A stretch of 64,000 nt of DNA from Zhihengliuella sp. Its GTDB lineage: Bacteria; Actinomycetota; Actinomycetes; Actinomycetales; Micrococcaceae. This document shows, piece by piece, positions 1 to 64,000 of the stretch. The notes below the pieces were generated by a model. That model ran no database searches. It was not told where the DNA came from and saw nothing but the letters and a program-made list of their open reading frames with translations. Both the position numbers and the translations under genes were made by a program. The stretch spans positions 1-64,000 of the forward strand of contig NZ_JAPSJL010000010.1 of NCBI RefSeq assembly GCF_031178195.1, written 5' to 3'. Each line of letters starts with the position of its first letter. The first letter of the stretch is position 1.

Positions 1-109
1 ATAGCGCCCCTAAGCTTCTCATGATCCCGCCCGCAGCGTTTCTGTCCCGGTCCGCCGCATCCGGCGGCGACTGTGCAGGCGCGGAACCCGCTCCAACGGA
101 AGGCACTGA

Positions 110-1336
110 ATGACGGCCCATTCATCCCAGGCACCCTGGCAGCGCGCCGCAGACGCAGCGGGTCTGCTGGGCCGCAGCGGCGCAGTCGCCCCCACGGTTT
201 TCGAGGAGCTGACGGCTCTGGCGAACCGCTATGACGCCATCAATCTGGGGCAGGGCTTCCCGGATTCGGACGGCCCTGCCGAGCTGCGCTCCGCCGCGCA
301 GGAAGCCATCGCGCTCGGCATCGATCAGGGAGGGCTGAACCAGTACGCCCCCGGCATCGGACTGCCGGAGCTCCGTACCGCCGTGGCCGAACACCAGCGG
401 CGGTTCTACGGCCGCGAACTGGATCCACAGACCGAGGTCCTCGCCACCACCGGCGCCACCGAGGGGATCGCCGCGACGATTCTCGCCCTCGTCTCGGCCG
501 GTGACCGGGTGGTCACGCTGTCGCCGTTCTACGATTCGTACGCGGCGATGATCGGGCTGGCCGGCGGAACCCATGCCACCATTCCCCTGCGCTGGCCCGA
601 CTTCCAGCCGCGCATCGAGGACATCGAGCAGGCCATCACACCCGGCACGCGTCTCGTCGTCGTCAACACCCCGCACAACCCGACCGGCACGATCGTCGCG
701 ACCGAGGCCCTGGAAGCGATCGTTCAACGCTGCCTCGAGGTCGGCGCCTGGATCCTGAGTGACGAGGTCTACGAGCATCTGGTGTTCGAGGGAGCCCACG
801 TGCCCGTGGCGACCCTGCCCGACGCGGCCGACATCACCCTGACGGCGGGCTCGGCCGGCAAGTCGTTCTCGCTCACCGGATGGAAGGTCGGCTGGTTGAC
901 GGGCCCTCGAGAACTCGTGACCGCCGCGCGGGCCGTCAAGCAGTTCCTGACGTATTCCTCCGGCGGCCCCTTCCAGCGAGCCGTCGCCCGGGGCCTGGGG
1001 TTCGACAAGGCCTTCTTCCTCGCCAGAGCAACCCAGCTGCAGGAGCAGTCGCGTCTCCTCGGTGACGCGCTGACCTCGATCGGCCTCGACGTCAACTGCC
1101 CCGCGGCCGGCTACTTCCTCATCGCCGATACGCGCCCGCTCGGCGTCGTCGACGCGCGGGAGCTCGCCTATCGGCTGCCGGAGGCGCTCGGCGTCGCCGC
1201 CATCCCCGTCACTGCGTTCGTCCATCCGCAGGGGCGCGAGACCTACGCGCCCCTGCTGCGCTTCGCGTTCTGCAAGCGCCCGGAGGTGCTCGCCGAGGCG
1301 GCGGAGCGGCTGCAGCGCCTGCCGGAGATCCTGTGA
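110..1336 (+). CDS. Class I/II PLP-dependent aminotransferase
   Basis: A 408-residue fold-type I aminotransferase of the methionine/kynurenine aminotransferase group, expected to be a cytosolic PLP enzyme moving an amino group between an amino acid and a 2-oxo acid. Visible motifs are NLGQGFPD near residue 45, NTPHNPTG near 190, SDEVYEHL near 222, and the PLP-lysine segment SAGKSFSLTGWKVGW near 248. A C-terminal LRFAF segment carries the carboxylate-binding arginine. The ATG follows a GGAAGG ribosome site about 7 bases upstream. The next gene starts inside its stop codon (GTGA), so the two are probably co-translated. The exact substrate cannot be read from sequence. Confidence 0.9.
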   Translation: MTAHSSQAPWQRAADAAGLLGRSGAVAPTVFEELTALANRYDAINLGQGFPDSDGPAELRSAAQEAIALGIDQGGLNQYAPGIGLPELRTAVAEHQRRFYGRELDPQTEVLATTGATEGIAATILALVSAGDRVVTLSPFYDSYAAMIGLAGGTHATIPLRWPDFQPRIEDIEQAITPGTRLVVVNTPHNPTGTIVATEALEAIVQRCLEVGAWILSDEVYEHLVFEGAHVPVATLPDAADITLTAGSAGKSFSLTGWKVGWLTGPRELVTAARAVKQFLTYSSGGPFQRAVARGLGFDKAFFLARATQLQEQSRLLGDALTSIGLDVNCPAAGYFLIADTRPLGVVDARELAYRLPEALGVAAIPVTAFVHPQGRETYAPLLRFAFCKRPEVLAEAAERLQRLPEIL

Positions 1337-2166
1337 GCACCCGGCGGACCAACCGCAGCCTGTCCATGGCCTCCGGGGCGGTCGCCCGGATCATTGCAGA
1401 TCCACTGCAGGACGAGGCGGTCATCCTGCTGGTCGGCGAGGCGGAGCAGTCCCACGTCCACCTCGCGGACCAGCGGATCATCTTCTACGAATACCTCCAG
1501 CGCATCTCCCATGCGCTCGACGCCAGATTCCCGGCCGACGCCGGCGGAGATCTCCCGGCGCTGCGGGTCCTCCACCTCGGCGCCGGTGCCCTGACGCTGC
1601 CTCGGTCGATCGGACTCCGCCGCCCGGGCAGCCGCCAGACGGTCGTCGACATCGAGCGCGAGCTCGTCGACTTCGTCACCGGGCTCGTGCCGCTGCCGAC
1701 GGAGCTGCAGCGGGGACGGGACATCGTCTCGGTGGTGGACGACGCGCGGGCGTATGTGGAGCACCTGACCGTCTCCGCCCGCGACGCTGAAGCAGGCCAC
1801 GGGTTCGACGCCGTCGTGCTGGACATCTTCACGGGCCGGGACTCCCCCGGGCACCTCGCCGACCCCGATTTCTACCGGCTCCTGCGGAAGCAGCTGACGC
1901 CACGAGGCCTGCTGATCGTCAACGTAGGCGACGACGAGGGGATGCACTTCGCCCGCGAGCAGATCCGGGCGCTGCGCGGGGCGTTCGCCGATGTCCTGGC
2001 CACCGGGGCGACGGAGCTCTTCACCGGCCGGTATGCCGGGAACATCGTGGCGGTGGCCTCCGAGTCTCCGTTCGAGGCCCAGGAGCTGGAGCGGCTCTCC
2101 GCGGCCGGCCCGTTCCCGGGGACCACGCTCCACGGCGTCGAGCTGGACGGGTTCAGCCGCGGTTAG
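1333..2166 (+). CDS. Spermidine synthase-like SAM-fold protein
   Basis: A 277-residue soluble protein with the Rossmann fold of the polyamine aminopropyltransferase/spermidine synthase family. It has a SAM-binding glycine loop (VLHLGAGALTLPR near residue 80), an acidic end of strand two (VVDIERELVDF), and a VLDIFTG segment near 160 where spermidine synthases keep the catalytic aspartate. Actinobacteria often carry such shortened spermidine-synthase-like proteins without a full speED pathway, so true aminopropyl transfer is uncertain and another SAM or decarboxylated-SAM reaction is possible. The GTG start overlaps the stop of the aminotransferase by 4 bases. Its end overlaps convergent rsmD by 14 bases. 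Confidence 0.8.
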   Translation: MSTRRTNRSLSMASGAVARIIADPLQDEAVILLVGEAEQSHVHLADQRIIFYEYLQRISHALDARFPADAGGDLPALRVLHLGAGALTLPRSIGLRRPGSRQTVVDIERELVDFVTGLVPLPTELQRGRDIVSVVDDARAYVEHLTVSARDAEAGHGFDAVVLDIFTGRDSPGHLADPDFYRLLRKQLTPRGLLIVNVGDDEGMHFAREQIRALRGAFADVLATGATELFTGRYAGNIVAVASESPFEAQELERLSAAGPFPGTTLHGVELDGFSRG

Positions 2167-2776
2167 CCGGCTCTGCATACCAGATCCGGGTCTCCCCGTA
2201 CTTCTTGCCGTCGATCATCTCGAGACCCGCCGGCCAGGCCGGCTCCGGCGACCGGCTGGACCGCTCGACGACCACGACGGCGGACTCCGACAGGCGCGGG
2301 AGCAGACTCTCCAGGACCTCGGCCAGCTCCTCCTCGGTCACCGGGTATGGAGGATCGAGGAAGACCAGGTCCCACACGTCGCCCAGCGTCCCGATGATGC
2401 CGGGGGCGCGCCCCTTGACCGCGCGGGCACCCGTGGTCCCCCGTTCCGTCTGCGCCGGACCCGCGCTGCCGCGGCCGCCCCGTTGCCCCGCCCCGACGGC
2501 CTTGTTCACTCGTTCCGCGTTGGCGCGGGCGGTCCTGACGGCCGCGTCCGCAGAGTCGACGAGTACCGCGCGTCGGGCGCCCCGGCTCACGGCCTCGAGA
2601 CCCAGCGCGCCGCTGCCCGCGAAGAGATCGAGCACCCTCGCGTCCTGGATCGCCTCCCAGTGCTCGAGGCGTGAGAAGACGGACTCCTTCACCCGGTCGG
2701 TCGTGGGGCGCGTCCCCGTGCCCGGCACGCTGGTCAGCGCGAGGCCACCAGCGATCCCTGCGATGATGCGGCTCAT
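2153..2776 (-). CDS. rsmD: 16S rRNA (guanine966-N2)-methyltransferase RsmD
   Basis: RsmD methylates G966 of 16S rRNA in the 30S subunit using SAM. The N-terminal SRIIAGIAGG segment, the SAM-binding LDLFAGSGALGLEAVSRGA motif (trimmed here to its core around residue 50) and the catalytic DPPYPV motif near residue 145 are all present. At 207 residues it is somewhat longer than usual because of a Gly/Ala/Arg-rich insert of roughly 30 residues (about 95-130) before the DPPY motif. This looks like a low-complexity loop rather than a domain. The ATG is preceded by GGAGGA. It lies just downstream of recG on the same strand, a common actinobacterial neighbourhood. Confidence 0.9.
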   Translation of the reverse strand: MSRIIAGIAGGLALTSVPGTGTRPTTDRVKESVFSRLEHWEAIQDARVLDLFAGSGALGLEAVSRGARRAVLVDSADAAVRTARANAERVNKAVGAGQRGGRGSAGPAQTERGTTGARAVKGRAPGIIGTLGDVWDLVFLDPPYPVTEEELAEVLESLLPRLSESAVVVVERSSRSPEPAWPAGLEMIDGKKYGETRIWYAEPANRG

Positions 2777-2810
2777 TCAGTCCTCCAGTCTCCGGCGCCC
2801 CCAGGCGCGG

Positions 2811-5009
2811 TCAGGCCCGCTCGAGGAAGGCTTTGCTGTCCTCGTCCATGGTCGAGATGATATGGCGGAGCGTCGGGTATCCCTCCAGGCCGGGGTCGCG
2901 CCGGATGACGTCGAAAGCAGCGTCCCGCGCCCGGGCGATGACCTTCTGGTCCCGTGTCACGCGGAGGAGCTTCAGGCTCGACGCTCCACCGCTCTGGGAG
3001 GCCCCGAGGATATCCCCCTCCTTGCGCGTATCGACGTCGTACTCGCTCAGCTCGAGCCCGTCGGTGGTGCTAGCGACCTTGAACAGGCGGCCGGTCGAGG
3101 GGTGGTCCTCCGCGAGCCGGGTGACCAGGATGCACGTGCCCCCGTGCGCCCCGCGCCCCACTCGCCCGCGCAGCTGATGGAGCTGGGCGACCCCGAAGCG
3201 GTCGGCGTCCATGATGATCATGAGGGTGGCGTTCGGGACGTCGACGCCGACTTCGACGACGGTGGTCGAGACCAGCAGGTCGATCTCGCCGCGGGCGAAC
3301 GCCGTCATCGTCTGGTCCTTGACGTCGCTGGGCAGCCCGCCGTGCAGGATCGAGATCACCGCCTCCCGGAGGGAGGGCTCGTTGACCAGCTGCTCCGTCA
3401 GCGCCTCGGCGGATGTCGGCTGCGGTCCCTCGTCGGCGCCAGCGGACGAGCCCGCCCGGGCTTTCCCGCCGCCGTTGCGGTCCGCGGCCCCGCCGATGAG
3501 AGGGCAGACGACGAAGACCTGCCGGCCGGCGGCGATCTCTTCCCGGGCGCGTTCCCAGAGCCGGGTCTCCCACGCCGGGTGCGCCTCGAGGGAGGAGACA
3601 TGGGTGCGGATCGGCTGGCGTCCGCGCGGCAACTCCGTGAGCGTGGAGACGGCCAGATCGCCGAAACTGGTCATCGCGATGGTCCGCGGAATGGGCGTCG
3701 CCGTCATGATCAGGGTGTGGGGCGTGGTCGCGGCCCGCTGGCGGAGGACGTCGCGCTGCTCGACGCCGAAGCGATGCTGCTCGTCGACCACGACCATCCC
3801 GAGCTCGACGAAACCGACGTTCTCGGAGAGCAGCGCGTGCGTGCCCACCACGAGATCCACCTCACCGCTGGCGAGCCCGAGGAGGGTGCGCTTCTTGGAG
3901 GCCTGCGGGGTCGATCCGGTGAGCAGGTCCACGCGGATGGCGTGCTCCGCGGCGGTGAGCGTGCCGCCCTCCCCCAACGGGCCGAGCGCGGCGCGGATCG
4001 AGCGGAAGTGCTGCTCGGCGAGGACCTCGGTCGGGGCGAGGAACGCCGCCTGCGCCCCGGCGTCGACGGTCTGAAGAATCGCCCGGAGCGCGACGACGGT
4101 CTTGCCGGAGCCGACCTCGCCCTGCAGCAGGCGGTTCATCGGCGACGTGGAGGCCAGGTCCGCCGAGATCTCAGCACCCGCCGCCAGCTGACCGGCCGTG
4201 AGCGTGAAGGGCAGGGCGGCATCGAACGCCGACAGCACGCCGTCGGACCGCGGCGGCCGGGGAACCGCCGGCAGGGCCTCGTGGGCCGCCCGGCGGGTCG
4301 CCAGCACCGTCTGCAGGAGGAAGGCTTCCTGGTACTTGAACCGGTGCTGGGCCCGGTAGGCCTCCTGGAGCGTGTCCGGTCGGTGGATGGAGCGATACGC
4401 CTGGCGCAGGGGCAGGAGCCGTTCCGCCGCCTGTGACTCGGGGGGCAGGGGGTCGGCGAGGCCCTCCAGGACGCCGTCGTCGAGGAGCCGGCCGATCTGC
4501 TTGCGGATCCAGTCGCTCGCCATGGTCTTGGTGGCGCCGTAGATCGGTGTCGGCCTCAGGTCGACGCCGGGGTCATCGCTCTCGGGGGCGAGGATCTCGT
4601 AGTCGGGGTGGCTCAGCGTGAGGCCGTCCTGCCGTACGGTCGGCACACCCGAGAGCAGCAGGCGGGTGCCCGTCACGAGTCGCTCGACGGCACGGTTGTT
4701 GAAGAAGACCACGCTTACGCGCGCACCGGCAGCATCGGGGTCATCCGCGACCTTGAGCTCGTACAGCGTGCCGCGCCGCTGGTGCATGCGGCGCTTACGG
4801 AAGTCGACCACGGTGCCGATGACGCTTGCATCGACGCCGGGCACGAGCTCGGCGATGGGCGCCAAGGCGCCGCGCTCGATGTAGCGTCGGGGGTAGTAGT
4901 CGAGGAGATCGCCGAGAGTCGTGATGCCGAGCTCGCGCTCGATCCGAGTGGCGTCGGCGGCCGCCAGCAGCGCGCTCAGGGGCTGCTCGCGGACGGGTAC
5001 GGCCGTCAT
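2811..5009 (-). CDS. recG: ATP-dependent DNA helicase RecG
   Basis: A 732-residue superfamily 2 branched-DNA helicase that reverses stalled replication forks and processes Holliday junctions. In order: an N-terminal wedge/OB domain (VIGTVVDFRKRRMH), Walker A GEVGSGKT, a DEQHRFG box, TATPIPRT motif III, and the C-terminal helicase and TRG region (QLRGRVGRG). A short Gly/Ala-rich insertion lies between VCPLIGG and the following helix. The ORF is open further upstream, but the ATG at 5009 is chosen because it overlaps the stop of the DAK2 gene in an ATGA arrangement and starts at the family's usual N-terminus. Likely co-translated with that gene. Confidence 0.93.
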   Translation of the reverse strand: MTAVPVREQPLSALLAAADATRIERELGITTLGDLLDYYPRRYIERGALAPIAELVPGVDASVIGTVVDFRKRRMHQRRGTLYELKVADDPDAAGARVSVVFFNNRAVERLVTGTRLLLSGVPTVRQDGLTLSHPDYEILAPESDDPGVDLRPTPIYGATKTMASDWIRKQIGRLLDDGVLEGLADPLPPESQAAERLLPLRQAYRSIHRPDTLQEAYRAQHRFKYQEAFLLQTVLATRRAAHEALPAVPRPPRSDGVLSAFDAALPFTLTAGQLAAGAEISADLASTSPMNRLLQGEVGSGKTVVALRAILQTVDAGAQAAFLAPTEVLAEQHFRSIRAALGPLGEGGTLTAAEHAIRVDLLTGSTPQASKKRTLLGLASGEVDLVVGTHALLSENVGFVELGMVVVDEQHRFGVEQRDVLRQRAATTPHTLIMTATPIPRTIAMTSFGDLAVSTLTELPRGRQPIRTHVSSLEAHPAWETRLWERAREEIAAGRQVFVVCPLIGGAADRNGGGKARAGSSAGADEGPQPTSAEALTEQLVNEPSLREAVISILHGGLPSDVKDQTMTAFARGEIDLLVSTTVVEVGVDVPNATLMIIMDADRFGVAQLHQLRGRVGRGAHGGTCILVTRLAEDHPSTGRLFKVASTTDGLELSEYDVDTRKEGDILGASQSGGASSLKLLRVTRDQKVIARARDAAFDVIRRDPGLEGYPTLRHIISTMDEDSKAFLERA

Positions 5010-5998
5010 GCGCAGTCTTGGGCGGTGCTGAGACTGGTCACCGTCACATTCTCCGGTTCGCAGAAGGTGCGGAACATCTCCAGAACTGGCGCGGCCTCGG
5101 GAACGTGGACGTGGACCCGCCAGCGAGTCGCCTCCCCGGAGCCGTCGGGCAAGGGGCTCATGATCACGGACTCGCCCATGTCGTCGAGCTGGCCGCGGAG
5201 CAGCGCGGCGTCGAGCGGGGACAGGGACATGCTGCACATGACCTCGACGCCTTCCTCCGCCTCGGCGGTTGCGTGGATGTGGGGATCCTGGATCGCGTAC
5301 CCCGGGAACCCCTCGAGAACGAACTCATCGACGGGCTCTCCGACAACGGCTGCCTTGAGCGCCTCGAGGACGAGGAGGAAGCCCATGGCTCCCGCGTCGA
5401 CGACCTGCGCTCTCGTCAGGAGGTCCAGTTCGCCCTCGGATGCGACCACGGCCAGTCGGGTCCCCTCGACGGCCGCGTCCAAGCCCGTGAGCAGCGCGGC
5501 CCGCGAGTGCAGGTCGACGTCGCGCAGGGAGTCCTCGAGCGCACGATTGACCGCTTCGTTGGCGGCGCTCATCGCGCTGGGCATGGTGCCTGGAACCGGG
5601 TCGGTGAGCGCGGACCAGGCGCGCAGCTGCCCCCGGTCGAGCCCTTCGGAGAGATGCTGGAGGACCAGACGGCGCTGTCCCACCAGGGGCTCGGCGAAGC
5701 CGAGGAGGAAGACCGAGAGCAGCGTCCCGGAGTTCCCCCGTGCGTTCTCCAGGGCTGCCTGGGCGGCCTCGCGCAGGAGCACGCCGATATCCTCGGTGTC
5801 CTGGAGTTCCTGCGCCCGTTCGGAGGCGATGCGTACCGTCTGGTAGAGGTTCGTGCCCGTGTCCCCGTCCGGGACGGGGAAGACATTGATCGCATCCAGC
5901 CGGTCGCTGTGGTTGCCGAGCACGGTCTCTGCCTGCTTCAACCACGCTCTGGCGCCCTGCGCTCCGGTCGCGAGTTTCTGCTGCACGTCTCTGCCCAT
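5006..5998 (-). CDS. DAK2 (DhaL/FakA-like) domain protein, short form
   Basis: A 330-residue protein beginning with a DhaL-type kinase domain. The Mg-ATP binding segment DAINVFPVPDGDTGTN (about residue 36) and the GNSGTLLS loop near 95 are clear. Residues 240-315 match the middle domain of fatty-acid kinase FakA, with a Cys in VMCSMS and an HVHV pair where FakA binds zinc. The C-terminal FakB-partner-like domain found in roughly 550-residue FakA proteins is absent. FakA phosphorylates fatty acids held by a FakB protein; whether this short form does so is inference. It overlaps recG by 4 bases. No rpmB (L28) gene lies upstream, although it is a frequent neighbour in actinobacteria. Confidence 0.82.
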   Translation of the reverse strand: MGRDVQQKLATGAQGARAWLKQAETVLGNHSDRLDAINVFPVPDGDTGTNLYQTVRIASERAQELQDTEDIGVLLREAAQAALENARGNSGTLLSVFLLGFAEPLVGQRRLVLQHLSEGLDRGQLRAWSALTDPVPGTMPSAMSAANEAVNRALEDSLRDVDLHSRAALLTGLDAAVEGTRLAVVASEGELDLLTRAQVVDAGAMGFLLVLEALKAAVVGEPVDEFVLEGFPGYAIQDPHIHATAEAEEGVEVMCSMSLSPLDAALLRGQLDDMGESVIMSPLPDGSGEATRWRVHVHVPEAAPVLEMFRTFCEPENVTVTSLSTAQDCA

Positions 5999-6162
5999 CG
6001 GTTTCGCCTAGAACGGCTGGATAGCCGCATTTGTCCGCCTCACAGCGTATCCCATGCGTTTCCGTACCCGCCGCCGTCGGCCAGTGAACCGCCGAAATGC
6101 CGGAAGCTCCGAGCTATGGTGCGTATGATCGGGCAGGACTTTTCTCGACATGGAGGCTGGAG

Positions 6163-6477
6163 ATGACTCGCCGCACCAGGACGGCGGCCCGCCACGCGGC
6201 CGCCGGTGCGCGCCACGCGCGGCAGGACCCCGGGGCAGCCGTGCCCGCGGGTCTGGCGGATCCTTTCCACGCCGATCCAGACCGCGTGCCCTGGCTCGGC
6301 ACGCGCCGGGAGCCGGACGACGACCTGCACCCCGCCACGACGGGAATAACGCTGCTGACTTCCTTCGTGACAAGCGAGGCAAAGCTCCGACGCAAGCGGC
6401 TGATCGTCAAGACATTGCTCGTCGCGGGCGTCGTTTCCGTCCCCCTAGTAGCTTTCGCCCTTTATCTGGTCAGCTGA
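6163..6477 (+). CDS. Small single-pass membrane protein, unknown function
   Basis: A 104-residue protein with an Arg/Ala-rich basic N-terminus, a middle stretch rich in Asp/Pro, and one C-terminal hydrophobic helix (about residues 80-104, LLVAGVVSVPLVAFALYLVS). That predicts a tail-anchored topology with the N-terminus in the cytosol. The ATG at 6163 is preceded by GGAGG six bases upstream; longer in-frame starts lack such a site. It stands alone, divergent from the DAK2/recG genes and followed by a strong hairpin terminator. I recognise no family, and a role cannot be assigned. Confidence 0.6.
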   Translation: MTRRTRTAARHAAAGARHARQDPGAAVPAGLADPFHADPDRVPWLGTRREPDDDLHPATTGITLLTSFVTSEAKLRRKRLIVKTLLVAGVVSVPLVAFALYLVS

Positions 6478-6541
6478 CACACTCCGGCGTCGGCCCGGCG
6501 ATCCGGACCACTAACGGGACGGCGACGTCGTCCGGACGGCG

Positions 6542-6587
6542 AAGGGCGGGCTCGGCATCGATTCGCTTCGATGCCGAGCCCGCCCTT
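6542..6587. terminator. Strong hairpin, probably bidirectional terminator
   Basis: A perfect 20-bp inverted repeat (arms 6542-6561 and 6568-6587) with a six-base loop. One arm begins with AA and the other ends with TT. It lies between the convergent ends of the small membrane protein and the three-module glycosyltransferase gene, so it can end transcription from both sides. Confidence 0.85.
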
Positions 6588-6607
6588 TGTATTCCACCTC
6601 CCGGCAA

Positions 6608-9600
6608 TCAGCCGAGCACTACTCGCTCGAGCTCCCCCAGGACCAGATCGGCGTGGAATCTCTGGCAGTACTCCCGGGCTCTGCGGGTGGCCTCCGTGTA
6701 GGCTGCCTCGTCACCGGTGGTCTCGAGGATCGTTTCCGCCATGGACCCGACGGTCAGGTGCAGCCAGTCTCCGGGGTAGATGTGCTCGGCGCCCGGCCAC
6801 GCCAGGGACACGGGAAGCGCACCCGAGGCACCGCCGTCGGCCAGCGTGAGATGGAAGGACTCGAAGTCGCTCACGGACAGGACGACGCCGATCTTGCCGT
6901 ACCATTCGGCCATGTCGTTCCCATGACCGTCGAAGTGAACGGCGCCCTTCAGCAGCGGGTCCTCCGCGATGCGGGCGTGCTGGGCGTTGTAGTACGCCAT
7001 CTCGTCATCGCGTTTGAGCATCCACGGGTAGTCCTCCGGCGTCTTGCCCTTGATGAAGAGCTGGTAGCGCTGATCAGTCAGACGGAGCTGCCGGAGCACG
7101 TCGAGGGCGCGGTCGAGGTGCTTCTGCCGCGGCACGATCCCCACGAGGCCCAGATTGAACCGGCTCCCGTCCTGCTTGTCCTGGTCGAACAGTGCTGGGT
7201 CGACGGCGTTGGGGATGATGCGGGCCGAGCCCTCGGGGTATCCCAGCCGGCTGACCGCCATGTCGCGGACGAGTCGGCCGACGTAGACGGTCGCATCGAA
7301 ACGCTTCGCCTCGGTCCGTTCGGGGTACGGGGTGAACAGTTCCTGGGAATGGAACCTGACGACGAGTCGTTGATCCGCCCGTACGTGACGCGAGTACCAC
7401 TCGGCATTGCCCAATGACCACTCGCAGAAGACCACGTCCGCTTCCGCCAGCAGTCGGCGGCTCTGCTCCGGGTCGTGCTGGGCATGGTCCTGCCACTCGT
7501 CGATCAGCAGCGTGTGCCCGGACGATTGCAGGCGTTCGATCAACGTTCGCGCAAACTTCAGGTCGTGGCCGGCCACGAGGACCGTCTGCGGGCGGACCGC
7601 ATCGGCGATCTCCTCCGGCGCTTTGCTCGGCGTGTCGGCGACGACAGCCCTCCGGACCGCGACCACCGGTTCGACTCCGGCGGAATCGCGACCAAACCAC
7701 GGTGACCCAGCGACGGAGGCGCGCCGGACCAGCAGCGTCTTGCCCCGCTCGTCAACGTCCCGGGGCTGCACCTCTGCACGCTCCAGCGCCTGCTCGCCCG
7801 AGACCCGGCGCTCGAGCCAGAGCGAGCGCGCGAGGTCCTCGGCGATCTCGGGGTCGTTCAGTGCTTCACCGAACCAAGCCCGCGACAAGTCCGGGAAGTC
7901 GCCGTCCTCGGTCGAGATCTCGATCCCTGCCGCACCGAGGACATCGGCGGTCGCGGAGGAGGCGGTCTCGCGGCTCCGGACGGCGACCGGCCGGTGCGTC
8001 TGGTCGAGAATGCTGGACGCGACGGTCGGGGTGAGCGACTCGACCTCGAGAACATAGTCGGGAAGTGCCTCCACGGCGATGGCCAGCCCGGCCGTCCGGA
8101 GCATATAGGCCAGTCTGTGCGTCGCCAGGTGGGCACGGTAGACGTGCCGATGGAGGCACCATCCGTCCGCGTTTCGTCCGGCCTCGTCGTTCAGCCAATA
8201 GTCGGCCAGCAAATCTGCGGTCCCCGCCTTCGCCGCCAGCGGTAGCAGCTCCGCGAAAAGCGTGGTGACGCCCCTCCCTCGACCGGAGATGACCGGCGTA
8301 CCGCAGCCCGAGAGTTCCATCACTCGCCGGGAGAACATCGTGGGAGACTTGTCCACGGAGTTGACGTTCACGTGGACCGGATGCGACTTGTAGGCAGCCA
8401 CCATCTCCGAGTAATCGAGTCCCCCTCGCACGTGCGGTGCCAACTGCTCAGGGAACCGATAGGGGCTGTTCTCGTGATTGACCTGACGGTCGTAGATCGT
8501 CAGGCCATGCGGTTCCACCTCGCCGAGAATGCGCAATAGTTCTGCAGAACGGTCTGGATACCGGTCACCGTAGTACGAGCCGCCGTAGGCGACGGTGTGC
8601 TCATAAGCTCGGTCAACCGGGAACGGGTGATGCAGCGTTGCCTGCGCGAAAAAGGGAAGCGACGCTACGGTACGCACTGTGCCCGCGCCTTCGGTCGCGT
8701 AGCGGCGAATGCAGTCGGCGTCGGTGGTGAACACGTGGTCGAAGAGCACGGCGGTACGGATGAACCGCTCCGTGTGGACGGGGTCCTCCTTGTTCCAGAA
8801 GATCGTTGGGATCCCGCGGGCACGGCATGCTTCCACAAGGGCTTTGAGTGGGGCGATCTCCTCATCGCTGTAGTAACCAACTCCACGAGTCCAAGCTCCA
8901 CCGTTGCCGGCCCAAGCCGATTCGACGAGCAATACGTCGAGGCCCCCCGTCTCGAGCACTTCATGCCATGTCTCAGGGTAAAGAGCAGTTGTTCGGCACT
9001 CCGGTCCGAAGGTGGCGAACGTGAATTCGTCGGCGATAAGACCCAGACGGACGCCGGCGAGCATTCGGATAGCCGGCGACCCTTGATTGGCCGAAACATG
9101 CCCAGCAGCCATTAGTTCTTTGTGAGTTGCGGTTGCACGCCGTGCGACTGCAGCCCATGACCGGTATTTGACCGCCCAGCTACGGGCCGCTCGCCCAAGA
9201 TCAGCTCGCCGTTCGGGCGCTTGTCCCAGCTCGATCAGGACATCGGCGAGGGCATCGGCGTCACCCGCCGCAAACAGGTAGCCTCGCCGCTGTTCCTCAC
9301 CAATCAAGTGCTTGATCGGCGCTACGTCGGACCCTACGACAGGTATCCCGGCTGCCATCGCCTCGAGCGGTTTGAGTGGAGAGACCATCTCCGTCACGAC
9401 GTTGGAGCGCCGCGGACAGGGAGCGACATCGAAGAGCGAAAGGTATTTGCGAACCATGGTGGGTTTCACGCGCCCTGTAAAGGTAACAGCCTCGGCCAAA
9501 TCAAGCTCATCGACGAGGCTCTCCAGTACCTTCCGCTCCTTGCCGTCCCCGACGAGAACAAGTCGGGCGTTCGGCAGCACTTCATGCACCTTTTCGAACG

Positions 9601-11041
9601 CTCGCACGAGAAGGTCGAGCCCTTCATATGCAACCATGCTGCCCGCGTAACCGATAACGAAGTCATCGGAGGTGATCCGCAGCGCCTTGGCCAAACCTCT
9701 GTCCCTCGGACCCGGAACAAACGTTGCCGGATCTGCGGCATTTGGTAGCGAACCGATCCGGTCGGGCTCGACTCCACGCGCCACCAACTCGGCGCGCACC
9801 TCATCCGTTATGGCCAGCACACGATCTGCATTGGCGGCCACATAGCTCTCTAGTCGCGCCGCAAGCTGGAACCGCTCCGTGTTCACCCAACCATCCCCCC
9901 TAGCGGCTACTTCAGTGACCTCCCACAGGCCGCGAACCTCATACACGAAAGGCAACCCGAGGCGACGCGCCGCAATGAGCGCGGGGAGCGCCGTGAAATA
10001 GTTGGAAGCGCTATGAATAACCGCCGGGCGGTGAAGCAACGCCTCCCGCACATAGGTGTCGGCTGCCTGTTGCACGTATACATCGAGTGGTGTGCGCGAC
10101 CAATCCAGTCCAGGGTTGTAGAAGTAGTCCAGACCGCCATAGGGCCGCCTGACCCTCCGCTCGACTGGAGGTCGCTTATCGGTCGTGGTGTCCCAAGGGT
10201 AGCCAGGACGCGCAACGACTAGCACATCCTCGCCGGCAGCACCGAGCGCCGACACAAGATGACTCGTCCGGGTCGAGTAACCGTTCGATTGGTATTCAGC
10301 AGTGCTATGGGCGCAATACATGACGCGCCCATGGACAGGCTGCAACCCCGGAGTCAGACCGCGCGGCGCGAGCATTGGGAGCTGCTCAAAAAGCGTTATC
10401 TGACCGTTGAGCTTGTTTCTCCAGAACGTTTCTGCAGCGGATTCGTCCTCTCCCGGGGCGCCGAGCGCCTCCAGCGCTCCGCGAAGCCACCCCGCGTCGA
10501 ACTGCTCCCGCATGGCCTCAATCGGCTTCTGACCCGGATTAAGCGGTGGCAAAGCATCTGGTACGGACCGTTCCGTCAGGTTGGCGGAAGCAATCTCCGC
10601 GGCTCCTGCATCGGCGGAAATTGCCCTCGGAGCCGCTGTCACGACTCGAGTATTGTCCGTGACCGGCCTCGTAAATCTCCGCACGATTCGTGAAGGATCG
10701 CTCAGTAGACCTGCGACTCTGACCGAACGCCTCGCGCGTAGAGAATTGTAGGCGTCTTTGAACTTGTCTACCCGTATCGTCTGCTTCTCGAGTTGACGCG
10801 CCAAATGATCACGCTTTGCTCGAGTTGCAGCAAGCTCTTCGCGCAGTCTGCCTTGTTCGCGAGAGACTGACTTGAGCTGCTCCTCCGCCCGTTTTCGAAG
10901 CTGTTTCTCCTTTGCCAGCTCGTCGACCAGACGCAGCGGATCCAAGGTGCCTCGGGCCATTTCAGTCTCAATGCGGCGTGCTCGGGCACGGGACAACGGG
11001 TTTTCGAGACCTGAGAGTGGACGATTAATTTTCGTGCCCAT
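6608..11041 (-). CDS. Giant three-module glycosyltransferase (GT4 / CgeB-like / GT4-like)
   Basis: A 1477-residue cytosolic protein. Residues about 35-105 form a charged coiled coil. About 225-650 is a GT4 (GT-B fold) transferase with the NAADP donor-site segment and EMVSPLKPLEAMAAG. About 655-1040 resembles the CgeB/glycosyl transferase 1-2 family (FWNKEDPVHTERF; a YGGSYYGDRYP segment; MELSGCGTPVISG). About 1130-1477 is a second GT-B module (RIIPNAVDP, SVSDFESFHLTLADGG), where the second acidic residue of the usual GT4 E-x7-E is shifted. The ATG at 11041 has AAAGG five bases upstream; the ORF runs open 46 codons further. It is the last gene of the exporter operon and probably builds the exported polymer. 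Acceptor and sugars are unknown. Confidence 0.88.
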   Translation of the reverse strand: MGTKINRPLSGLENPLSRARARRIETEMARGTLDPLRLVDELAKEKQLRKRAEEQLKSVSREQGRLREELAATRAKRDHLARQLEKQTIRVDKFKDAYNSLRARRSVRVAGLLSDPSRIVRRFTRPVTDNTRVVTAAPRAISADAGAAEIASANLTERSVPDALPPLNPGQKPIEAMREQFDAGWLRGALEALGAPGEDESAAETFWRNKLNGQITLFEQLPMLAPRGLTPGLQPVHGRVMYCAHSTAEYQSNGYSTRTSHLVSALGAAGEDVLVVARPGYPWDTTTDKRPPVERRVRRPYGGLDYFYNPGLDWSRTPLDVYVQQAADTYVREALLHRPAVIHSASNYFTALPALIAARRLGLPFVYEVRGLWEVTEVAARGDGWVNTERFQLAARLESYVAANADRVLAITDEVRAELVARGVEPDRIGSLPNAADPATFVPGPRDRGLAKALRITSDDFVIGYAGSMVAYEGLDLLVRAFEKVHEVLPNARLVLVGDGKERKVLESLVDELDLAEAVTFTGRVKPTMVRKYLSLFDVAPCPRRSNVVTEMVSPLKPLEAMAAGIPVVGSDVAPIKHLIGEEQRRGYLFAAGDADALADVLIELGQAPERRADLGRAARSWAVKYRSWAAVARRATATHKELMAAGHVSANQGSPAIRMLAGVRLGLIADEFTFATFGPECRTTALYPETWHEVLETGGLDVLLVESAWAGNGGAWTRGVGYYSDEEIAPLKALVEACRARGIPTIFWNKEDPVHTERFIRTAVLFDHVFTTDADCIRRYATEGAGTVRTVASLPFFAQATLHHPFPVDRAYEHTVAYGGSYYGDRYPDRSAELLRILGEVEPHGLTIYDRQVNHENSPYRFPEQLAPHVRGGLDYSEMVAAYKSHPVHVNVNSVDKSPTMFSRRVMELSGCGTPVISGRGRGVTTLFAELLPLAAKAGTADLLADYWLNDEAGRNADGWCLHRHVYRAHLATHRLAYMLRTAGLAIAVEALPDYVLEVESLTPTVASSILDQTHRPVAVRSRETASSATADVLGAAGIEISTEDGDFPDLSRAWFGEALNDPEIAEDLARSLWLERRVSGEQALERAEVQPRDVDERGKTLLVRRASVAGSPWFGRDSAGVEPVVAVRRAVVADTPSKAPEEIADAVRPQTVLVAGHDLKFARTLIERLQSSGHTLLIDEWQDHAQHDPEQSRRLLAEADVVFCEWSLGNAEWYSRHVRADQRLVVRFHSQELFTPYPERTEAKRFDATVYVGRLVRDMAVSRLGYPEGSARIIPNAVDPALFDQDKQDGSRFNLGLVGIVPRQKHLDRALDVLRQLRLTDQRYQLFIKGKTPEDYPWMLKRDDEMAYYNAQHARIAEDPLLKGAVHFDGHGNDMAEWYGKIGVVLSVSDFESFHLTLADGGASGALPVSLAWPGAEHIYPGDWLHLTVGSMAETILETTGDEAAYTEATRRAREYCQRFHADLVLGELERVVLG

Positions 11042-11064
11042 GACTGCCTTTCGATCCTCCACGG

Positions 11065-11865
11065 TTATTTGACGACCCGAATGGCCGCGGGTCCGAACTG
11101 CGCTCGGATTCGACGCAGGATTTGCCCAGCCTTGGCCTTTTCTTTGGAGCGCTCGGCTTTCGTCAACTGATTGTACCAAATTGGAATCTGTCTCGCCGGG
11201 GCGTCCATCAAGATTTCGGACTTGCGAAACCAGGCGATCCGGTCACTCGTGCGAGCCAAGAAATTCACATCACGCGATAAGAGTACAATCGATCCGCCCC
11301 GCCTGCGGAATCCATGGAGTTTGGACTCTACGCGTTCGTCGCGAAAGGCTTCAGAGATGCTTTCCGCGTCCTCGATGATCAGGAGCCGAATCCCGGTCGC
11401 CAATGCCATGAAAATTTGGCACCGTGCCACGGTCAACGAATCAATATCGTCGACTATCTCGTCAATGACTCCCCCCGCGTGTGCCTCATCAACCACTACG
11501 TCGATCAGCCCACGCAAGGATGCCCCGTTGACTTGGCGCGCTCTCGCAACCCTCTGAAGATTGACTCGAAGACTTTCATCAGCTAGGAACTCGGTGGATG
11601 GGGATAGATTAATGACCTGACCGGACTCATAGATATGACCACTCGAGGGTGACAGCGACCCGCACATGATGTCGGCCACTGTGTTAATACCATCCCTCTT
11701 CGCGCCGAGGATCCCCAGGGTCTCCCCCGACCAGACGACGAGATCGAGCCCGTCAATTTCAATCGCATACTCATTTTTGCCCCGACCATAGGTCTGCGAA
11801 TGACGGATCCCTTGGAGGACCATATTCGCACGCATCTCACCGGCGACGGAACCGCCTTCATTCAT
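11065..11865 (-). CDS. Degenerate ABC-type polysaccharide export ATPase (Wzt/TagH-like)
   Basis: A 266-residue protein that follows the Wzt/TagH ATPase layout along its length, but with the catalytic motifs altered. The Walker A position reads GAKRDGINT (54-62), placing Ile where the ATP-binding Lys belongs. The signature position is DSLTV (142-146) rather than LSGGQ-like. Walker B ends IIEDA, not DE. The switch histidine is Arg (SRD, 197-199). Hydrophobic core segments are preserved, so this is not simple decay. It overlaps the stop of the permease gene by 8 bases, with AGGAG upstream; GTG (11868) and TTG (11871) are alternative starts. It probably cannot hydrolyse ATP alone and may be structural or pair with another ATPase (inference). 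Confidence 0.8.
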   Translation of the reverse strand: MNEGGSVAGEMRANMVLQGIRHSQTYGRGKNEYAIEIDGLDLVVWSGETLGILGAKRDGINTVADIMCGSLSPSSGHIYESGQVINLSPSTEFLADESLRVNLQRVARARQVNGASLRGLIDVVVDEAHAGGVIDEIVDDIDSLTVARCQIFMALATGIRLLIIEDAESISEAFRDERVESKLHGFRRRGGSIVLLSRDVNFLARTSDRIAWFRKSEILMDAPARQIPIWYNQLTKAERSKEKAKAGQILRRIRAQFGPAAIRVVK

Positions 11866-12730
11866 CACCAACGCTCCTATGACTGCTTTCGCCGCGCCAG
11901 ATCAGAACCGTGCCAGCGAGAAGAGGGACTACAGCCCACAAGATCATTATTAGCCACCCCTCGATGGACGGCAATTCGTTGTACACGAAGACTTCACGGA
12001 TATGATTGAGAACCCAAGCCATTGGATTCCAATGGATAATGAAGGCGAATACCGGCCCTAGTTCCGCGAATTTGGCCACCGGGAACATGACGCCGGAGCC
12101 AAACATCCACGCCCTGGTTGATACCCTCAGAATATTGTTGAGGTCGGGGACCCGCGCGATAAAATGTGCTGCGATGAGCGAGATTCCTAGGTTGATACCG
12201 ATTTGTAAGACGATGACCGGAACGACCAGAAACGCGATCGGACTAAGATTCTCGAGAGGCGGCAAAGCAAGGATCATGACAACGAGTACAAGGTAGCTCG
12301 GGAGCCCGGCGATCCACGTCCGGAGATTTTCGTTAATAGGCGCCGCGATAGCAGGGAGCGAGCTTGTGGACGAGGAGGTCCGCCACCGGTAAATCGACAT
12401 CGAGGAGCCGTTGACGCAGCGGGTTGTCATCTGGAAACAGAAAACGCCCACCAATAGGAAGGCAATAAAGTTCGGAATGCCTTTATCCATCTGAAGAATG
12501 AGTCCGAACACAATATAGAATACTGCGCCATCCATGATGGGATTGATGATCAGCCAAAGATTTCCGAGCGCTTGATGCTCTCCGCGACTTGAAACATGCG
12601 TTCTGGCCTCGTGAAACATGAAGCTACGCACATCCCACACACGAAGAATATAGTCTATGAGCGAATCTTTTTCGCCTCGAAGACTTAGATGCCCTACATC
12701 GACTTCCACGGCACGCTCGCTCACTGGCAT
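11858..12730 (-). CDS. ABC-2 type polysaccharide export permease (Wzm/TagG-like)
   Basis: A 290-residue integral membrane protein of the ABC-2 family with about six hydrophobic segments, including one near residue 80 (YIVFGLILQ), others across 160-205, and a final one near 265. An amphipathic N-terminal helix precedes the first transmembrane segment, as in Wzm and TagG. It should form the channel for a lipid-linked polysaccharide and sit with the ATPase-like protein encoded just downstream. The stretch from about 11.1 to 12.7 kb is clearly AT-richer than its surroundings (27 of 60 bases G/C at 12001-12060 by hand count), which suggests horizontal acquisition. Confidence 0.88.
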   Translation of the reverse strand: MPVSERAVEVDVGHLSLRGEKDSLIDYILRVWDVRSFMFHEARTHVSSRGEHQALGNLWLIINPIMDGAVFYIVFGLILQMDKGIPNFIAFLLVGVFCFQMTTRCVNGSSMSIYRWRTSSSTSSLPAIAAPINENLRTWIAGLPSYLVLVVMILALPPLENLSPIAFLVVPVIVLQIGINLGISLIAAHFIARVPDLNNILRVSTRAWMFGSGVMFPVAKFAELGPVFAFIIHWNPMAWVLNHIREVFVYNELPSIEGWLIMILWAVVPLLAGTVLIWRGESSHRSVGDE

Positions 12731-12772
12731 ACAACCGACCGTTCCATTAATGCAAGGATATGAAAGCCTACC

Positions 12773-14506
12773 TTAGTCATGGGCGAACTTCCCCAATTCC
12801 ATATACTTCTCTATGCACATTCGCGCGTTCCTCTCCCATGTTCGAGACCGAAGTACCATCGAACGTCCAGCGAATCCCATACGCGATCGCGCCTCTCCGT
12901 CTTCAAGCAACCTGTCTATCGCTGCAGCCAGAGCAGACGGGTTCCCGGGAGGTACGAGGGAGCCTGTGACTCCTTCACTGACCATCTCCCGGAGCGCGGG
13001 CAAGTCCGAGGCGACCACGGGTCGACACGATGCCATGGCTTCGACCGGCTTCAGCGGCGTGACTGACCTAGTGACGGCGAAGTCCTTGCGGGGCACCACG
13101 AAAACGTCGAGCGCCTGATGACGGAGGGGTGCCTGGTGAGCCGGAACGCGTCCAGTGAAGATTTCCTCCGGGTCCAGCCCGAGCTCGGCCGCGTGGAGGC
13201 GCAGACTCGGCATGGCTATGCCGTCGCCCACGATCATCAGTTCGACGTCGTCGCGTTCCCGCCGCAGCTCGGCGTACGCACTGATGAGATCATCGAGCCC
13301 CTCGTAGGCGACCAGGGAAGAGACCGTGCCGATATAGAACTTGTCTGGGTCGAGGTGCAGCGCCGTCTTGGCGGCACGGGAGGGTTTCGGGGTCTCGAGG
13401 TACGCGGTGCCGACCGCATTCGGTGATAGCAGCACGCGTGCGGGATCGACCCCGGCCGCGACGATCTTGTTCCTCATGGCGTGTCCCAATGTAAGAACGA
13501 GGTCGGCTGCCGCCATCACCTCCGCTTCGCGGGCATTGAAGTGTCGATAGCGCTCAGATTCCGTCGCCTCCGGTCCTCGCTTCGAAGCCCAAGTGTCGGA
13601 TAGTTGTCCGCGGACCTCGTACACCCACGGGATGCCGACCGCCTCGGCGACCGCCCTCGCGACCAGTCCGTTCACGAAGTGGGTCGTCGTGTGGAGCGCT
13701 GTCGGCCTAAGGTCGAGCACGAGCTTGAGGAGCTTTTCCGTCTCCTCCTGCAGGCGGTCCCGAATGTTGGGTATCGGACCGTCGGAACGGAGGCGGTGGT
13801 ACGTGACGTGTTCGAGTGTCTGTTTGCTGTGGTGTGGCAGGATGCCTAGCGACTCCGGATAGCCGAGCCTGGTGGCTGCGTGGACATGCCAACCGGCAGC
13901 CGCTTGGGCCTTGAGGAGAGAGTGCGAACGCTGCGTATACCCAGTAGTTGTGTAGGGCAGCGAATTCGTCAACAAGTGAAGCACCGTCTGGGCGCGCGGC
14001 TCGTAAGCGTCGACCGTTGGAACTACGGGCACCCAGTCGCCGAACACTTCCTGCTCGGCGAGGTACCGTTCGCGGAGACGAGCGAGACGGCTGTTCCCAG
14101 GATCGAGCCGCGAGATCGCCTGGGTGGTGTTCCCGTTGTAGAAGTCGAGTTTGGCGAGGGTTTGCTCTGTTCCGATCGCGTCGTCCATCCGCTCAGCGAA
14201 TACCTTCGCGAGCTCGGGCTCATGTGCCACGAGCGCGAGGTCAGCGAAGTACTTTGCCTGAGTTCCCCGAGGGCCCTTGGCGAGCGCAGCTTTGAGGCGT
14301 TCGCGCACCGAGTCGGGGTTCTCTCGAAGCAGTGCCGCGGTGGCGGCCATTCGAGTACCAGGTGCGGCCCCCAGAAGCGTGTCAACGGCCGTGAGGACGC
14401 GACGGTGAGAGTTGGTGGCATTCCGACGCCAGAGCCGCAGGATGAATGAAGCCGGATCCTCCTGCCAATGCCGCTTGAGCGTGTGACGGTGCACTAGAAC
14501 ATTCAT
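12773..14506 (-). CDS. GT4 family glycosyltransferase
   Basis: A 577-residue protein. The first 150 residues are helical and repeat-like (TPR-like by appearance), followed by a GT-B glycosyltransferase of family GT4. The transferase shows TTGYTQRSHSLL near residue 190, the mid-linker YEVRGQL, a donor-domain start near FYIGTVSSLVAYEGLDDL, and the E-x7-E region SVTPLKPVEAMASCRPVVASD near 500. It is a retaining sugar transferase likely working on the cytoplasmic side on the same lipid-linked polymer exported by the downstream ABC-2 permease. It begins only 3 bases after the stop of the anchored surface protein and ends 42 bases before the permease gene. Its N-terminal domain resembles the first GT4 module of the giant downstream protein. 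Confidence 0.9.
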   Translation of the reverse strand: MNVLVHRHTLKRHWQEDPASFILRLWRRNATNSHRRVLTAVDTLLGAAPGTRMAATAALLRENPDSVRERLKAALAKGPRGTQAKYFADLALVAHEPELAKVFAERMDDAIGTEQTLAKLDFYNGNTTQAISRLDPGNSRLARLRERYLAEQEVFGDWVPVVPTVDAYEPRAQTVLHLLTNSLPYTTTGYTQRSHSLLKAQAAAGWHVHAATRLGYPESLGILPHHSKQTLEHVTYHRLRSDGPIPNIRDRLQEETEKLLKLVLDLRPTALHTTTHFVNGLVARAVAEAVGIPWVYEVRGQLSDTWASKRGPEATESERYRHFNAREAEVMAAADLVLTLGHAMRNKIVAAGVDPARVLLSPNAVGTAYLETPKPSRAAKTALHLDPDKFYIGTVSSLVAYEGLDDLISAYAELRRERDDVELMIVGDGIAMPSLRLHAAELGLDPEEIFTGRVPAHQAPLRHQALDVFVVPRKDFAVTRSVTPLKPVEAMASCRPVVASDLPALREMVSEGVTGSLVPPGNPSALAAAIDRLLEDGEARSRMGFAGRSMVLRSRTWERNARMCIEKYMELGKFAHD

Positions 14507-14509
14507 CGT

Positions 14510-15424
14510 CTACGGCTTCGCCTTCGTGGTGGGGCGGCGGAAGACTTTCAGGTAGTACAGCACCGCGCCGCCGCCGACAATGATGGCCACGCCCGCGTTA
14601 GCGACCGACTGGAGGGCAGCATCGTTTCCTGTGCGCACCGCGGAGGCGGCTGCCGAGGATTCACTGTCATCCTGCGGTGCGGTAGGGGGCGCCGCCAAGG
14701 CATGCTCGGTCTGGTCCGCAGAACTCATGTGGTCGGCCGATGCTGCCTCCGACGGTGTCTCAGCGGCGCGCGGAGACGCTGGCCCGGACGATGAAGGCGA
14801 TCCCGCCTCAGGGGTTGCGTAGAGGACGCGGCCGGAAAGGAAGCTGTACCTGTAACCGGTGTCCGCCAGCGTACCGGGGGTCAGCATCTGTCCGGTCTCG
14901 GGCACCACCAAATAACCGGTGCGCGGGTGAATGTAGTAGCCCGTGCCTGGATCGACGGCGAGGCGGGTGGTCCCCGCGCGCTGCTGCTCCGATTGGTTCC
15001 CGCCGGCGGATTCCAGCTGGGATCCGGTAGTCGTGCCCGAATTCGTCGCTCCCCGGGTGCTCTGACCAGTCCTCCCGCGCTCTGACGTAACGCCCGTCTG
15101 GGGCTGCGGTTTCGGAGAGCTCGTCGGCGACGGTTCGGCCGAAGCGGCCGATGTCGCGTCCCCGACGGGGTCCGACGACGGCGCGCTGGTCGGGAAGGGG
15201 GGTTCTGGAACAGCGTCGGCCGGGTTCGCGTCCACCTCTACGGCAGGGGTCGGCGGCGTCGGGAGCGGACTAGCCGCGGCGGAGTCCGCTGCCTGCCCCG
15301 CCGCGATGATCCCACCGACCAACAGCACCGACGCGGAGACACGTGCCGGCCACGCCAAGGGCGCCGGGCTCGGCGTGTTCAACCCACGGTCCTTCCCCGA
15401 CCGTGAATGCGGTGCCGTCTTCAT
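14510..15424 (-). CDS. Membrane-anchored Ser/Pro-rich surface protein with TGY-type repeats
   Basis: A 304-residue protein. An N-terminal hydrophobic segment (about 25-45, SASVLLVGGIIAAGQAA) acts as signal or anchor. Residues 50-150 are Ser/Pro/Thr/Glu-rich and probably disordered across the wall. Around 165-215 lie short tandem units built on GTGYYIHPRTGYLVV and PETGQML, which resemble aromatic beta-hairpin repeats. A C-terminal hydrophobic helix (about 275-292) is followed by a basic tail. The ATG at 15424 is one base after the LCP gene's stop, so the pair are coupled. I recognise no named family; the position suggests a partner in displaying or ligating the polymer. ORF starts further upstream lie inside the LCP gene and are less likely. 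Confidence 0.78.
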   Translation of the reverse strand: MKTAPHSRSGKDRGLNTPSPAPLAWPARVSASVLLVGGIIAAGQAADSAAASPLPTPPTPAVEVDANPADAVPEPPFPTSAPSSDPVGDATSAASAEPSPTSSPKPQPQTGVTSERGRTGQSTRGATNSGTTTGSQLESAGGNQSEQQRAGTTRLAVDPGTGYYIHPRTGYLVVPETGQMLTPGTLADTGYRYSFLSGRVLYATPEAGSPSSSGPASPRAAETPSEAASADHMSSADQTEHALAAPPTAPQDDSESSAAASAVRTGNDAALQSVANAGVAIIVGGGAVLYYLKVFRRPTTKAKP

Positions 15425-15425
15425 G

Positions 15426-16475
15426 TCAGTTCTGAAGATTGTTCTCGGCGACATACTGGGACAGGGTGTCGTTCTTGATGGCGTCGGCAACCTCGGCCGT
15501 CGCCGCGGGGTCGTAGATCACGATCGACTGCCCGTCGGCCGAGCGGCCGACTCCTCTGTTGGGAAGCGTGAACGTCGTGATGTCCGAGCTGCGGACGTCA
15601 CGCATACTCACACCCATCTTGGCCAGCGTCATCGAGTCGAGGCTCTGATCCACGGTGACGTACGGGGAGAACTCGCTCACGACGTCGGAGATCTTGCCCG
15701 GATTGGTCAAGGTGTCGGCGTTGAGGAACTCTGACATCACCGCCCTCATGTAGAGCTGCTGATTGGCGACGCGCGTGTAGTCGCCATCCTTGAACTGTTT
15801 CCGTTCGCGGACGAACTTCAAGGCGCTGTCGCCGTCCAGTTCGATGACTCCAGCCGGAAAGTGCTCTCCTGCGGACCCGCCGGACGTGAAGGCCCGCGGA
15901 TTGTTCACCTCGACGCCGCCCAGCGCGTCCGTCAGCGCCTTGAAGCCTTCGAAGTCGATAATGGCGACGTGATCGATGGGCGCCTCCACGAGTCCTTCGA
16001 TCGTCTGCACCAGCAACGGCACTCCGCCGAACGCGAGTGCCGCGTTGATCTTGTGCTCGCCGCGCCCGGGGATCTCGACCCACGTGTCACGCATGATGGA
16101 CATCACGTTCACGGACGAGCGATCGCCGGGGATGTTGACGAGCATCATCGTGTCGGAGCGCCCGCCATTCGGCACATCTGCCAGGTTCTCGGTCTCGCCG
16201 CTGCCCCCGCGGACGTCGGAACCGATGACGAGGAAGTTCACCGCGTCCGAGCTCGCGTCCGGACGCTCCGGCCGTGGCTCATCCGTCGGGAAGACCGATT
16301 CGATGGTCTGTGCCTTCGACTGGAAGCTGTTCATGAGGCTGTAGAGGTAACCGAAGGCGATTCCGCCAGCGATCAGCACGACAGTGAGCAGAGACAGCAC
16401 GACGATGAGTACTGGCCGCTTCTTGCGGCCGGGCCGCCCCTCGTCGAATTCCGACGTCGTGTCCGCCTGGCTCAT
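15426..16475 (-). CDS. LytR-CpsA-Psr (LCP) family wall-polymer ligase
   Basis: A 349-residue membrane protein with a short cytosolic basic N-terminus, one transmembrane helix (about 23-48) and an extracellular LCP domain. LCP hallmarks are FLVIGSDVRGG, RSDTMMLVNI, SIMRDTWVEIPG, KINAALAFGG and ALKFVRERKQF. These hold the acidic and arginine residues that bind the polyprenyl pyrophosphate. LCP enzymes transfer lipid-linked glycopolymers onto peptidoglycan. It is first in the operon that also encodes the surface protein, GTs and exporter, which fits attachment of that operon's product. The ATG at 16475 is chosen at the basic N-terminus with GGGG upstream; an ORF start 51 bases earlier is less likely. 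Confidence 0.92.
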   Translation of the reverse strand: MSQADTTSEFDEGRPGRKKRPVLIVVLSLLTVVLIAGGIAFGYLYSLMNSFQSKAQTIESVFPTDEPRPERPDASSDAVNFLVIGSDVRGGSGETENLADVPNGGRSDTMMLVNIPGDRSSVNVMSIMRDTWVEIPGRGEHKINAALAFGGVPLLVQTIEGLVEAPIDHVAIIDFEGFKALTDALGGVEVNNPRAFTSGGSAGEHFPAGVIELDGDSALKFVRERKQFKDGDYTRVANQQLYMRAVMSEFLNADTLTNPGKISDVVSEFSPYVTVDQSLDSMTLAKMGVSMRDVRSSDITTFTLPNRGVGRSADGQSIVIYDPAATAEVADAIKNDTLSQYVAENNLQN

Positions 16476-16526
16476 ACAACCCCAATCCTCTTCACGGCTC
16501 AACCGAGCGGCTGGACCAAATAGCAA

Positions 16527-16548
16527 TTATGCCATGCCGATATTTCGG
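16527..16548 (-). promoter_or_regulatory. Candidate promoter and palindrome upstream of the LCP-glycan operon
   Basis: On the minus strand a CATAAT -10-like hexamer (16532-16527) sits about 50 bases before the LCP start. Just upstream is a small palindrome, CCGA-TATT-TCGG (16537-16548), in the spacer. A matching -35 is poor, so an activator or alternative sigma factor might be needed. The call rests on position and a single hexamer only. Confidence 0.3.
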
Positions 16549-16619
16549 AATGTCTGCCAGCGGCGTGGGACTGCTCATGCGTGAGCCTCTGGCCGGCCGG
16601 CTGCCATTAGGCTCGAGGG

Positions 16620-17150
16620 GTGAGAAGGACACGAAGGGGAAACCGCGACCGTACTGACCGAGTGGAAGGGCGCGCCGGAATCCGTCGCCATCTATTCATG
16701 GCCGCCGCATCTGCCGTGACCCTGCTGGCCGCAGGATGCGCTCCAGTAGTGGACGTGGAGCCCGCGCCCAAGGCGAACGACCCCCGCTGTGCGGACGTCA
16801 TGGTCTATCTGCCGGAAACCCTGTCGGGACTGGCGCGGCGGGAGACGAACAGCCAGGCCACCGCCGCTTGGGGGGAGCCATCAGCGGTCGTCGTGCGGTG
16901 CGGCGTCGACACCCCGAGTACTCTCGCGACGCAGCCGTGCGTCACGGCCAATGGTGTCGATTGGCTGGCCGTCGAGGGCGGGGACCACTGGACACTCACG
17001 TCCTATGGGCGCACGCCCGCTGTCGAGGTGCTCTTCGATCCGAACACCGTGCCGTCCAGCAATGTCCTTCCGGAATTGGCGGCTTCGGTGGAGCGAGTTC
17101 CCGCGCAGGAGGAGTGCCTCTCCACAGAGCGCGAGACCGACTTCCGCTAG
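16620..17150 (+). CDS. DUF3515-type lipoprotein
   Basis: A 176-residue predicted lipoprotein. A basic N-terminus is followed by a hydrophobic stretch and the lipobox LLAAGC (Cys near residue 41), so the mature protein is anchored outside the membrane. The rest has conserved-looking PRCADVMVYLP, a WGEPSAVVVRCG segment and paired cysteines typical of the DUF3515 family of actinobacteria, whose function is not established. It is often found beside ddl in this phylum and is here convergent with it, the stop codons overlapping by 4 bases. The GTG at 16620 abuts GAGGGG, so the true start may be slightly different. Confidence 0.78.
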   Translation: MRRTRRGNRDRTDRVEGRAGIRRHLFMAAASAVTLLAAGCAPVVDVEPAPKANDPRCADVMVYLPETLSGLARRETNSQATAAWGEPSAVVVRCGVDTPSTLATQPCVTANGVDWLAVEGGDHWTLTSYGRTPAVEVLFDPNTVPSSNVLPELAASVERVPAQEECLSTERETDFR

Positions 17151-18304
17151 CGCAGTCCCCGTCGGCGCTCCAGTGCCAAGCTGATCAGCTCGTCGATCAG
17201 CTCGGGGTAGGCCAACCCCGTCTTCGCCCACATCTGTGGGTACATGCTCGTCGGTGTGAAACCCGGCATGGTGTTGATCTCGTTGATGACCCATCGGCCG
17301 TCAGGCGTGTAGAAGAAGTCCACTCGGGCCAGCCCTTCGGCCCCGACAGCGTCGAAGGCTGCGGCCGACAGGGTCCTGATCTCTTCCACAGCCACCGCCG
17401 GGAGTTCGGCCGGGCAGCTGAGGTTCGCCGCCGAACCGTCGACATACTTGGCGTCGAAGTCGTAGAAGGCGTGAGATCCGTCGGCAACCACGATCTCCCC
17501 CGGATAGGAGGAGCGAGGTGCTCCGGCTCCGCGGCCTTCGAGCACTCCGCACTCGATCTCACGTCCCACCACCCCGGCCTCGATCACGACTTTGGGGTCG
17601 TGCAAGCGGGCCTCCTCGATGGCCGCCATGAGCTGGGACGGCTCGGTCACACGCGTGATACCCATCGAGGAACCCGCTCTGGCCGGCTTGACGAAGAGGG
17701 GGTAGTCCAGCGACTCCACGGAGCGCAGGGCGGCCTCACGATCCCGACGCCACACCTTGTCCGTGATGACGGTGTATGGCCCCACTTCGAAGCCCGCCGC
17801 AGCGAAGGCGACCTTCATGAAATGCTTGTCCATGCCGATGGCGCTCGCAGCGACGCCCGAGCCCACGTAGGAGATGTCAGCCATCTCCAGCAGCCCCTGC
17901 AGGGTGCCGTCCTCACCGAAGGGACCATGCAGCAGCGGGAAAACGACGTCGACGGTGCCGAGATTCTCGACTTCCGCGCCGCCCGCCTCTGCGACGAGCT
18001 GGCGACCTGCCGCCGTGATGCCCGCATCGTTCGAAGTTCGCGCGAGGCCGTCCGCCTCCGCCAGTCGGACGGTGCTCCTGCCGCGCGTCACCTCGGGGCG
18101 CACGCCGGACACGAGCGTCCAGTCAGCGGGGTCGGACTCCACGCGGGTCCACACGCCGTCGCGCGTGATGCCCACGGGCACCACGTCGTACTTCTCCCGG
18201 TCTATGGCGCCCATGACGCCGGCGGCGGTGACGCACGAGACCGCATGCTCCGAGGAGCGGCCGCCGAAGAGCAGCAGGACTCGGGGCTTGCGGGAGGAGC
18301 TCAT
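17147..18304 (-). CDS. ddl: D-alanine--D-alanine ligase
   Basis: A 385-residue ATP-grasp enzyme joining two D-alanines for the peptidoglycan stem peptide. Seen are the N-terminal LLFGGRSSEHAVSC loop, the ATP-grasp glycine loop PARAGSSMGITRV near residue 205, EIECGVLEG, and the C-terminal INEINTMPGFTPTSMYPQMW, which carries the Mg and substrate-binding residues. The ATG start overlaps the gpsA stop (ATGA), making plsC-gpsA-ddl a translationally coupled unit downstream of murA. All expected catalytic segments are present, and length is normal. Confidence 0.95.
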   Translation of the reverse strand: MSSSRKPRVLLLFGGRSSEHAVSCVTAAGVMGAIDREKYDVVPVGITRDGVWTRVESDPADWTLVSGVRPEVTRGRSTVRLAEADGLARTSNDAGITAAGRQLVAEAGGAEVENLGTVDVVFPLLHGPFGEDGTLQGLLEMADISYVGSGVAASAIGMDKHFMKVAFAAAGFEVGPYTVITDKVWRRDREAALRSVESLDYPLFVKPARAGSSMGITRVTEPSQLMAAIEEARLHDPKVVIEAGVVGREIECGVLEGRGAGAPRSSYPGEIVVADGSHAFYDFDAKYVDGSAANLSCPAELPAVAVEEIRTLSAAAFDAVGAEGLARVDFFYTPDGRWVINEINTMPGFTPTSMYPQMWAKTGLAYPELIDELISLALERRRGLR

Positions 18305-19362
18305 TCGTCATCGCTTTCGTTGCGGTGGTCTTGTTCGGATTTGAGGTCGCGTCCCAGCAGCTGACGCGCCATATTCGTCGTGGACAGACGTCCGTCGAGC
18401 ACAGCGACGACGGCTTCGGTGATCGGCATCTCCACGCCGTTGCGCCGGGCGAGGTGCAGGACGGCGTGCGCCGACTTCATACCCTCTGCCGTCTGGGTCA
18501 TGCTGGACACGACCTCGTCCGGCGTCAGGTCCTCGCCGAGGAGCCGGCCCGCCGTGCGGTTCCGGGACAGCGGCGAGGAGCACGTGGCCACCAGGTCGCC
18601 GAGACCGGCGAGCCCGGCCATCGTCTCGATGCGTCCGCCGAGCGCGGACGCGAGCCGCGTCGTCTCGGCGAGGCCGCGCGTGATGACCGAGGCCTTGGTG
18701 TTGTCGCCCATCCCCATGCCGTCGCACATGCCGACGGCCAGAGCGATGACATTCTTGACGATGCCGCCCATTTCCACGCCGACGACGTCGGAGTTGGTAT
18801 ACGGCCGAAAGTACGGCGCGCTGGCGGCTGCCGCGATCCAGGCGGCGACCTCCTCGTCCTCGCAGGCGACGACCGAGGCCGTGGGCTCCTCCCGGGCGAT
18901 CTCCATCGCCAGGTTCGGGCCGGAGACCACCGCGACGCGGGACGGGTCCAGCTCGAGCTCGCTGCAGATCACCTCGCTCATGCGGGCATCGCTTTCCCGC
19001 TCGAGTCCCTTCATGAGCGAGACGACGACGGCCGAACGCGGCAGGAACTCGGCGACCTGGCGGAGCTGGGCACGCAGCGTCTGCGCCGGCACCGCGAGCA
19101 CCACGATGTCCGCCTCGGACAGTGCCTCTCGCGCGTCCGAGGTGGCGTGCACATTCTCGGGCAGCTCGATGCCGTCGAGATAGTCGGCATTGCGATGGCG
19201 TTCCTCGATCTCGGCGGCCACGGCGGGCCGACGCGCCCACACGACGACTCGGGCCGGACCGCCGTCGTCGGCGTTCGCCTGCGCAGCGTCGGCTAGGACC
19301 TTGGCGAACGTCGTGCCCCAGCTTCCCGCGCCGAGCACCGTGATCTTCCGGGGCGCACTCAC
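18301..19362 (-). CDS. gpsA: Glycerol-3-phosphate dehydrogenase [NAD(P)+]
   Basis: A 353-residue cytosolic enzyme reducing dihydroxyacetone phosphate to sn-glycerol-3-phosphate, the backbone for phospholipids and teichoic-type polymers. It begins with the Rossmann loop VLGAGSWGTTFAKVLAD, then VVSLMKGLE near residue 120, VVSGPNLAMEIAREEPTA, the catalytic lysine in GGIVKNVIALAVG, and a C-terminal substrate-binding segment SPLSRNRTAGRLL. The GTG at 19362 is chosen because it overlaps the plsC stop as GTGA; the ORF remains open far upstream inside plsC. It feeds the acyltransferase made by its neighbour. Confidence 0.95.
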   Translation of the reverse strand: MSAPRKITVLGAGSWGTTFAKVLADAAQANADDGGPARVVVWARRPAVAAEIEERHRNADYLDGIELPENVHATSDAREALSEADIVVLAVPAQTLRAQLRQVAEFLPRSAVVVSLMKGLERESDARMSEVICSELELDPSRVAVVSGPNLAMEIAREEPTASVVACEDEEVAAWIAAAASAPYFRPYTNSDVVGVEMGGIVKNVIALAVGMCDGMGMGDNTKASVITRGLAETTRLASALGGRIETMAGLAGLGDLVATCSSPLSRNRTAGRLLGEDLTPDEVVSSMTQTAEGMKSAHAVLHLARRNGVEMPITEAVVAVLDGRLSTTNMARQLLGRDLKSEQDHRNESDDE

Positions 19363-20135
19363 TGAGAACTTCCCTGCCCGCCGGCCGGTGCGGGCCCCCC
19401 GAAGTCGCGCCCCTGCAGCGCCTGGCCGTGCTCCCGCGGATCCCACAACTGCGTCGGGGCCCGTTCGCTGCGCAGCTCCCCCACCCCGGCTGCGAGTGCG
19501 TGCATAATGCGGTCCGTGGCTTCCTCGAGGACGGTCTTCGTGATCGGTTTGCCGTAGAGGTCGGTCAAGTCGACGGGATCCCCGACCCGGACGCGGACGG
19601 TCTTGCGCGGAAGCACGTGAAGTCTCTTGCCATAGCGCGGAAGCACTTCCTGAGCGCCCCAGTGCGCAATCGGCACCACCGGCGCATGGGTCTGCAGGGC
19701 GAGACGGGCGGCGCCGGTGCGACCGCGCATAGGCCACAGGTCGGGGTCCCGGGTCAGGGTCCCCTCCGGATAGACCACCGCGACGGAGCCGGCGTCGAGC
19801 AGTGCTCTCGCCTGCTGCAGCGAGCGGTTCGCGCTGGCCGACGACCGGGTGACCGGGATCTGCTCCGTGGCCTTGAGGACCCACCCCACGAGCGGGAGAT
19901 CAAAGAGGGATTCCTTGGCCAAATAGCGTGGGAGCCTGCCGTTGCTGTAGAGCGCGTGACCCACGACGACCGGATCGATCTCGGTGACGTGATTCGGACA
20001 GGCGATGAACCCACTCGTCGGCAGCTGGTCGAAACGTTCCCAGCGTTTGGCCATCAGCAAGTTCATGAGTGGACGGGCGACGCCCGCGATCAAGCCGAAG
20101 GTGACGCGCGCGCGGCGGCTCTCTTGCACGGGCAT
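19359..20135 (-). CDS. plsC: 1-acyl-sn-glycerol-3-phosphate acyltransferase
   Basis: A 258-residue PlsC-family acyltransferase, expected at the inner face of the membrane where it acylates lysophosphatidic acid. The catalytic box NHVTEIDP (H-x4-D) is near residue 48 and the phosphate-binding YPEGTLTRDP near 122; an IPVTRS segment lies between. The C-terminus is Gly/Pro-rich. AAGGGG directly abuts the ATG at 20135, so the GTG six bases further (20129) has better spacing and may be the true start. It lies 4 bases after murA and overlaps gpsA by 4, giving a wall-and-membrane precursor operon. Confidence 0.9.
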   Translation of the reverse strand: MPVQESRRARVTFGLIAGVARPLMNLLMAKRWERFDQLPTSGFIACPNHVTEIDPVVVGHALYSNGRLPRYLAKESLFDLPLVGWVLKATEQIPVTRSSASANRSLQQARALLDAGSVAVVYPEGTLTRDPDLWPMRGRTGAARLALQTHAPVVPIAHWGAQEVLPRYGKRLHVLPRKTVRVRVGDPVDLTDLYGKPITKTVLEEATDRIMHALAAGVGELRSERAPTQLWDPREHGQALQGRDFGGPAPAGGQGSSQ

Positions 20136-20139
20136 CCCC

Positions 20140-21468
20140 TTAGCTGTGCTCTTCGCTCAGTTCGACACGGGCGCCGAGGCCCTGCAGCTTGTCCAGGAAG
20201 TGCTCGTAGCCGCGGTTGATCAGCTCGATCCCCGTCACCCGGGAGCTGCCCTCGGCTGCAAGCGCTGCAATGAGATGGGAGAAGCCGCCGCGGAGATCCG
20301 GGATGTCGATGTCCTGCCCCATGAGCTTCGACGGGCCGGTGATGACGGCGGAGTGGAGGAAGTTCCGCTGTCCGAAGCGGCACGGAACCGAGCCGAGGCA
20401 TTCTCGGTGGAGCTGGATGGTGGCCCCCATGCGGACCAGTGCCTCGGTGAATCCGAACCTGTTCTCGTACACGGTCTCGTGGACGATCGAGACGCCACGC
20501 GCCTGGGTGAGCGCCACGACGAGCGGCTGCTGCCAGTCGGTCATGAAGCCCGGGTGGACGTTGGTCTCCAGGACCAGCGGCTTCAGCTCGCCACCCGGGT
20601 GGTAGAACCTGATTCCGTTGTCGTGGACGTCGAACGCGCCGCCGACCTTGCGGAAGGTGTTCAGGAAGGCGGTGAGATTGGGCTGCTGGGCCCCCTCGAC
20701 GAAGATGTCACCCTTGGTCACCAGTGCGGCCGAGGCCCACGAGGCGGCCTCGTTGCGATCCCCGACCGCGAAGTGGTTGTAGCCCGACAGTGTCGGAACG
20801 CCCTCGACCCGGATCACCCGGTCGGTCTGGACCTGGATGATCGCGCCCATCTTCTGCAGGATCGCGATGAGATCCATGATCTCCGGCTCGACGGCCGCGT
20901 TCTTCAGTTCCGTGATGCCCTCCGCGCGAACGGCGGAGAGGAGCACCTGCTCGGTCGCGCCCACCGACGGGTAGGGCAGCTCAAGCTTCGCTCCGGTGAG
21001 CCCGTGCGGGGCGCGGATGGCGATGCCGTCCGTCCGCTTGTCGACCACGGCACCGAAGGCGCGCAGGACGTTCAGGTGGAAGTCGATCGGACGGTCGCCG
21101 ATCCGGCAGCCGCCCAGATCGGGGATGAAGGCCTCGCCGATGCTGTGGATGAGCGGCCCACAGAAGAGGATCGGGATCCGGGAGTCGCCGGCGTGAGCGT
21201 CGATCTCCTTGGACGAGGCTCGAACGGCCCCGCGCGGGTCAAGCGTGAGATCGCCGGATTCCGGGTCCTTCGACACGGTGACGCCGTGGATCTGCAGCAG
21301 TCCGGTGACGATTTCCACGTCGCGGATCTCCGGCACGTTGCGCAGCACGGATGGGCTGTCGCCCAGTAGCGCGGCGACCATGGCCTTCGGCACCAGGTTC
21401 TTGGCCCCCCTGACGTTGACAGTTCCGCGCAGAGGCGCACCGCCATGAATGGTCAGGACTTTGCCCAT
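20140..21468 (-). CDS. murA: UDP-N-acetylglucosamine 1-carboxyvinyltransferase
   Basis: A 442-residue EPSP-synthase-fold enzyme making enolpyruvyl-UDP-GlcNAc from UDP-GlcNAc and PEP, the first committed step of peptidoglycan. The lysine of the GAKN motif is near residue 22. The catalytic loop reads GGCRIGDRPIDFHL near 130, with the Cys that fosfomycin alkylates. A C-terminal RGGFSHLIAALAAEG segment is typical. The N-terminal motif is VRGAKNLVPK instead of the commoner SGAKNAALP, as seen in some actinobacterial MurA branches. A GAGG site lies 9 bases upstream. First gene of the murA-plsC-gpsA-ddl run. Confidence 0.95.
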   Translation of the reverse strand: MGKVLTIHGGAPLRGTVNVRGAKNLVPKAMVAALLGDSPSVLRNVPEIRDVEIVTGLLQIHGVTVSKDPESGDLTLDPRGAVRASSKEIDAHAGDSRIPILFCGPLIHSIGEAFIPDLGGCRIGDRPIDFHLNVLRAFGAVVDKRTDGIAIRAPHGLTGAKLELPYPSVGATEQVLLSAVRAEGITELKNAAVEPEIMDLIAILQKMGAIIQVQTDRVIRVEGVPTLSGYNHFAVGDRNEAASWASAALVTKGDIFVEGAQQPNLTAFLNTFRKVGGAFDVHDNGIRFYHPGGELKPLVLETNVHPGFMTDWQQPLVVALTQARGVSIVHETVYENRFGFTEALVRMGATIQLHRECLGSVPCRFGQRNFLHSAVITGPSKLMGQDIDIPDLRGGFSHLIAALAAEGSSRVTGIELINRGYEHFLDKLQGLGARVELSEEHS

Positions 21469-21674
21469 GGATCAAACCTCACGTTCGTCGATTACCGGCT
21501 CGCGCCGGAAGCACCACGTAAGCATACAACCGGGGCCTGGGGATTCCGGGGACCGGAATGCGGCTCACGAGTGTCCTTGCGCACGCGTCCCGACGCGTCG
21601 GCGATTGTTCCCTCTCGCACGAAGCGAGCAGCCGCCCTCGGAGCTTTCCGAGCGCGGCTACGGCTGATATTGAG

Positions 21675-22274
21675 TCAGGTGCGGGCGGGAAGGGTCTTCG
21701 GCTTGAAGCCCTGTCGGGTCCGCTCGTAGGCCTCGATGTCGCTTTCCTGCTGGAGGGTCAGCCCGATATCGTCGAGGCCCTCCATGAGGCGCCACCGCGT
21801 GTAGTCGTCGATCTCGAAGGGGACGCTGATGGCACCGCAGGAGACGAGGCGGTTCTCCAGATCGACGGTGATCTCCGTCCCGGGGTGGTTCTCGAGCTCC
21901 TTCCAGAGAAGCTCGACGTCGGGCTGGGCGACCTGTGCTGCCACGAGTCCCTGCTTGCCGGCGTTGCCACGGAAGATATCGGCGAAGCGCGAGGAGATCA
22001 CTGCTTTGAAGCCGTAGTCCTTGAGCGCCCAGACTGCATGCTCGCGTGATGATCCGGTGCCGAAGTCGGGACCTGCCACCAGCACGGAGCCATTGCGGTA
22101 GGGCTCCTGGTTGAGGACGAAGTTCTCATCGCGGCGCCACGCAGCGAACAGTGCGTCCTCGAAGCCAGTGCGGGTCACCCGTTTCAGGTAGACGGCAGGG
22201 ATGATCTGATCGGTGTCGATGTTGTTCTGGGGCAGCGGCACGCCGATGCCGCTGTGAGCGATGATCTTTTCCAC
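21675..22274 (-). CDS. leuD: 3-isopropylmalate dehydratase small subunit
   Basis: A 199-residue aconitase-fold swivel subunit that pairs with LeuC to isomerise 2- to 3-isopropylmalate in leucine synthesis. Seen are the [15 protein letters not shown] segment near residue 22, the [15 protein letters not shown] substrate loop near 75 and [14 protein letters not shown] near 98. The GTG start has AAGGAG five bases upstream and lies 9 bases after leuC, so the two form an operon. About 200 bases follow before murA, with no gene. Confidence 0.95.
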
Positions 22275-22283
22275 GGGGACTCC

Positions 22284-23741
22284 TTAGGCTGCCTGGGCCG
22301 CAGTGGCGATGGGGGGAAGGTCGGACGGCGAACTGAGGGTGCCTCTGATCGCCGTGGCGGCCGCGACGAGCGGAGAGACGAGGTGGGTGCGCCCGCCCTT
22401 GCCCTGGCGACCCTCGAAGTTGCGGTTGGAGGTCGACGCGCACCGCTCCCCCGGCGCGAGTTGGTCCGGGTTCATACCCAGGCACATGGAGCATCCGGCG
22501 AAGCGCCACTCGGCGCCGAACTCCTTGAACACCCTGTCGAGCCCCTCGGCCTCGGCTTCGAGGCGGACCCGCGCGGAGCCGGGCACGACGATCATCCGGA
22601 CGCTGTCGGCCTTCTTCCGGCCGTGGATGATCTCAGCGGCCGCCCGGAGGTCCTCCATGCGGCTGTTCGTGCAGGAGCCGAGGAAGACCGTGTCGACGGG
22701 GATCTCCTTCATCGGAGTGCCTGCCACGAGGTTCATGTACTTGAGCGCCCGCTCGCACGACTGCTGGTCGCCCTCGTCCTCGAAGTCCTCCGGCGCGGGC
22801 ACACGTCCGGACAGCGAGACTCCCTGGCCCGGATTGGTGCCCCAGGTGACGAACGGCTCCAACTCGTCGGCGTCGATGTGAACTTCGGCGTCGAACGAGG
22901 CCTCGTCATCCGTCTTCAACGATTCCCAGTACTCGACCGCAGCGTCCCACTCTGCACCGGTCGGCGCATGGGGGCGGCCCTCGATGTAGTCGTAAGTCGT
23001 CTGATCGGGGGCGATCATCCCGGCGCGGGCCCCGGCCTCGATCGACATGTTGCAGATGGTCATGCGGGCATCCATGGACAGCGCACGGATAGCGGAGCCG
23101 CGGTACTCGAGGACATAGCCCTGGCCCCCGCCGGTTCCGATCTTCGCGATAACCGCAAGGATGATGTCCTTTGAGGTCACACCCGGCTTGAGGGTTCCCT
23201 CGACGTTGATCGCCATGGTCTTGAACGGCTTCAGCGACAGCGTCTGCGTCGCCATCACATGCTCCACCTCGGACGTCCCGATGCCCATTGCGAGGGCCCC
23301 GAAAGCACCATGGGTGGAGGTGTGCGAGTCACCGCACACGACGGTCATACCAGGCTGGGTCAGTCCCAGTTGCGGACCGACCACGTGAACGATGCCCTGC
23401 TCCTTGTCACCCAGAGAGTGGAGTCGGACTCCGAACTCAGCGCAGTTCCGCCGGAGCGTCTCGATCTGGGTGCGGCTGGTCGGGTCGGCAATCGGCTTAT
23501 CGATCTCCAGCGTGGGAGTGTTATGGTCCTCGGTGGCAATCGTCAGGTCGGGTCGACGGAGCTTCCGATCCGCGAGACGCAGTCCCTCGAATGCCTGTGG
23601 CGACGTGACCTCGTGGAGCAGGTGAAGGTCGATGTAGAGCAGGTCGGGCTCCTGCGTCCCCCCTGTCCGCTCACCACGGCGGACGATATGATCCGCCCAC
23701 ACCTTCTCAGCCAGCGTCTGCGGCTTCTGCCGATCAATCAT
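22284..23741 (-). CDS. leuC: 3-isopropylmalate dehydratase large subunit
   Basis: A 485-residue aconitase-family subunit carrying the [4Fe-4S] cluster. The ligand cysteines appear in [12 protein letters not shown] near residue 345 and in [15 protein letters not shown] near 405. The catalytic [12 protein letters not shown] segment is near 140 and a [12 protein letters not shown] segment near 425. The ATG at 23741 is chosen because GGAGG lies five bases upstream; the ORF can extend four codons to 23753. With leuD it converts 2-isopropylmalate to 3-isopropylmalate. The divergent IclR gene and its palindrome lie about 100 bases upstream, which suggests leucine-responsive control. Confidence 0.95.
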
Positions 23742-23818
23742 CGCGTCCTCCATGACAATAAATTTGCCGATGATTCAAGGAAAGCACCACCGCTCACCGG
23801 TGGCCAGCAGCCTAGCTC

Positions 23819-23839
23819 GCGTCTCACATAACGAGACGC
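23819..23839. promoter_or_regulatory. Palindromic operator in the leuC / iclR divergent promoter region
   Basis: GCGTCTC-ACATAAC-GAGACGC, a perfect 7+7 inverted repeat with a 7-base spacer. It directly precedes TAATAT (23840-23845), a good -10 hexamer placed six bases before the IclR ATG at 23852. The IclR transcript would therefore start at or very near its own ATG (leaderless), with no ribosome site visible. The palindrome fills the -35/-10 spacer, an ideal place for autorepression, and also lies upstream of leuC. NdgR/LtbR-type IclR regulators are known to bind between themselves and leuCD in actinobacteria; binding here is inferred. Confidence 0.65.
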
Positions 23840-23851
23840 TAATATCAACGT

Positions 23852-24586
23852 ATGGACAATTCGAGTGGCGTAGGCGTGCTGGACAAGGCGGCGATGGTGC
23901 TGGACGCTCTGGAGGCGGGCCCAACGACACTCGCCCAGTTGGTATCGGCAACAGGGCTGTCCCGGCCGACGGTCCACCGCTTGGCTCAGGCGCTGGTCCA
24001 CCACCGACTTCTCGGCAAGGACATCCACGGGCGCTTCATCCTGGGAAGCCGTCTGGTCGAACTCGCGTCGGCCGCAGGAGAGGACCGGCTCATCGCGGCC
24101 GCAGGGCCACTGCTCATCCAGCTTCGCGACCAAACCGGTGAGAGTGCCCAGGTCTTCCGGCGACAGGGCGACAGCAGGGTCTGCGTGGCCTCCGCGGAAC
24201 GTCCGGTAGGTCTACGCGATACCATCCCCGTCGGCACGCAGCTCTCCATGAAGGCCGGGTCAGCGGCGCAGGTCCTCCTTGCCTGGGAGGACCATCAGAG
24301 GCTCCTCGATGGACTCGATGGGGCACGCTTCACGCCCACCATACTTTCGGGCGTGCGCAGGCGCGGCTGGGCCCAGAGCCTCGGAGAACGCGAGCCTGGC
24401 GTCTCATCCGTATCAGCCCCAGTCCGAGGCCCCAATGGTCGCGTCATTGCAGCTGTATCGATATCCGGTCCGATCGAGAGACTCACCCGCCAGCCCGGCA
24501 AAATTCACGCCGAAGCAGTCGTGCACACGGCGGTCCAGCTCAGCTCCGCCTTGCGTACTCAGGACACGACGACGCGAGAGACCTGA
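23852..24586 (+). CDS. IclR-family regulator, NdgR/LtbR-like
   Basis: A 244-residue IclR regulator. An N-terminal winged helix-turn-helix (about 10-70, LVSATGLSRPTVHRLAQALV) precedes the effector-binding IclR domain (about 80-235), with the conserved SAPVRGPNGRVIAAVSISGP near 195. Its divergent position next to leuCD is diagnostic of the NdgR/LtbR group, which controls leucine and other amino-acid genes in actinobacteria (established knowledge). No Shine-Dalgarno precedes the ATG, and a TAATAT hexamer sits six bases away, so the mRNA may be leaderless. It ends at a strong terminator. Confidence 0.88.
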   Translation: MDNSSGVGVLDKAAMVLDALEAGPTTLAQLVSATGLSRPTVHRLAQALVHHRLLGKDIHGRFILGSRLVELASAAGEDRLIAAAGPLLIQLRDQTGESAQVFRRQGDSRVCVASAERPVGLRDTIPVGTQLSMKAGSAAQVLLAWEDHQRLLDGLDGARFTPTILSGVRRRGWAQSLGEREPGVSSVSAPVRGPNGRVIAAVSISGPIERLTRQPGKIHAEAVVHTAVQLSSALRTQDTTTRET

Positions 24587-24594
24587 CCAGACGA

Positions 24595-24640
24595 CGCGAA
24601 GGGCTCGCATTCGACGAACGTCGAATGCGAGCCCTTCGCG
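24595..24640. terminator. 21-bp hairpin terminator between IclR gene and glycan operon
   Basis: Perfect 21-bp inverted repeat (24595-24615 and 24620-24640) with a GAAC tetraloop, 8 bases after the IclR stop and just past the end of the convergent CgeB/pyruvyltransferase gene. It probably works in both directions, like the similar hairpin at 6542. Confidence 0.85.
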
Positions 24641-24651
24641 GTTCATTCTTG

Positions 24652-27513
24652 TCAACCGACGCCCTGCGACGCCACGTCGCCAGCGCTGGCAATGAGCGAC
24701 TCTGCCCGGGCTCGCTGCACATGCTTTGTACCAATAATTTCGAGTGAGACATTGGTTGCTCGGTCCCAAGACTTGGCCCGGAAGGCTGCAGCCTCGGCGA
24801 CTACGCGGAATTTCACCTGAACAGGCTTCTGGCCATTCGTCGTGAAATTCAGTTGAACCGGTTCCGAGCTTGCCGCCAAGTCATGCCGGAACAAGTAGTC
24901 CCCGATCTCGAGTTCTATGAAGAGCTTGCCGAGCGCCCGTGGATTGGAGTACTCACTGTGCAAAACGAACTCGATCTGAGTGGGTTTCTGCTCTGTCAAA
25001 GCCAGGACGCCGACGTGCTCGACCTTCATTCCCGGTGCCGGCGACGTCATGAGCATTCCGAGGTCGAGCCGGTGGAGTCCGCTTCGTACAGGACCATCGC
25101 TCCGCACGGTTTGACCCGGAATGCCTTCGACTGTTGCACCCATCTTCGCGAAATGCGCCGCGGACTGCCGTGTGGCCACGGACTTCTTCTTGGTCGGCGC
25201 CTCTCCATCAGCGGGGACCTCGTAGACAGCAGGGACCGCTGGGGTCTTCGCGATAGCGCGCACAGAGTGGCCCAGCGAATTCGCGGCCTCGATTTCGAGC
25301 GTACGCACCTTTTGCGTGGCCGCATCTGACAGGCCCTCAGAGATAGCGACCGATACACGATCCGCGATTTCCGAGGGAGTGGCCGTCAGCTCGAGCCCGT
25401 CGATGGTCCGCCCTACCTCGTCGAAGTGCCGATACACCTTAGGGTCATAGCAGAGACCGACTGCCGGGACACCCACTCGGTGAGAGATGAGCGCTGCGTG
25501 CAATCGCATAGAGACGAGGACGGAACAACTCTCGAGCGCACCGATGTAAGCGTCGAGCGACAGTTCCCCTGCCTCGTCGATGAAGACCGAGGGTATATAA
25601 CTGGGCAGGCGTCTTGTGACTTCCCCGATGGCCTTCCGATCCATGCTCTGTCCAGCTTGCATTGGAAGAGCCACCACCGCGAGCTTCTTGTCCTGCTCCC
25701 GGAGGCGACCCGCTACTTCAACTATGGCGTCCCGAACATTGAACGCCACGGCCATCATATCTTCCTTCGCCCACGGTCGCAGATTGAGCCCGACGATCGT
25801 ATAACCCTGATCCTTCAAGTCCTGAAGTGCAGGCGGGACGACGGCTTGAACGTCCGTCAAGTCGACCGCGTAGACACTGTCCGGTCCTACGTGAACGAGC
25901 TCTTCCCGAACGGGCAGATTACGCAGAATCTCTCCTGATTCGGGGTCGCGCACGTATATCGAATCGGCGTGGCTGGCCAAGTATTTGACGGTCTTCCGAG
26001 CCGTTTCGTCCGTCAGTGGGCCTACGCCCAAACCGACGACATGGAAGGGCACATCAAGGACCTTGCCCATCAGGGGCAGGATCCCGAACCCAGCCATGGA
26101 CACTGTTCCCCCGGTGAACATGGCGGCGAGCCCACCACCGCGCGCAAAAGTGTAGTCGTGCCAGAGCCCACCGCCACCGAGAACCACTGCGGACGCCGTC
26201 TTCACCTGGTAGGCACTGACAGTGTGATTCTTACGTTCAAAAGCCTGCAGACCATGTGCGGCCTCTACCTGCGTGGGACTCTCTGACGCCACGTACACCT
26301 GAACAGCATCGTCCGCACGCATCAGACTCGAGCTGATAGACCTGAGGATCATCTCATCGCCGAGGTTCCGCGCCCCATAGAAGCCAGAAACAATTACCTT
26401 CTTGGAACGCGGAAGGGACTGCGAAAGCGTCGTCTCGATCTGGTCTCGGCGCTCAGCACTAAGCCACGAGGCTCCCTCGGTGCCCAAACGCCGGAGGGTG
26501 TCGAAGAGGCCCATCCACCGGTGCTCGTAGAGGTGTTCGGTGATGACCTTGCGAAAGCCGTTGAGTGCAATTCGCTCGTATTCGGACGGGTCAGCCAGTA
26601 TCTCGCCGATTTGACGAGCGAGATCTTCCTCATCGTCGTAGCCGATAATGTCTTCGCCGTAGGTAAAGAACCTAGACATCTCGTCAAATCGCCCCGTGGC
26701 GACGAGACGAGCCTGTCCAGCAGATTCGAAGACGCCGCATTTGATGTTAATGTAACCGGCGCGCGTCAACGGGAAGTTGACGTGAATCTTTCCCCCCTGA
26801 AGTGCCTGCACCATCTCGGTTCCCGCGACAGTCTGCGAATCTGGGATATCCCAGCCCCGACCATACGTCTTGACATCGAATTTTTTGGCCAGCGCAGACA
26901 TCATTGAATTTCTGTCAGGCCTATTCGTCGCATGCCCGAGACAGATCACGTCGGCATCGAATTTATCCGTGTTGGCGATCTCCTGCGTGACGAATCCACG
27001 GTCGATGCCGAACGGGAAGTAGACCGTGTTCTCCACACCTGCCTCACGATACATTTCCAACGCGATCTCGGCATTGGTGGTATGCAGATCGAAGACGAGC
27101 TGGTGGTCGCGAATTGTGGGAAAGACGTCTGGATCACTCAGTGTGATGCCAACAAGGACGATACCGCGGTCTTTGAGTTTCTGGGCGTCTTCCTCGGTGA
27201 ACGTCATGCCGCCGGCGCAGCACACGATAACCTGCGGCTGAAACCGATCTACCGTTCGTTCGATCTTGTCATACTGCACGTACACCGGTCCCATACCACC
27301 CTGCCGGCGCTGCGGATTATGCAGGATGCGATGACGCCTTGTATCAAGGTCTAGAACGTGATGCCCAAGATTTCGGAGCGACCGAGAAAGCGAAGAAACG
27401 ATGTCCGTTGTTCCATTGACGGAAGTCCCAATGAAGAGAATGCGCCAATGAAATCCTTGGTCGAATATCTTACTCCGCAACTCATCTTTTAATTGCTCAA
27501 TTTTCTCGTCCAC
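24652..27513 (-). CDS. CgeB-like glycosyltransferase fused to polysaccharide pyruvyltransferase
   Basis: A 953-residue fusion. Residues about 20-340 are a CgeB-type GT-B transferase (RILFIGTSVNGTT; NRPDRN; YINIKCGVFESAGQARLVATG). About 372-760 are a CsaB-like polysaccharide pyruvyltransferase, with SGFYGARNLGDEMILRS at its start, GGGGLWHD, and the SMRLHAALIS motif near 668. About 815-930 are a beta-rich domain of unknown fold (IEFVLHSE, FIELEIGDYLF). Pyruvyltransferases transfer PEP-derived ketals onto sugars, giving negative charge and docking sites for S-layer-type proteins. The GTG at 27513 is chosen for an AGGA seven bases upstream; the ORF is open to 27615. Last gene of a three-gene glycan operon. 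Confidence 0.85.
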   Translation of the reverse strand: MDEKIEQLKDELRSKIFDQGFHWRILFIGTSVNGTTDIVSSLSRSLRNLGHHVLDLDTRRHRILHNPQRRQGGMGPVYVQYDKIERTVDRFQPQVIVCCAGGMTFTEEDAQKLKDRGIVLVGITLSDPDVFPTIRDHQLVFDLHTTNAEIALEMYREAGVENTVYFPFGIDRGFVTQEIANTDKFDADVICLGHATNRPDRNSMMSALAKKFDVKTYGRGWDIPDSQTVAGTEMVQALQGGKIHVNFPLTRAGYINIKCGVFESAGQARLVATGRFDEMSRFFTYGEDIIGYDDEEDLARQIGEILADPSEYERIALNGFRKVITEHLYEHRWMGLFDTLRRLGTEGASWLSAERRDQIETTLSQSLPRSKKVIVSGFYGARNLGDEMILRSISSSLMRADDAVQVYVASESPTQVEAAHGLQAFERKNHTVSAYQVKTASAVVLGGGGLWHDYTFARGGGLAAMFTGGTVSMAGFGILPLMGKVLDVPFHVVGLGVGPLTDETARKTVKYLASHADSIYVRDPESGEILRNLPVREELVHVGPDSVYAVDLTDVQAVVPPALQDLKDQGYTIVGLNLRPWAKEDMMAVAFNVRDAIVEVAGRLREQDKKLAVVALPMQAGQSMDRKAIGEVTRRLPSYIPSVFIDEAGELSLDAYIGALESCSVLVSMRLHAALISHRVGVPAVGLCYDPKVYRHFDEVGRTIDGLELTATPSEIADRVSVAISEGLSDAATQKVRTLEIEAANSLGHSVRAIAKTPAVPAVYEVPADGEAPTKKKSVATRQSAAHFAKMGATVEGIPGQTVRSDGPVRSGLHRLDLGMLMTSPAPGMKVEHVGVLALTEQKPTQIEFVLHSEYSNPRALGKLFIELEIGDYLFRHDLAASSEPVQLNFTTNGQKPVQVKFRVVAEAAAFRAKSWDRATNVSLEIIGTKHVQRARAESLIASAGDVASQGVG

Positions 27514-27633
27514 TAGTGTCCTAAATTCGCGCGGGGGCAACTCCGGTGAGACTATACCAGCCAGCCCCGGAGCGGCTTCTGCCAACACGCCACTACGCAG
27601 GCACCAGGCTGGCACGACCCTTTGGGGCCCGCG

Positions 27634-29766
27634 TCAATTCACAAACTCCTCCAGCAGGAGTTGGATCCGCTCTTCGGCCGCGAACTCGGTGCATGCGTGT
27701 CGCACGCCGGCGGCTCGAACCGCTTCGAGCGCTTCGGGGGTTCGGGACAGCCTCGTGATCTTGCGATGGGCTTCGTCGGGCGAACCAGCCACGAGGCAGT
27801 TGACCCCCGACCTGAGGGCAGAAGGAACGGAATCATTTCGCGGCAGCACTACGAGTCCACCGCCGAACAGGGCGTGGCCCAGCAAGCGGTTCGGCATCCG
27901 GCCGGGCCTGGAAGGATCCGACAGTGCGAAGACAATCAGGCCGTTCACGGCCCGAGCCACCCGCCCGAGCCCGTGTGACTGGGTCCGCTCCTCGTCGATG
28001 ATGAAGCGGTCGACCTCACCTGGAACCCACGACGCGATACCGCCCCATACTGTGATATGCGGCGCGCGTTGGGCGAGTACCGCCACTCGCTGCGGCCGAT
28101 TGGACTGCATGAGGAAGAGCTTGCAGAAGTCACGGTCCATCAGGTCCGGAACATGTCGCACCGATGAGAAACCACGGGCGCGCCACTCGTCGGCCGCGGG
28201 CTCACTCGTCATGGTCGCCGCATCCGCAGCACTGATCAGACGGCCGAGCCGGTTATCGTAGCCGCCCGAGTTGATCCCATGGACGATGACGGGAAGCCGG
28301 GCCGACCCGACCGTCGGGCCTCCCTTTCGCACCGGGAGGAAGCGGTCCCCGGTGCAAATCACCACATCCACAGGGGAACCGTTCTGAGCGGTTATGCTGT
28401 CGACGTCCACCAATCCCGCGAATTCGGAAAAGGGGTCCGGTCGGAACAACTCCGGCTGAATCCGGGGACTGACCTCGAGGACGTCGTGTCCGAGGCGACC
28501 GAGCGCACGCGTCACGATCCGCGCCGTCGAAACGTGATCCCCCCAGCCGTCCCCGATGACGGCGACCGTACATCCGCGGGCCGCACGGACCTCGGACTCC
28601 AGATGTAGACGTTGCAGCTCCTCAGCCGTTCGGCCGATGCCTCGAATGGAAACCCTCGGCGCCAGCGAACCCGAACGAGCCTCGGCGACGACGGCAGCGT
28701 CCACCTGTGTTCCATCGAACGACGCGAACCATTCCGCACGCTCCCCTGCATCCAGCCTCCGCCATTCCTCGGATTCAAGGATGTTCTCGAGCGCGAGCGC
28801 CCGCGCCCCTGCCGAGTAGTCGCGAAGAAACCGCTCCCGGATGGCGAGTGATAGATCCACGGCAGATTCGGACTCAATAATTTGACGAACCCTCTCTTCT
28901 AATTGGTTCCTATCAGCCGCCTTCAGAACTTCCGGAATGCCCCCCGCGTCACACCCGGGTTCCAAGCTGACCACCGGCAGGCCCATGGCAGCATATTGGA
29001 CAACCCGGCTCGGCACCTGAAAATGGCCGAGATCGCCAAGGCCATCAAACCACGTATTCTGCCCCAGATGATCGGTGAAGTACTGCGGAATATTGATTGC
29101 CACGCGGGCCCGCGATCCGGCATCCACGATCTCTTCCGTCGTATCAAGATAACCTCCGAAGAGGCGATGATAGTCGTCACCGATCTTCCCGTGTATCCGC
29201 AGACTCAGATTCAGTTGGCCGAGTTCAAAGTAGCGTTGACGGCGAATTCGGTCACTGACGTTACCGAGAAAAACGGCATCCGTCTCCGCAGGGTATCTCC
29301 CGTAGACATATGGAAAAGCAACAGAGTCGGTCCAGAAGGGGAAGTTCACGCCGGTCGGGCGACCGTGCTTCTCCTCGTAGAACTCCAAAAGCTTTCGACC
29401 CCCGCAATGAAGGATCACGTCGTAGAAGTCGAGCACCGGACCGTAGGAGAGTTTCCAGAGAACGGGATCATCGGACAACCACGCCACGAGCCGCCCAGCC
29501 GTCACCTGGGTCGCCTCACGAAGCTGTCTCAGGAGGTCAAACGGCAGGCTCGCTGGACGAAACACCAGCACAGCGTCGGGCCCGAAGTCACGGACCCGCT
29601 CAATCGCGGTGGTGACCCGTGAACGGTCGGCTTCGTCCTCGATGAACGTGTACCCGCCAGCTAGCTTGCCGGTGACACTGACCACATGGCCCCTCTGACG
29701 CAAGGCCCGTGCCAATGAAAAGACGACGTGCATCTCCATGATGCCGTCGAAGAGAACGATCCTCAT
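27634..29766 (-). CDS. Double glycosyltransferase, CgeB-like plus second GT-B-like module
   Basis: A 710-residue protein with two GT-B-like halves. The N-terminal half (1-330) begins MRIVLFDGIMEMHVVFSLARAL at the family start, contains AWLSDDPVLWKLSYG, VFLGNVSDRIRRQRY and the donor region QYAAMGLPVVSLEPG, and matches the CgeB group. The second half (about 400-710) restarts with CTVAVIGDGWGDHVSTARI and ends with RMPNRLLGHALFGGGLVVLP, again CgeB-like. Both should act in the cytosol on a growing glycan; sugars are unknown. The ATG overlaps the upstream half-domain gene's stop (ATGA), and the fusion gene follows after about 120 bases. Confidence 0.83.
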   Translation of the reverse strand: MRIVLFDGIMEMHVVFSLARALRQRGHVVSVTGKLAGGYTFIEDEADRSRVTTAIERVRDFGPDAVLVFRPASLPFDLLRQLREATQVTAGRLVAWLSDDPVLWKLSYGPVLDFYDVILHCGGRKLLEFYEEKHGRPTGVNFPFWTDSVAFPYVYGRYPAETDAVFLGNVSDRIRRQRYFELGQLNLSLRIHGKIGDDYHRLFGGYLDTTEEIVDAGSRARVAINIPQYFTDHLGQNTWFDGLGDLGHFQVPSRVVQYAAMGLPVVSLEPGCDAGGIPEVLKAADRNQLEERVRQIIESESAVDLSLAIRERFLRDYSAGARALALENILESEEWRRLDAGERAEWFASFDGTQVDAAVVAEARSGSLAPRVSIRGIGRTAEELQRLHLESEVRAARGCTVAVIGDGWGDHVSTARIVTRALGRLGHDVLEVSPRIQPELFRPDPFSEFAGLVDVDSITAQNGSPVDVVICTGDRFLPVRKGGPTVGSARLPVIVHGINSGGYDNRLGRLISAADAATMTSEPAADEWRARGFSSVRHVPDLMDRDFCKLFLMQSNRPQRVAVLAQRAPHITVWGGIASWVPGEVDRFIIDEERTQSHGLGRVARAVNGLIVFALSDPSRPGRMPNRLLGHALFGGGLVVLPRNDSVPSALRSGVNCLVAGSPDEAHRKITRLSRTPEALEAVRAAGVRHACTEFAAEERIQLLLEEFVN

Positions 29767-30386
29767 GGACCCTTCCTCTCGGTCGGGACTCCCGGTGTCT
29801 CGGACCTCATCGGTCGGGACTTCAGATGGGTGCAGATTGCCTCGATATCTCGACGCGAAGCAGCTGCCACCGCTTCACCGTTCACGTAGGAAGGCCCGAG
29901 GAAGACGACTCTGGGATCGCTTCGAAGCGATGAGAGATCGTCCTCCGCACGGGATACGAAGATCAAGTCCGACGCCATCAGCACCTGTTCGACCCGAGAA
30001 CGGCCGCCACAGGCACCGGTCCACAGGCAGATCAGCGGAATGCTGAGCCCGGTTGCGACGCTGTGCAGTTCTTCAAAGTAGCCGGACAAAGACGCAGGAT
30101 TGATCAATTTCCCCGTCCACCCGGGATGGGCTGTCCGGGAAACAGGCTCACAAATCAGGGCGTTTGGCTTGATCTGTTCCAACGCTATTCGGATGTCTTG
30201 GGTACCGAGGCATAGCGGCCGTGTCTGTTCCGAGAGAAGACGAATCAGCTCTGTCGAGCCGACGACCGCGACCTTGTCCGCTCGCCGCTCGCTCGCCGTC
30301 CCGAACTCGGCAGGTGGCGCTCCTGAGTCGAGTAACGCGTTCAAGGACTCCTGGAAGGTCACTCTATAGTTCCTATCATTCTGCAA
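29763..30386 (-). CDS. Stand-alone N-terminal half-domain related to CgeB-type glycosyltransferases
   Basis: A 207-residue protein resembling only the N-terminal Rossmann half of the CgeB modules nearby: PNALICEPVSR, LSIPLICLWTGACGG, ASDLIFVSRAEDDL and VVFLGPSYVNGE run in the same order as the corresponding segments of the giant GT. The nucleotide-sugar-binding half is missing, so it is unlikely to be a transferase by itself. It may be a remnant or a partner subunit of the 710-residue protein, whose start overlaps its stop by 4 bases. The first codon here is TTG; a GTG at 30362 with AGGA eight bases upstream is an alternative start. Confidence 0.65.
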   Translation of the reverse strand: MQNDRNYRVTFQESLNALLDSGAPPAEFGTASERRADKVAVVGSTELIRLLSEQTRPLCLGTQDIRIALEQIKPNALICEPVSRTAHPGWTGKLINPASLSGYFEELHSVATGLSIPLICLWTGACGGRSRVEQVLMASDLIFVSRAEDDLSSLRSDPRVVFLGPSYVNGEAVAAASRRDIEAICTHLKSRPMRSETPGVPTERKGP

Positions 30387-30453
30387 TACGGACAGCCGCT
30401 CCTCAGAGACGGAGCGACAGGTGACCTGACCTCTCCGTCAGGCCGATCCCAAT

Positions 30454-31545
30454 CTACCGCTGGGCACCAGGATCCGGCTGACGCCCGCTAGACGTCCCGC
30501 CGGTCCGAGCCGCGAACGGGTCCCATCCGGTTGGAGCGCTGTCCGATATCCTGGCCAACCACACGGCGGCCAGAGTCCCGTCGACTTCTACGGAAGGCGC
30601 CCCGCGCGCCACGCGTCCCACTTGATGCCATCCCTGGGGCATTTCGCTCGCCGCGTCGAACGCGGTCAACAGGGCGAACGCCTCTCCACCACCGAAGATC
30701 CAGCGACTCGGCTGGATCGCCGCGAGCCGTGCCGGTTCTTCGAGCTGCGCTGCCTCGGCTAGGCAAGCCGCCGCGTCGAGTTGTATGATAACGTTGGACG
30801 CTTCTGCAATTCGCCCTGCGTCCTGGATCAGACCATCAGAGATGTCCAACATCGCGTGACCCCCAGCTGCTCGCGCTTCTGCACCTGCCCCGAGGCGCGG
30901 CCGGGGGCGCAGTTGCGCCATCACGGCACGCCTCAGGGACGCCGACCAGGAATCTGGGAATCCGTCATCGGAGAACGCAGTGGGATCGTCCGTCGGATGC
31001 TCCAGAACCGCCAACCCTGCGGCAGCAAAGCCGAGCGGGCCACACACGGCCAAGACATCGCCAGGTTTCGCTCCGGACCTAAGCATCGGCTCTCCCCCGT
31101 CGAGAGTGCCGAAGGCCGTGGTCGTGACTGAGATCTCACGTCCCCGTCCGACGTCGCCGCCGACGATGGCACAGCCATGCGCGCCGAGCTGTTCGAGAGA
31201 ATCCGACACACCCCCGGCGAATGATTCGACCCACTCGAGGTCGATATCCGCGGGAAGACTGAGACTCGTCACGATCCCTGTGGGGCGCGCCCCCATCGCA
31301 TTGATATCAGACAGATTCTGGGCCACCGACTTCCAGCCGACGTCGTATCCCCTGGTCCGGTAGCCGCAGGGCCAGATCCTGCGGAAATCCTGATCCTCGG
31401 TAATCGTATCTACAGTGGTGACCAATTGTCCGTCCGGCACGGCGAGAATTCCCGCGTCGTCACCAGGACCTAGGATCGGGGCTACCGAGCGGTAGCCGCG
31501 GAGCAGGGTCCCGATGAGATCCTGCTCGGTGAATCCGTCACTCAA
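30454..31545 (-). CDS. thiL: Thiamine-monophosphate kinase
   Basis: A 363-residue PurM-fold kinase that converts thiamine phosphate to the cofactor thiamine diphosphate using ATP. It shows GPGDDAGIL near residue 25 (Mg-ATP loop), TTVDTITEDQDF, GYDVGWKSVAQNLSDINAMGA near 65, and VGGDVGRG near 125. The C-terminal half has MLDISDGLIQD and FGGGEAFAL. Two TTG starts are possible. The one at 31545 has GGGGG five bases upstream and overlaps the GTPase gene by 8 bases; the other, at 31563, would overlap by 26. Clear identification; it closes a run of three overlapping genes. A 6-bp hairpin at 30425-30442 may end transcription. Confidence 0.92.
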   Translation of the reverse strand: MSDGFTEQDLIGTLLRGYRSVAPILGPGDDAGILAVPDGQLVTTVDTITEDQDFRRIWPCGYRTRGYDVGWKSVAQNLSDINAMGARPTGIVTSLSLPADIDLEWVESFAGGVSDSLEQLGAHGCAIVGGDVGRGREISVTTTAFGTLDGGEPMLRSGAKPGDVLAVCGPLGFAAAGLAVLEHPTDDPTAFSDDGFPDSWSASLRRAVMAQLRPRPRLGAGAEARAAGGHAMLDISDGLIQDAGRIAEASNVIIQLDAAACLAEAAQLEEPARLAAIQPSRWIFGGGEAFALLTAFDAASEMPQGWHQVGRVARGAPSVEVDGTLAAVWLARISDSAPTGWDPFAARTGGTSSGRQPDPGAQR

Positions 31546-33232
31546 TGGGGCCCCCTGCTCCAACGACCGCGGAACGATACCTGTTGCAGCGCTCGATCTC
31601 GGCTCGGACGGGCCCGACCACCGCGCAATCGGCGACCTCCGTTACGGAGGCAACGAGTCGTCGTCGTACCTTCCGGCCCTTTATGGCAGCGCCGAGGCGA
31701 GCGATCGCCGTCGAAGCCAGCGCCAGAACCACGCCGCCGAGCAATCCGGCCACGACCATCAGCGTCGGGACAGAGAATCCTAAGCTCCTGGGCGCCGGAG
31801 GCAGGTCGAACTGCAGGTACGAGGCTACGGCCAGGCCCAGGAGCCAAAGCGCACCGGCGAGAGCGGTGGCCAGGGCCACCCATTGGACAACGGCGACGAC
31901 GTACCACCACCACGATTTAGCGTTGGCGCCGAGCTCGGTTCCGGCGACTGCCCGGTCCAGCTTCTGCGGAAGATCCCTGCGACTCTGGATACCGGCGTCT
32001 CGGATGGCCGTCTTCCAGACTGCTGGAGCGCCTGTGCCAGCATCGTCGGTGAACCTCCTGACCGCACCGTCCGCCATCGCGCGCTGGGCAGCTCCCTGTG
32101 CTGGCAGGGACGTGCGATTAATGTCGGGGTTGACCTCCGATGCCTTGAGATTGAGGCGCCGCAGCGGGTCCGGGCGGAGCTTGGCCATCCACTTCGTGAG
32201 TGGCCAACCCGTGTACGCCGTGGCGTCTAGTCGGTGCGACCGTTGGACTGCCCTGACGACGGTCTCCACGCCTACGGCTTCGGCGAGGCCGGTTGCAAGA
32301 CTGTCCCGCTGCCGCGAGCCCGGCGTGGCGAGATCGCTTTCGGAGGCATCCTCGCCCAGCAGAGCGGCGCTCTGCCCGATATCCGCGAGCAATCGCTCCT
32401 GCGCCGCCGTGCGTTGAGCGACGATGGCCCTGACGTCCGCGCGCAGAGCGTCGATGCCCTGCCCGGTGGCGGCCGATACCGCCCGGAGTCTCTGGTGCCG
32501 GATTCCGTCGACGGCGAGCAGAGTCGAGAGCGAGGCGAGGACCGGTTCGACCTCGGCTTCGTCGAGGCGGTCGACCTGATTGAGCACGACGAGAGTCACG
32601 GCCTCGTGCGTGGCCAACCTGCGCAGGAAGTCCCGGTGGACCACCGCATCGGCGTACTTCTGCGGATCGAGGACGAAGACTAGAACATCGACCTGACCGG
32701 CCATGCGCTCGACGATCTCCCGGTGCTCGCGAGTCGTCGAGTCGAAGTCGGGCAGGTCCAAGAGAATGAGTCCACCGGAGGGCCCGGCGGAATCGCCGCG
32801 CCACCACCGTCCCAGCGCGCTACGCCGGGAGGCGCTGGGCTCTGCTGCATCGGAGACGACGTGCCGCTCGGCGACCTGTAGCCAATCCAGTAGCTCGCCC
32901 GCGCCGGCCGCGGTAGCGCCCTCGTGCTCGTACACCGCGGCCAGCGCGTGACTCGTGGTCGGCCGGGTCGCCGCCGTCCGCGCGAGTTCCACGCCGACGA
33001 TTGCGTTGAAGAGCGAGCTCTTGCCGGAACCTGTGGCTCCGAAGAATCCCACGACGGTGTGGTCGGCAGAGAGCCGGCGTCGCCACTGGGCGCTTTCCAC
33101 GACACTTTCGGCACGCGTGACCACTTCATCCGAGATTCTCCCCCGGCCGGCTTCCACGGCTTCCTGGAGGCAGGCCAGTCTGGCGTCGAGTTCGTTGATC
33201 GCCGCGTGCACAGCTCTCTCGCGCCTAGCCAC
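31538..33232 (-). CDS. Dynamin-like membrane GTPase (second of tandem pair)
   Basis: A 564-residue GTPase. P-loop GATGSGKSS near residue 68, switch-II DLPDFDS near 160, and NQVDRLDEAEVEP near 219 (a variant of the NKxD base-recognition motif) are clear. A helical middle follows, with two hydrophobic segments near 430-460 (WWWYVVAVVQW, and LAGALWLLGLAVA) and 475-505. The layout fits bacterial dynamin-like or YfjP/GTPase families that act at the membrane. The GTG start overlaps the preceding paralogous GTPase gene by 8 bases, suggesting a heteromeric complex, as known for several bacterial dynamin pairs (inference). Function in this organism unknown. Confidence 0.85.
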   Translation of the reverse strand: MARRERAVHAAINELDARLACLQEAVEAGRGRISDEVVTRAESVVESAQWRRRLSADHTVVGFFGATGSGKSSLFNAIVGVELARTAATRPTTSHALAAVYEHEGATAAGAGELLDWLQVAERHVVSDAAEPSASRRSALGRWWRGDSAGPSGGLILLDLPDFDSTTREHREIVERMAGQVDVLVFVLDPQKYADAVVHRDFLRRLATHEAVTLVVLNQVDRLDEAEVEPVLASLSTLLAVDGIRHQRLRAVSAATGQGIDALRADVRAIVAQRTAAQERLLADIGQSAALLGEDASESDLATPGSRQRDSLATGLAEAVGVETVVRAVQRSHRLDATAYTGWPLTKWMAKLRPDPLRRLNLKASEVNPDINRTSLPAQGAAQRAMADGAVRRFTDDAGTGAPAVWKTAIRDAGIQSRRDLPQKLDRAVAGTELGANAKSWWWYVVAVVQWVALATALAGALWLLGLAVASYLQFDLPPAPRSLGFSVPTLMVVAGLLGGVVLALASTAIARLGAAIKGRKVRRRLVASVTEVADCAVVGPVRAEIERCNRYRSAVVGAGGPIE

Positions 33233-35036
33233 GGTTATGGCCTTCTGCCTGCTGCGCGTTACCCCGACGCGTCTCTACCAACGTCCTCGTCTCGTCGACG
33301 GCGACGCGAAGCCGGTCCACGTCTGCCGGACTTCGCACGGGTCCCAGGAGCACCGTGAAGCGCTCGGCTTCGGAGGCCATAAGCTGCGCCACGCGTTCCT
33401 CAAGGACCTCGCGAGCCTTCTTGGCCAGCCGGCGGACTGCCTCCTCCCCGAAAATGGCTTCAAGGAGTTTCTGTCCGACGACGGCGGAAGTGCCGGCAAT
33501 GCCGACCTCGAGTCCGGACAGGCCGGCCGTCGAGGCGAAGACGACCACCATGAGCGCCACGGCCACGCCATTAACTCCGAAGGACACCATGCGTGCCGTG
33601 AAGCGTTTGCCTTCGCCTTCGGTGCGGATCAGCTCCATCAGGTCTGTCTGCCAGGCCCGGACCTCCTCAGCGGCGCGTTCGGAGAACCCATCCGAGAGAC
33701 GCCCAGCGTCGCCACCGGGCATCAGCTCCCGGCCGGCGGGCGTCGAGCGCCACGAGCGATGCACCTGCTCAACGGCGCGCGCAGCGGAGTCCACGATGAC
33801 GGCGTGCAGTCCGGTCTCGATAGCCTCCTCGACGACATTCACGGGTACGGGGCGCCCGGTGAAGAACGCACCGATCCGATCACGGGCGCGGCCGACCCTG
33901 GACTCGAGCGAGCGGAAGAACTCGCCCGTGCCAACGAAGTCCTGCCAGCGCGCCAGCACTTCACCGCGCAGCAGCGTGCCGTCCTGCGTCGCCTCGCTGA
34001 CCTCGGAACACGCGTGGTCGAACATGCCCGAGACGGTGCCGGCGAGGTGGTCGGCCTCCTCGAGCTGCTCCTCCTCAGCGACGAGCACTTTCTCCGCTAG
34101 TCCAGCGATCTGTCCCACGGCGCCCGCCAGCGTCCTACTCGCTACCAGCGCACGCTCAGCGGCATCGGAGGCAAGGCCCTCAAGCCATGAAGCGATGTCC
34201 CTGACGGATGCATGCGGGAGCATGCCCTTCTCGTTGAGACGCGTCTCCTCGACGACAAAGAGCCGCGCCTGGTCGAGCCCACGCTTGGCGAGCATGGACT
34301 GCAGATGAGGGCGGATCTCGGCCGCCGCGCCTTCGGGGACCCGGTCGAGGACCACACCCACAGTGATGTCCCGGCTCCCGGCCTCATCGAGTAGTTCCCA
34401 GGGGACAGCGTCCGCATACCGGTTGGCGGTCGTGACGAAGAGCCAGAGGTCAGCGGCAGCGAGCAGCTGTCCCGCAAGGCGCCGGTTCTCGTCGGCGATG
34501 GAGTCAATGTCCGGCGCGTCGAGCAGGGCGATTCCCCGGGGAACGGACGCGTCGGCCAGGAGGACCAGCGAGTTGGAGCGTACGGCGTAGGGCTCGTTGC
34601 CGGATGACTGCAGCGAGGTAGAGGCGCTGCTGGTTGCCGGTGCATCTCGGCGTCGGCCGACGATCCTCTCGAGTTCGGGGAGGATCCGTGTCGAGTGGAA
34701 CCAACCGGCTTCGTCAGGATGGTGCAGAAGGATGGGCTGACGCGTGGTCGGGCGGATCGCTCCAGCCTTGGTCACGGAACGGCCGACGAGGGCGTTGACC
34801 AGAGTCGACTTGCCAGCACCGGTGGAACCACCGACGACGGCGAGCAAGGGCGCGTCCAGACTCTGGTACCGGGGCAACACGTGGTCACGCAGCTGACCGA
34901 CGGCACGCTCCCGGGCGAGCTCGCCTGCGACCCTCCCGCCGGTAGCCAGAGGGAAACGGGCCTCGTTCAGTTCGCGTTGCGCTGCCGTCAAGGTGCCGAC
35001 GGCGACGGCAACGTGCGCTGAGTCCAATGCATTCAC
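33225..35036 (-). CDS. Dynamin-like GTPase (first of tandem pair)
   Basis: A 603-residue GTPase with P-loop GGSTGAGKST near residue 72, APDIDS switch region near 180, and the segment VVLDRVPEGAAAE near 230 in place of a canonical NKxD. A long helical stalk (300-480) and a hydrophobic stretch near 485-520 (FGVNGVAVALMVVVFAS) suggest membrane association. The GTG at 35036 fits the length of the helical N-terminus; an alternative TTG at 35075 extends it 13 residues. The gene precedes and overlaps its partner GTPase. Both have the same order of domains, consistent with duplication followed by divergence; the G4 motifs differ, so one subunit may be nucleotide-selective or weak. Confidence 0.83.
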   Translation of the reverse strand: MNALDSAHVAVAVGTLTAAQRELNEARFPLATGGRVAGELARERAVGQLRDHVLPRYQSLDAPLLAVVGGSTGAGKSTLVNALVGRSVTKAGAIRPTTRQPILLHHPDEAGWFHSTRILPELERIVGRRRDAPATSSASTSLQSSGNEPYAVRSNSLVLLADASVPRGIALLDAPDIDSIADENRRLAGQLLAAADLWLFVTTANRYADAVPWELLDEAGSRDITVGVVLDRVPEGAAAEIRPHLQSMLAKRGLDQARLFVVEETRLNEKGMLPHASVRDIASWLEGLASDAAERALVASRTLAGAVGQIAGLAEKVLVAEEEQLEEADHLAGTVSGMFDHACSEVSEATQDGTLLRGEVLARWQDFVGTGEFFRSLESRVGRARDRIGAFFTGRPVPVNVVEEAIETGLHAVIVDSAARAVEQVHRSWRSTPAGRELMPGGDAGRLSDGFSERAAEEVRAWQTDLMELIRTEGEGKRFTARMVSFGVNGVAVALMVVVFASTAGLSGLEVGIAGTSAVVGQKLLEAIFGEEAVRRLAKKAREVLEERVAQLMASEAERFTVLLGPVRSPADVDRLRVAVDETRTLVETRRGNAQQAEGHNRG

Positions 35037-35135
35037 TCTCCCATCTTCCCTCAGTTGGGACCCAGTTGGCACCAACCAGCCCTACCGCGTTCTCCCTAAG
35101 ACAGACGCGTCGGGTCTTGGTATTGTGCTTTTACT

Positions 35136-36992
35136 ATGAATACCACCCCTGACGGCATTTCTCGCTTCCGCGCTTTCCATACGGACGAGCGTGCCATCGT
35201 CGCGAGCCCGATCACTACTGCCCAAAGAAACGCATGGAAGGCCCTCCCGGAGAATACGCCCCGGAATGCCGACGTGGTGATCGCAGGCGGCGGCCTGTCT
35301 GGGGTATCCGCTGCGGTGGCGGCCAGCCGTCGCGGCTGCCAGGTGGTTCTGGTCGAAGCCACCCATATGGTCGGCGGACAGGCAACCGCGGCCGGAGTCT
35401 CGGCTTTCGACATTACACACTTTTATGAGCAGTTGATCAACGGGTACGGCCTTTGGTCTGAAATCTTGGATCGAATTCAAGACATCTACGATATCGAACT
35501 GAACCGTCCCGTGAACGTAGGACATTACCGGGACCAGTCATTCACTCCGAACGTCGTCGTCGTCGAGCGAGTTCTGGGCGAAATCCTTGGCGCCGAAGGG
35601 GTCGAAGTCCTTCGAAATACTGACGTTACCGCTGTCTACCGCGAAGGCGCCAGAATCACCGGGTTAGAGACCAGTGCCGGCCGCATCGACGCGCGAATCG
35701 TCGTCGACGCGACAGAGGACGGGATGATCCTGGATCTGGGAGGTGTTCCGCATCGGCTGGCCACGTCCCGCTCGAACGGCATGACGTCAAAGCCTGAGAG
35801 GTCTAAACGGTCAGCGATTCAGGACATTACGTATACGGCCATCATTCAGGCCTATCCGCGCGGCATCCCGGACGAGTTGGTGGTCCGAGAAGCTCCAGCT
35901 GAGTACGAGTCCTACCTCGATAAGTTCAGAGCCAAGTTTCCTCCAACTAGCGAGGGTGCCCGGGCCAAACTCCACATGGGGCCTCTGGGATTCGCTGGAT
36001 ACCGTGCAGCCCCCGACCTCAGCTCTGCAGCAATCCATACTGGTTCGCAGTGGCAGAACGTAACCCGTACCTGCCTCAACTACACCAATGATTATCCTGT
36101 AAATGCCGACTTCCTCACCGACCCGATGGCGCGCCTGCGATATGAAGCCGGAGCCAAATTAAAGACGATTTCCTTGATCTACTACCTACAAAATGAGCTG
36201 GGCCTTCCGTGGTCGGTCAGCACGGATGAGGGCTTTGCAGATGGTGTTCGCAACTATCATAATCACCTGGTTCCCGACAGCTACCGCGAGCTAGAACGGC
36301 ACATGCCGCTGATCCCCTATATACGCGAGTCACGGCGCGTCATCGGGGAGGAGACGCTCATCTACAGAAGCATTAGGCGGCCCAAGAACCGCAGTGAAGC
36401 TGCCTGGAGAACCGACAGTATTGCTGTCGGCACCTATCCCCCGGACCTCCACGGCGGTCGTGAGGAAGAAGACTACGAAAGCTATCTCGGCGAGACGCAC
36501 CTCGACAAGCCGCGGAGATGGAAGGAAGGTCCATTTCCCATTCCGCTTGCGTGCCTTATCCCAGAGTGGACAGAGGGCCTTCTGGCGGCCGAGAAGAACA
36601 TTTCAGTCAGCCGACTAGTAGTTGGGGCCGTACGACTTCATCCGACCGTCACGGCCATCGGGGAAGCCGCTGGCGTCGCAGCAGCACTAGCGGTGCGGTT
36701 CAATGTGCAGCCCAGAGAGCTTCTCGTCGCGGAGGTCCAATACGAACTGGCGCGAGGGGGCGCGAGCATCTGCCCGCTCGCCATTGAGGGGCTCTCACGC
36801 GATCACCCCGACTTCGCCGAGGTCAGCCTGGCGGTAGCTCGAAAGCGGGTCCCCTTCGAAATCGTTCGCCCCGGTGGAGGTAACGAGCCTCGGATACGCA
36901 CCGATCTCGGAGTGGCAGCTCTCAAAGGTCGTGCCAGCGGCGATTACTTGCATCGGCTTCAGGCGCAGCGTCTGAGCCAATCGACGCGATGA
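35136..36992 (+). CDS. FAD-dependent oxidoreductase (FAD_oxidored family)
   Basis: A 618-residue flavoprotein. The FAD dinucleotide-binding motif VVIAGGGLSGVSAAVAASRRG lies near residue 48 and the acidic partner VVLVEATHMVGGQAT near 70. A second FAD-contact segment RIVVDATEDGMILDLGG is near 190, and the C-terminal FAD-binding stretch ISVSRLVVGAVRLHP with GEAAGVAAALAVR near 500. The PF12831-like group includes enzymes acting on sugars and polyols, but the substrate is not readable. It has its own position divergent from the GTPases and no obvious operon partner. Base composition is lower in GC than the neighbours (29 of 60 at 36061-36120 by hand count), suggesting transfer. Confidence 0.85.
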   Translation: MNTTPDGISRFRAFHTDERAIVASPITTAQRNAWKALPENTPRNADVVIAGGGLSGVSAAVAASRRGCQVVLVEATHMVGGQATAAGVSAFDITHFYEQLINGYGLWSEILDRIQDIYDIELNRPVNVGHYRDQSFTPNVVVVERVLGEILGAEGVEVLRNTDVTAVYREGARITGLETSAGRIDARIVVDATEDGMILDLGGVPHRLATSRSNGMTSKPERSKRSAIQDITYTAIIQAYPRGIPDELVVREAPAEYESYLDKFRAKFPPTSEGARAKLHMGPLGFAGYRAAPDLSSAAIHTGSQWQNVTRTCLNYTNDYPVNADFLTDPMARLRYEAGAKLKTISLIYYLQNELGLPWSVSTDEGFADGVRNYHNHLVPDSYRELERHMPLIPYIRESRRVIGEETLIYRSIRRPKNRSEAAWRTDSIAVGTYPPDLHGGREEEDYESYLGETHLDKPRRWKEGPFPIPLACLIPEWTEGLLAAEKNISVSRLVVGAVRLHPTVTAIGEAAGVAAALAVRFNVQPRELLVAEVQYELARGGASICPLAIEGLSRDHPDFAEVSLAVARKRVPFEIVRPGGGNEPRIRTDLGVAALKGRASGDYLHRLQAQRLSQSTR

Positions 36993-37475
36993 CCGTCAGC
37001 CGCTCCAGCCCTGAGCGCCGTCCCGCCCTAAGACGGGGCCGGACTTCGAGAGGAGGCGTCGTCGAGACGGAAGGCTCCTCCTGGTTCGAGACAGCGGCGA
37101 CTAACGGGATGCCCGCAGTGGTCCCGCCAAGGCCCCCATCAGGCTGCTGCACCCGACCTGCGGTCCTCCAACTGGTCGTTGGCCGGGAGTCGCGGCATCG
37201 TTGACCTTCACTTGGGACCGAGGAGACTGGACGAGGCCCAAAAGCAGCACCCATCAATGCCCGGGCCGCCGCGGACCGAGGGCGAGCGGGCCGCGCCGCT
37301 CGACGTGCCGCAGGACGCTCCCGGGCTTCGCCTAGCCTCGGCGGTCGGTTCAGCGCCGCAGGCGACAGCCAGAGGCAGTGTCAACGGCGTTGAATACATG
37401 GCGCCTCCCGCCCGACCGGGCGGGCCGACTCACATGCGTTCCGTCGGCCACACCTACCAGCACGAGTGACCCCAC
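36993..37475. other. Gene-free stretch between FAD oxidoreductase and tRNA cluster
   Basis: About 480 bases with no convincing gene. Two open frames of 71 and 96 codons on the plus strand have Arg/Pro/Gly-rich translations without a ribosome site. One symmetric hairpin is visible: CCCGCCC at 37407-37413 and GGGCGGG at 37418-37424 with loop GACC. It lacks a T-run and might be a weak terminator for the oxidoreductase gene. Confidence 0.5.
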
Positions 37476-37525
37476 AAAAAAGTCCTGAGCCGCAACACCG
37501 TCTAAACGGTATCGCGACTCAGGAC
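37476..37525 (-). terminator. Rho-independent terminator of the tRNA cluster
   Basis: On the minus strand GTCCTGAG (37525-37518) pairs with CTCAGGAC (37489-37482), with further inner pairing, followed by TTTTTT (37481-37476). It lies 7 bases after the second tRNA-Glu, the classical stem plus U-run arrangement. Confidence 0.88.
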
Positions 37526-37531
37526 AGATCG

Positions 37532-37604
37532 TGACCCCAGCGGGATTCGAACCCGCGTTGCCGCCGTGAGAGGGCGGAGTACTAGGCCGCTATACGATGG
37601 GGCC
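37532..37604 (-). tRNA. tRNA-Glu (anticodon CUC), copy 2
   Basis: A 73-base cloverleaf on the minus strand starting GGCCCCA and ending TGGGGTC plus discriminator A, with the T-arm GCGGGTTCGAATCCCGC. The anticodon stem CCGCC/GGCGG encloses CTCTCAC, giving anticodon CUC for GAG codons. It appears identical to the copy 60 bases upstream. CCA is not encoded. Confidence 0.95.
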
Positions 37605-37664
37605 CTAGTTGCGCGCAACGCTACTAGAGGCGGACATGCCGTCACTGATATTGCATTGCGCTCG

Positions 37665-37737
37665 TGACCCCAGCGGGATTCGAACCCGCGTTGCCGCCGT
37701 GAGAGGGCGGAGTACTAGGCCGCTATACGATGGGGCC
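37665..37737 (-). tRNA. tRNA-Glu (anticodon CUC), copy 1
   Basis: The same 73-base sequence as the downstream tRNA-Glu, with acceptor stem GGCCCCA/TGGGGTC and anticodon CUC. It lies between tRNA-Gln (77 bases upstream) and the second copy. Two identical genes point to high demand for this GAG-reading tRNA, as expected in a high-GC genome. Confidence 0.95.
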
Positions 37738-37814
37738 GAACGCATGCGATTCACTCGTCACCCGGGGTGACGCATGGACCGCGATTTGAAGAGAACGCCG
37801 AGGCGATCTCATCG

Positions 37815-37886
37815 CTGGGATACCAGGACTCGAACCTAGAATAACGGAACCAGAAACCGTCGTGTTGCCAATTACACCATATCCCA
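37815..37886 (-). tRNA. tRNA-Gln (anticodon CUG)
   Basis: A 72-base cloverleaf on the minus strand with acceptor TGGGATA/TATCCCA and discriminator G, T-arm CTAGGTTCGAGTCCTGG, and anticodon loop TTCTGGT, giving CUG. The last anticodon-stem pair is a U-U mismatch next to the loop. In actinobacteria this tRNA is first charged with glutamate by GluRS and then amidated by GatCAB (established knowledge); the GluRS gene is directly upstream. Confidence 0.93.
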
Positions 37887-37953
37887 AGGTGACCACACGG
37901 GCCGGATCAGAGGTTCCATGATCCTCTTTTCCTGCCCCTCGGCACGGATAAAT

Positions 37954-37982
37954 ACTCTACCCGAGCCTCGCAGAAAATCCAA
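37954..37982 (-). promoter_or_regulatory. Promoter of the tRNA-Gln/tRNA-Glu cluster
   Basis: On the minus strand TTGGAT (37982-37977) and TAGAGT (37959-37954) are separated by exactly 17 bases, a good match to a housekeeping sigma promoter. Transcription would begin about 60 bases before tRNA-Gln, in the gap after gltX, so the tRNAs have their own promoter as well as possible read-through from gltX. Confidence 0.7.
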
Positions 37983-38022
37983 AACCGGATCCGGCCCTGC
38001 AGCGTGTGATCCGCACTACAGA

Positions 38023-39540
38023 CTAGTCAGACGCGGCCGAGCTGGTCCGAAAGGCCCGAAGCCGGGCGAGCGACGAATCCCTCCCGAGGATCTCCATGGA
38101 CTCGAACAGGGGCGGCGAGATCCGGCGCCCGGATACGGCCGTCCGGACCGGGCCGAAGGCCTTCCGCGGCTTGAGGCCAAGATCGTCGACGAGGGCGCCG
38201 CGCAGGGCGGCTTCGATGCTCTCAGCGTCCCAACCAGGGGTTACCTCGAGTGCGTCGATCGACTTCTCGAGGACCTCTTTCAGGTTCTCCGGCATCCCTT
38301 TGAGCGCATCATCGGCGACGGTGACTTCGTCGTCGGCGAGGAAGAGGAAGGCCATCATGTCCGGCGCCTCGCCCAGCAGTCCAATGCGCTCCTGAACCAG
38401 AGGGGCGGCCTCGGTGAGGACCTCGAACTGCCGCTCCGTGAGGTGCTCCCCCACCAGACCGGCGGCGCGGAGGTACGGAACCAGCCGGTCGCGGAAGTCC
38501 TCGGGGTCCAGCCGTCGAACGTGGGTACCGTTGATCGCCTCAGCCTTCTTCAGATCGAACCGAGCCGGGTTGGACAGGACATCGGTGACATCGAACGCCT
38601 CGACCAGCTGCTCGCGGGTGAAGATGTCCTCGTCGGCGGAGAGGCTCCAACCCAGGAGTGCCAGGTAGTTCAGCAGCCCCTCCGGGATGAACCCGCGTTC
38701 GCGGTGCAGGAAGAGGCTCGACTCGGGGTCGCGCTTGGACAGCTTCTTGTTGCCCTGGCCCATGACGTACGGCAGGTGGCCGAAGAGCGGCATGTACTCT
38801 GCGACGCCGATCTCGATCAGTGCGCGGTAGAGCGCGATCTGCCGCGGAGTGGACGACAGCAGGTCCTCGCCGCGGAGGACGTGGGTGATCCCCATCAGCG
38901 CGTCATCGACGGGGTTGACCAGCGTGTAGAGCGGCTTGCCGTTGGCACGGACGACGACGAAGTCCGGGACGGAGCCGGCCTTGAAGGTGATCTCGCCGCG
39001 GACGAGGTCCGTGAACGTGATGTCGTCGTCGGGCATCCTCACCCGAAGGACGGGTTCGCGGCCCTCGGCGCGGAAGGCGGCGATCTCGTCAGCGGTGAAC
39101 GCGCGGTCGTAGTTGTCGTAGCCGAGCTTCGGGTCCCTGCCGGCGGCCCGGTGGCGTGCCTCGATCTCGTCCGGCGTCGAGAAGGACTCGTAGACGTGAC
39201 CGCCGGCCTTCAGCTTCTCGATGACATCCTGGTAGATGTCGTCGCGCTGCGACTGGCGGTACGGGGCGTGCGGTCCGCCGACGTTCACGCCCTCGTCCCA
39301 GTCGATACCCAGCCACTGCAGTGCGTCGAGGAGCTGCTCGTAGCTCTCCTCGGAGTCACGGGCGGCGTCCGTGTCCTCGATACGGAAGATCATCTTCCCG
39401 CCGGTGTGGCGGGCGTAGGCCCAGTTGAAGAGGGCCGTGCGGATGAGTCCTACGTGGGGCGTCCCGGTCGGCGACGGGCAGAAGCGCACGCGGACGGGGG
39501 TTTCATCGGTCACTGTGGGCAGTGTGCTGGGGCTAGTCAT
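38023..39540 (-). CDS. gltX: Glutamyl-tRNA synthetase
   Basis: A 505-residue class I aminoacyl-tRNA synthetase. The HIGH-like segment [19 protein letters not shown] is near residue 26 and the KMSKS-like [11 protein letters not shown] near 270. [16 protein letters not shown] segment and a C-terminal helical anticodon-binding domain follow. In actinobacteria this is generally the non-discriminating enzyme that loads Glu on both tRNA-Glu and tRNA-Gln; the three tRNA genes directly downstream are exactly those substrates. It sits in the familiar ilvE-FAHD-gltX order, here interrupted by the heparinase-like block. Confidence 0.96.
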
Positions 39541-39567
39541 GATGCCTCGATTGTAGCCATTGCCTGA

Positions 39568-39840
39568 CTAGCGTCGCCTTCTGGCCGCAACGGTGATCCG
39601 TCGGATCAGCAGGACGACGGCGGTCCCGACTGCTGCAATGATCAGCAGTCCCGTCACCCCTGCGGGCCCATCGAAGTGGTGGTTGACGCGCGCGGCCGCG
39701 CCCAGAAGGACGGCGACCGCCCAGCCGTATCGGCTCGCTAACGCTCGGCGGCGGATTCTTGCAGCAACGCCTGCACCGGGACGTCCCACCGATCGCACTG
39801 AAGTCCGAGCCTTACGGGCGGGGGTCGAACGGCCCGTCAC
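39568..39840 (-). CDS. Small two-helix membrane protein coupled to heparinase-like gene
   Basis: A 90-residue basic protein with two hydrophobic segments (about 42-58, WAVAVLLGAAARV, and 62-80, GVTGLLIIAAVGTAVVLLI) and a basic C-terminal tail. The GTG at 39840 overlaps the heparinase-hydrolase stop as GTGA, which argues for a real, co-translated gene; the ORF could begin 15 bases earlier. I recognise no family. It may tether or regulate the large partner at the membrane, or be an unrelated small protein. Confidence 0.55.
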   Translation of the reverse strand: MTGRSTPARKARTSVRSVGRPGAGVAARIRRRALASRYGWAVAVLLGAAARVNHHFDGPAGVTGLLIIAAVGTAVVLLIRRITVAARRRR

Positions 39841-42575
39841 CTGATGTCGCACCACGGCGTCGTCACGGCCTGCGCCTCCGCACCTGCCCTCCGGTAGTAA
39901 ACGCGTGCCCGATAGCGGCCAGGGGGCTGCTCCTTCCAGGAGAACTCAGAGGTCGCACTGTAACTACTACCGTCGACAGCTTCAGAGCCACGAAACAGCT
40001 TGACCGAAATTTGATGCTCAGCCGCGCCCGAGACCCTTAGACGGAGCGTCGATCCCTCGGCCCAGATGAAGGGGTGGATATCACCTGCCCGAGGCCGAGG
40101 TGTTGCGGCCCGCCGAGCCCCGCTGCCACCTGCGTCGTCGGTTCGGCGGCTGCGCTCGATAGCGAAGGCATCGACGAAGTCGCGAAGATAGTCCCTGTAA
40201 ACCGGTCCAATCGCCGAGTGCGGAGTCCCCGGGAGCACCGTCAAGTCGACGCTGTGCCCGAACGAGCGAACGTGATCGACCCATGGAAGCGCATGGGACT
40301 TGTAGTGGTGATCGCCTTCGCCAACGAGGAACTTGATGCGCGGCAGACGCGTCTGATCGGTGAGAACGTCGAAAAGCATCCGATCTAGCGTCTGTACGTC
40401 TTCAGGTGATGTGCCCCCGGTCATGAACTCAAGAATATTCGGGTGCGGCTTGCTGACGAACGAGCCGATTCGAGTCTGCGGTGCGCCGACTACTACTGCG
40501 CCGGATCCGTAAGTGATCCCGTGGTACAGGGCAGCCGCTCCACCCTTGGACGAGCCGGCGAAGACGACGTCCTCTCGGTCGGTCCCACACTCGGACGCAA
40601 TTTCGTCGACGAGCTCCTGCACCGCACTGCTGACCGCGGGATTGCCATGATCGAGCAGATAGTAGCATCCCTGATCGCCGAAATCATCGAGAATATAGAG
40701 GGCATTGACAGGAATCCCCGAAAGCGAATGGCGATAATTATATGTGAAGAACCCCGGCGTGCCGATCGCGGACAAAACGACCACCAGGGGGGCGCCCGGA
40801 GCCTCAACCCGGTCAAGCAAGTAGTTCAGCTGCGGCTCCGTCTCGGACCGTTTCCACAGGTTTCGCCCGTCCACCACCGCCAATTCCGCGTAGTTGTAGC
40901 TGCCACGTACAGCGAAGCGAGTCGAGAGCCGCGCGGCCGCTCCCTCGAATGCGACCCTCACGACATCACTCGGCTCCGCCGATCCAAATTCTGGGAAGCT
41001 CCACCCGAGGTGTCGAGGACCCGTCTCGCCTCGGTGAACCGACACCTGAGTCGGAACATCCGCTTGGATCAGGGCGTCTAGAAGCTTGTCATTGCCTCGA
41101 TACACCTCGAATCCCTGCCCGTGCGGCACAACCTGGAGATCGGGTGCGATATTCCAGAACATCTCCCACGAACGCGACTCGGCCGTGCTGGACATGAGTT
41201 CGTCCTCGACGACCACTTCATCGTGATCACTCTCTGTCGCAACCGTGACACTACGCCGATGCACGGCGTTGGGGAGTCGACCGGTCTCCGCAGTAGCCAT
41301 GAAGCCTGCGGCGGTCTGGATCGCTTCAGTCATACGGACCGTCTCAGCCTTGCCATCCGTCCTGCTAATGCTCCGCCCGTCCACGACCACGTTATTGTGG
41401 GCAAACTGACTGAATCCGAACTGCGTCATCGGATCCTTGTAGTTATACCCGTACGGGCCAGCTTCCGACAGCAATGGCCTTCCGAGGGAATGGATGACGA
41501 CCGAGAGATCGTCCGAATGCTTATGGTAGTCCGCGTTGTACGCCGCAGTGAACATGACCCATGTTGCGCGCGGATTACCCCAGCCGGAACGATGGATTGC
41601 GTAGCCGGACGCTGGCAGGAGCAGAGTCGTCCCCTCGGGCTCCTCCCCCTTCTTGCCCTGCGTCACAGCGAAATCGTACTGCGGACTCCCAAATACGCGT
41701 CCCGCATGGCTCCGCAAAGGCTTGTTGACCGAGTCGCTCAACAACGGATAGTTCCCCGCCGGCGTCACCGCGTGCGTGGCATACTCGGCGGCTCGATGAA
41801 GGAGTTTTGCCAGTGGGATACTTCGCGGATCTCCAAGGCGCTCCAGATACTCGACATGTTCCGTCAAATGATAACAAATCATCTGATGATAGGACGGCGA
41901 ATTCTCCACATGCACGCCCTCGGACGTGAAACAGGTGGTGAAATATCTTTGCAGTCTGTCTAAGGCTACTTCGCGGCAGGTGTCGCGGAACTGGCGGGCG
42001 GTCCACGAGGCCAGACTTGAGTAATGGCGGAGGGCGAGGTCTTGAAACATTCCATGGTTGTTGTTCCCGGCATGGAAATCTTCCTGCAGAAGGATACCTG
42101 CCGTCGCGTCGATAGCCTGGCGGAATCGAACTCCCTGCTCGGGAGCGAGATAGTCCGACACGAAGGGCTCGACCAACAACCAGTTCTTCAAGCGTTGAGC
42201 CGTGGTCTCGTCATGATAAGCCATCGGGTGATGCGGTGAACTCGTATCCCAGCCCATCTCCCGCACCCAGTCGTCCACGAGTCGGAATACAACGGGAACG
42301 GTCTGCTCTGGTTGGGTTTCGAGGCCGGTCACCCAGTCAGCGAGGAAGAGAAAGCCATGGAGATACCGGTCGCGAGTGCGGTCGCCCACGGACGTCCAGA
42401 GGTCGCCATCAGAGTATGGGAGGTCACCGAATCGCGGCGCCCGGATCATTTCGGCCTCGAGGAAGAGCTCGACCGCCGCCTCGCTCGCCGCCCCTTTCCG
42501 TCGCGGAAGCTTGGCGTACGCATATTCTTTCAGGGCACCATCGTTGAGAGCGTCCTGACGACTAATCGATGTCAT
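39837..42575 (-). CDS. Heparinase II/III-like lyase fused to an alpha/beta-hydrolase domain
   Basis: A 912-residue fusion with no signal peptide. Residues about 30-570 are a heparinase II/III-type polysaccharide lyase: helical toroid with NNNHG (171-175) and ENSPSYH (224-230), then the beta-domain hallmark HKHSDDLSVVIHS with a following EAGPYGY (351-377). Residues about 595-805 have an alpha/beta-hydrolase pattern with nucleophile elbow GSSKG (Ser676), candidate Asp755 in GEGDHH and His786 in PGTPHSA. Residues 830-912 form a small beta-sandwich-like domain. It could cleave or deacylate an acidic glycan. It lies between FAHD and gltX; a stretch at 40681-40740 has only 25 of 60 G/C by hand count. 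Lack of a secretion signal suggests a cytosolic or non-classical location. Confidence 0.85.
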   Translation of the reverse strand: MTSISRQDALNDGALKEYAYAKLPRRKGAASEAAVELFLEAEMIRAPRFGDLPYSDGDLWTSVGDRTRDRYLHGFLFLADWVTGLETQPEQTVPVVFRLVDDWVREMGWDTSSPHHPMAYHDETTAQRLKNWLLVEPFVSDYLAPEQGVRFRQAIDATAGILLQEDFHAGNNNHGMFQDLALRHYSSLASWTARQFRDTCREVALDRLQRYFTTCFTSEGVHVENSPSYHQMICYHLTEHVEYLERLGDPRSIPLAKLLHRAAEYATHAVTPAGNYPLLSDSVNKPLRSHAGRVFGSPQYDFAVTQGKKGEEPEGTTLLLPASGYAIHRSGWGNPRATWVMFTAAYNADYHKHSDDLSVVIHSLGRPLLSEAGPYGYNYKDPMTQFGFSQFAHNNVVVDGRSISRTDGKAETVRMTEAIQTAAGFMATAETGRLPNAVHRRSVTVATESDHDEVVVEDELMSSTAESRSWEMFWNIAPDLQVVPHGQGFEVYRGNDKLLDALIQADVPTQVSVHRGETGPRHLGWSFPEFGSAEPSDVVRVAFEGAAARLSTRFAVRGSYNYAELAVVDGRNLWKRSETEPQLNYLLDRVEAPGAPLVVVLSAIGTPGFFTYNYRHSLSGIPVNALYILDDFGDQGCYYLLDHGNPAVSSAVQELVDEIASECGTDREDVVFAGSSKGGAAALYHGITYGSGAVVVGAPQTRIGSFVSKPHPNILEFMTGGTSPEDVQTLDRMLFDVLTDQTRLPRIKFLVGEGDHHYKSHALPWVDHVRSFGHSVDLTVLPGTPHSAIGPVYRDYLRDFVDAFAIERSRRTDDAGGSGARRAATPRPRAGDIHPFIWAEGSTLRLRVSGAAEHQISVKLFRGSEAVDGSSYSATSEFSWKEQPPGRYRARVYYRRAGAEAQAVTTPWCDIR

Positions 42576-42632
42576 CTCATTCTTTCTCGCCTGAGTGAGG
42601 CACTTTCCTCTCAGACGAAATCAGCTACCACC

Positions 42633-43394
42633 CTATCGGCGGAACGTGTTGGCCAGCGTACCGATTCCCTCGATCTCCACCTCGAAGCGCTGCCCCTCGC
42701 GGAGCAGTCCGACCCCCGCCGGCGTGCCGGTCAGAATAACGTCGCCCGGCAGAAGGGTGAACGCCTGCGAGGCGAGTGCCACCAGCTCGGGCACGGACCA
42801 GATCATGTCGGCCGTCGTACCGTCCTGCTGGATCTGCCCGTCGAGCCGCCCGGTGACGCGCACGTCGTCGGTGTCCAGATCGGTCTCGATCCAGGGACCG
42901 AGCGGGCAGGAGCCGTCCCAGCCCTTGGCCCGGCCCCACTGCGGATCGGTCTTCTGGGCATCACGAGCCGTCAAATCGTTCGCGCACGTGTATCCGAACA
43001 CGACGTCGGGCACCTTCTCCAGCGGGACGTCCTTGCAGATGCGGCCAATGACCACGGCCAGCTCCGCCTCGAAGGAAACCTCCTCGGAAAAGCTCGGAAG
43101 CGTGACGGGGTCGTTCGGACCGGTCACCGCCGTGTTGGGCTTCAGGAACATCAGCGGTGAAGCCGGGACATCGTTGCCGAGCTCCTTCGCGTGTTCAGGG
43201 TACGTCCTGCCGAAGGCAACAATCTTCGAGCGCGGGATGATCGGCGCGACCAACCGGACGTCGTCCAGCGGATGCTGCTGTCCTGTCGGTTGGATTCCTT
43301 GGTAGAACGGGTCGCCGGCGATCGCGGAGACGGTGTCTCCGTCGACCACGCCGTACAGGGGGTCGCCATCAACTACGAAACGAGCAATACGCAT
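42633..43394 (-). CDS. Fumarylacetoacetate hydrolase (FAHD) family protein
   Basis: A 253-residue enzyme of the FAHD superfamily, metal-dependent hydrolases and decarboxylases of 2-oxo acids. Seen are KIVAFGRTYPEHAKEL near residue 57, the metal ligands in FEAELAVVIGR near 108, a GYTCANDLTARDAQ segment near 130, and GDVILTGTPAGVG near 218. The ATG at 43394 (MRIARFVVDGD) gives the typical length; a longer ORF upstream is not needed. It sits 47 bases after ilvE, the standard actinobacterial order, though its physiological substrate there is not established. Confidence 0.9.
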   Translation of the reverse strand: MRIARFVVDGDPLYGVVDGDTVSAIAGDPFYQGIQPTGQQHPLDDVRLVAPIIPRSKIVAFGRTYPEHAKELGNDVPASPLMFLKPNTAVTGPNDPVTLPSFSEEVSFEAELAVVIGRICKDVPLEKVPDVVFGYTCANDLTARDAQKTDPQWGRAKGWDGSCPLGPWIETDLDTDDVRVTGRLDGQIQQDGTTADMIWSVPELVALASQAFTLLPGDVILTGTPAGVGLLREGQRFEVEIEGIGTLANTFRR

Positions 43395-43441
43395 GCGCTC
43401 TACAATACGTGCGAAGCCGACGCAGTGCCGACCGGCAACGC

Positions 43442-44530
43442 TCAGGCCAGGCGGGTGAGCCAGCCGTGCTGGTCCTCGGCGGTGCCCGTCTGGATGCCCA
43501 AGAGCTGCTCGCGGATGCTCATGGTGACAGAGTCCGCCGGCAGCGCCGGCGTCGTGATGGATTCCTCTGTCGTCTTGAGCTCCCCGATCGGGGTGATCAC
43601 GGCGGCAGTGCCGCACGCGAAGACCTCCCGCAGATGACCGTTCTCAGCGGTGCGGCGCCACTCGTCGAGCGTGATCTTGCGTTCCTCCACCGTCAGTCCG
43701 CGGTCCTTGGCCAGCTGGATGACGGAGCTGCGGGTCACGCCGCGCAGGATGTTGCCGTTGAGCTCCGGCGTAACGATCCTCCCGTCGTCGAAGACGAAGA
43801 ACACGTTCATACCACCGAGCTCTTCCACGGCGTTGTCGTTGAATGGGTCCAGGAACAGCACCTGCTTGCAGCCATTGGACTCGGCCTCCATCTGTGCGGC
43901 CAACGAGGCGGCGTAGTTTCCGCCGCATTTCGCCTCCCCGGTGCCGCCACGGCCAGCACGGGCGTAGCGCGTGGACAGCCAGATCGAGACCGGCTTGAGC
44001 TCGCCGCCGAAGTAATTGCCGGCAGGCGAGGCGATGACGCGGTAGGAGACTTCGCGGGCGGGCCTGACGCCGAGGAACGCCTCTGTAGCGATCATGAAGG
44101 GACGCAGGTACAGCGCTTCCCCGTCGCCGCTGGGAACCCAGGACCGGTCCGTCTGGACCAGCTGGCGCAGGGAGTCGATGAAGACTTCGGTCGGCAGTTC
44201 CGGCAGAGCAAGACGCGCCGCGGACTTGTTGAAGCGCTCCGCATTCGCCTCTGCGCGGAAAGTCCAGACAGTGCCGTCAGCGTGGCTGTAGGCCTTCAAT
44301 CCTTCGAAGATCTCCTGGCCGTAGTGCAGCACCGAGGCTGCCGGGTCCAGAGCGATGGGTCCGTAGGGCTCGATCCGGGCGTTGGACCAGCGGCCGCCGT
44401 CCTCGGACCAGTTCCAGTCGACGACGGCGGTGTGATCGGTGAAGTGGTCGCCGAACCCTGGGTTGGCCAGGACGGCGGCGCGCTCCGCGTCGCTCTTGGG
44501 AGTGGTTGAGAGCTTCTGAGCGAATTCCAT
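43442..44530 (-). CDS. ilvE: Branched-chain amino acid aminotransferase
   Basis: A 362-residue fold-type IV PLP enzyme that makes Leu, Ile and Val from their 2-oxo acids. Key segments are the early GQEIFEGLKAY near residue 92, the PLP-lysine motif GEAKCGGNYAASLA near 200, the MNVFFVFDDG stretch near 245, and the C-terminal FACGTAAVITPIG near 315. ATG start. It lies 74 bases after leuB and 47 before the FAHD gene, so the last steps of leucine synthesis are grouped here, with leuCD some 20 kb away. Confidence 0.95.
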   Translation of the reverse strand: MEFAQKLSTTPKSDAERAAVLANPGFGDHFTDHTAVVDWNWSEDGGRWSNARIEPYGPIALDPAASVLHYGQEIFEGLKAYSHADGTVWTFRAEANAERFNKSAARLALPELPTEVFIDSLRQLVQTDRSWVPSGDGEALYLRPFMIATEAFLGVRPAREVSYRVIASPAGNYFGGELKPVSIWLSTRYARAGRGGTGEAKCGGNYAASLAAQMEAESNGCKQVLFLDPFNDNAVEELGGMNVFFVFDDGRIVTPELNGNILRGVTRSSVIQLAKDRGLTVEERKITLDEWRRTAENGHLREVFACGTAAVITPIGELKTTEESITTPALPADSVTMSIREQLLGIQTGTAEDQHGWLTRLA

Positions 44531-44604
44531 GGGGATGCGCGGTTCCTTCTCTTCACGAATGGGCGTTCCGTGCCGCCGTGTGAGGTCGGCGGCACGGGTT
44601 CAGC

Positions 44605-45666
44605 CTAAGCCACGAGCGCGGCGATCGCATCGCCGACCTCGGCCGTTTCCCGGACGTCGCTCATCTCCGCCCGCGAGGTGATGTCCTTCTCCACCGCCGC
44701 CTCGACGCGGCGGGCTGCCTCCGGGAGGCCGACATGGTCCAGGAGCAGCGCTGCCGAGAGGATCGCGGCCGTCGGATCCGCTTTCTGCTGGCCCGCGATG
44801 TCCGGAGCCGAGCCGTGGACCGGCTCGAACATGCTCGGTGCCGTCCGGTCCATGTTGATGTTGCCGGAGGCAGCCAGACCGATGCCTCCGGTCACCGCTC
44901 CGGCCAGATCGGTGAGAATGTCGCCGAAGAGGTTGTCCGTGACGATCACGTCGAACCGGGCGGGGTCCGTGACCATGAAGATCGTCGCAGCGTCGATGTG
45001 CATGTAGTCGAGCTCGATATCCGGGTAGTCGGCCGCGATCGTCTCGACGGTGCGCTTCCACAGATGTCCGGCGTGGACGAGGACGTTGTGCTTGTGGACC
45101 AGGGTGACCTTCTTCCGCGGGCGACGCGAGGCCCGCTCGAACGCGTCGCGCACGACGCGCTGGACGCCGTAGGCCGTGTTGACCGAGACCTCGGTGGCGA
45201 TCTCATGGTCGGTCCCGGTGCGGACTGCTCCCCCGTTGCCGACGTAGGGGCCCTCGGTACCCTCGCGGACGACGACGAAATCTACCTCGCCGGGGGTGGC
45301 CAGCGGGCTCGGAACTCCGTCGTAGAGCTTCGCGGGGCGGAGGTTCACGAAATGGTCCAGACTGAAGCGCAGCTTGAGCAGGAGCTCCCGCTCGATCAGG
45401 CCGGAGGGGATGCGTGTGTCGCCCGGAGCGGCGCCTACTGCTCCGAACAGGATGGCGTCGTGACGGCGGAGGCTCGCCAGCGTGTCGTCGGTGAGAGTCT
45501 CACCGGTCTCGAGCCAGTGCTGAGCTCCGAGCTGGTACTCGGTGAAGGAGACCCGCGCCTGCTCGCCCTCGAGCGCGCGCTTCATCACCTTGATGGCCTC
45601 GGCAATGACCTCGGGGCCGATGCCGTCGCCCGGGATTACGGCAAGATCGATGTTGCGTGTAGTCAT
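44605..45666 (-). CDS. leuB: 3-isopropylmalate dehydrogenase
   Basis: A 353-residue NAD-dependent beta-decarboxylating dehydrogenase of leucine synthesis. Seen are [18 protein letters not shown] at the N-terminus, [13 protein letters not shown] near residue 135, [32 protein letters not shown] split across the metal-binding Asp region near 225, and [12 protein letters not shown] near 275. ATG with GGAGG close upstream. GTCTCAC, one arm-like heptamer of the leuC/iclR palindrome, recurs upstream (45723-45717 on the minus strand), a weak hint of shared control. Confidence 0.95.
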
Positions 45667-45794
45667 GCCTCCAGATTAGAACGTCCGTCCGCAGTGTGGA
45701 CACTGAGGTTCGCATCGTGAGACATCGGTTCGGAGCGGCTCTAAAATGCCATTATCATTGTCGAAGCAACCGAGCTAGGAAAGGCCTCCTCGAA

Positions 45795-47126
45795 ATGAGT
45801 GTTCCCGACTTTGGGCGACGGATTCGCTTCCTCAGCCCGCAGGAGGCGCGTCAAATACCGGAAGTTCATGCCCATGCGCGTGCGCTTTATTCCCGCTTCG
45901 GAAAAATAACGCGGCAATCGGTTCACGATGCAAATCGACAGAAGAATGCCTTTTTTGATTATCTTTCATGGTTGCGCGTCACGCAAGGGCAAAGCGCTGC
46001 ATTCGCTCATCTCGATGCATATAGCCAGGCGGGATTCGCTGTATCCGGGGCTGTCGTCGCAATTAACATTCTGACTCAGAATGACTCGGATTTCGAGGTC
46101 CGGTTTGCTCGACTATCCAACCTAGCTGATCTTCATCCGGAGAATCCCTACGTGATCCGCGTCTTGGCGGCCACCGCTCTTGCAACAGGTCGGCTCGGCG
46201 AGCTCGAAAAGACCTTGGACGGATTCGTTGCGGGGAAGGCGGCCCTCACTAGCGAGGACGCCGTCCACAACGCGGACACGGCCGCACTGGCTGGCTTCTG
46301 GGACCTAGCAGCGGCGCTTGTGGCCGACCTCGACGGAGAGTCAGTCCCGGTGGCCCTTCGTCAGAGAATCGAGATGGGACGGCGCTTTCGCAACCATGGG
46401 GATGCGAATTTCTCGGCTCACATCATCAATATGCCCCAGGACCAACGACGGCTCGATCTATCGACAAAACTCTTCGCAAAGATGGATATCAGCCTTAAGC
46501 GCTTCGAAGCAGTCGATGGACGCCGGCTTCCCGCGTTCGCCCGGAACTCAGTGATAAGCACCCGCGCCCTACCGGACCTCGGAGCCGGGCTCATCGGATG
46601 CGCCCTGAGTCACATCGGCGTCTGGGAAGAAGTTTCCAAGGGCACCGAGGACTACGCACTGATCCTCGAAGACGACGCGATTCCCTTTGGGTGGGCTCCG
46701 ATAGCTGACATTGTTGGGCAGGCACCCGGCAAAGAGCTATATTTCGTGAACGAGAGAATGTCGTCCTACTCCACGACTGGCACCCTGGCCGGAGTAAGTC
46801 CTGTCTGGGATGTCCTGGGTCGATGGCCGGGAACGTCGAACGGCTGGGGCCTGGATGGGTACATTTTGAGCCGATCCGGCGCCAGCAAACTCCTCGCGGC
46901 AATCGAGAAGGATGCGATCATCGGTCATATGGACGGACAAGTCGGTTCGTACTGCGTTCCGAGTGTGGACACGCGAGTAACGGGAGCACAGGCGACCAGT
47001 CAGTCCGTTCGGCGCCGGATGAACTCAGGACTCGTACTCGATGCCGTGGCACTCAACTTCCCGCTCGTCAAACAGCAGAACTTTGGTACGTCGACCCTAG
47101 CGGCAGTCTCGGCCAGCAGAAACTAG
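45795..47126 (+). CDS. Glycosyltransferase family 25 protein
   Basis: A 443-residue protein. Residues 1-190 are helical and TPR-like. About 200-370 form a GT25 (LPS-biosynthesis type) transferase: AHIINMPQDQRRLD near 204, LKRFEAVDGRRLP near 230, GLIGCALSHIGVWEEV near 260, and the acidic LILEDDAIP near 287 where the metal/nucleotide-sugar motif belongs. The ATG at 45795 is preceded by AAAGG; the open frame continues 33 codons upstream without support. Its first few hundred bases are AT-rich (24 of 60 G/C at 45901-45960). It is divergent from leuB, and its end overlaps the Tat-propeller gene by 4 bases. Confidence 0.87.
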   Translation: MSVPDFGRRIRFLSPQEARQIPEVHAHARALYSRFGKITRQSVHDANRQKNAFFDYLSWLRVTQGQSAAFAHLDAYSQAGFAVSGAVVAINILTQNDSDFEVRFARLSNLADLHPENPYVIRVLAATALATGRLGELEKTLDGFVAGKAALTSEDAVHNADTAALAGFWDLAAALVADLDGESVPVALRQRIEMGRRFRNHGDANFSAHIINMPQDQRRLDLSTKLFAKMDISLKRFEAVDGRRLPAFARNSVISTRALPDLGAGLIGCALSHIGVWEEVSKGTEDYALILEDDAIPFGWAPIADIVGQAPGKELYFVNERMSSYSTTGTLAGVSPVWDVLGRWPGTSNGWGLDGYILSRSGASKLLAAIEKDAIIGHMDGQVGSYCVPSVDTRVTGAQATSQSVRRRMNSGLVLDAVALNFPLVKQQNFGTSTLAAVSASRN

Positions 47127-49231
47127 GGCCAGATGTCTGGCAGCGCAAGTTCCGTCACGAACCGCCCGGCCCGGATGGCGTAAATCCGCCCGGTCGGACC
47201 GACCACGGGGTACTCGAAGTGGCCTCGAGCCAGGATCGCTTTGACGGAGCGATCTCTCTTGATCGCCGTGATCTGTCCACCGCTGCCGTGCACAAGCGTG
47301 TCCCTGGATCCATGGTAGGCGAGCCTGTTCGTCCGATATCCCCGGGACGTCCGCGTGCCGAAGAGGTCGATCCGGCCCCTGACTCGCCCCGTCCCGATGT
47401 CGAGGATCACGATGCCGTCTGCCACGGCGACATAGAGCTCGCGGCCGACCACGATGGGGGAATTAATTTCGCCTTCCCCCTCCAAGACCGTCTGCCAGTG
47501 ATTGCGGCCCCGGGCAGGGTCAAACAACAGCACGGAGGCGCTTGACCGAGAATCTGGCGCTCCGTAGGCACCACGCTTCGAGGTGGTGATGACGACGCCG
47601 CTCTCGGCCATTGTGAGCCCAACGATCGAGTGGTCTCCGGCTACCTCACCCCAGTCGTTCAGAACGGTCTTCGTCCGGAGGTCGAGCCGTAGCAGGCTTC
47701 CGCCGCTCTTTCCCTGCGAGGGGACGGAGCCGACGAAAGCTTGAGAGCCCGAGACTGCGAGGCCGAAAGGACGGGATTGCGCGTATTGCTGCTGGAGACT
47801 GCCGAAAGGCTCGACTCGCAGAGTTTCCAGATCGATGGTGGCGATCTGGCAGGCGGGATACGAAGCGACGACCAGCCGGTCGTCGACTTCTACCATCGAC
47901 TCAACTTGCTCGAAGTGTCCCTCGCCTCGAATCGACGCGATACGCTCTAGCCCGGGCCCGAGGACAGCCAGTGAACTGGCCTGGTACCCACCCGCGTAGA
48001 CCTGCCCGCTGGCCCCTGCATTCAAACTGTGGACTTTTTGCGCCGACTCTTCAATCTCGAGAGAACACCAATATCGAAAACTTGGACTGTCGAGCAGGAC
48101 GCGTCCAACGAGATATTCGGAGTTCTCGCGGCTTCTGGCAACGTATCGAAGCCAGGGAAAGTTGCTGCCCGGGTTCTCGATCTCGGCATAAAGCGGCCAC
48201 TGGCGGAGGTTCTCCATATCGAGCAGGCGAACCGTCTTCCCGGACGGGAGATCGCGTGCGCACAGCCCGTGTGAGTCGAAGTAGAAGAGTCTGTTGCGGA
48301 CCCGTCCGGCGAACGCCGACAGCGCAGGGGGGTCGATAGCCTCGAATGTTTCCTTTCGAATGTCGTATATCGCTGTGCGAGTCCGGCCGTCCAGGCCTCT
48401 GTAGCCCGCTACGACGATGTCGTCCCAGGCCTCAATCCATTGCACATTGCCACTGGCCGCGGCGTCCGGCAGCGGAATCGTCCGCTGGCTCTGCTTCGTT
48501 GCCTTGTCGAGCACGACGAGCCGTGGTCGAGAACTCCCGGTGCCGCCCCACACCTTTTCCCTCGTCACCGAGACGCAGCTGACGTAGTCGGTGTCGCTGG
48601 CGATCAGGGGCATCAGGGGCATCAGGGCCACGGTGCGCTCACGGGGATCGGCTCGCAGGAATCGACCTCCCCCCGTCGGTCCGTACACTCCCGCCCAGAC
48701 AATGCCATCGTCGTCGCACCGCGGATCGTAGGCGTCCTGGAAAGCCGCTTCGGTCCGCGGCCAGGGGGTGACCGTGCCGCCAGGCGTCAGAGAATAGACC
48801 CCGCCCGCGGAGACGATGACGAGTTCCCCGGACGGCAGCGCGGCCATTTCCTGGACTCCGCGCTGGGCAGACGTCACCTGATCGACGGCAGCCAGTTGTT
48901 GCCCGTTCATCGTGTCGACGAACTGGACCTGCCGGCTGAGCCCAGTGCAACCGACTACTAGGATCTCCGGGCCTTCGTCTCTCACGAGGAAACGGAATAC
49001 CGTGGCCGCACGGGACGCAACGGGGTCCGCATGAGATCTGACAACCAAGTCGGGGCCAGAGTAGATCGTGCGCGGGTTGACCGATTCTGCGGCTGGTTTC
49101 GAAGGTCCGGTAACTCTCGTCGGCAGCTGAGAAGGTGCAACATTTTCGGCAGCCGGCAGGATTCCGAGAACCGCTGCTGCGCGTAGGAACTGCCGACGCC
49201 CTACTCCTGGAAATGGGAGGTGGCGTCTCAT
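47123..49231 (-). CDS. Tat-exported beta-propeller protein
   Basis: A 702-residue protein beginning with a twin-arginine signal (RRQFLRAAAVLGILPAA near residue 12), so it is exported folded. The rest is a long run of about 40-50-residue beta-rich blades (for example MVEVDDRLVVASYPACQIATI and VVGRELYVAVADGIVIL), typical of a PQQ-like or YVTN-like propeller, probably two stacked propellers. No PQQ-dehydrogenase catalytic residues were recognised. ATG at 49231 has GAGGG five bases upstream; a GTG at 49249 overlapping the preceding stop as GTGA is an alternative. The coupled pyruvyltransferase-like gene suggests a role at the glycan-coated surface. Confidence 0.8.
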   Translation of the reverse strand: MRRHLPFPGVGRRQFLRAAAVLGILPAAENVAPSQLPTRVTGPSKPAAESVNPRTIYSGPDLVVRSHADPVASRAATVFRFLVRDEGPEILVVGCTGLSRQVQFVDTMNGQQLAAVDQVTSAQRGVQEMAALPSGELVIVSAGGVYSLTPGGTVTPWPRTEAAFQDAYDPRCDDDGIVWAGVYGPTGGGRFLRADPRERTVALMPLMPLIASDTDYVSCVSVTREKVWGGTGSSRPRLVVLDKATKQSQRTIPLPDAAASGNVQWIEAWDDIVVAGYRGLDGRTRTAIYDIRKETFEAIDPPALSAFAGRVRNRLFYFDSHGLCARDLPSGKTVRLLDMENLRQWPLYAEIENPGSNFPWLRYVARSRENSEYLVGRVLLDSPSFRYWCSLEIEESAQKVHSLNAGASGQVYAGGYQASSLAVLGPGLERIASIRGEGHFEQVESMVEVDDRLVVASYPACQIATIDLETLRVEPFGSLQQQYAQSRPFGLAVSGSQAFVGSVPSQGKSGGSLLRLDLRTKTVLNDWGEVAGDHSIVGLTMAESGVVITTSKRGAYGAPDSRSSASVLLFDPARGRNHWQTVLEGEGEINSPIVVGRELYVAVADGIVILDIGTGRVRGRIDLFGTRTSRGYRTNRLAYHGSRDTLVHGSGGQITAIKRDRSVKAILARGHFEYPVVGPTGRIYAIRAGRFVTELALPDIWP

Positions 49232-49245
49232 GTCGACCCTCTGCG

Positions 49246-50070
49246 TCACGCGGCTCCGCTGGCGTCTATCGCCGATCGGAAGGCTTGCAGGATCTCGTGT
49301 TGGCGGGCGCGGAGCCGGGCTCCCGAGATCTGGAATACGGCGTCGTCGATGCTTCGCCAGGTCATCGAATCGTCGACGGTCAGTGCGTCCTCGAACGGGC
49401 GACCGACTGACGAGAAGTAGTCATAGAACTTGAATGAGCCGCCCGGATGGAGGCTCCCCAGATCAAGCCAAGCATTCGGAATCCTCAGCGCGTCCGACAA
49501 GATCAGGCCGTGAAGGGATTGGCTAAGGATGACCTCGCACTGCGACATTTGGCTGAGGATCTCTTGGAGGTTGTCCGTGCGGAAGTCGATCACGGTGTGC
49601 TCGGGAAGCCCGGCGGTGAGTTCCGCGAAACGGCTTCGACCGATCCACCCGACGTGAGGAATGACTCCGAGACGGTGACGGACGCCGCGTTGCTCATGTA
49701 CCACTCGGGACACGAGCAAACCAGGGTCTCCAACGGTGGTCTGTTCGGTCATTGACTCGGGAAGCAGCGCCTTGGACAGGTAGCCGCGGACTGAGTGCAG
49801 CTTCAGCCCATCGAGGTGGACGTTGGGAGGCTCGGGCTTCATCAGCCCGGAGCCGACCACGTGGATCTCCCGCACCATCGTGTTGTCAGCGGCGCCGGGC
49901 AAACTCCAGGCCCAACCAAGTACAGATCCAGCCCCGACGATGTCGGCGGATGCCATAGGACTGAGCTCGGCGTCTATCTCGAAGAGCTCTTTGAGGAGGA
50001 TGGGAGTCAGTTCGTCGCCCAGGTTGTGGCCACCATTCCGGGACCTCCACCAGTAGAGTTTGACGGACAT
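49246..50070 (-). CDS. Polysaccharide pyruvyltransferase family protein
   Basis: A 274-residue single-domain CsaB/WcaK-type protein. N-terminal KLYWWRSRNGGHNLGDELT matches the family entry motif, VVGSGLM is near residue 72, and the C-terminal SQSLHGLILSDALRIP near 202 replaces the usual SxRLHA(L/I) motif. It probably adds a pyruvate ketal from PEP to a sugar of a surface polymer. ATG at 50070 follows GAGGAG. It precedes the Tat-propeller gene and is the second pyruvyltransferase in the window, much shorter than the fused one at 24.7-27.5 kb. Confidence 0.85.
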   Translation of the reverse strand: MSVKLYWWRSRNGGHNLGDELTPILLKELFEIDAELSPMASADIVGAGSVLGWAWSLPGAADNTMVREIHVVGSGLMKPEPPNVHLDGLKLHSVRGYLSKALLPESMTEQTTVGDPGLLVSRVVHEQRGVRHRLGVIPHVGWIGRSRFAELTAGLPEHTVIDFRTDNLQEILSQMSQCEVILSQSLHGLILSDALRIPNAWLDLGSLHPGGSFKFYDYFSSVGRPFEDALTVDDSMTWRSIDDAVFQISGARLRARQHEILQAFRSAIDASGAA

Positions 50071-50159
50071 TTCTCTCCTCACCTGTTCCAGATATTCGCC
50101 GCCCTCACTCTACCGGTGTGAATCGGAGCCATCGGGACGGGTCCCCTAGGATCGGACCC

Positions 50160-51362
50160 ATGAACTGGCACCGCAGGGTCGATCGTTGGGTCCGTGAGCA
50201 CCCACGCAGCGTGGACCTCGTGGGTGCACTGGTGCTGTGGTTCGTCACGACCGTGGCCAGCGCCGGAGTGGCGGGCGGTCTCGGTGCCGGGTCCCAGACA
50301 GTCCTTGCCACCCTCCTATCCAGCGCTGAAACCCTGCCTCTGATCTGGCGCCGGTCCCATCGGCGAATCAGTGCGGCTGTGATCGTCATGGCCTGCCTGA
50401 TGCATCTCGCCTTCCTCCAGGGCTTCCTCCCCTCCCTCGTCGCTGTGCCGATGGTCGTCTACACGCTGGCGAAGTACGGTACCCGCTGGGAGTCGCTGAG
50501 CGGACTCGGCCTGTCCCTCGTCGGCGCTGCGTTCTCCGCTGCTGCATTCGGTGGCGTGACTGCCGACCGGACTTTCGCGTCGATCGTGGCGTCGACGGTC
50601 ATCATCGGGCTCAGCATGCTCGTGGTCTGGACGTACGGAGACCTAGCTCGCACTCGGTTGGTAGCGCTTCAAGCGCTCCACGACCGGGCCGAGCGTCTGG
50701 AACGAGAGCAGGTCGCGGAGCGGGCAGCTGCAGCCGCCGACGAACGCGCCCGGATCGCCCGCGAGATGCACGACATCGTGGCCCACTCGCTCTCGATCAT
50801 GATCACCCAGGCCGATGGTGCCCGGTACGCAAGCCGGTCGAATCCGGCCGTAGCCGTCGAGGCGCTCGAGACGATCTCAATGCAAGGGCGTGAATCCTTA
50901 AAGGACATGCGCCGGCTGTTGGGAGTTCTGCGCGGTGAGGACGAGGCTCAGTACCGGCCCCTGCCGGGCATCGCCGATCTGGAGCAGCTCGCCAAGCAGG
51001 TCCGGCTCGCCGGCCAGCAGGTGGATCTATACATGGTCGGCTCGCCGAGCCGCGCATTGCCGAACGGGGCGGAACTGGCGGTCTATCGGTGCGTCCAGGA
51101 GTCCCTCACCAATGTGGTCAAGCACGCTGGCACCGCCGCACGGGCTACTGTGACGATCGACTGGACCCGAAACGGCGTCACCGTCAGTGTGACCGATAAT
51201 GGACGCGGTGCGCTCGCCGACGCGTCCACCGCCGGCTCCGGCCGGGGTCTCGACGGCATGCGTGAGCGCGTCGAACTGTACGGCGGACAAGTATCGGCAG
51301 GCCCGCTAGCCCGCGGCGGATTCGTCGTTCGCGCCTTCATTCCATATCTGGAGACAGCATGA
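50160..51362 (+). CDS. NarL-type sensor histidine kinase
   Basis: A 400-residue membrane kinase. About four to five hydrophobic segments fill residues 15-165 with almost no extracellular loop, a membrane-sensing type. A short coiled coil leads to the HisKA_3 dimerisation box with phosphorylatable His204 (REMHDIVAHSLS). The HATPase domain follows, with the N-box CVQESLTNVVKHAG near 320 and DNGRGALAD, SGRGLDGMRERVELYGG near 365. It autophosphorylates and passes phosphate to the response regulator encoded next, with which it shares an ATGA overlap. Such kinases often govern neighbouring MacB-type ABC exporters, which lie 3 kb downstream. Confidence 0.93.
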   Translation: MNWHRRVDRWVREHPRSVDLVGALVLWFVTTVASAGVAGGLGAGSQTVLATLLSSAETLPLIWRRSHRRISAAVIVMACLMHLAFLQGFLPSLVAVPMVVYTLAKYGTRWESLSGLGLSLVGAAFSAAAFGGVTADRTFASIVASTVIIGLSMLVVWTYGDLARTRLVALQALHDRAERLEREQVAERAAAAADERARIAREMHDIVAHSLSIMITQADGARYASRSNPAVAVEALETISMQGRESLKDMRRLLGVLRGEDEAQYRPLPGIADLEQLAKQVRLAGQQVDLYMVGSPSRALPNGAELAVYRCVQESLTNVVKHAGTAARATVTIDWTRNGVTVSVTDNGRGALADASTAGSGRGLDGMRERVELYGGQVSAGPLARGGFVVRAFIPYLETA

Positions 51363-52051
51363 CCACCAGTGATCCCACAGCCGCCATCCGCGTCGGCCTC
51401 GTCGACGACCAGAAGCTGGTCCGCAGCGGTTTTCGCATGCTCATCGACTCACAACCGGACCTCGAGGTCGTGGCGGAGGCCGACAATGGGCGCGAGGCAC
51501 TGGGCTCCCCTGCGCTGGCGAAGGCGGACGTGATACTGATGGATATCCGCATGCCGGAGCTCGACGGCATACAGACGACGGAGCGACTTCTGGACGGCGT
51601 CGACGGCGGCGGTCCCAGAATCATCGTCCTGACGACTTTCGATCTGGACGAGTACGCACTGGCTGCCATCCAGGCGGGTGCGAGCGGTTTCCTCCTGAAG
51701 GACGCCCCTCCGGAGGAACTGCTGGAAGCGATTCGGACCGTCCACCGAGGCGACGCCGTGATCGCACCATCCACGACGCGGCGACTGATGGACCATATGG
51801 CACCCATGCTTCGCTCCAATTCGAAGACCAATCAAGCCGACGTAGTCGCCGTCGAGTCGCTGACAGCTCGTGAACTCGAGGTATTCAAACTCATCGCCCT
51901 CGGCCGTACCAATCCAGAGATTGCTCGCGAGCTCTTCCTCTCCGAGGCGACGGTGAAAACCCACGTGCGTCATGTGCTGGCCAAACTGCAGGCTCGCGAT
52001 CGTGTCCAGGCCGTCGTCATCGCCTACAGGGCCGGCGTGGTTGCGAACTGA
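51359..52051 (+). CDS. NarL/LuxR-family response regulator
   Basis: A 230-residue regulator. The receiver domain has the acidic pocket DD at 16-17, phosphoacceptor Asp62 in VILMDIRMPELDG, and the conserved Lys of LLKDAPPEEL near 116. The LuxR-type DNA-binding domain (about 160-225) shows LTARELEVFKLIALGRTNPEI and TVKTHVRHVLAKLQ. It starts inside the kinase stop codon, so the pair are made together. Targets are not visible, but the MacB-type exporter and LCP gene downstream are candidates. Confidence 0.94.
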   Translation: MTTSDPTAAIRVGLVDDQKLVRSGFRMLIDSQPDLEVVAEADNGREALGSPALAKADVILMDIRMPELDGIQTTERLLDGVDGGGPRIIVLTTFDLDEYALAAIQAGASGFLLKDAPPEELLEAIRTVHRGDAVIAPSTTRRLMDHMAPMLRSNSKTNQADVVAVESLTARELEVFKLIALGRTNPEIARELFLSEATVKTHVRHVLAKLQARDRVQAVVIAYRAGVVAN

Positions 52052-52086
52052 TGCGCGGTGTGGGTACGCGCCTCGTCGCATAGCGA

Positions 52087-53067
52087 TCAGGTTGTGGCCT
52101 TAGCCCCGAAACGGTCGGCCAGATCGCCGGCCAGCGAGCGCTGTGACTGCCGGCCTGTCTGGAGCAGGACAATGAGCTCGGAGAGCAATTCGGCGTCGGG
52201 CGGAAGGTGTCCTTCGGCGAAATCCGCCACCGCCACTGCGTGACTCTCGTCGCGGCTGAAGACCCGGGCATGGCCCGGGCCATCCTGCCGATCCCACTCC
52301 GCGCCCTCGAGCCACGGCTCGAGATGGTTCTCGCGATGCCAATCGCTCCAGTTCTGGAGGTAGAGCAGTCCCGCACTGGCTCCGACGGCCGCGGCGCCGT
52401 CGAGCCGCGTCTGGATCCGGCCATTGATCCGCGCCTCGACGCTCTGAATCCAGTCCGGGCCGGTGTAGACGGAGGAAGCGAGTCCGAGGACCTTGCTGAG
52501 GTACGTCCGCACAGGACCGGGGTGGTACCGCAAGGCATCGGTCTGGGCATTCCAGACCAGCCCGGAGGCGCGTTCGGCGAGCTCCTCCATGAGCGCCAGC
52601 GAGGCGAACCCGGCCCCTGAACCACCGACCAGCAGGAGGGGCCGTCCGGCTCTCTCCGCCAGCCCTCCGAGGACCGACGCCAATTCGGCCTGGAATCCGT
52701 CCTGCAGGCGGCCCGTGTACCACGCGAGATTGACGGCAGCGTCGACGTCCACACCCGGATCGGCGACAGCTACAACCGGCATATCGAGCCCACCGGCGAT
52801 CCCGAGGCCACTGAAGAAGGGCCCCGCCTTGGACCCTCTCCCCGTGACGGCGCCGGCCAGGAAAGTCAGCACATGGGCGTGGGAGCTATCCGTCAGCGGG
52901 TTCCCGCGAAGGAAGAGATCCAGAACGAGTCCGCTCTCCAACCGGATCGCGTGCACCCCGTCCGGCAATGACCCCGCCGCCCGGAACTCTGTCGGTGACC
53001 CCCACTCGTGGACCGGGACCCGCCATGCCGCATAATCCTTGACCAGCTTCTCAGCCTCCACTGCCAT
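52087..53067 (-). CDS. Alpha/beta-hydrolase-like protein of unknown function
   Basis: A 326-residue soluble protein without signal peptide. RPLLLVGGSGAGFASLALM places a nucleophile-elbow-like GGSGAG at 148-153 (candidate Ser150). LYLQNWSDWHRENH (235-248) and SRDESHAVAV with EGHLPP (271-290) supply candidate Asp and His residues. I do not recognise the family; the pattern is comparable to the hydrolase half of the heparinase fusion, but shared ancestry is only a guess. It converges on the response regulator gene and precedes nothing on its strand, so its context gives little away. Confidence 0.65.
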   Translation of the reverse strand: MAVEAEKLVKDYAAWRVPVHEWGSPTEFRAAGSLPDGVHAIRLESGLVLDLFLRGNPLTDSSHAHVLTFLAGAVTGRGSKAGPFFSGLGIAGGLDMPVVAVADPGVDVDAAVNLAWYTGRLQDGFQAELASVLGGLAERAGRPLLLVGGSGAGFASLALMEELAERASGLVWNAQTDALRYHPGPVRTYLSKVLGLASSVYTGPDWIQSVEARINGRIQTRLDGAAAVGASAGLLYLQNWSDWHRENHLEPWLEGAEWDRQDGPGHARVFSRDESHAVAVADFAEGHLPPDAELLSELIVLLQTGRQSQRSLAGDLADRFGAKATT

Positions 53068-53102
53068 ACTCCCCCTCCGTACCGGACGTCACACGATCCC
53101 GG

Positions 53103-54296
53103 CTACTTTAGTGCACCGTCCGCGAAGTCGTCGAAGACCGCCTGGACACCGTCGTCGTAGACGAGGATCGACTGGCCGTCGGCGCTGCGGCCGTAGGGTG
53201 CCTCCGGAACGTCGTGGCCGATCTTCTGAAGATCCAGTCGGTAGGTCCACGCGGCGAACGTCAGCGCCTCCTCGGCGGTGAGGTTCGTCTGGACGTGCGG
53301 ATCGACCAGCGTCAGGGACTCGGCCAGTGCCGCGGGACCGGTGCCCAGGACGTGGACCGCGAAGCCGAGCAGCGCGACGCCCTGGTGGAAGCTGCGGTCG
53401 AAGTCCCCGCCCGGAAGCGTCTTCCGCTCGCGCACGAACATGAGCGCGTCGTCCGGGTCGAGGGTCGATGTTCCCTCCGGGACAGTTTTGACGGGCACCG
53501 GGGCCTCCAGCGTGAGGCCGCCGAGGTCGGCGACGATCGACTTGAATCCCTCGAACCCGGTGAGGATGTAGCCCTGGGGCTGGATCCCGGTCGCGTCGGC
53601 CACCGCCTGCACCTGGGCCTCGGGGCCACCCTGCAGCAGGGCCGAATTGATCTTGGCGGTTCCGCCTCCGGGGATCGGCACCCAGAGGTCGCGCGGTATG
53701 CCCACGATGCCGGCGCCGCCCGCCCCGTTGACCCCGAGCAGCTGCAGCGCGTCGCCGCGTGCCCGGTCGATCTTCTGGCCTTCCTTCTCGCGAGCGTCGG
53801 AGCCGATCAGCAGGACGTGCCGCTGATCGCCGAGGACCGGTTCCTCAATCCCGAGACTGGGCCACCAGCCCCCGACGATGCTCCACCCGTCCGGTCCGGC
53901 GACGGCCAGCGTGACGTCGTCCCCGGCTGTGAGGACCGCGAGCTTCTGCTCGTTCCAGGCGCCGACGGTCGCCTCGACCGCCACTCCGCCAGGCGCCGGT
54001 TCGCGCTGTGCGGCGGCCTCCACGGCGAGCGCCCCGCTGGCGACGTCTCCCCCGCTGTACCAGTTGACGGCCAGGTCCGCGAGGGCCGCCGGCATGTCCC
54101 CCGTGTCGACGACAGGCGCGGGAGTCGACGACGATTTCGACGTGGTCGTCGACGTGGTCGTCGGCGCGGGCCGGGGTTCGGGCTCGGGCGACGAGCAGCC
54201 GGCGAGCGCCAGCGAACCGGCCAGCGCCACGACGAGGACGGCGAGCGGCGGGCCAGCGGCGTCTCGTCCGGTCAGCCGGCGTGGCAGAACTCTCAT
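53103..54296 (-). CDS. LCP-family lipoprotein
   Basis: A 397-residue LytR-CpsA-Psr protein with an unusual anchor: instead of a transmembrane helix it has a lipoprotein signal (LVVALAGSLALAGC, Cys near residue 33). A Pro/Thr/Ser linker of tandem threonines follows, then a small extra domain (about 60-155), and then the LCP core: HVLLIGSDAREKEG, GDALQLLGV, VGIPRDLWVPIPGGGTAKIN, GGLTLEAPVPV and ALMFVRERKTLPGGDFDRS. The aspartate of the usual RSDT is kept as RGDA. The ATG at 54296 gives the best signal peptide. It probably attaches glycopolymers to the wall, as does the LCP protein at 15.4 kb. Confidence 0.87.
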   Translation of the reverse strand: MRVLPRRLTGRDAAGPPLAVLVVALAGSLALAGCSSPEPEPRPAPTTTSTTTSKSSSTPAPVVDTGDMPAALADLAVNWYSGGDVASGALAVEAAAQREPAPGGVAVEATVGAWNEQKLAVLTAGDDVTLAVAGPDGWSIVGGWWPSLGIEEPVLGDQRHVLLIGSDAREKEGQKIDRARGDALQLLGVNGAGGAGIVGIPRDLWVPIPGGGTAKINSALLQGGPEAQVQAVADATGIQPQGYILTGFEGFKSIVADLGGLTLEAPVPVKTVPEGTSTLDPDDALMFVRERKTLPGGDFDRSFHQGVALLGFAVHVLGTGPAALAESLTLVDPHVQTNLTAEEALTFAAWTYRLDLQKIGHDVPEAPYGRSADGQSILVYDDGVQAVFDDFADGALK

Positions 54297-54540
54297 GGCA
54301 CCATCCTGCCATCGTCCACGTGGCTCACTGTCCCTCGACGCAGGGCTCTGCCCCGCTCCCCGGCGGGACCCCGCCCCGGGCCGCCTACCAGGAACCACGA
54401 CGCGACCCCTCGGCCCGTCCGCCGGTCCGTCCCTCAGCCCAGCAACCCGCTCGTCTCATCCCGGGGGGTGAGCCGGCGGCGGCGAGTTCGCGCCGGTGGG
54501 ACGATGTGCGGGGCCAGGGCCGGAAAATAACGTGGTCATC

Positions 54541-55368
54541 ATGAGCACACACATGCCCTCGACACTCGAGAACTCGACCCGGCCCGCGCCGGCCATCGCC
54601 GTCGGCGCGCGCGGCCTGACCAAGGTCTACGGAACAGGCGCCACGCAGGTGGAGGCCCTCGCCGGAGTGGACATCGACTTCCCCGTGGGTCGGTTCACCG
54701 CCATCATGGGTCCGTCCGGCTCCGGCAAGTCCACCCTCATGCACTGCCTGGCCGGACTCGACTCGGCGACGAGCGGGCAGATCGTCATCGGCGACGTGGA
54801 CATCACCGGGCTGCAGGACACCGAGCTGACGCGTCTGCGGCGGGACAAGGTCGGCTTCATCTTCCAGGCATTCAACCTCGTCCCGACGCTCACCACGGAG
54901 CAGAACATCCTCCTGCCCCTGCAGCTCGCGGGACGGAAGCATGACAAGGCGTGGTTCGCGACCGTGATCGACACCCTCGGCCTGCGCCCGCGGCTGGGGC
55001 ACAAGCCCCACGAACTCTCCGGTGGCCAGCAGCAGCGCGTCGCGGTGGCCCGCGCTCTGCTGACGCGTCCCGACGTCGTCTTCGGCGACGAGCCCACCGG
55101 CAACCTCGACTCGCAGACCGGCGCGGAGGTCCTCTCGCTGCTGCGCGCCTCGGTCCGCGACTTCGGCCAGACCATCATCATGGTGACCCACGACCCCGTC
55201 GCCGCGAGCTACGCGGACGACATCGTGCTGGTCCGCGACGGACGGCTCGAGGGCCGCGTGCCGGCGACCACCCCGCAGGAGATCGCCGCCGCGCTCGCGC
55301 GGCTGACCACCCAGCACGACGACGCCGCTGCCGCGCGCTCGGCGGACGCCCGGGGGGCTGGCGCATGA
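54541..55368 (+). CDS. MacB/LolD-type ABC transporter ATP-binding protein
   Basis: A 275-residue ATPase with all motifs intact: Walker A GPSGSGKST near residue 58, Q-loop FIFQAFNLVPTL, signature LSGGQQQRVAVARALL near 160, Walker B VVFGDEPTGNLDS, and switch His in MVTHDP. It powers the FtsX-type permease whose gene overlaps its stop (ATGATG). MacB-type systems act as mechanotransmitters or expel peptides and lipids. ATG at 54541 is chosen at the domain's normal N-terminus; earlier in-frame codons are not needed. It contrasts with the motif-poor ATPase in the polysaccharide operon. Confidence 0.94.
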   Translation: MSTHMPSTLENSTRPAPAIAVGARGLTKVYGTGATQVEALAGVDIDFPVGRFTAIMGPSGSGKSTLMHCLAGLDSATSGQIVIGDVDITGLQDTELTRLRRDKVGFIFQAFNLVPTLTTEQNILLPLQLAGRKHDKAWFATVIDTLGLRPRLGHKPHELSGGQQQRVAVARALLTRPDVVFGDEPTGNLDSQTGAEVLSLLRASVRDFGQTIIMVTHDPVAASYADDIVLVRDGRLEGRVPATTPQEIAAALARLTTQHDDAAAARSADARGAGA

Positions 55369-57878
55369 TGACCCTCGCCTGGGCGAACGTGCGCAGCTAC
55401 GCGCGCCGCTACATCGCCGTCGTGCTGGCCGTCATGATCGGTACGGCGTTCCTCGCCGCGACCCTCATGGTGGGCTCGAGTGCCACGGCGTCCCTCCAGC
55501 AGTCGATCGGCGCCGGTTACAAGCACGCCGACCTGATCGCCTCCGTGGACTTCGACGCCTACACCGGCGAGGTCCCTGACGCGCCCTACAACCCCGGCAT
55601 CCTCGCCGAGGTGGAGGGACTGGACTCCGTCCGCGACGTCCAATCGGACCTCAGCGCGGGTGCCCGGCTCGGCTCGGGCAACTCGACCTTCCAGTCCAGG
55701 CTGCACAGCGTGCCGGACACCCCCGACTTCCGCAGCACCGAGCTCGCGGAAGGAGAGTTCCCGGACTCGCCCCACGAGCTGACGGTGGACACCGCGACGG
55801 CGGAGCGCGCCGGGATCGACGTCGGGGACACCGTCTCCCTCGCGATTCCGACCGGGGAGCAGGAGCCGGCCCCGGTCGCTTACCGGGTGACAGGTCTGAC
55901 CGAGGTCAGCGCCAACCCGGCCATGGGCGCCTTCACGGAGGTGGTCGTGACGCCGGCGAGCCTCCAGGAGGCGCTCGGCGGGGCGACCGGCGCCAACTCA
56001 TTCCAGCTCAAACTGGCCGAGGGCGTCGACGCCGGTGCAACGGCCGACGAGGTAGCCGGCGTGCTCCGCGCCGCCGGCGTGGAGCACCCGCAGGTCCTCA
56101 CCGCAGCCGAGCAGACCGTCCAGGACGTCGCGTCGCTCTCCGGCGGCTCCGACCAGCTGACTGTGGTGCTCCTGGTCTTCGCCCTAGTGGCGCTCGTGGT
56201 CACCGGCCTGGTGGTCACCAACACGTTCTCCGTCCTGGTCACCCAGCGCACCCGCGAGCTGGCGCTGCTGCGCACCCTGGGCGCGGCCCGCCGCCAGATC
56301 CGCGGTGCGGTGGTGCTCGAGTCCGTCATCATCGGCGTCGTCGCCTCGGCGCTCGGCGTGCTGCTGGCCATCGGCGTGATGTCCGGTCTCATCGCCTACG
56401 TGGCGACCCTGCCCGGCACGGCGTTCGCGGTGCTCTCCGTCCCCGCCTCGAGCGTTCTCATCGGCCTTGGCGTCGGCACCGCCATGACGATCCTGGCCGC
56501 CTGGATTCCGGCCCGCCAGGCCACCCGCGTGGCTCCACTGGCTGCGCTCCGCCCGGCCGACGGCGCCTCCGTGCGCAACCGTGCCGGCAGGGCCCGGCTC
56601 GTCCTCGGCGGGCTCGGCGTGCTCCTCGGCGCCGCGCTCCTGGCCTTCGGCGCGGTCAACGCGAACCTCCTGGTCTCCTTCGCGGGCGGATTCGTCTCCT
56701 TCATCGGCATCCTGATGATCGGCTCGCTGTTCCTGCCGCCCGCCGTCTCGGCGGTGGGCCGCCTGGTCTCCGGTACGGGTGTGCCGGCCAAGCTCGCCGC
56801 CCTGAACTCCGTGCGGAACCCGGGCCGGACCACGGCCACGGCCACGGCGCTGCTGATCGGCGTCACCCTGGTCTCGATGATCCTCGTCGGGGCACAGTCC
56901 GCGAAGGCGACGTTCGACCAGGGCCTGGCCGGAGAGTACCCCGTGGACGTCACGGTCCAGCACGACGGCGTCGCGGCCCCCTTCGGTGCCGACGCCGCGG
57001 ACCGCCTGACGGCCGTCGACGGCGTCGAGCACGCCGTCCGGCTCGTTCCCGTGGCCGACTCCGAGTACGGCACTGTCTACGCCGCCGATCCCGAGGCCCT
57101 AGGCGCGGTTCTGAACGATCCGTCGCTGGTCCCGGCCGAGGGCGAGATCCTGCTGCCGGACACCGCCTTCGACGAGACGGTCGTGAAGGAGGCCACCGTC
57201 GCCGGCGACTCCTTGACCGTGCGCCCCACCGACGTCGATGCCTTCGTCCCGCTCGTCACCGCGAACACGGCCGCGAGCTGGGATACGGCGGTCACCGTCG
57301 CTGGGCAGCCCTCCCCGGCTGACCTGCCGGCGATCCTCTGGGCGGATGCGAGCGACTCGCTCGATGTCGCCGGGGCCCAGGAGCTGCAGAGCATCATCGC
57401 CGCGGCACTCGGTGTGGAGGACTACTCCGTGGGCGGCGGGCTCATCGAGCGGCAGATGTTCACCACGGTGATCGACATGCTGCTCATGGTGGTCACCGGC
57501 CTCCTGGCCGTCGCCGTGCTGATCGCGCTGATCGGCGTGGCGAACACGCTGAGCCTGTCCATTCTGGAGCGCACCCGGGAGAACTCCCTGCTGCGCGCCC
57601 TCGGTCTAACCACCCGTCAGCTGCGCGGCATGCTGGCACTGGAGGCGGTCCTGATCGCTGGCGTGGCCGCCCTCATCGGCCTCGGCCTCGGCACGGCCTA
57701 CGGGCTGCTCGGCACGCAGTCCGCGCTCGGCTTCCTCACCCAGGTGATCGTGGACCTCCCGTGGGTCCAGCTGGCGGCCGTCCTGGCCGTGGCGGTCTGC
57801 GCCGGACTGCTGGCCTCCGTGGTCCCGGCACGCCGAGCCGCCCGCCTCTCGCCGGTGGCGGGCCTCGCCACCGAGTAA
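55365..57878 (+). CDS. FtsX/MacB-type ABC transporter permease
   Basis: An 837-residue two-module permease. An N-terminal helix (YIAVVLAVMIGTAFLAATLMV) precedes a large extracellular MacB periplasmic-core-like domain (about 55-255). Then come three transmembrane helices (about 265-400), four in the centre (about 420-480), a second extracellular domain (about 510-700) and three closing helices. The FtsX motif TRELALLRTLGAARRQIRG recurs in the second half as TRENSLLRALGLTTRQLRG, showing internal duplication. The ATG overlaps the ATPase stop by 4 bases. Ten-helix permeases of this type are common in Gram-positive bacteria; the substrate is unknown, but position after the two-component system suggests an envelope-stress or antimicrobial-peptide role (inference). 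Confidence 0.93.
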   Translation: MMTLAWANVRSYARRYIAVVLAVMIGTAFLAATLMVGSSATASLQQSIGAGYKHADLIASVDFDAYTGEVPDAPYNPGILAEVEGLDSVRDVQSDLSAGARLGSGNSTFQSRLHSVPDTPDFRSTELAEGEFPDSPHELTVDTATAERAGIDVGDTVSLAIPTGEQEPAPVAYRVTGLTEVSANPAMGAFTEVVVTPASLQEALGGATGANSFQLKLAEGVDAGATADEVAGVLRAAGVEHPQVLTAAEQTVQDVASLSGGSDQLTVVLLVFALVALVVTGLVVTNTFSVLVTQRTRELALLRTLGAARRQIRGAVVLESVIIGVVASALGVLLAIGVMSGLIAYVATLPGTAFAVLSVPASSVLIGLGVGTAMTILAAWIPARQATRVAPLAALRPADGASVRNRAGRARLVLGGLGVLLGAALLAFGAVNANLLVSFAGGFVSFIGILMIGSLFLPPAVSAVGRLVSGTGVPAKLAALNSVRNPGRTTATATALLIGVTLVSMILVGAQSAKATFDQGLAGEYPVDVTVQHDGVAAPFGADAADRLTAVDGVEHAVRLVPVADSEYGTVYAADPEALGAVLNDPSLVPAEGEILLPDTAFDETVVKEATVAGDSLTVRPTDVDAFVPLVTANTAASWDTAVTVAGQPSPADLPAILWADASDSLDVAGAQELQSIIAAALGVEDYSVGGGLIERQMFTTVIDMLLMVVTGLLAVAVLIALIGVANTLSLSILERTRENSLLRALGLTTRQLRGMLALEAVLIAGVAALIGLGLGTAYGLLGTQSALGFLTQVIVDLPWVQLAAVLAVAVCAGLLASVVPARRAARLSPVAGLATE

Positions 57879-57889
57879 CGGCAGAGCGT

Positions 57890-57926
57890 GGCGTGGCCCC
57901 CGCGCACTCCGTGCCGGGGCCACGCC
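57890..57926 (+). terminator. Hairpin after the ABC permease gene
   Basis: GGCGTGGCCCC (57890-57900) pairs perfectly with GGGGCCACGCC (57916-57926), with GCAC/GTGC pairing inside the loop, 11 bases past the permease stop. No T-run follows, so it may act with the stronger hairpin 50 bases further on. Confidence 0.65.
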
Positions 57927-57975
57927 TGCACACTCGGCTGAGAACCGGGGACGGCGCCCAGAGCAGGCGCAGAGA

Positions 57976-58020
57976 ACAGAGGACGACGGCGGTAGGGAAC
58001 CTACCGCCGTCGTCCTCTGT
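57976..58020. terminator. Very strong bidirectional hairpin between ABC permease and metG
   Basis: A perfect 21-bp inverted repeat, arms 57976-57996 and 58000-58020, with a GAA loop. It separates two convergent transcription units (ABC exporter and metG) and is likely to stop both. Confidence 0.85.
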
Positions 58021-58050
58021 CATGTGCGCTCTGTCATGTGCCCTCTGTCA
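58015..58050. repeat. 14-base tandem repeat, 2.6 copies
   Basis: CTCTGTCATGTGC recurs at 58015 and 58029 with a third partial copy (CTCTGTCA) at 58043, a period of 14 bases. It begins inside the right arm of the hairpin at 57976-58020 and ends about 50 bases before metG's stop. It could be a replication-slippage product. No coding role is seen. Confidence 0.6.
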
Positions 58051-58101
58051 GGGGCTGGGCTCAGCGCGCCGCAGTCCCGCGCGATCGCGTGTCCGGTCAG
58101 C

Positions 58102-59658
58102 TCAGGCCGCGGGTTCCTCGTAGCGCGGGAAGACCGGCGCCGGGTCCGGCAGCTCGGTGCCCGGCTCGAGCGGCATGTCAAACGCCGCGAACATGCGGGC
58201 GGCGCCCTCGGGCTGGCCGAGCACGTCGAGCAGCCGGCTGGCCGCCTCCGGCACGACCGGCTGGACCAGCAGCGCCACGCGCCGCACGACCTCCAGCGTC
58301 ACGTACAGCACCGTGCCCATGCGATCGACGTCGGTCTTGCGCAGCACCCACGGCGCCTGGTCCGCGAAGTAGGCGTTCGCCTCGCCCAGGACGTGCCAGA
58401 CCGACTCGAGGGCCCGGCTGAACTCCTGGCGGCTGTAGAAATCACGGTTGGTCTCCAGGAGCCGGCCGGCCAGATCCAGAATCGCGCGGTCCGCGTCCGT
58501 GAACTCCCCGGGCTCGGGGACGCACGAGGCGCAGTTCTTCTTGACCATGGACAGCGAGCGCTGCGCCAGGTTGCCGAGATTATTTGCCAGGTCCGAGTTG
58601 ATGCGCCCGACGATCGCGTCGTGGCTGTAGCTGCCGTCTGCCCCGAACGGGACCTCGCGCAGGAAGAAGTAGCGCATCTGGTCCAGACCGTACTTCTCGA
58701 CGAAGTCCGCGGGAGCCACGGTGTTGCCGAGGGACTTGGACATCTTGACGCCGTTGTTGTGCAGGAAGCCGTGGATCATGACGCGCTTGGGCAGCTCCAG
58801 TCCGGCGGACATGAGGAACGCGGGCCAGAAGATCGCGTGGAAGCGGGAGATGTCCTTGCCGATGACGTGGACGTCGGCGGGCCAGTACTTCCGGAAACTG
58901 GCCGACTCGACGTCCGGGAATCCTGCGCCGGTGAGGTAGTTGGTCAGCGCGTCCACCCACACGTACATCACGTGCTTCTCGTTGCCCGGGACGGGCACGC
59001 CCCAGTCGAACGTGGTGCGCGAGATCGAGAGATCATCCAAGCCGCGCTCCACGAAGCGGATGACCTCGTTGAACCGGGAACGGGGCGCGCCGAAGTCCGG
59101 CTGGCTGCGGTAGAGGTCCAGCAGCTTGTCCTGGTACGCGGAGAGCCGGAAGAAGTAGGACTCCTCCTCCGTCCAGGTCACCTCGGTGTCCGTCTCCTTG
59201 GCGTAGCGGACGCCGTCCTCGCGGACCTCGGTGTCCTCCTCGGAGTGGAAGGCCTCGTCCCGGACGGAGTACCACCCGGCGTACTTGTCCAGGTAGATGT
59301 CCCCGTTGGCCTCCATGCGCCGCCAGATCTCCTGGGCGGCGTCGATGTGGTCCGGATCCGTGGTGCGGATGAAGCGGTCGTAACTGGTGCCGAGCTCGTC
59401 GTTCATCTGCTGGAAGGCGTCGGAGTTGCGCTGGGCGAGCTCCCGCGGGGAGAGTCCCATCCGCTGGGCCGTCTGCAGCATCTTCTGGCCGTGCTCGTCG
59501 GTACCCGTCATGAAGAAGACGTCGTGCCCGTCGAGCCGCTTGAACCGGGCCATGGCGTCCGTGGCGATGACCTCGTAGGCGTGGCCGATATGGGGCTCGC
59601 CATTGGGGTAGGAGATCGCCGTGGTGATGTAGAAGGGGGGCTGCTCGGTGGAAGTCAC
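58102..59658 (-). CDS. metG: Methionyl-tRNA synthetase
   Basis: A 518-residue class I synthetase. The HIGH signature PHIGHAYEV is near residue 20 and KMSKSLGN near 305. A long class-typical insertion with [15 protein letters not shown] lies between, followed by the helical anticodon-binding domain. Without zinc-finger cysteine clusters in the connective domain, it looks like the shorter bacterial type. The GTG at 59658 ([19 protein letters not shown]) is chosen because the conserved start of the fold follows at once; its ribosome site is weak. It stands alone, with terminators on both sides. Confidence 0.95.
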
Positions 59659-59715
59659 CCAAGAGAATTTACCGCATGGACGGCGGTTCCCCGGCGGTGC
59701 GCGGCCGGCTGTGAA

Positions 59716-59754
59716 GAGAGCCGGCACCGCGTCGTCGACGCCGTGCCGGCTCTC
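59716..59754. terminator. Hairpin between CWB2 protein gene and metG
   Basis: GAGAGCCGGCAC (59716-59727) pairs with GTGCCGGCTCTC (59743-59754). After one C-C mismatch a further five pairs (GCGTC/GACGC) extend the stem. It lies upstream of metG and downstream of the CWB2 gene on the minus strand, so it probably isolates the two transcripts. Confidence 0.7.
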
Positions 59755-59796
59755 GCCGTTCGTCTCTCGGCTCCCACCGTCAGAATGGGCGCCAGC

Positions 59797-59825
59797 GCCT
59801 CCCCGGCACCGCCGTGCGGGGAGGC
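59797..59825 (-). terminator. Hairpin directly after the CWB2 protein gene
   Basis: GCCTCCCC (59797-59804) pairs with GGGGAGGC (59818-59825), and inner GCAC/GTGC pairs extend the stem, 14 bases past the stop codon on the minus strand. A first, smaller hairpin CCTGCTG/CAGCAGG encloses the stop itself. Confidence 0.65.
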
Positions 59826-59839
59826 ACCCCTGCTGTAGA

Positions 59840-60892
59840 TCAGCAGGACTCGAGATTCGCCACCTTCTGCGAGAGCACGCCCTCGCCGCCCAGCAGGGTC
59901 ACCAGTTCGACGCCGGCGTCCGCATGCAGGATGTCCTTCAGCGAGGCCGCGGGAACGCACGTAGGACGCGAGAGGTAGATCGGCGTAGCGTGCCAGCCCG
60001 CCGAGGCAGCTCCGGCCAGAGCATCGGGGTAGTTCATACCCGTCGCGAGCATCACCTCGCGCGAGATGCCGAGCAGCTCCCGATTCACGAGGAGGTTGGT
60101 GTGGTAGCGGTCCTTGCCCGAGTAGCGGAAGGTGTCGATGCCGTCGGCCTCGAGTCCGGATTGGAACCCAGCGGAGATGACACCGTTGCCACCCACCAGG
60201 GACGCTTGGAAGATCCCGAGCTCGTCCAGGAGGGCGACCGTCTCCGCGTCGGGGCTCGTGCTGGTTCCCCGGACGAGAACCACGGGCACCTCGAGCGCAC
60301 CGGCGAGGGGCGCTGCGGACAGGGCATCGGGGTAGTCGAGGCCGGTGGCCAGGTAAGCCTCCTCGGCGCCCTCCGGGAAGACGGAGCGGGCGATGTTCGC
60401 GGCCGTCTCGTACCGGTTGTCGCCGCCGACGCGCTCCACGGCCTTCTCTCCGACGATTCCTGCGACGGAGTCCGCCACGGTTTGGCTGACGGCACCTTCG
60501 CCGCCCACGAGGACTACCTTGTACGGCGCGAGGCGCTTGATCTCCTCGGCGACCGTGGGGTCCAGCGCGCCGGCGGGCGTCAACAGCACAGGTCCGCCCT
60601 CCGTGGCCGCCGCCGGACCGGCGACCAGTGCATCGGCGAAGTCGTGTGCCGTCGCCAGGTAGACGACGCTGGAGCCCCCGGGGAAGTAGGTCTTGGAGAT
60701 CTCCACGGACGTCTTCATGCGGTTGCTCCCGCCAAGCCGGTCGACCTCGACACCCGGCGGCACAGCGGCCGGCTGGGCGGCGGATGCCGCCGGCACGGCC
60801 GTGGCCGTCAGGGCGGCGGCGAGAAGACCGGCGGCGACGGTTCGGCGGACGCGGGCGCGCCCGGAAGCGGGCGCGGAGGAAGTCAAGGACAT
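59840..60892 (-). CDS. Secreted cell-wall-binding repeat 2 (CWB2) protein
   Basis: A 350-residue secreted protein. A signal peptide with a long hydrophobic core and the cleavage site ASAAQ (about residue 40) is followed by three CWB2 units. Each unit has a LGG or [10 protein letters not shown]-type start, a [18 protein letters not shown] or [16 protein letters not shown] core, and a [12 protein letters not shown]-type end. Units begin near 52, 137 and 234. CWB2 modules bind anionic wall polymers, so the protein consists only of wall-binding repeats, with no extra catalytic domain. ATG follows AAGGGGA six bases upstream. A final Cys (LESC at the end) might allow a disulphide. Confidence 0.9.
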
Positions 60893-61023
60893 AAGAGTCC
60901 CCTTCGTGAATGCACCTGATGAGTGCGAGCGAGAGTCACCCGAAATGGTGTGATGAGCAGAAAGATACCACCCGGAGCAACCGTTTCAGCGGCCGATGCA
61001 GAAACGTTGTAGAACAACGGTAC

Positions 61024-61065
61024 GGGGCGCCACCTCCGCGGCCGCAGCCGCGTGGGTGACGCCCC
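61024..61065 (-). terminator. Terminator downstream of serA
   Basis: On the minus strand GGGGCGTCACC (61065-61055) pairs with GGTGGCGCCCC (61034-61024), one pair being G-U. A second small hairpin, CGTTGT-TCT-ACAACG (61019-61005), followed by TTTC, lies just beyond. Both are 34-95 bases past the serA stop. Confidence 0.75.
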
Positions 61066-61098
61066 GCCGTCGTCCTGTACGGGCCGGGCCCGCCGGCG

Positions 61099-62694
61099 TC
61101 AGTCCGTCAGGTCGACCTCGCGCGCGAACGTCGCTCCGACGGTGGTGCGCACCTGCTCGAGGGTTCCCTCCGGGAGCGCGTCGTCCACGGTGAGGATCGC
61201 GAGCGCCTCGGCGCTGTCCGCGCTCGGCGAGACCTGCATGCCCACGATGTTGACGCCACGCTCCCCGAGGACGGCGCCGAGGGCGCCGACGACGCCCGGG
61301 CGGTCCTCGTAGCGCAGGACCACGAGGTGCTCGGCGATCGGGATCTCGATCTCGTAGCCGTCGATGCCGACGAGCTTCTCGATCTGCTTCGGGCCGGTCA
61401 GGGTGCCCGAGACGGCGAGGACCTTGCCGTCGCTGGTGGCACCGCGCAGATTCAGGACATTGCGGTACTCCGGGGAGTCGCTGGTGGTGATCAGGCGCGC
61501 CGCGACACCGCGCTGCTCGGCGAGCACGGGGGCGTTCACGTAGGACACCTGCTCCGAGACGACGTCGGTGAAGATGCCCTTGAGGGCGGCCAGCTCGAGC
61601 GCCTTGACGTCGAGGCTGGCGATCTCGCCGGCGACCTCGATGTCGAGGCTGACCAGCGAGTCCTCGGTGAGCGCCGTGAAGATCCGGCCGAGCTTCTCGA
61701 TCAGCGGGATGCCCGGGCGGACATTCTCGTCGATGACGCCGCCGGCGACGTTCACGGCGTCGGGCACGAGCTCGCCGGCCAGCGCCAGGCGCACGGACTT
61801 GGCGACCGAGATGCCGGCCTTCTCCTGGGCCTCCTCGGTGGAGGCGCCCAGGTGCGGGGTGACCACGACGTTCTCGAACTCGAAGAACGGCAGATCGGTG
61901 CTGGGCTCGTTGACGAACACGTCGATGCCGGCACCGGCGATCTGGCCCTCCTTCAGCGCCGTGTAGAGGGCCTCCTCGTCGACGAGGCCGCCGCGGGCCA
62001 CGTTGACGACATAGGCGGAATCCTTCATCTTCGCGAAGGCGTCGGCCCCGAGCATGCCGAGGGTCTCGGGGGTCTTCGGCATGTGGATGGTGATGAAATC
62101 GCTGGCGGCGAGGAGCTCGTCGAGATCCATCAGCTGCACGCCGAGCTGCTGGGCCCGGGCGGCGGTGACGTAGGGGTCGTAGGCGGCGACCTTCATGCCG
62201 AAACCCTGCAGACGGGCGGCAACGAGGGCACCGATCCGGCCGAGGCCGATGATGCCGGCCGTCTTCTCGTAGAGCTCGACGCCGGCGTACTTGGAACGCT
62301 TCCACTCACCGTTCTTCAGGGCGCCATTGGCCGCCGGGATGCGCCGCGCGAGGGAGACGATGTGCCCCACCGTGAGCTCGGCGGCCGAGATGATGTTCGA
62401 CGTCGGGGCGTTGACGACCATGACGCCGGCCTGGGTGGCCGACTTGATGTCCACGTTGTCCAGGCCCACGCCGGCGCGGGCGATGACCTTGAGGTTTCTT
62501 GCCGCCGCGATGGCCTCGGCGTCCACCTTGGTGGCGGAGCGGACCAGGATGGCGTCCACGTCGGCGATGGCCTCGAGCAGCTGAGATCGATCGGCACCGT
62601 TGGTCTGGCGGATCTCGAAGTCCGGACCGAGGGCCTCGACTGTTGCGGGCGAGAGCTCTTCGGCGAGCAGAACGACGGGCTTGTTCTCTGACAC
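61099..62694 (-). CDS. serA: D-3-phosphoglycerate dehydrogenase
   Basis: A 531-residue long-form SerA, first enzyme of serine synthesis, oxidising 3-phosphoglycerate with NAD. The NAD-binding GLGRIGALVAARLQGFGM segment is near residue 150, the catalytic Arg/Glu/His region spans VARGGLVDEEALYTAL near 235, and VVTPHLGASTEEAQEKAG is near 280. Next comes the extra ASB domain (about 320-450) and a C-terminal ACT domain (VVLRYEDRPGVVGALGAVLG near 460), typical of actinobacterial enzymes with serine feedback control. GTG start at 62694 with AAGG about 10 bases away. It ends at a strong terminator. Confidence 0.96.
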   Translation of the reverse strand: MSENKPVVLLAEELSPATVEALGPDFEIRQTNGADRSQLLEAIADVDAILVRSATKVDAEAIAAARNLKVIARAGVGLDNVDIKSATQAGVMVVNAPTSNIISAAELTVGHIVSLARRIPAANGALKNGEWKRSKYAGVELYEKTAGIIGLGRIGALVAARLQGFGMKVAAYDPYVTAARAQQLGVQLMDLDELLAASDFITIHMPKTPETLGMLGADAFAKMKDSAYVVNVARGGLVDEEALYTALKEGQIAGAGIDVFVNEPSTDLPFFEFENVVVTPHLGASTEEAQEKAGISVAKSVRLALAGELVPDAVNVAGGVIDENVRPGIPLIEKLGRIFTALTEDSLVSLDIEVAGEIASLDVKALELAALKGIFTDVVSEQVSYVNAPVLAEQRGVAARLITTSDSPEYRNVLNLRGATSDGKVLAVSGTLTGPKQIEKLVGIDGYEIEIPIAEHLVVLRYEDRPGVVGALGAVLGERGVNIVGMQVSPSADSAEALAILTVDDALPEGTLEQVRTTVGATFAREVDLTD

Positions 62695-63040
62695 TGCGGT
62701 GGCACCTTCTCTGAGTGTGGGATGCGGTCACGACCGGCGACCGGGCTGAGGGCACAGGTCTGCCGAATCTAGGCTATGCGGGGGCCGCCCCGCCTCCGAA
62801 CCCCGCTCCGCACTGTTACAGGTCGGCAGTCTCCGCCGCGCAGCCCACCGCCGCCATGGCGCGCCGGCCCTTCCCTTTACCTGCACCATTCCTTAGTCTT
62901 CCGGTGGGTGAATCCCCACGCCCGCCATGGCGGGTGCCACATGCCGACGCGCCGTACCGAGGACCATTCCGAGGCGGCTTGCAGGCAGAATAAAGGTTGT
63001 GGCCATCGCCACTCCCTTCGTCTATCTCTGGAGTCTCCCC
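62695..63040. other. Intergenic region between serA and the amidase gene
   Basis: About 345 bases containing the divergent starts of serA (minus) and the amidase (plus). Two hairpins are clear: GTGGG-TGAATC-CCCAC (62903-62919 approx.) and the palindrome CCCGCC-AT-GGCGGG just after it. The stem-loop pair before an amidase gene could be a structured leader, but I cannot match it to a known riboswitch. A GTG in frame upstream of the amidase ATG (62999) is an alternative start. Confidence 0.4.
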
Positions 63041-64000
63041 ATGGCGCCTCAGAACGCCACCTCCGGCCCGCCCGCCACCCGCGGACCGCTCCTGTCCCTC
63101 GCGACCGCCGCACTGACCGCAGCGCTCTCCGTCTCGCTGGCGATGGCCGGCGCAGCGCCGGCTCCCGCCGCTTCGCCGTCCGCTCCCCTGCCCTCTCCCT
63201 CGGCCCCGGCGTCCGAGGGCGACGGCACACCCGTTGCGCCCGCCGAAGGCGCGCCGGATGTCCCGGACCCGGCGGCCGTCGAGGCCGAACTGCCCGATGG
63301 GCCCGCGAATCCGCAGGCCGAGGTCCACGCGGCCGTCGAGGAAGTGGCCGCGCGGGCGGTCGCCTCACTCGACCTCGATCCTGCGCAGGCCTCCGTCGTC
63401 GGCGCGACCTGGCAGGGCCCGAACCCGGAGGCCGAGTACCGGGCCAGGGTCGACGGCGAGTGGAGCGAGTGGCAGGAGCTGCCCGACGACGACGCCGACT
63501 CCGGTACCGGCGCCGCACAGCCGCAAGAGGCGGGGTCCTCCGACCCCGTGGCCCTCGTCCGGGCCACCGCCGTCGAGGCCCGCGCCACCAACCCGGACTT
63601 CGGCTCCGAGCTGGAGCTCGTGGCCTACTCCTCCCCCGAGACCGCGGTCGACCGCGAGATCACCGAGGGCAAGGGCGGCACCGACTCCCCCTCGCCGGCG
63701 GTCGAGCCCGCCGCGGAGCCTACGGCGACCGCGACGGCGATGGAGACGCTCGCCGTCGAACGCGCCGCCGTGCGGACCGCGCCCAGCTCCTCCAGCAGTG
63801 TCCTCAACCGGGTCATCACGCGCTCGTCCTGGGGCGCCGCCGCACCCGTGTGCGATCTCGGCAACAGCGAGCGCAAGTACGCCACGATCATCCACCACAC
63901 CGCCGGCACCAACAGCTACACGGTCTCCCAGGTGCCGGGGATCCTGCGCGGCATCCAGCGCTTCCACATGGCCAAGGACCCCACCTGGTGCGACATCGGC
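63041..64000 (+). CDS. N-acetylmuramoyl-L-alanine amidase, PGRP-type (cut by window end)
   Basis: First 320 residues of a secreted amidase; the gene runs off the window. A signal peptide with hydrophobic core (about 17-38, LATAALTAALSVSLAMAGAAPA) leads into an Ala/Pro/Glu-rich linker. A WQGPNPEAEYRARV/WSEWQEL domain (about 125-150) found in actinobacterial amidases follows. From about 270 a PGRP/amidase_2 domain opens with ITRSSWGAAAP, the first zinc ligand in IIHHTAGTNSY near 298, and RFHMAKDPTWCDIG at the edge. It cleaves the amide bond between MurNAc and L-Ala. ATG with GGAG 8 bases upstream. Confidence 0.87.
   Translation, partial: MAPQNATSGPPATRGPLLSLATAALTAALSVSLAMAGAAPAPAASPSAPLPSPSAPASEGDGTPVAPAEGAPDVPDPAAVEAELPDGPANPQAEVHAAVEEVAARAVASLDLDPAQASVVGATWQGPNPEAEYRARVDGEWSEWQELPDDDADSGTGAAQPQEAGSSDPVALVRATAVEARATNPDFGSELELVAYSSPETAVDREITEGKGGTDSPSPAVEPAAEPTATATAMETLAVERAAVRTAPSSSSSVLNRVITRSSWGAAAPVCDLGNSERKYATIIHHTAGTNSYTVSQVPGILRGIQRFHMAKDPTWCDIG

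Follow-up and report, generated by a model that had tools for sequence, protein, structure and literature searches.

How is a polysaccharide exporter to be understood when the ATPase encoded beside its permease has lost every motif of the ATP site? The question is raised by two genes, here called wzm2 and wzt2, in a 64,000-nucleotide stretch of DNA from Zhihengliuella sp. (the window; contig NZ_JAPSJL010000010.1 of assembly GCF_031178195.1). ATP-driven motion is the defining trait of ABC exporters, and even degenerate members, as far as the accounts cited below describe them, retain one composite site that works. A conserved exporter with a fully lost ATP site is thus a test case for whether a polysaccharide channel needs ATP cycling at all. 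The original prediction, made from the sequence of the window, held that the ATPase had lost its catalytic motifs while its gene stayed in frame and its fold well kept, and that export would then require either an intact ATPase encoded elsewhere as heterodimer partner or a different source of energy.

Results

The gene cluster around wzm2 and wzt2 appears to make a cell-wall sugar polymer (Table 1). From its likelier ATG start wzt2 overlaps wzm2 by 8 nt, and its stop is followed after 23 nt by the ATG of the giant glycosyltransferase gene, which has GGAGG in front of it, so that an open reading frame sits in a tight operon position. The giant glycosyltransferase carries Pfam GT1/GT4-type stretches at residues 253-622, a Glyco_trans_1_2 match at 864-981 and a further stretch with three of these five Pfam families, and with these domains probably synthesizes a polymer in several steps. 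Between the LytR-CpsA-Psr and GT577 genes (14510-15490, minus strand) lies the gene of a 326-aa Ala/Ser/Pro-rich protein with a C-terminal hydrophobic stretch, perhaps surface-exposed, for which a Pfam search at E 0.001 returned no match.

Table 1. Features of the wzm2-wzt2 locus, in coordinates of the window
Feature	Coordinates	Strand	Remarks
Giant glycosyltransferase, 1477 aa	6608..11041	-	Downstream neighbour of wzt2; Pfam domains
wzt2, Wzt/TagH-fold pseudo-ATPase, 268 aa	11065..11871	-	Mechanical start TTG 11871; ATG 11865 likelier
Former switch SHS/SHD, now SRD, residues 199-201	11269..11277	-	Alignment
Former Walker B LLIIEDAE, residues 163-170	11362..11385	-	Alignment
Former signature YSSGM, now IDSLT, residues 143-147	11431..11445	-	Alignment
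Former Walker A GAKRDGINT, residues 56-64	11680..11706	-	Lys to Ile; Ser60 to Asp (Asp in 8/8 orthologues)
wzm2, ABC-2 (Wzm/TarG-type) permease, 290 aa	11858..12730	-	Keeps Leu-Gly motif, Trp59 and Asp196
Wzm2 TM2-TM3 loop, residues 119-130	12341..12376	-	Place of the TarG coupling helix; FxFPRxxL of live Wzm replaced
GT577, GT4-type glycosyltransferase	12773..14506	-	Upstream neighbour of wzm2; Pfam
LytR-CpsA-Psr family glycopolymer transferase	15426..16526	-	Upstream, same direction; Pfam

Family models barely recognize Wzt2, with Pfam ABC_tran giving only 18 bits (cut-off 25) and NCBIfam TagH matching at E 7.7e-10, yet with 38.6 bits where 320 are required. An AF2 model built from four sequences (pLDDT 80.7, pTM 0.80) nevertheless found its best solved matches among Wzt and TagH/TarH chains, with 7k2t_A at the top (Z 23.7, rmsd 2.8 over 231 aligned residues, 20% identity), and the dead-ATPase profile A1 matched 6amx at E 5.2e-28. 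As modelled, Wzt2 keeps a Wzt-type ABC nucleotide-binding fold.

In a sample of 395 family genomes the profiles of this ATPase (346-406 bits, next best 143) and of its permease (452-482 bits, next best 316) detected the same eight, which we call the dead-pair genomes. They belong to three genera (G000-G004 of genus g1, G021 of g18, G030 and G057 of g27) and include 5/5 genomes of the window's genus, and wzt2 adjoins a Wzm/TarG-type permease gene in all eight loci. Three of these loci are in records named Zhihengliuella salsuginis, Kocuria polaris MS50-16 and Micrococcaceae bacterium RIT 802. The record titled Kocuria polaris MS50-16 (L118, MLDA01000012.1) holds the gene cluster of G002, a genome of the window's genus, and its species label may be wrong. 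In an order sample searched at E 1e-38 the ATPase profile hit 4/396 genomes, all Micrococcaceae, and in a class sample at E 1e-45 it hit 1/286, the window's own genome, with none outside the family in either; both samples overlap the family sample, and since each of these searches scored 6-8 candidates per genome, weaker relatives could be missed. A stage before the loss, with a Wzm2-like permease beside a live Wzt2, was not seen in these searches, and both profiles show a gap (346 to 143 bits for Wzt, 452 to 316 for Wzm).

Read again in the window, the altered motifs are those originally noticed (GAKRDGINT, IDSLTV, LLIIEDAE and SRD), and the match to solved Wzt agrees with the earlier impression of a well-kept fold. 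We aligned the eight dead Wzt2 chains with 19 live Wzt chains and found that the loss of the Walker A Lys and of the YSSGM-type signature is common to the whole group, each being present in 0/8. The P-loop Ser60 has become Asp in 8/8 and the signature Ser144 has become Asp or Glu in 8/8, whereas the Walker B Glu is left in two chains (G004 and G021) and the switch His in one (G004), neither residue being present in the window's gene. The G004 orthologue (L034 9602-10435, minus strand) is the least degraded, with VIDEAE at Walker B and SHE at the switch. At the A-loop column Tyr or Phe stands in 0/8 dead chains versus 17/17 live rows covering the column, a result that depends on the alignment, with dead rows G000 and G003 carrying a Tyr slightly downstream. 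More broadly, 69 columns reach a conservation of 94% or more in live Wzt; of these, 15 are retained by seven or eight of the dead chains and 34 by one or none. The loop at residues 90-101 is changed relative to live Wzt; residues such as Asp60-Gly61 and Leu101 are invariant within the dead group. That G004 retains Walker B and switch residues without Walker A or signature suggests that these latter two were lost first. As a control, Walker A and signature were found in one frame in 44/44 other Wzt loci (the best other matches, 22 + 22 from two profile searches, excluding the dead locus L013; 40 distinct genes, four of them counted twice), and a sequencing error is unlikely because the Walker A Lys and signature are missing in eight separate genomes and present in all of these others. 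We infer from the motifs that Wzt2 has lost the ability to bind or hydrolyse ATP canonically, residual or non-canonical nucleotide binding being possible.

Is the gene simply decaying? Its evolution is fast, its motifs are gone and pN/pS is high in distant pairs, all of which would suit a pseudogene. We used pN/pS, with no proper dN/dS, because synonymous sites are saturated; pS is saturated even in the four closest pairs (0.69-0.78), for which pN/pS is 0.35, 0.36, 0.36 and 0.38 in Wzt2 and 0.28, 0.30, 0.30 and 0.24 in Wzm2. The other 17 of the 21 Wzt2 pairs (a set excluding G021) range from 0.62 to 0.85, including six with the window's gene at 0.64-0.82, near saturation. By this measure the four closest wzt2 pairs are under purifying selection, the window's own copy being too saturated to judge. 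In trees of both proteins the dead clade stands apart from all live rows with support of 100/100, and branch lengths within it sum to about 12.1 for Wzt2 and about 5.1 for Wzm2, that is, Wzt2 evolves about 2.4 times faster; the trees are midpoint-rooted, have long branches and do not show whether dead or live clades branched off first. The faster evolution of Wzt2 fits relaxed constraint, and the dead ATPase family appears, from these comparisons, to be under selection, with weaker constraint than on Wzm2. The frame is without internal stops in 8/8 genomes of three genera, which bears out the view that the gene is in frame and apparently maintained and is the opposite of what its absence or frameshifting in all relatives would have meant. 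Together with the pN/pS of the closest pairs, the residues invariant within the dead group and a fold predicted with fair confidence, this leaves next to no credence for a decaying pseudogene or a sequencing artefact. We rejected both on the open frames, the common motif losses and the pN/pS of the closest pairs.

Upstream of wzt2, Wzm2 is a real ABC-2/Wzm-type permease. Pfam places an ABC-2 membrane domain in it at E 3.7e-8, TarG ranks first in a search with its profile (E 3.2e-19), and its model, of pLDDT only 63.4, matches TarG 9cfl_A best (Z 22.4). Leu55, Gly56 and Asp196 are present in 8/8 dead-pair genomes and, judged by motif and spacing, Leu55-Gly56, Trp59 and Asp196 likely correspond to Leu23-Gly, Trp27 and Asp167 of Aquifex aeolicus Wzm, which have been placed at the polysaccharide entry (PMC6379404). 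Among 47 conserved live-Wzm columns, 27 are kept in Wzm2 by at least seven of the eight chains and nine by at most one. Four of these nine lost positions (123, 125, 127 and 130) fall within the loop that joins model helices 88-118 and 129-155, or at its end. In TarG the coupling helix of the TM2-TM3 loop is described as docking into a groove of the ATPase (PMC7078476), and in TarGH an ATPase loop is reported near the coupling helix (PMC11971408). By alignment, therefore, the coupling site is altered on both sides, at these four Wzm2 positions and in Wzt2 loop 90-101.

The original prediction allowed for an intact Wzt encoded elsewhere in the genome, and such a chain is indeed present in all eight dead-pair genomes. 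A live-Wzt profile gave one strong match per genome (Wzt1, 400-529 bits, next best 108), its query alignment holding six of these eight chains and leaving G002 and G003 outside. All motifs of Wzt1 are intact in 8/8. It does not, however, have the standing of an unpaired partner, since in 8/8 it adjoins its own permease Wzm1, and a genome search for an intact Wzt/TagH without its own permease yielded only this one strong match, always beside its permease. Each of the eight genomes also has a second-tier match at about 95-108 bits; in the two genomes inspected it is an ABC-2 ATPase of another kind (LSGGM, DEPTTGLD), accompanied by permeases of its own. An obligate heterodimer of Wzt2 with an unpaired intact Wzt was accordingly rejected as the leading idea, the sole strong Wzt match having a permease of its own.

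A related possibility is that both pairs join in one asymmetric transporter, with Wzt1 giving ATP binding to Wzm2-Wzt2. The presence of Wzm1-Wzt1 in every dead-pair genome would allow it, and there are well-known examples of asymmetric ABC exporters in which one site is dead (PMC7756269, PMC8421411). An ABC ATP site is formed where two chains meet, the second chain giving the signature (PMC7756269), and because Wzt2 has lost both Walker A and signature, no heterodimer with an intact chain would restore a canonical composite site, which disfavours an obligate heterodimer. In Pdr5, described as among the most degenerate, losses are split between the halves and one site works (PMC7756269, PMC8421411), whereas Wzt1 keeps all its motifs and hence offers no complementary loss. 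Evolutionary distances point the same way. Across the eight dead-pair genomes, with sampled label permutations, distance matrices correlate at r 0.93 within the dead pair and 0.95 within the live pair, but between the pairs at only 0.12 (Wzt2-Wzt1) and 0.18 (Wzm2-Wzm1), values reached by 17-22% of permutations; G000 and G001 are 93% identical in Wzt1 and only 35% in Wzt2. The missing correlation, as far as sequence distances can tell, speaks against an obligate heteromer, and we consider a mixed transporter decidedly unlikely. As a separate observation, G001 and G004 share 49% in Wzt1 and 61% in Wzt2, and because Wzt1 and Wzt2 identities disagree between genome pairs, the live Wzm1-Wzt1 locus seems to have been exchanged among species on its own, apart from the dead-pair locus (L038 of G001 and L045 of G000, compared with L031 and the window).

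Wzt1 homodimers might instead drive Wzm2 directly, similar to MsmK, with Wzt2 as an accessory. Importers with shared ATPases exist (PMC4519317), and Wzt1 is the sole other strong Wzt match in these genomes. Against this, the Wzm2 TM2-TM3 loop has no conserved FxFPRxxL at the place where a helix is reported to dock the ATPase in TarGH (PMC7078476), and there would be no explanation for why Wzt2 has been conserved next to Wzm2, so that a shared motor seems very improbable.

What the dead pair keeps constant is its company: the order GT577, Wzm2, Wzt2, giant glycosyltransferase is found in 8/8 genomes. Distances of Wzt2 correlate with those of the flanking glycosyltransferases at r 0.87-0.91, and those of Wzm2/Wzt2 with GT577/giant glycosyltransferase at r 0.75-0.91, correlations that linkage and vertical descent alone could give. 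Matches to the giant glycosyltransferase above 1,100 bits occur in 53/395 family genomes, all eight dead-pair genomes included (G003, G351, G364 and G365 covering the profile partly). We examined 20 of the 45 such loci from genomes without the dead pair, and in 10/20 GT577 is immediately followed by a live Wzm-Wzt pair in the same orientation; these ten loci have an extra glycosyltransferase-like stretch ahead of the giant glycosyltransferase. In seven more the stretch showed neither GT577 nor an exporter gene, L100 ending at a contig end, and in the remaining three (L114-L116) the exporter is at the edge or undetected, with other genes filling the slot in the two inspected. Where the loci can be compared (10/20), gene order thus puts the dead pair in a position that belongs to a live pair in other genera.

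In those ten loci the position after GT577 implies that a live pair serves related glycosyltransferases, and together with the lost motor of Wzm2-Wzt2 this raises the alternative that the live pair exports the GT577/giant-glycosyltransferase polymer and that Wzm2-Wzt2 acts solely as a membrane scaffold or as a regulator of its synthesis. A pure scaffold, however, would not need the 27 of 47 conserved Wzm columns that Wzm2 keeps, likely polysaccharide-entry residues included. Moreover, live-pair distances follow GT577 and the giant glycosyltransferase unclearly (r 0.21-0.31; 7-15% of permutations give values as high). A role entirely outside transport is in our judgement unlikely.

Discussion

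Taken together, the loss of the ATP-site motifs, conservation across genera, gene order and the missing correlation with the live pair lead us to favour a maintained pseudo-ATPase, Wzt2, that would form with Wzm2 a separate homomeric complex for the flanking glycosyltransferases and serve it as a structural subunit, a reading to which we give about an even chance. It is favoured because no canonical site would arise either in a Wzt2 homodimer or with Wzt1, and because Wzm-Wzt without nucleotide is described as forming a continuous channel (PMC6379404, PMC9445017). Wzt2 would then be a nucleotide-binding domain that has observably lost its motifs and presumably with them its canonical use of ATP, and gene order and shared evolution suggest that the homomeric complex is dedicated to GT577 and the giant glycosyltransferase. 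Wzt2 would most likely hold Wzm2 in a state like that of the nucleotide-free, channel-forming Wzm-Wzt and dock the cytoplasmic enzymes of synthesis, and glycan passage at the complex, if any, would be ATP-independent, for example pushed by chain synthesis; alternatively, the complex might merely organise synthesis while the separate live Wzm1-Wzt1 exports. The strongest form, in which Wzm2-Wzt2 is a working homomeric, ATP-free conduit through which the neighbouring multi-domain glycosyltransferase drives the glycan by synthesizing it, is tentative and unlikely. ATP hydrolysis is reported to energise Wzm-Wzt translocation (PMC9445017, PMC6379404), which counts against an ATP-free reading.

Preserved across three actinobacterial genera despite its lost ATP site, the pair makes ATP-free export testable. 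It is a test case for whether synthesis alone can move a polymer, and under the homomeric reading it would illustrate a route from motor subunit to scaffold. In the open-access literature, searched largely by title and abstract, we found no Wzt-type exporter described as lacking every motif, and by its sequence the dead pair would be an apparently unreported variant, an exporter of the Wzm-Wzt type with a pseudo-ATPase.

Among known systems, the Wzm-Wzt O-antigen exporter of A. aeolicus (PDB 6OIH, 6M96, 7K2T) similarly pairs a permease gene with an ATPase gene; Wzt is the best match of the Wzt2 model, and the Leu-Gly, Trp and Asp residues have equivalents in Wzm2. However, the window's Wzt2 has lost all ATP-site motifs and, at 268 aa, is too short for the C-terminal carbohydrate-binding domain. 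The TarGH/TagGH wall teichoic acid flippase is the best match of the Wzm2 profile and model and shares its Gram-positive setting, with a LytR-CpsA-Psr gene nearby, but the Walker A, YSSGM and His201 described for TarH (PMC11971408) are all absent from the window's Wzt2, and the Wzm2 coupling loop is altered. Similar to the asymmetric ABC exporters Pdr5, TM287/288 and TmrAB, a conserved exporter here contains a degenerate ABC ATP site; those exporters, as described, keep one active composite site, whereas the Wzt2 chain has lost both halves, and we found neither an intact composite site with losses split between chains nor a complementary partner. Finally, the MsmK-type shared ATPases of sugar importers would allow for a permease without a working motor of its own, although Wzm2, unlike these permeases, keeps a dedicated dead ATPase alongside.
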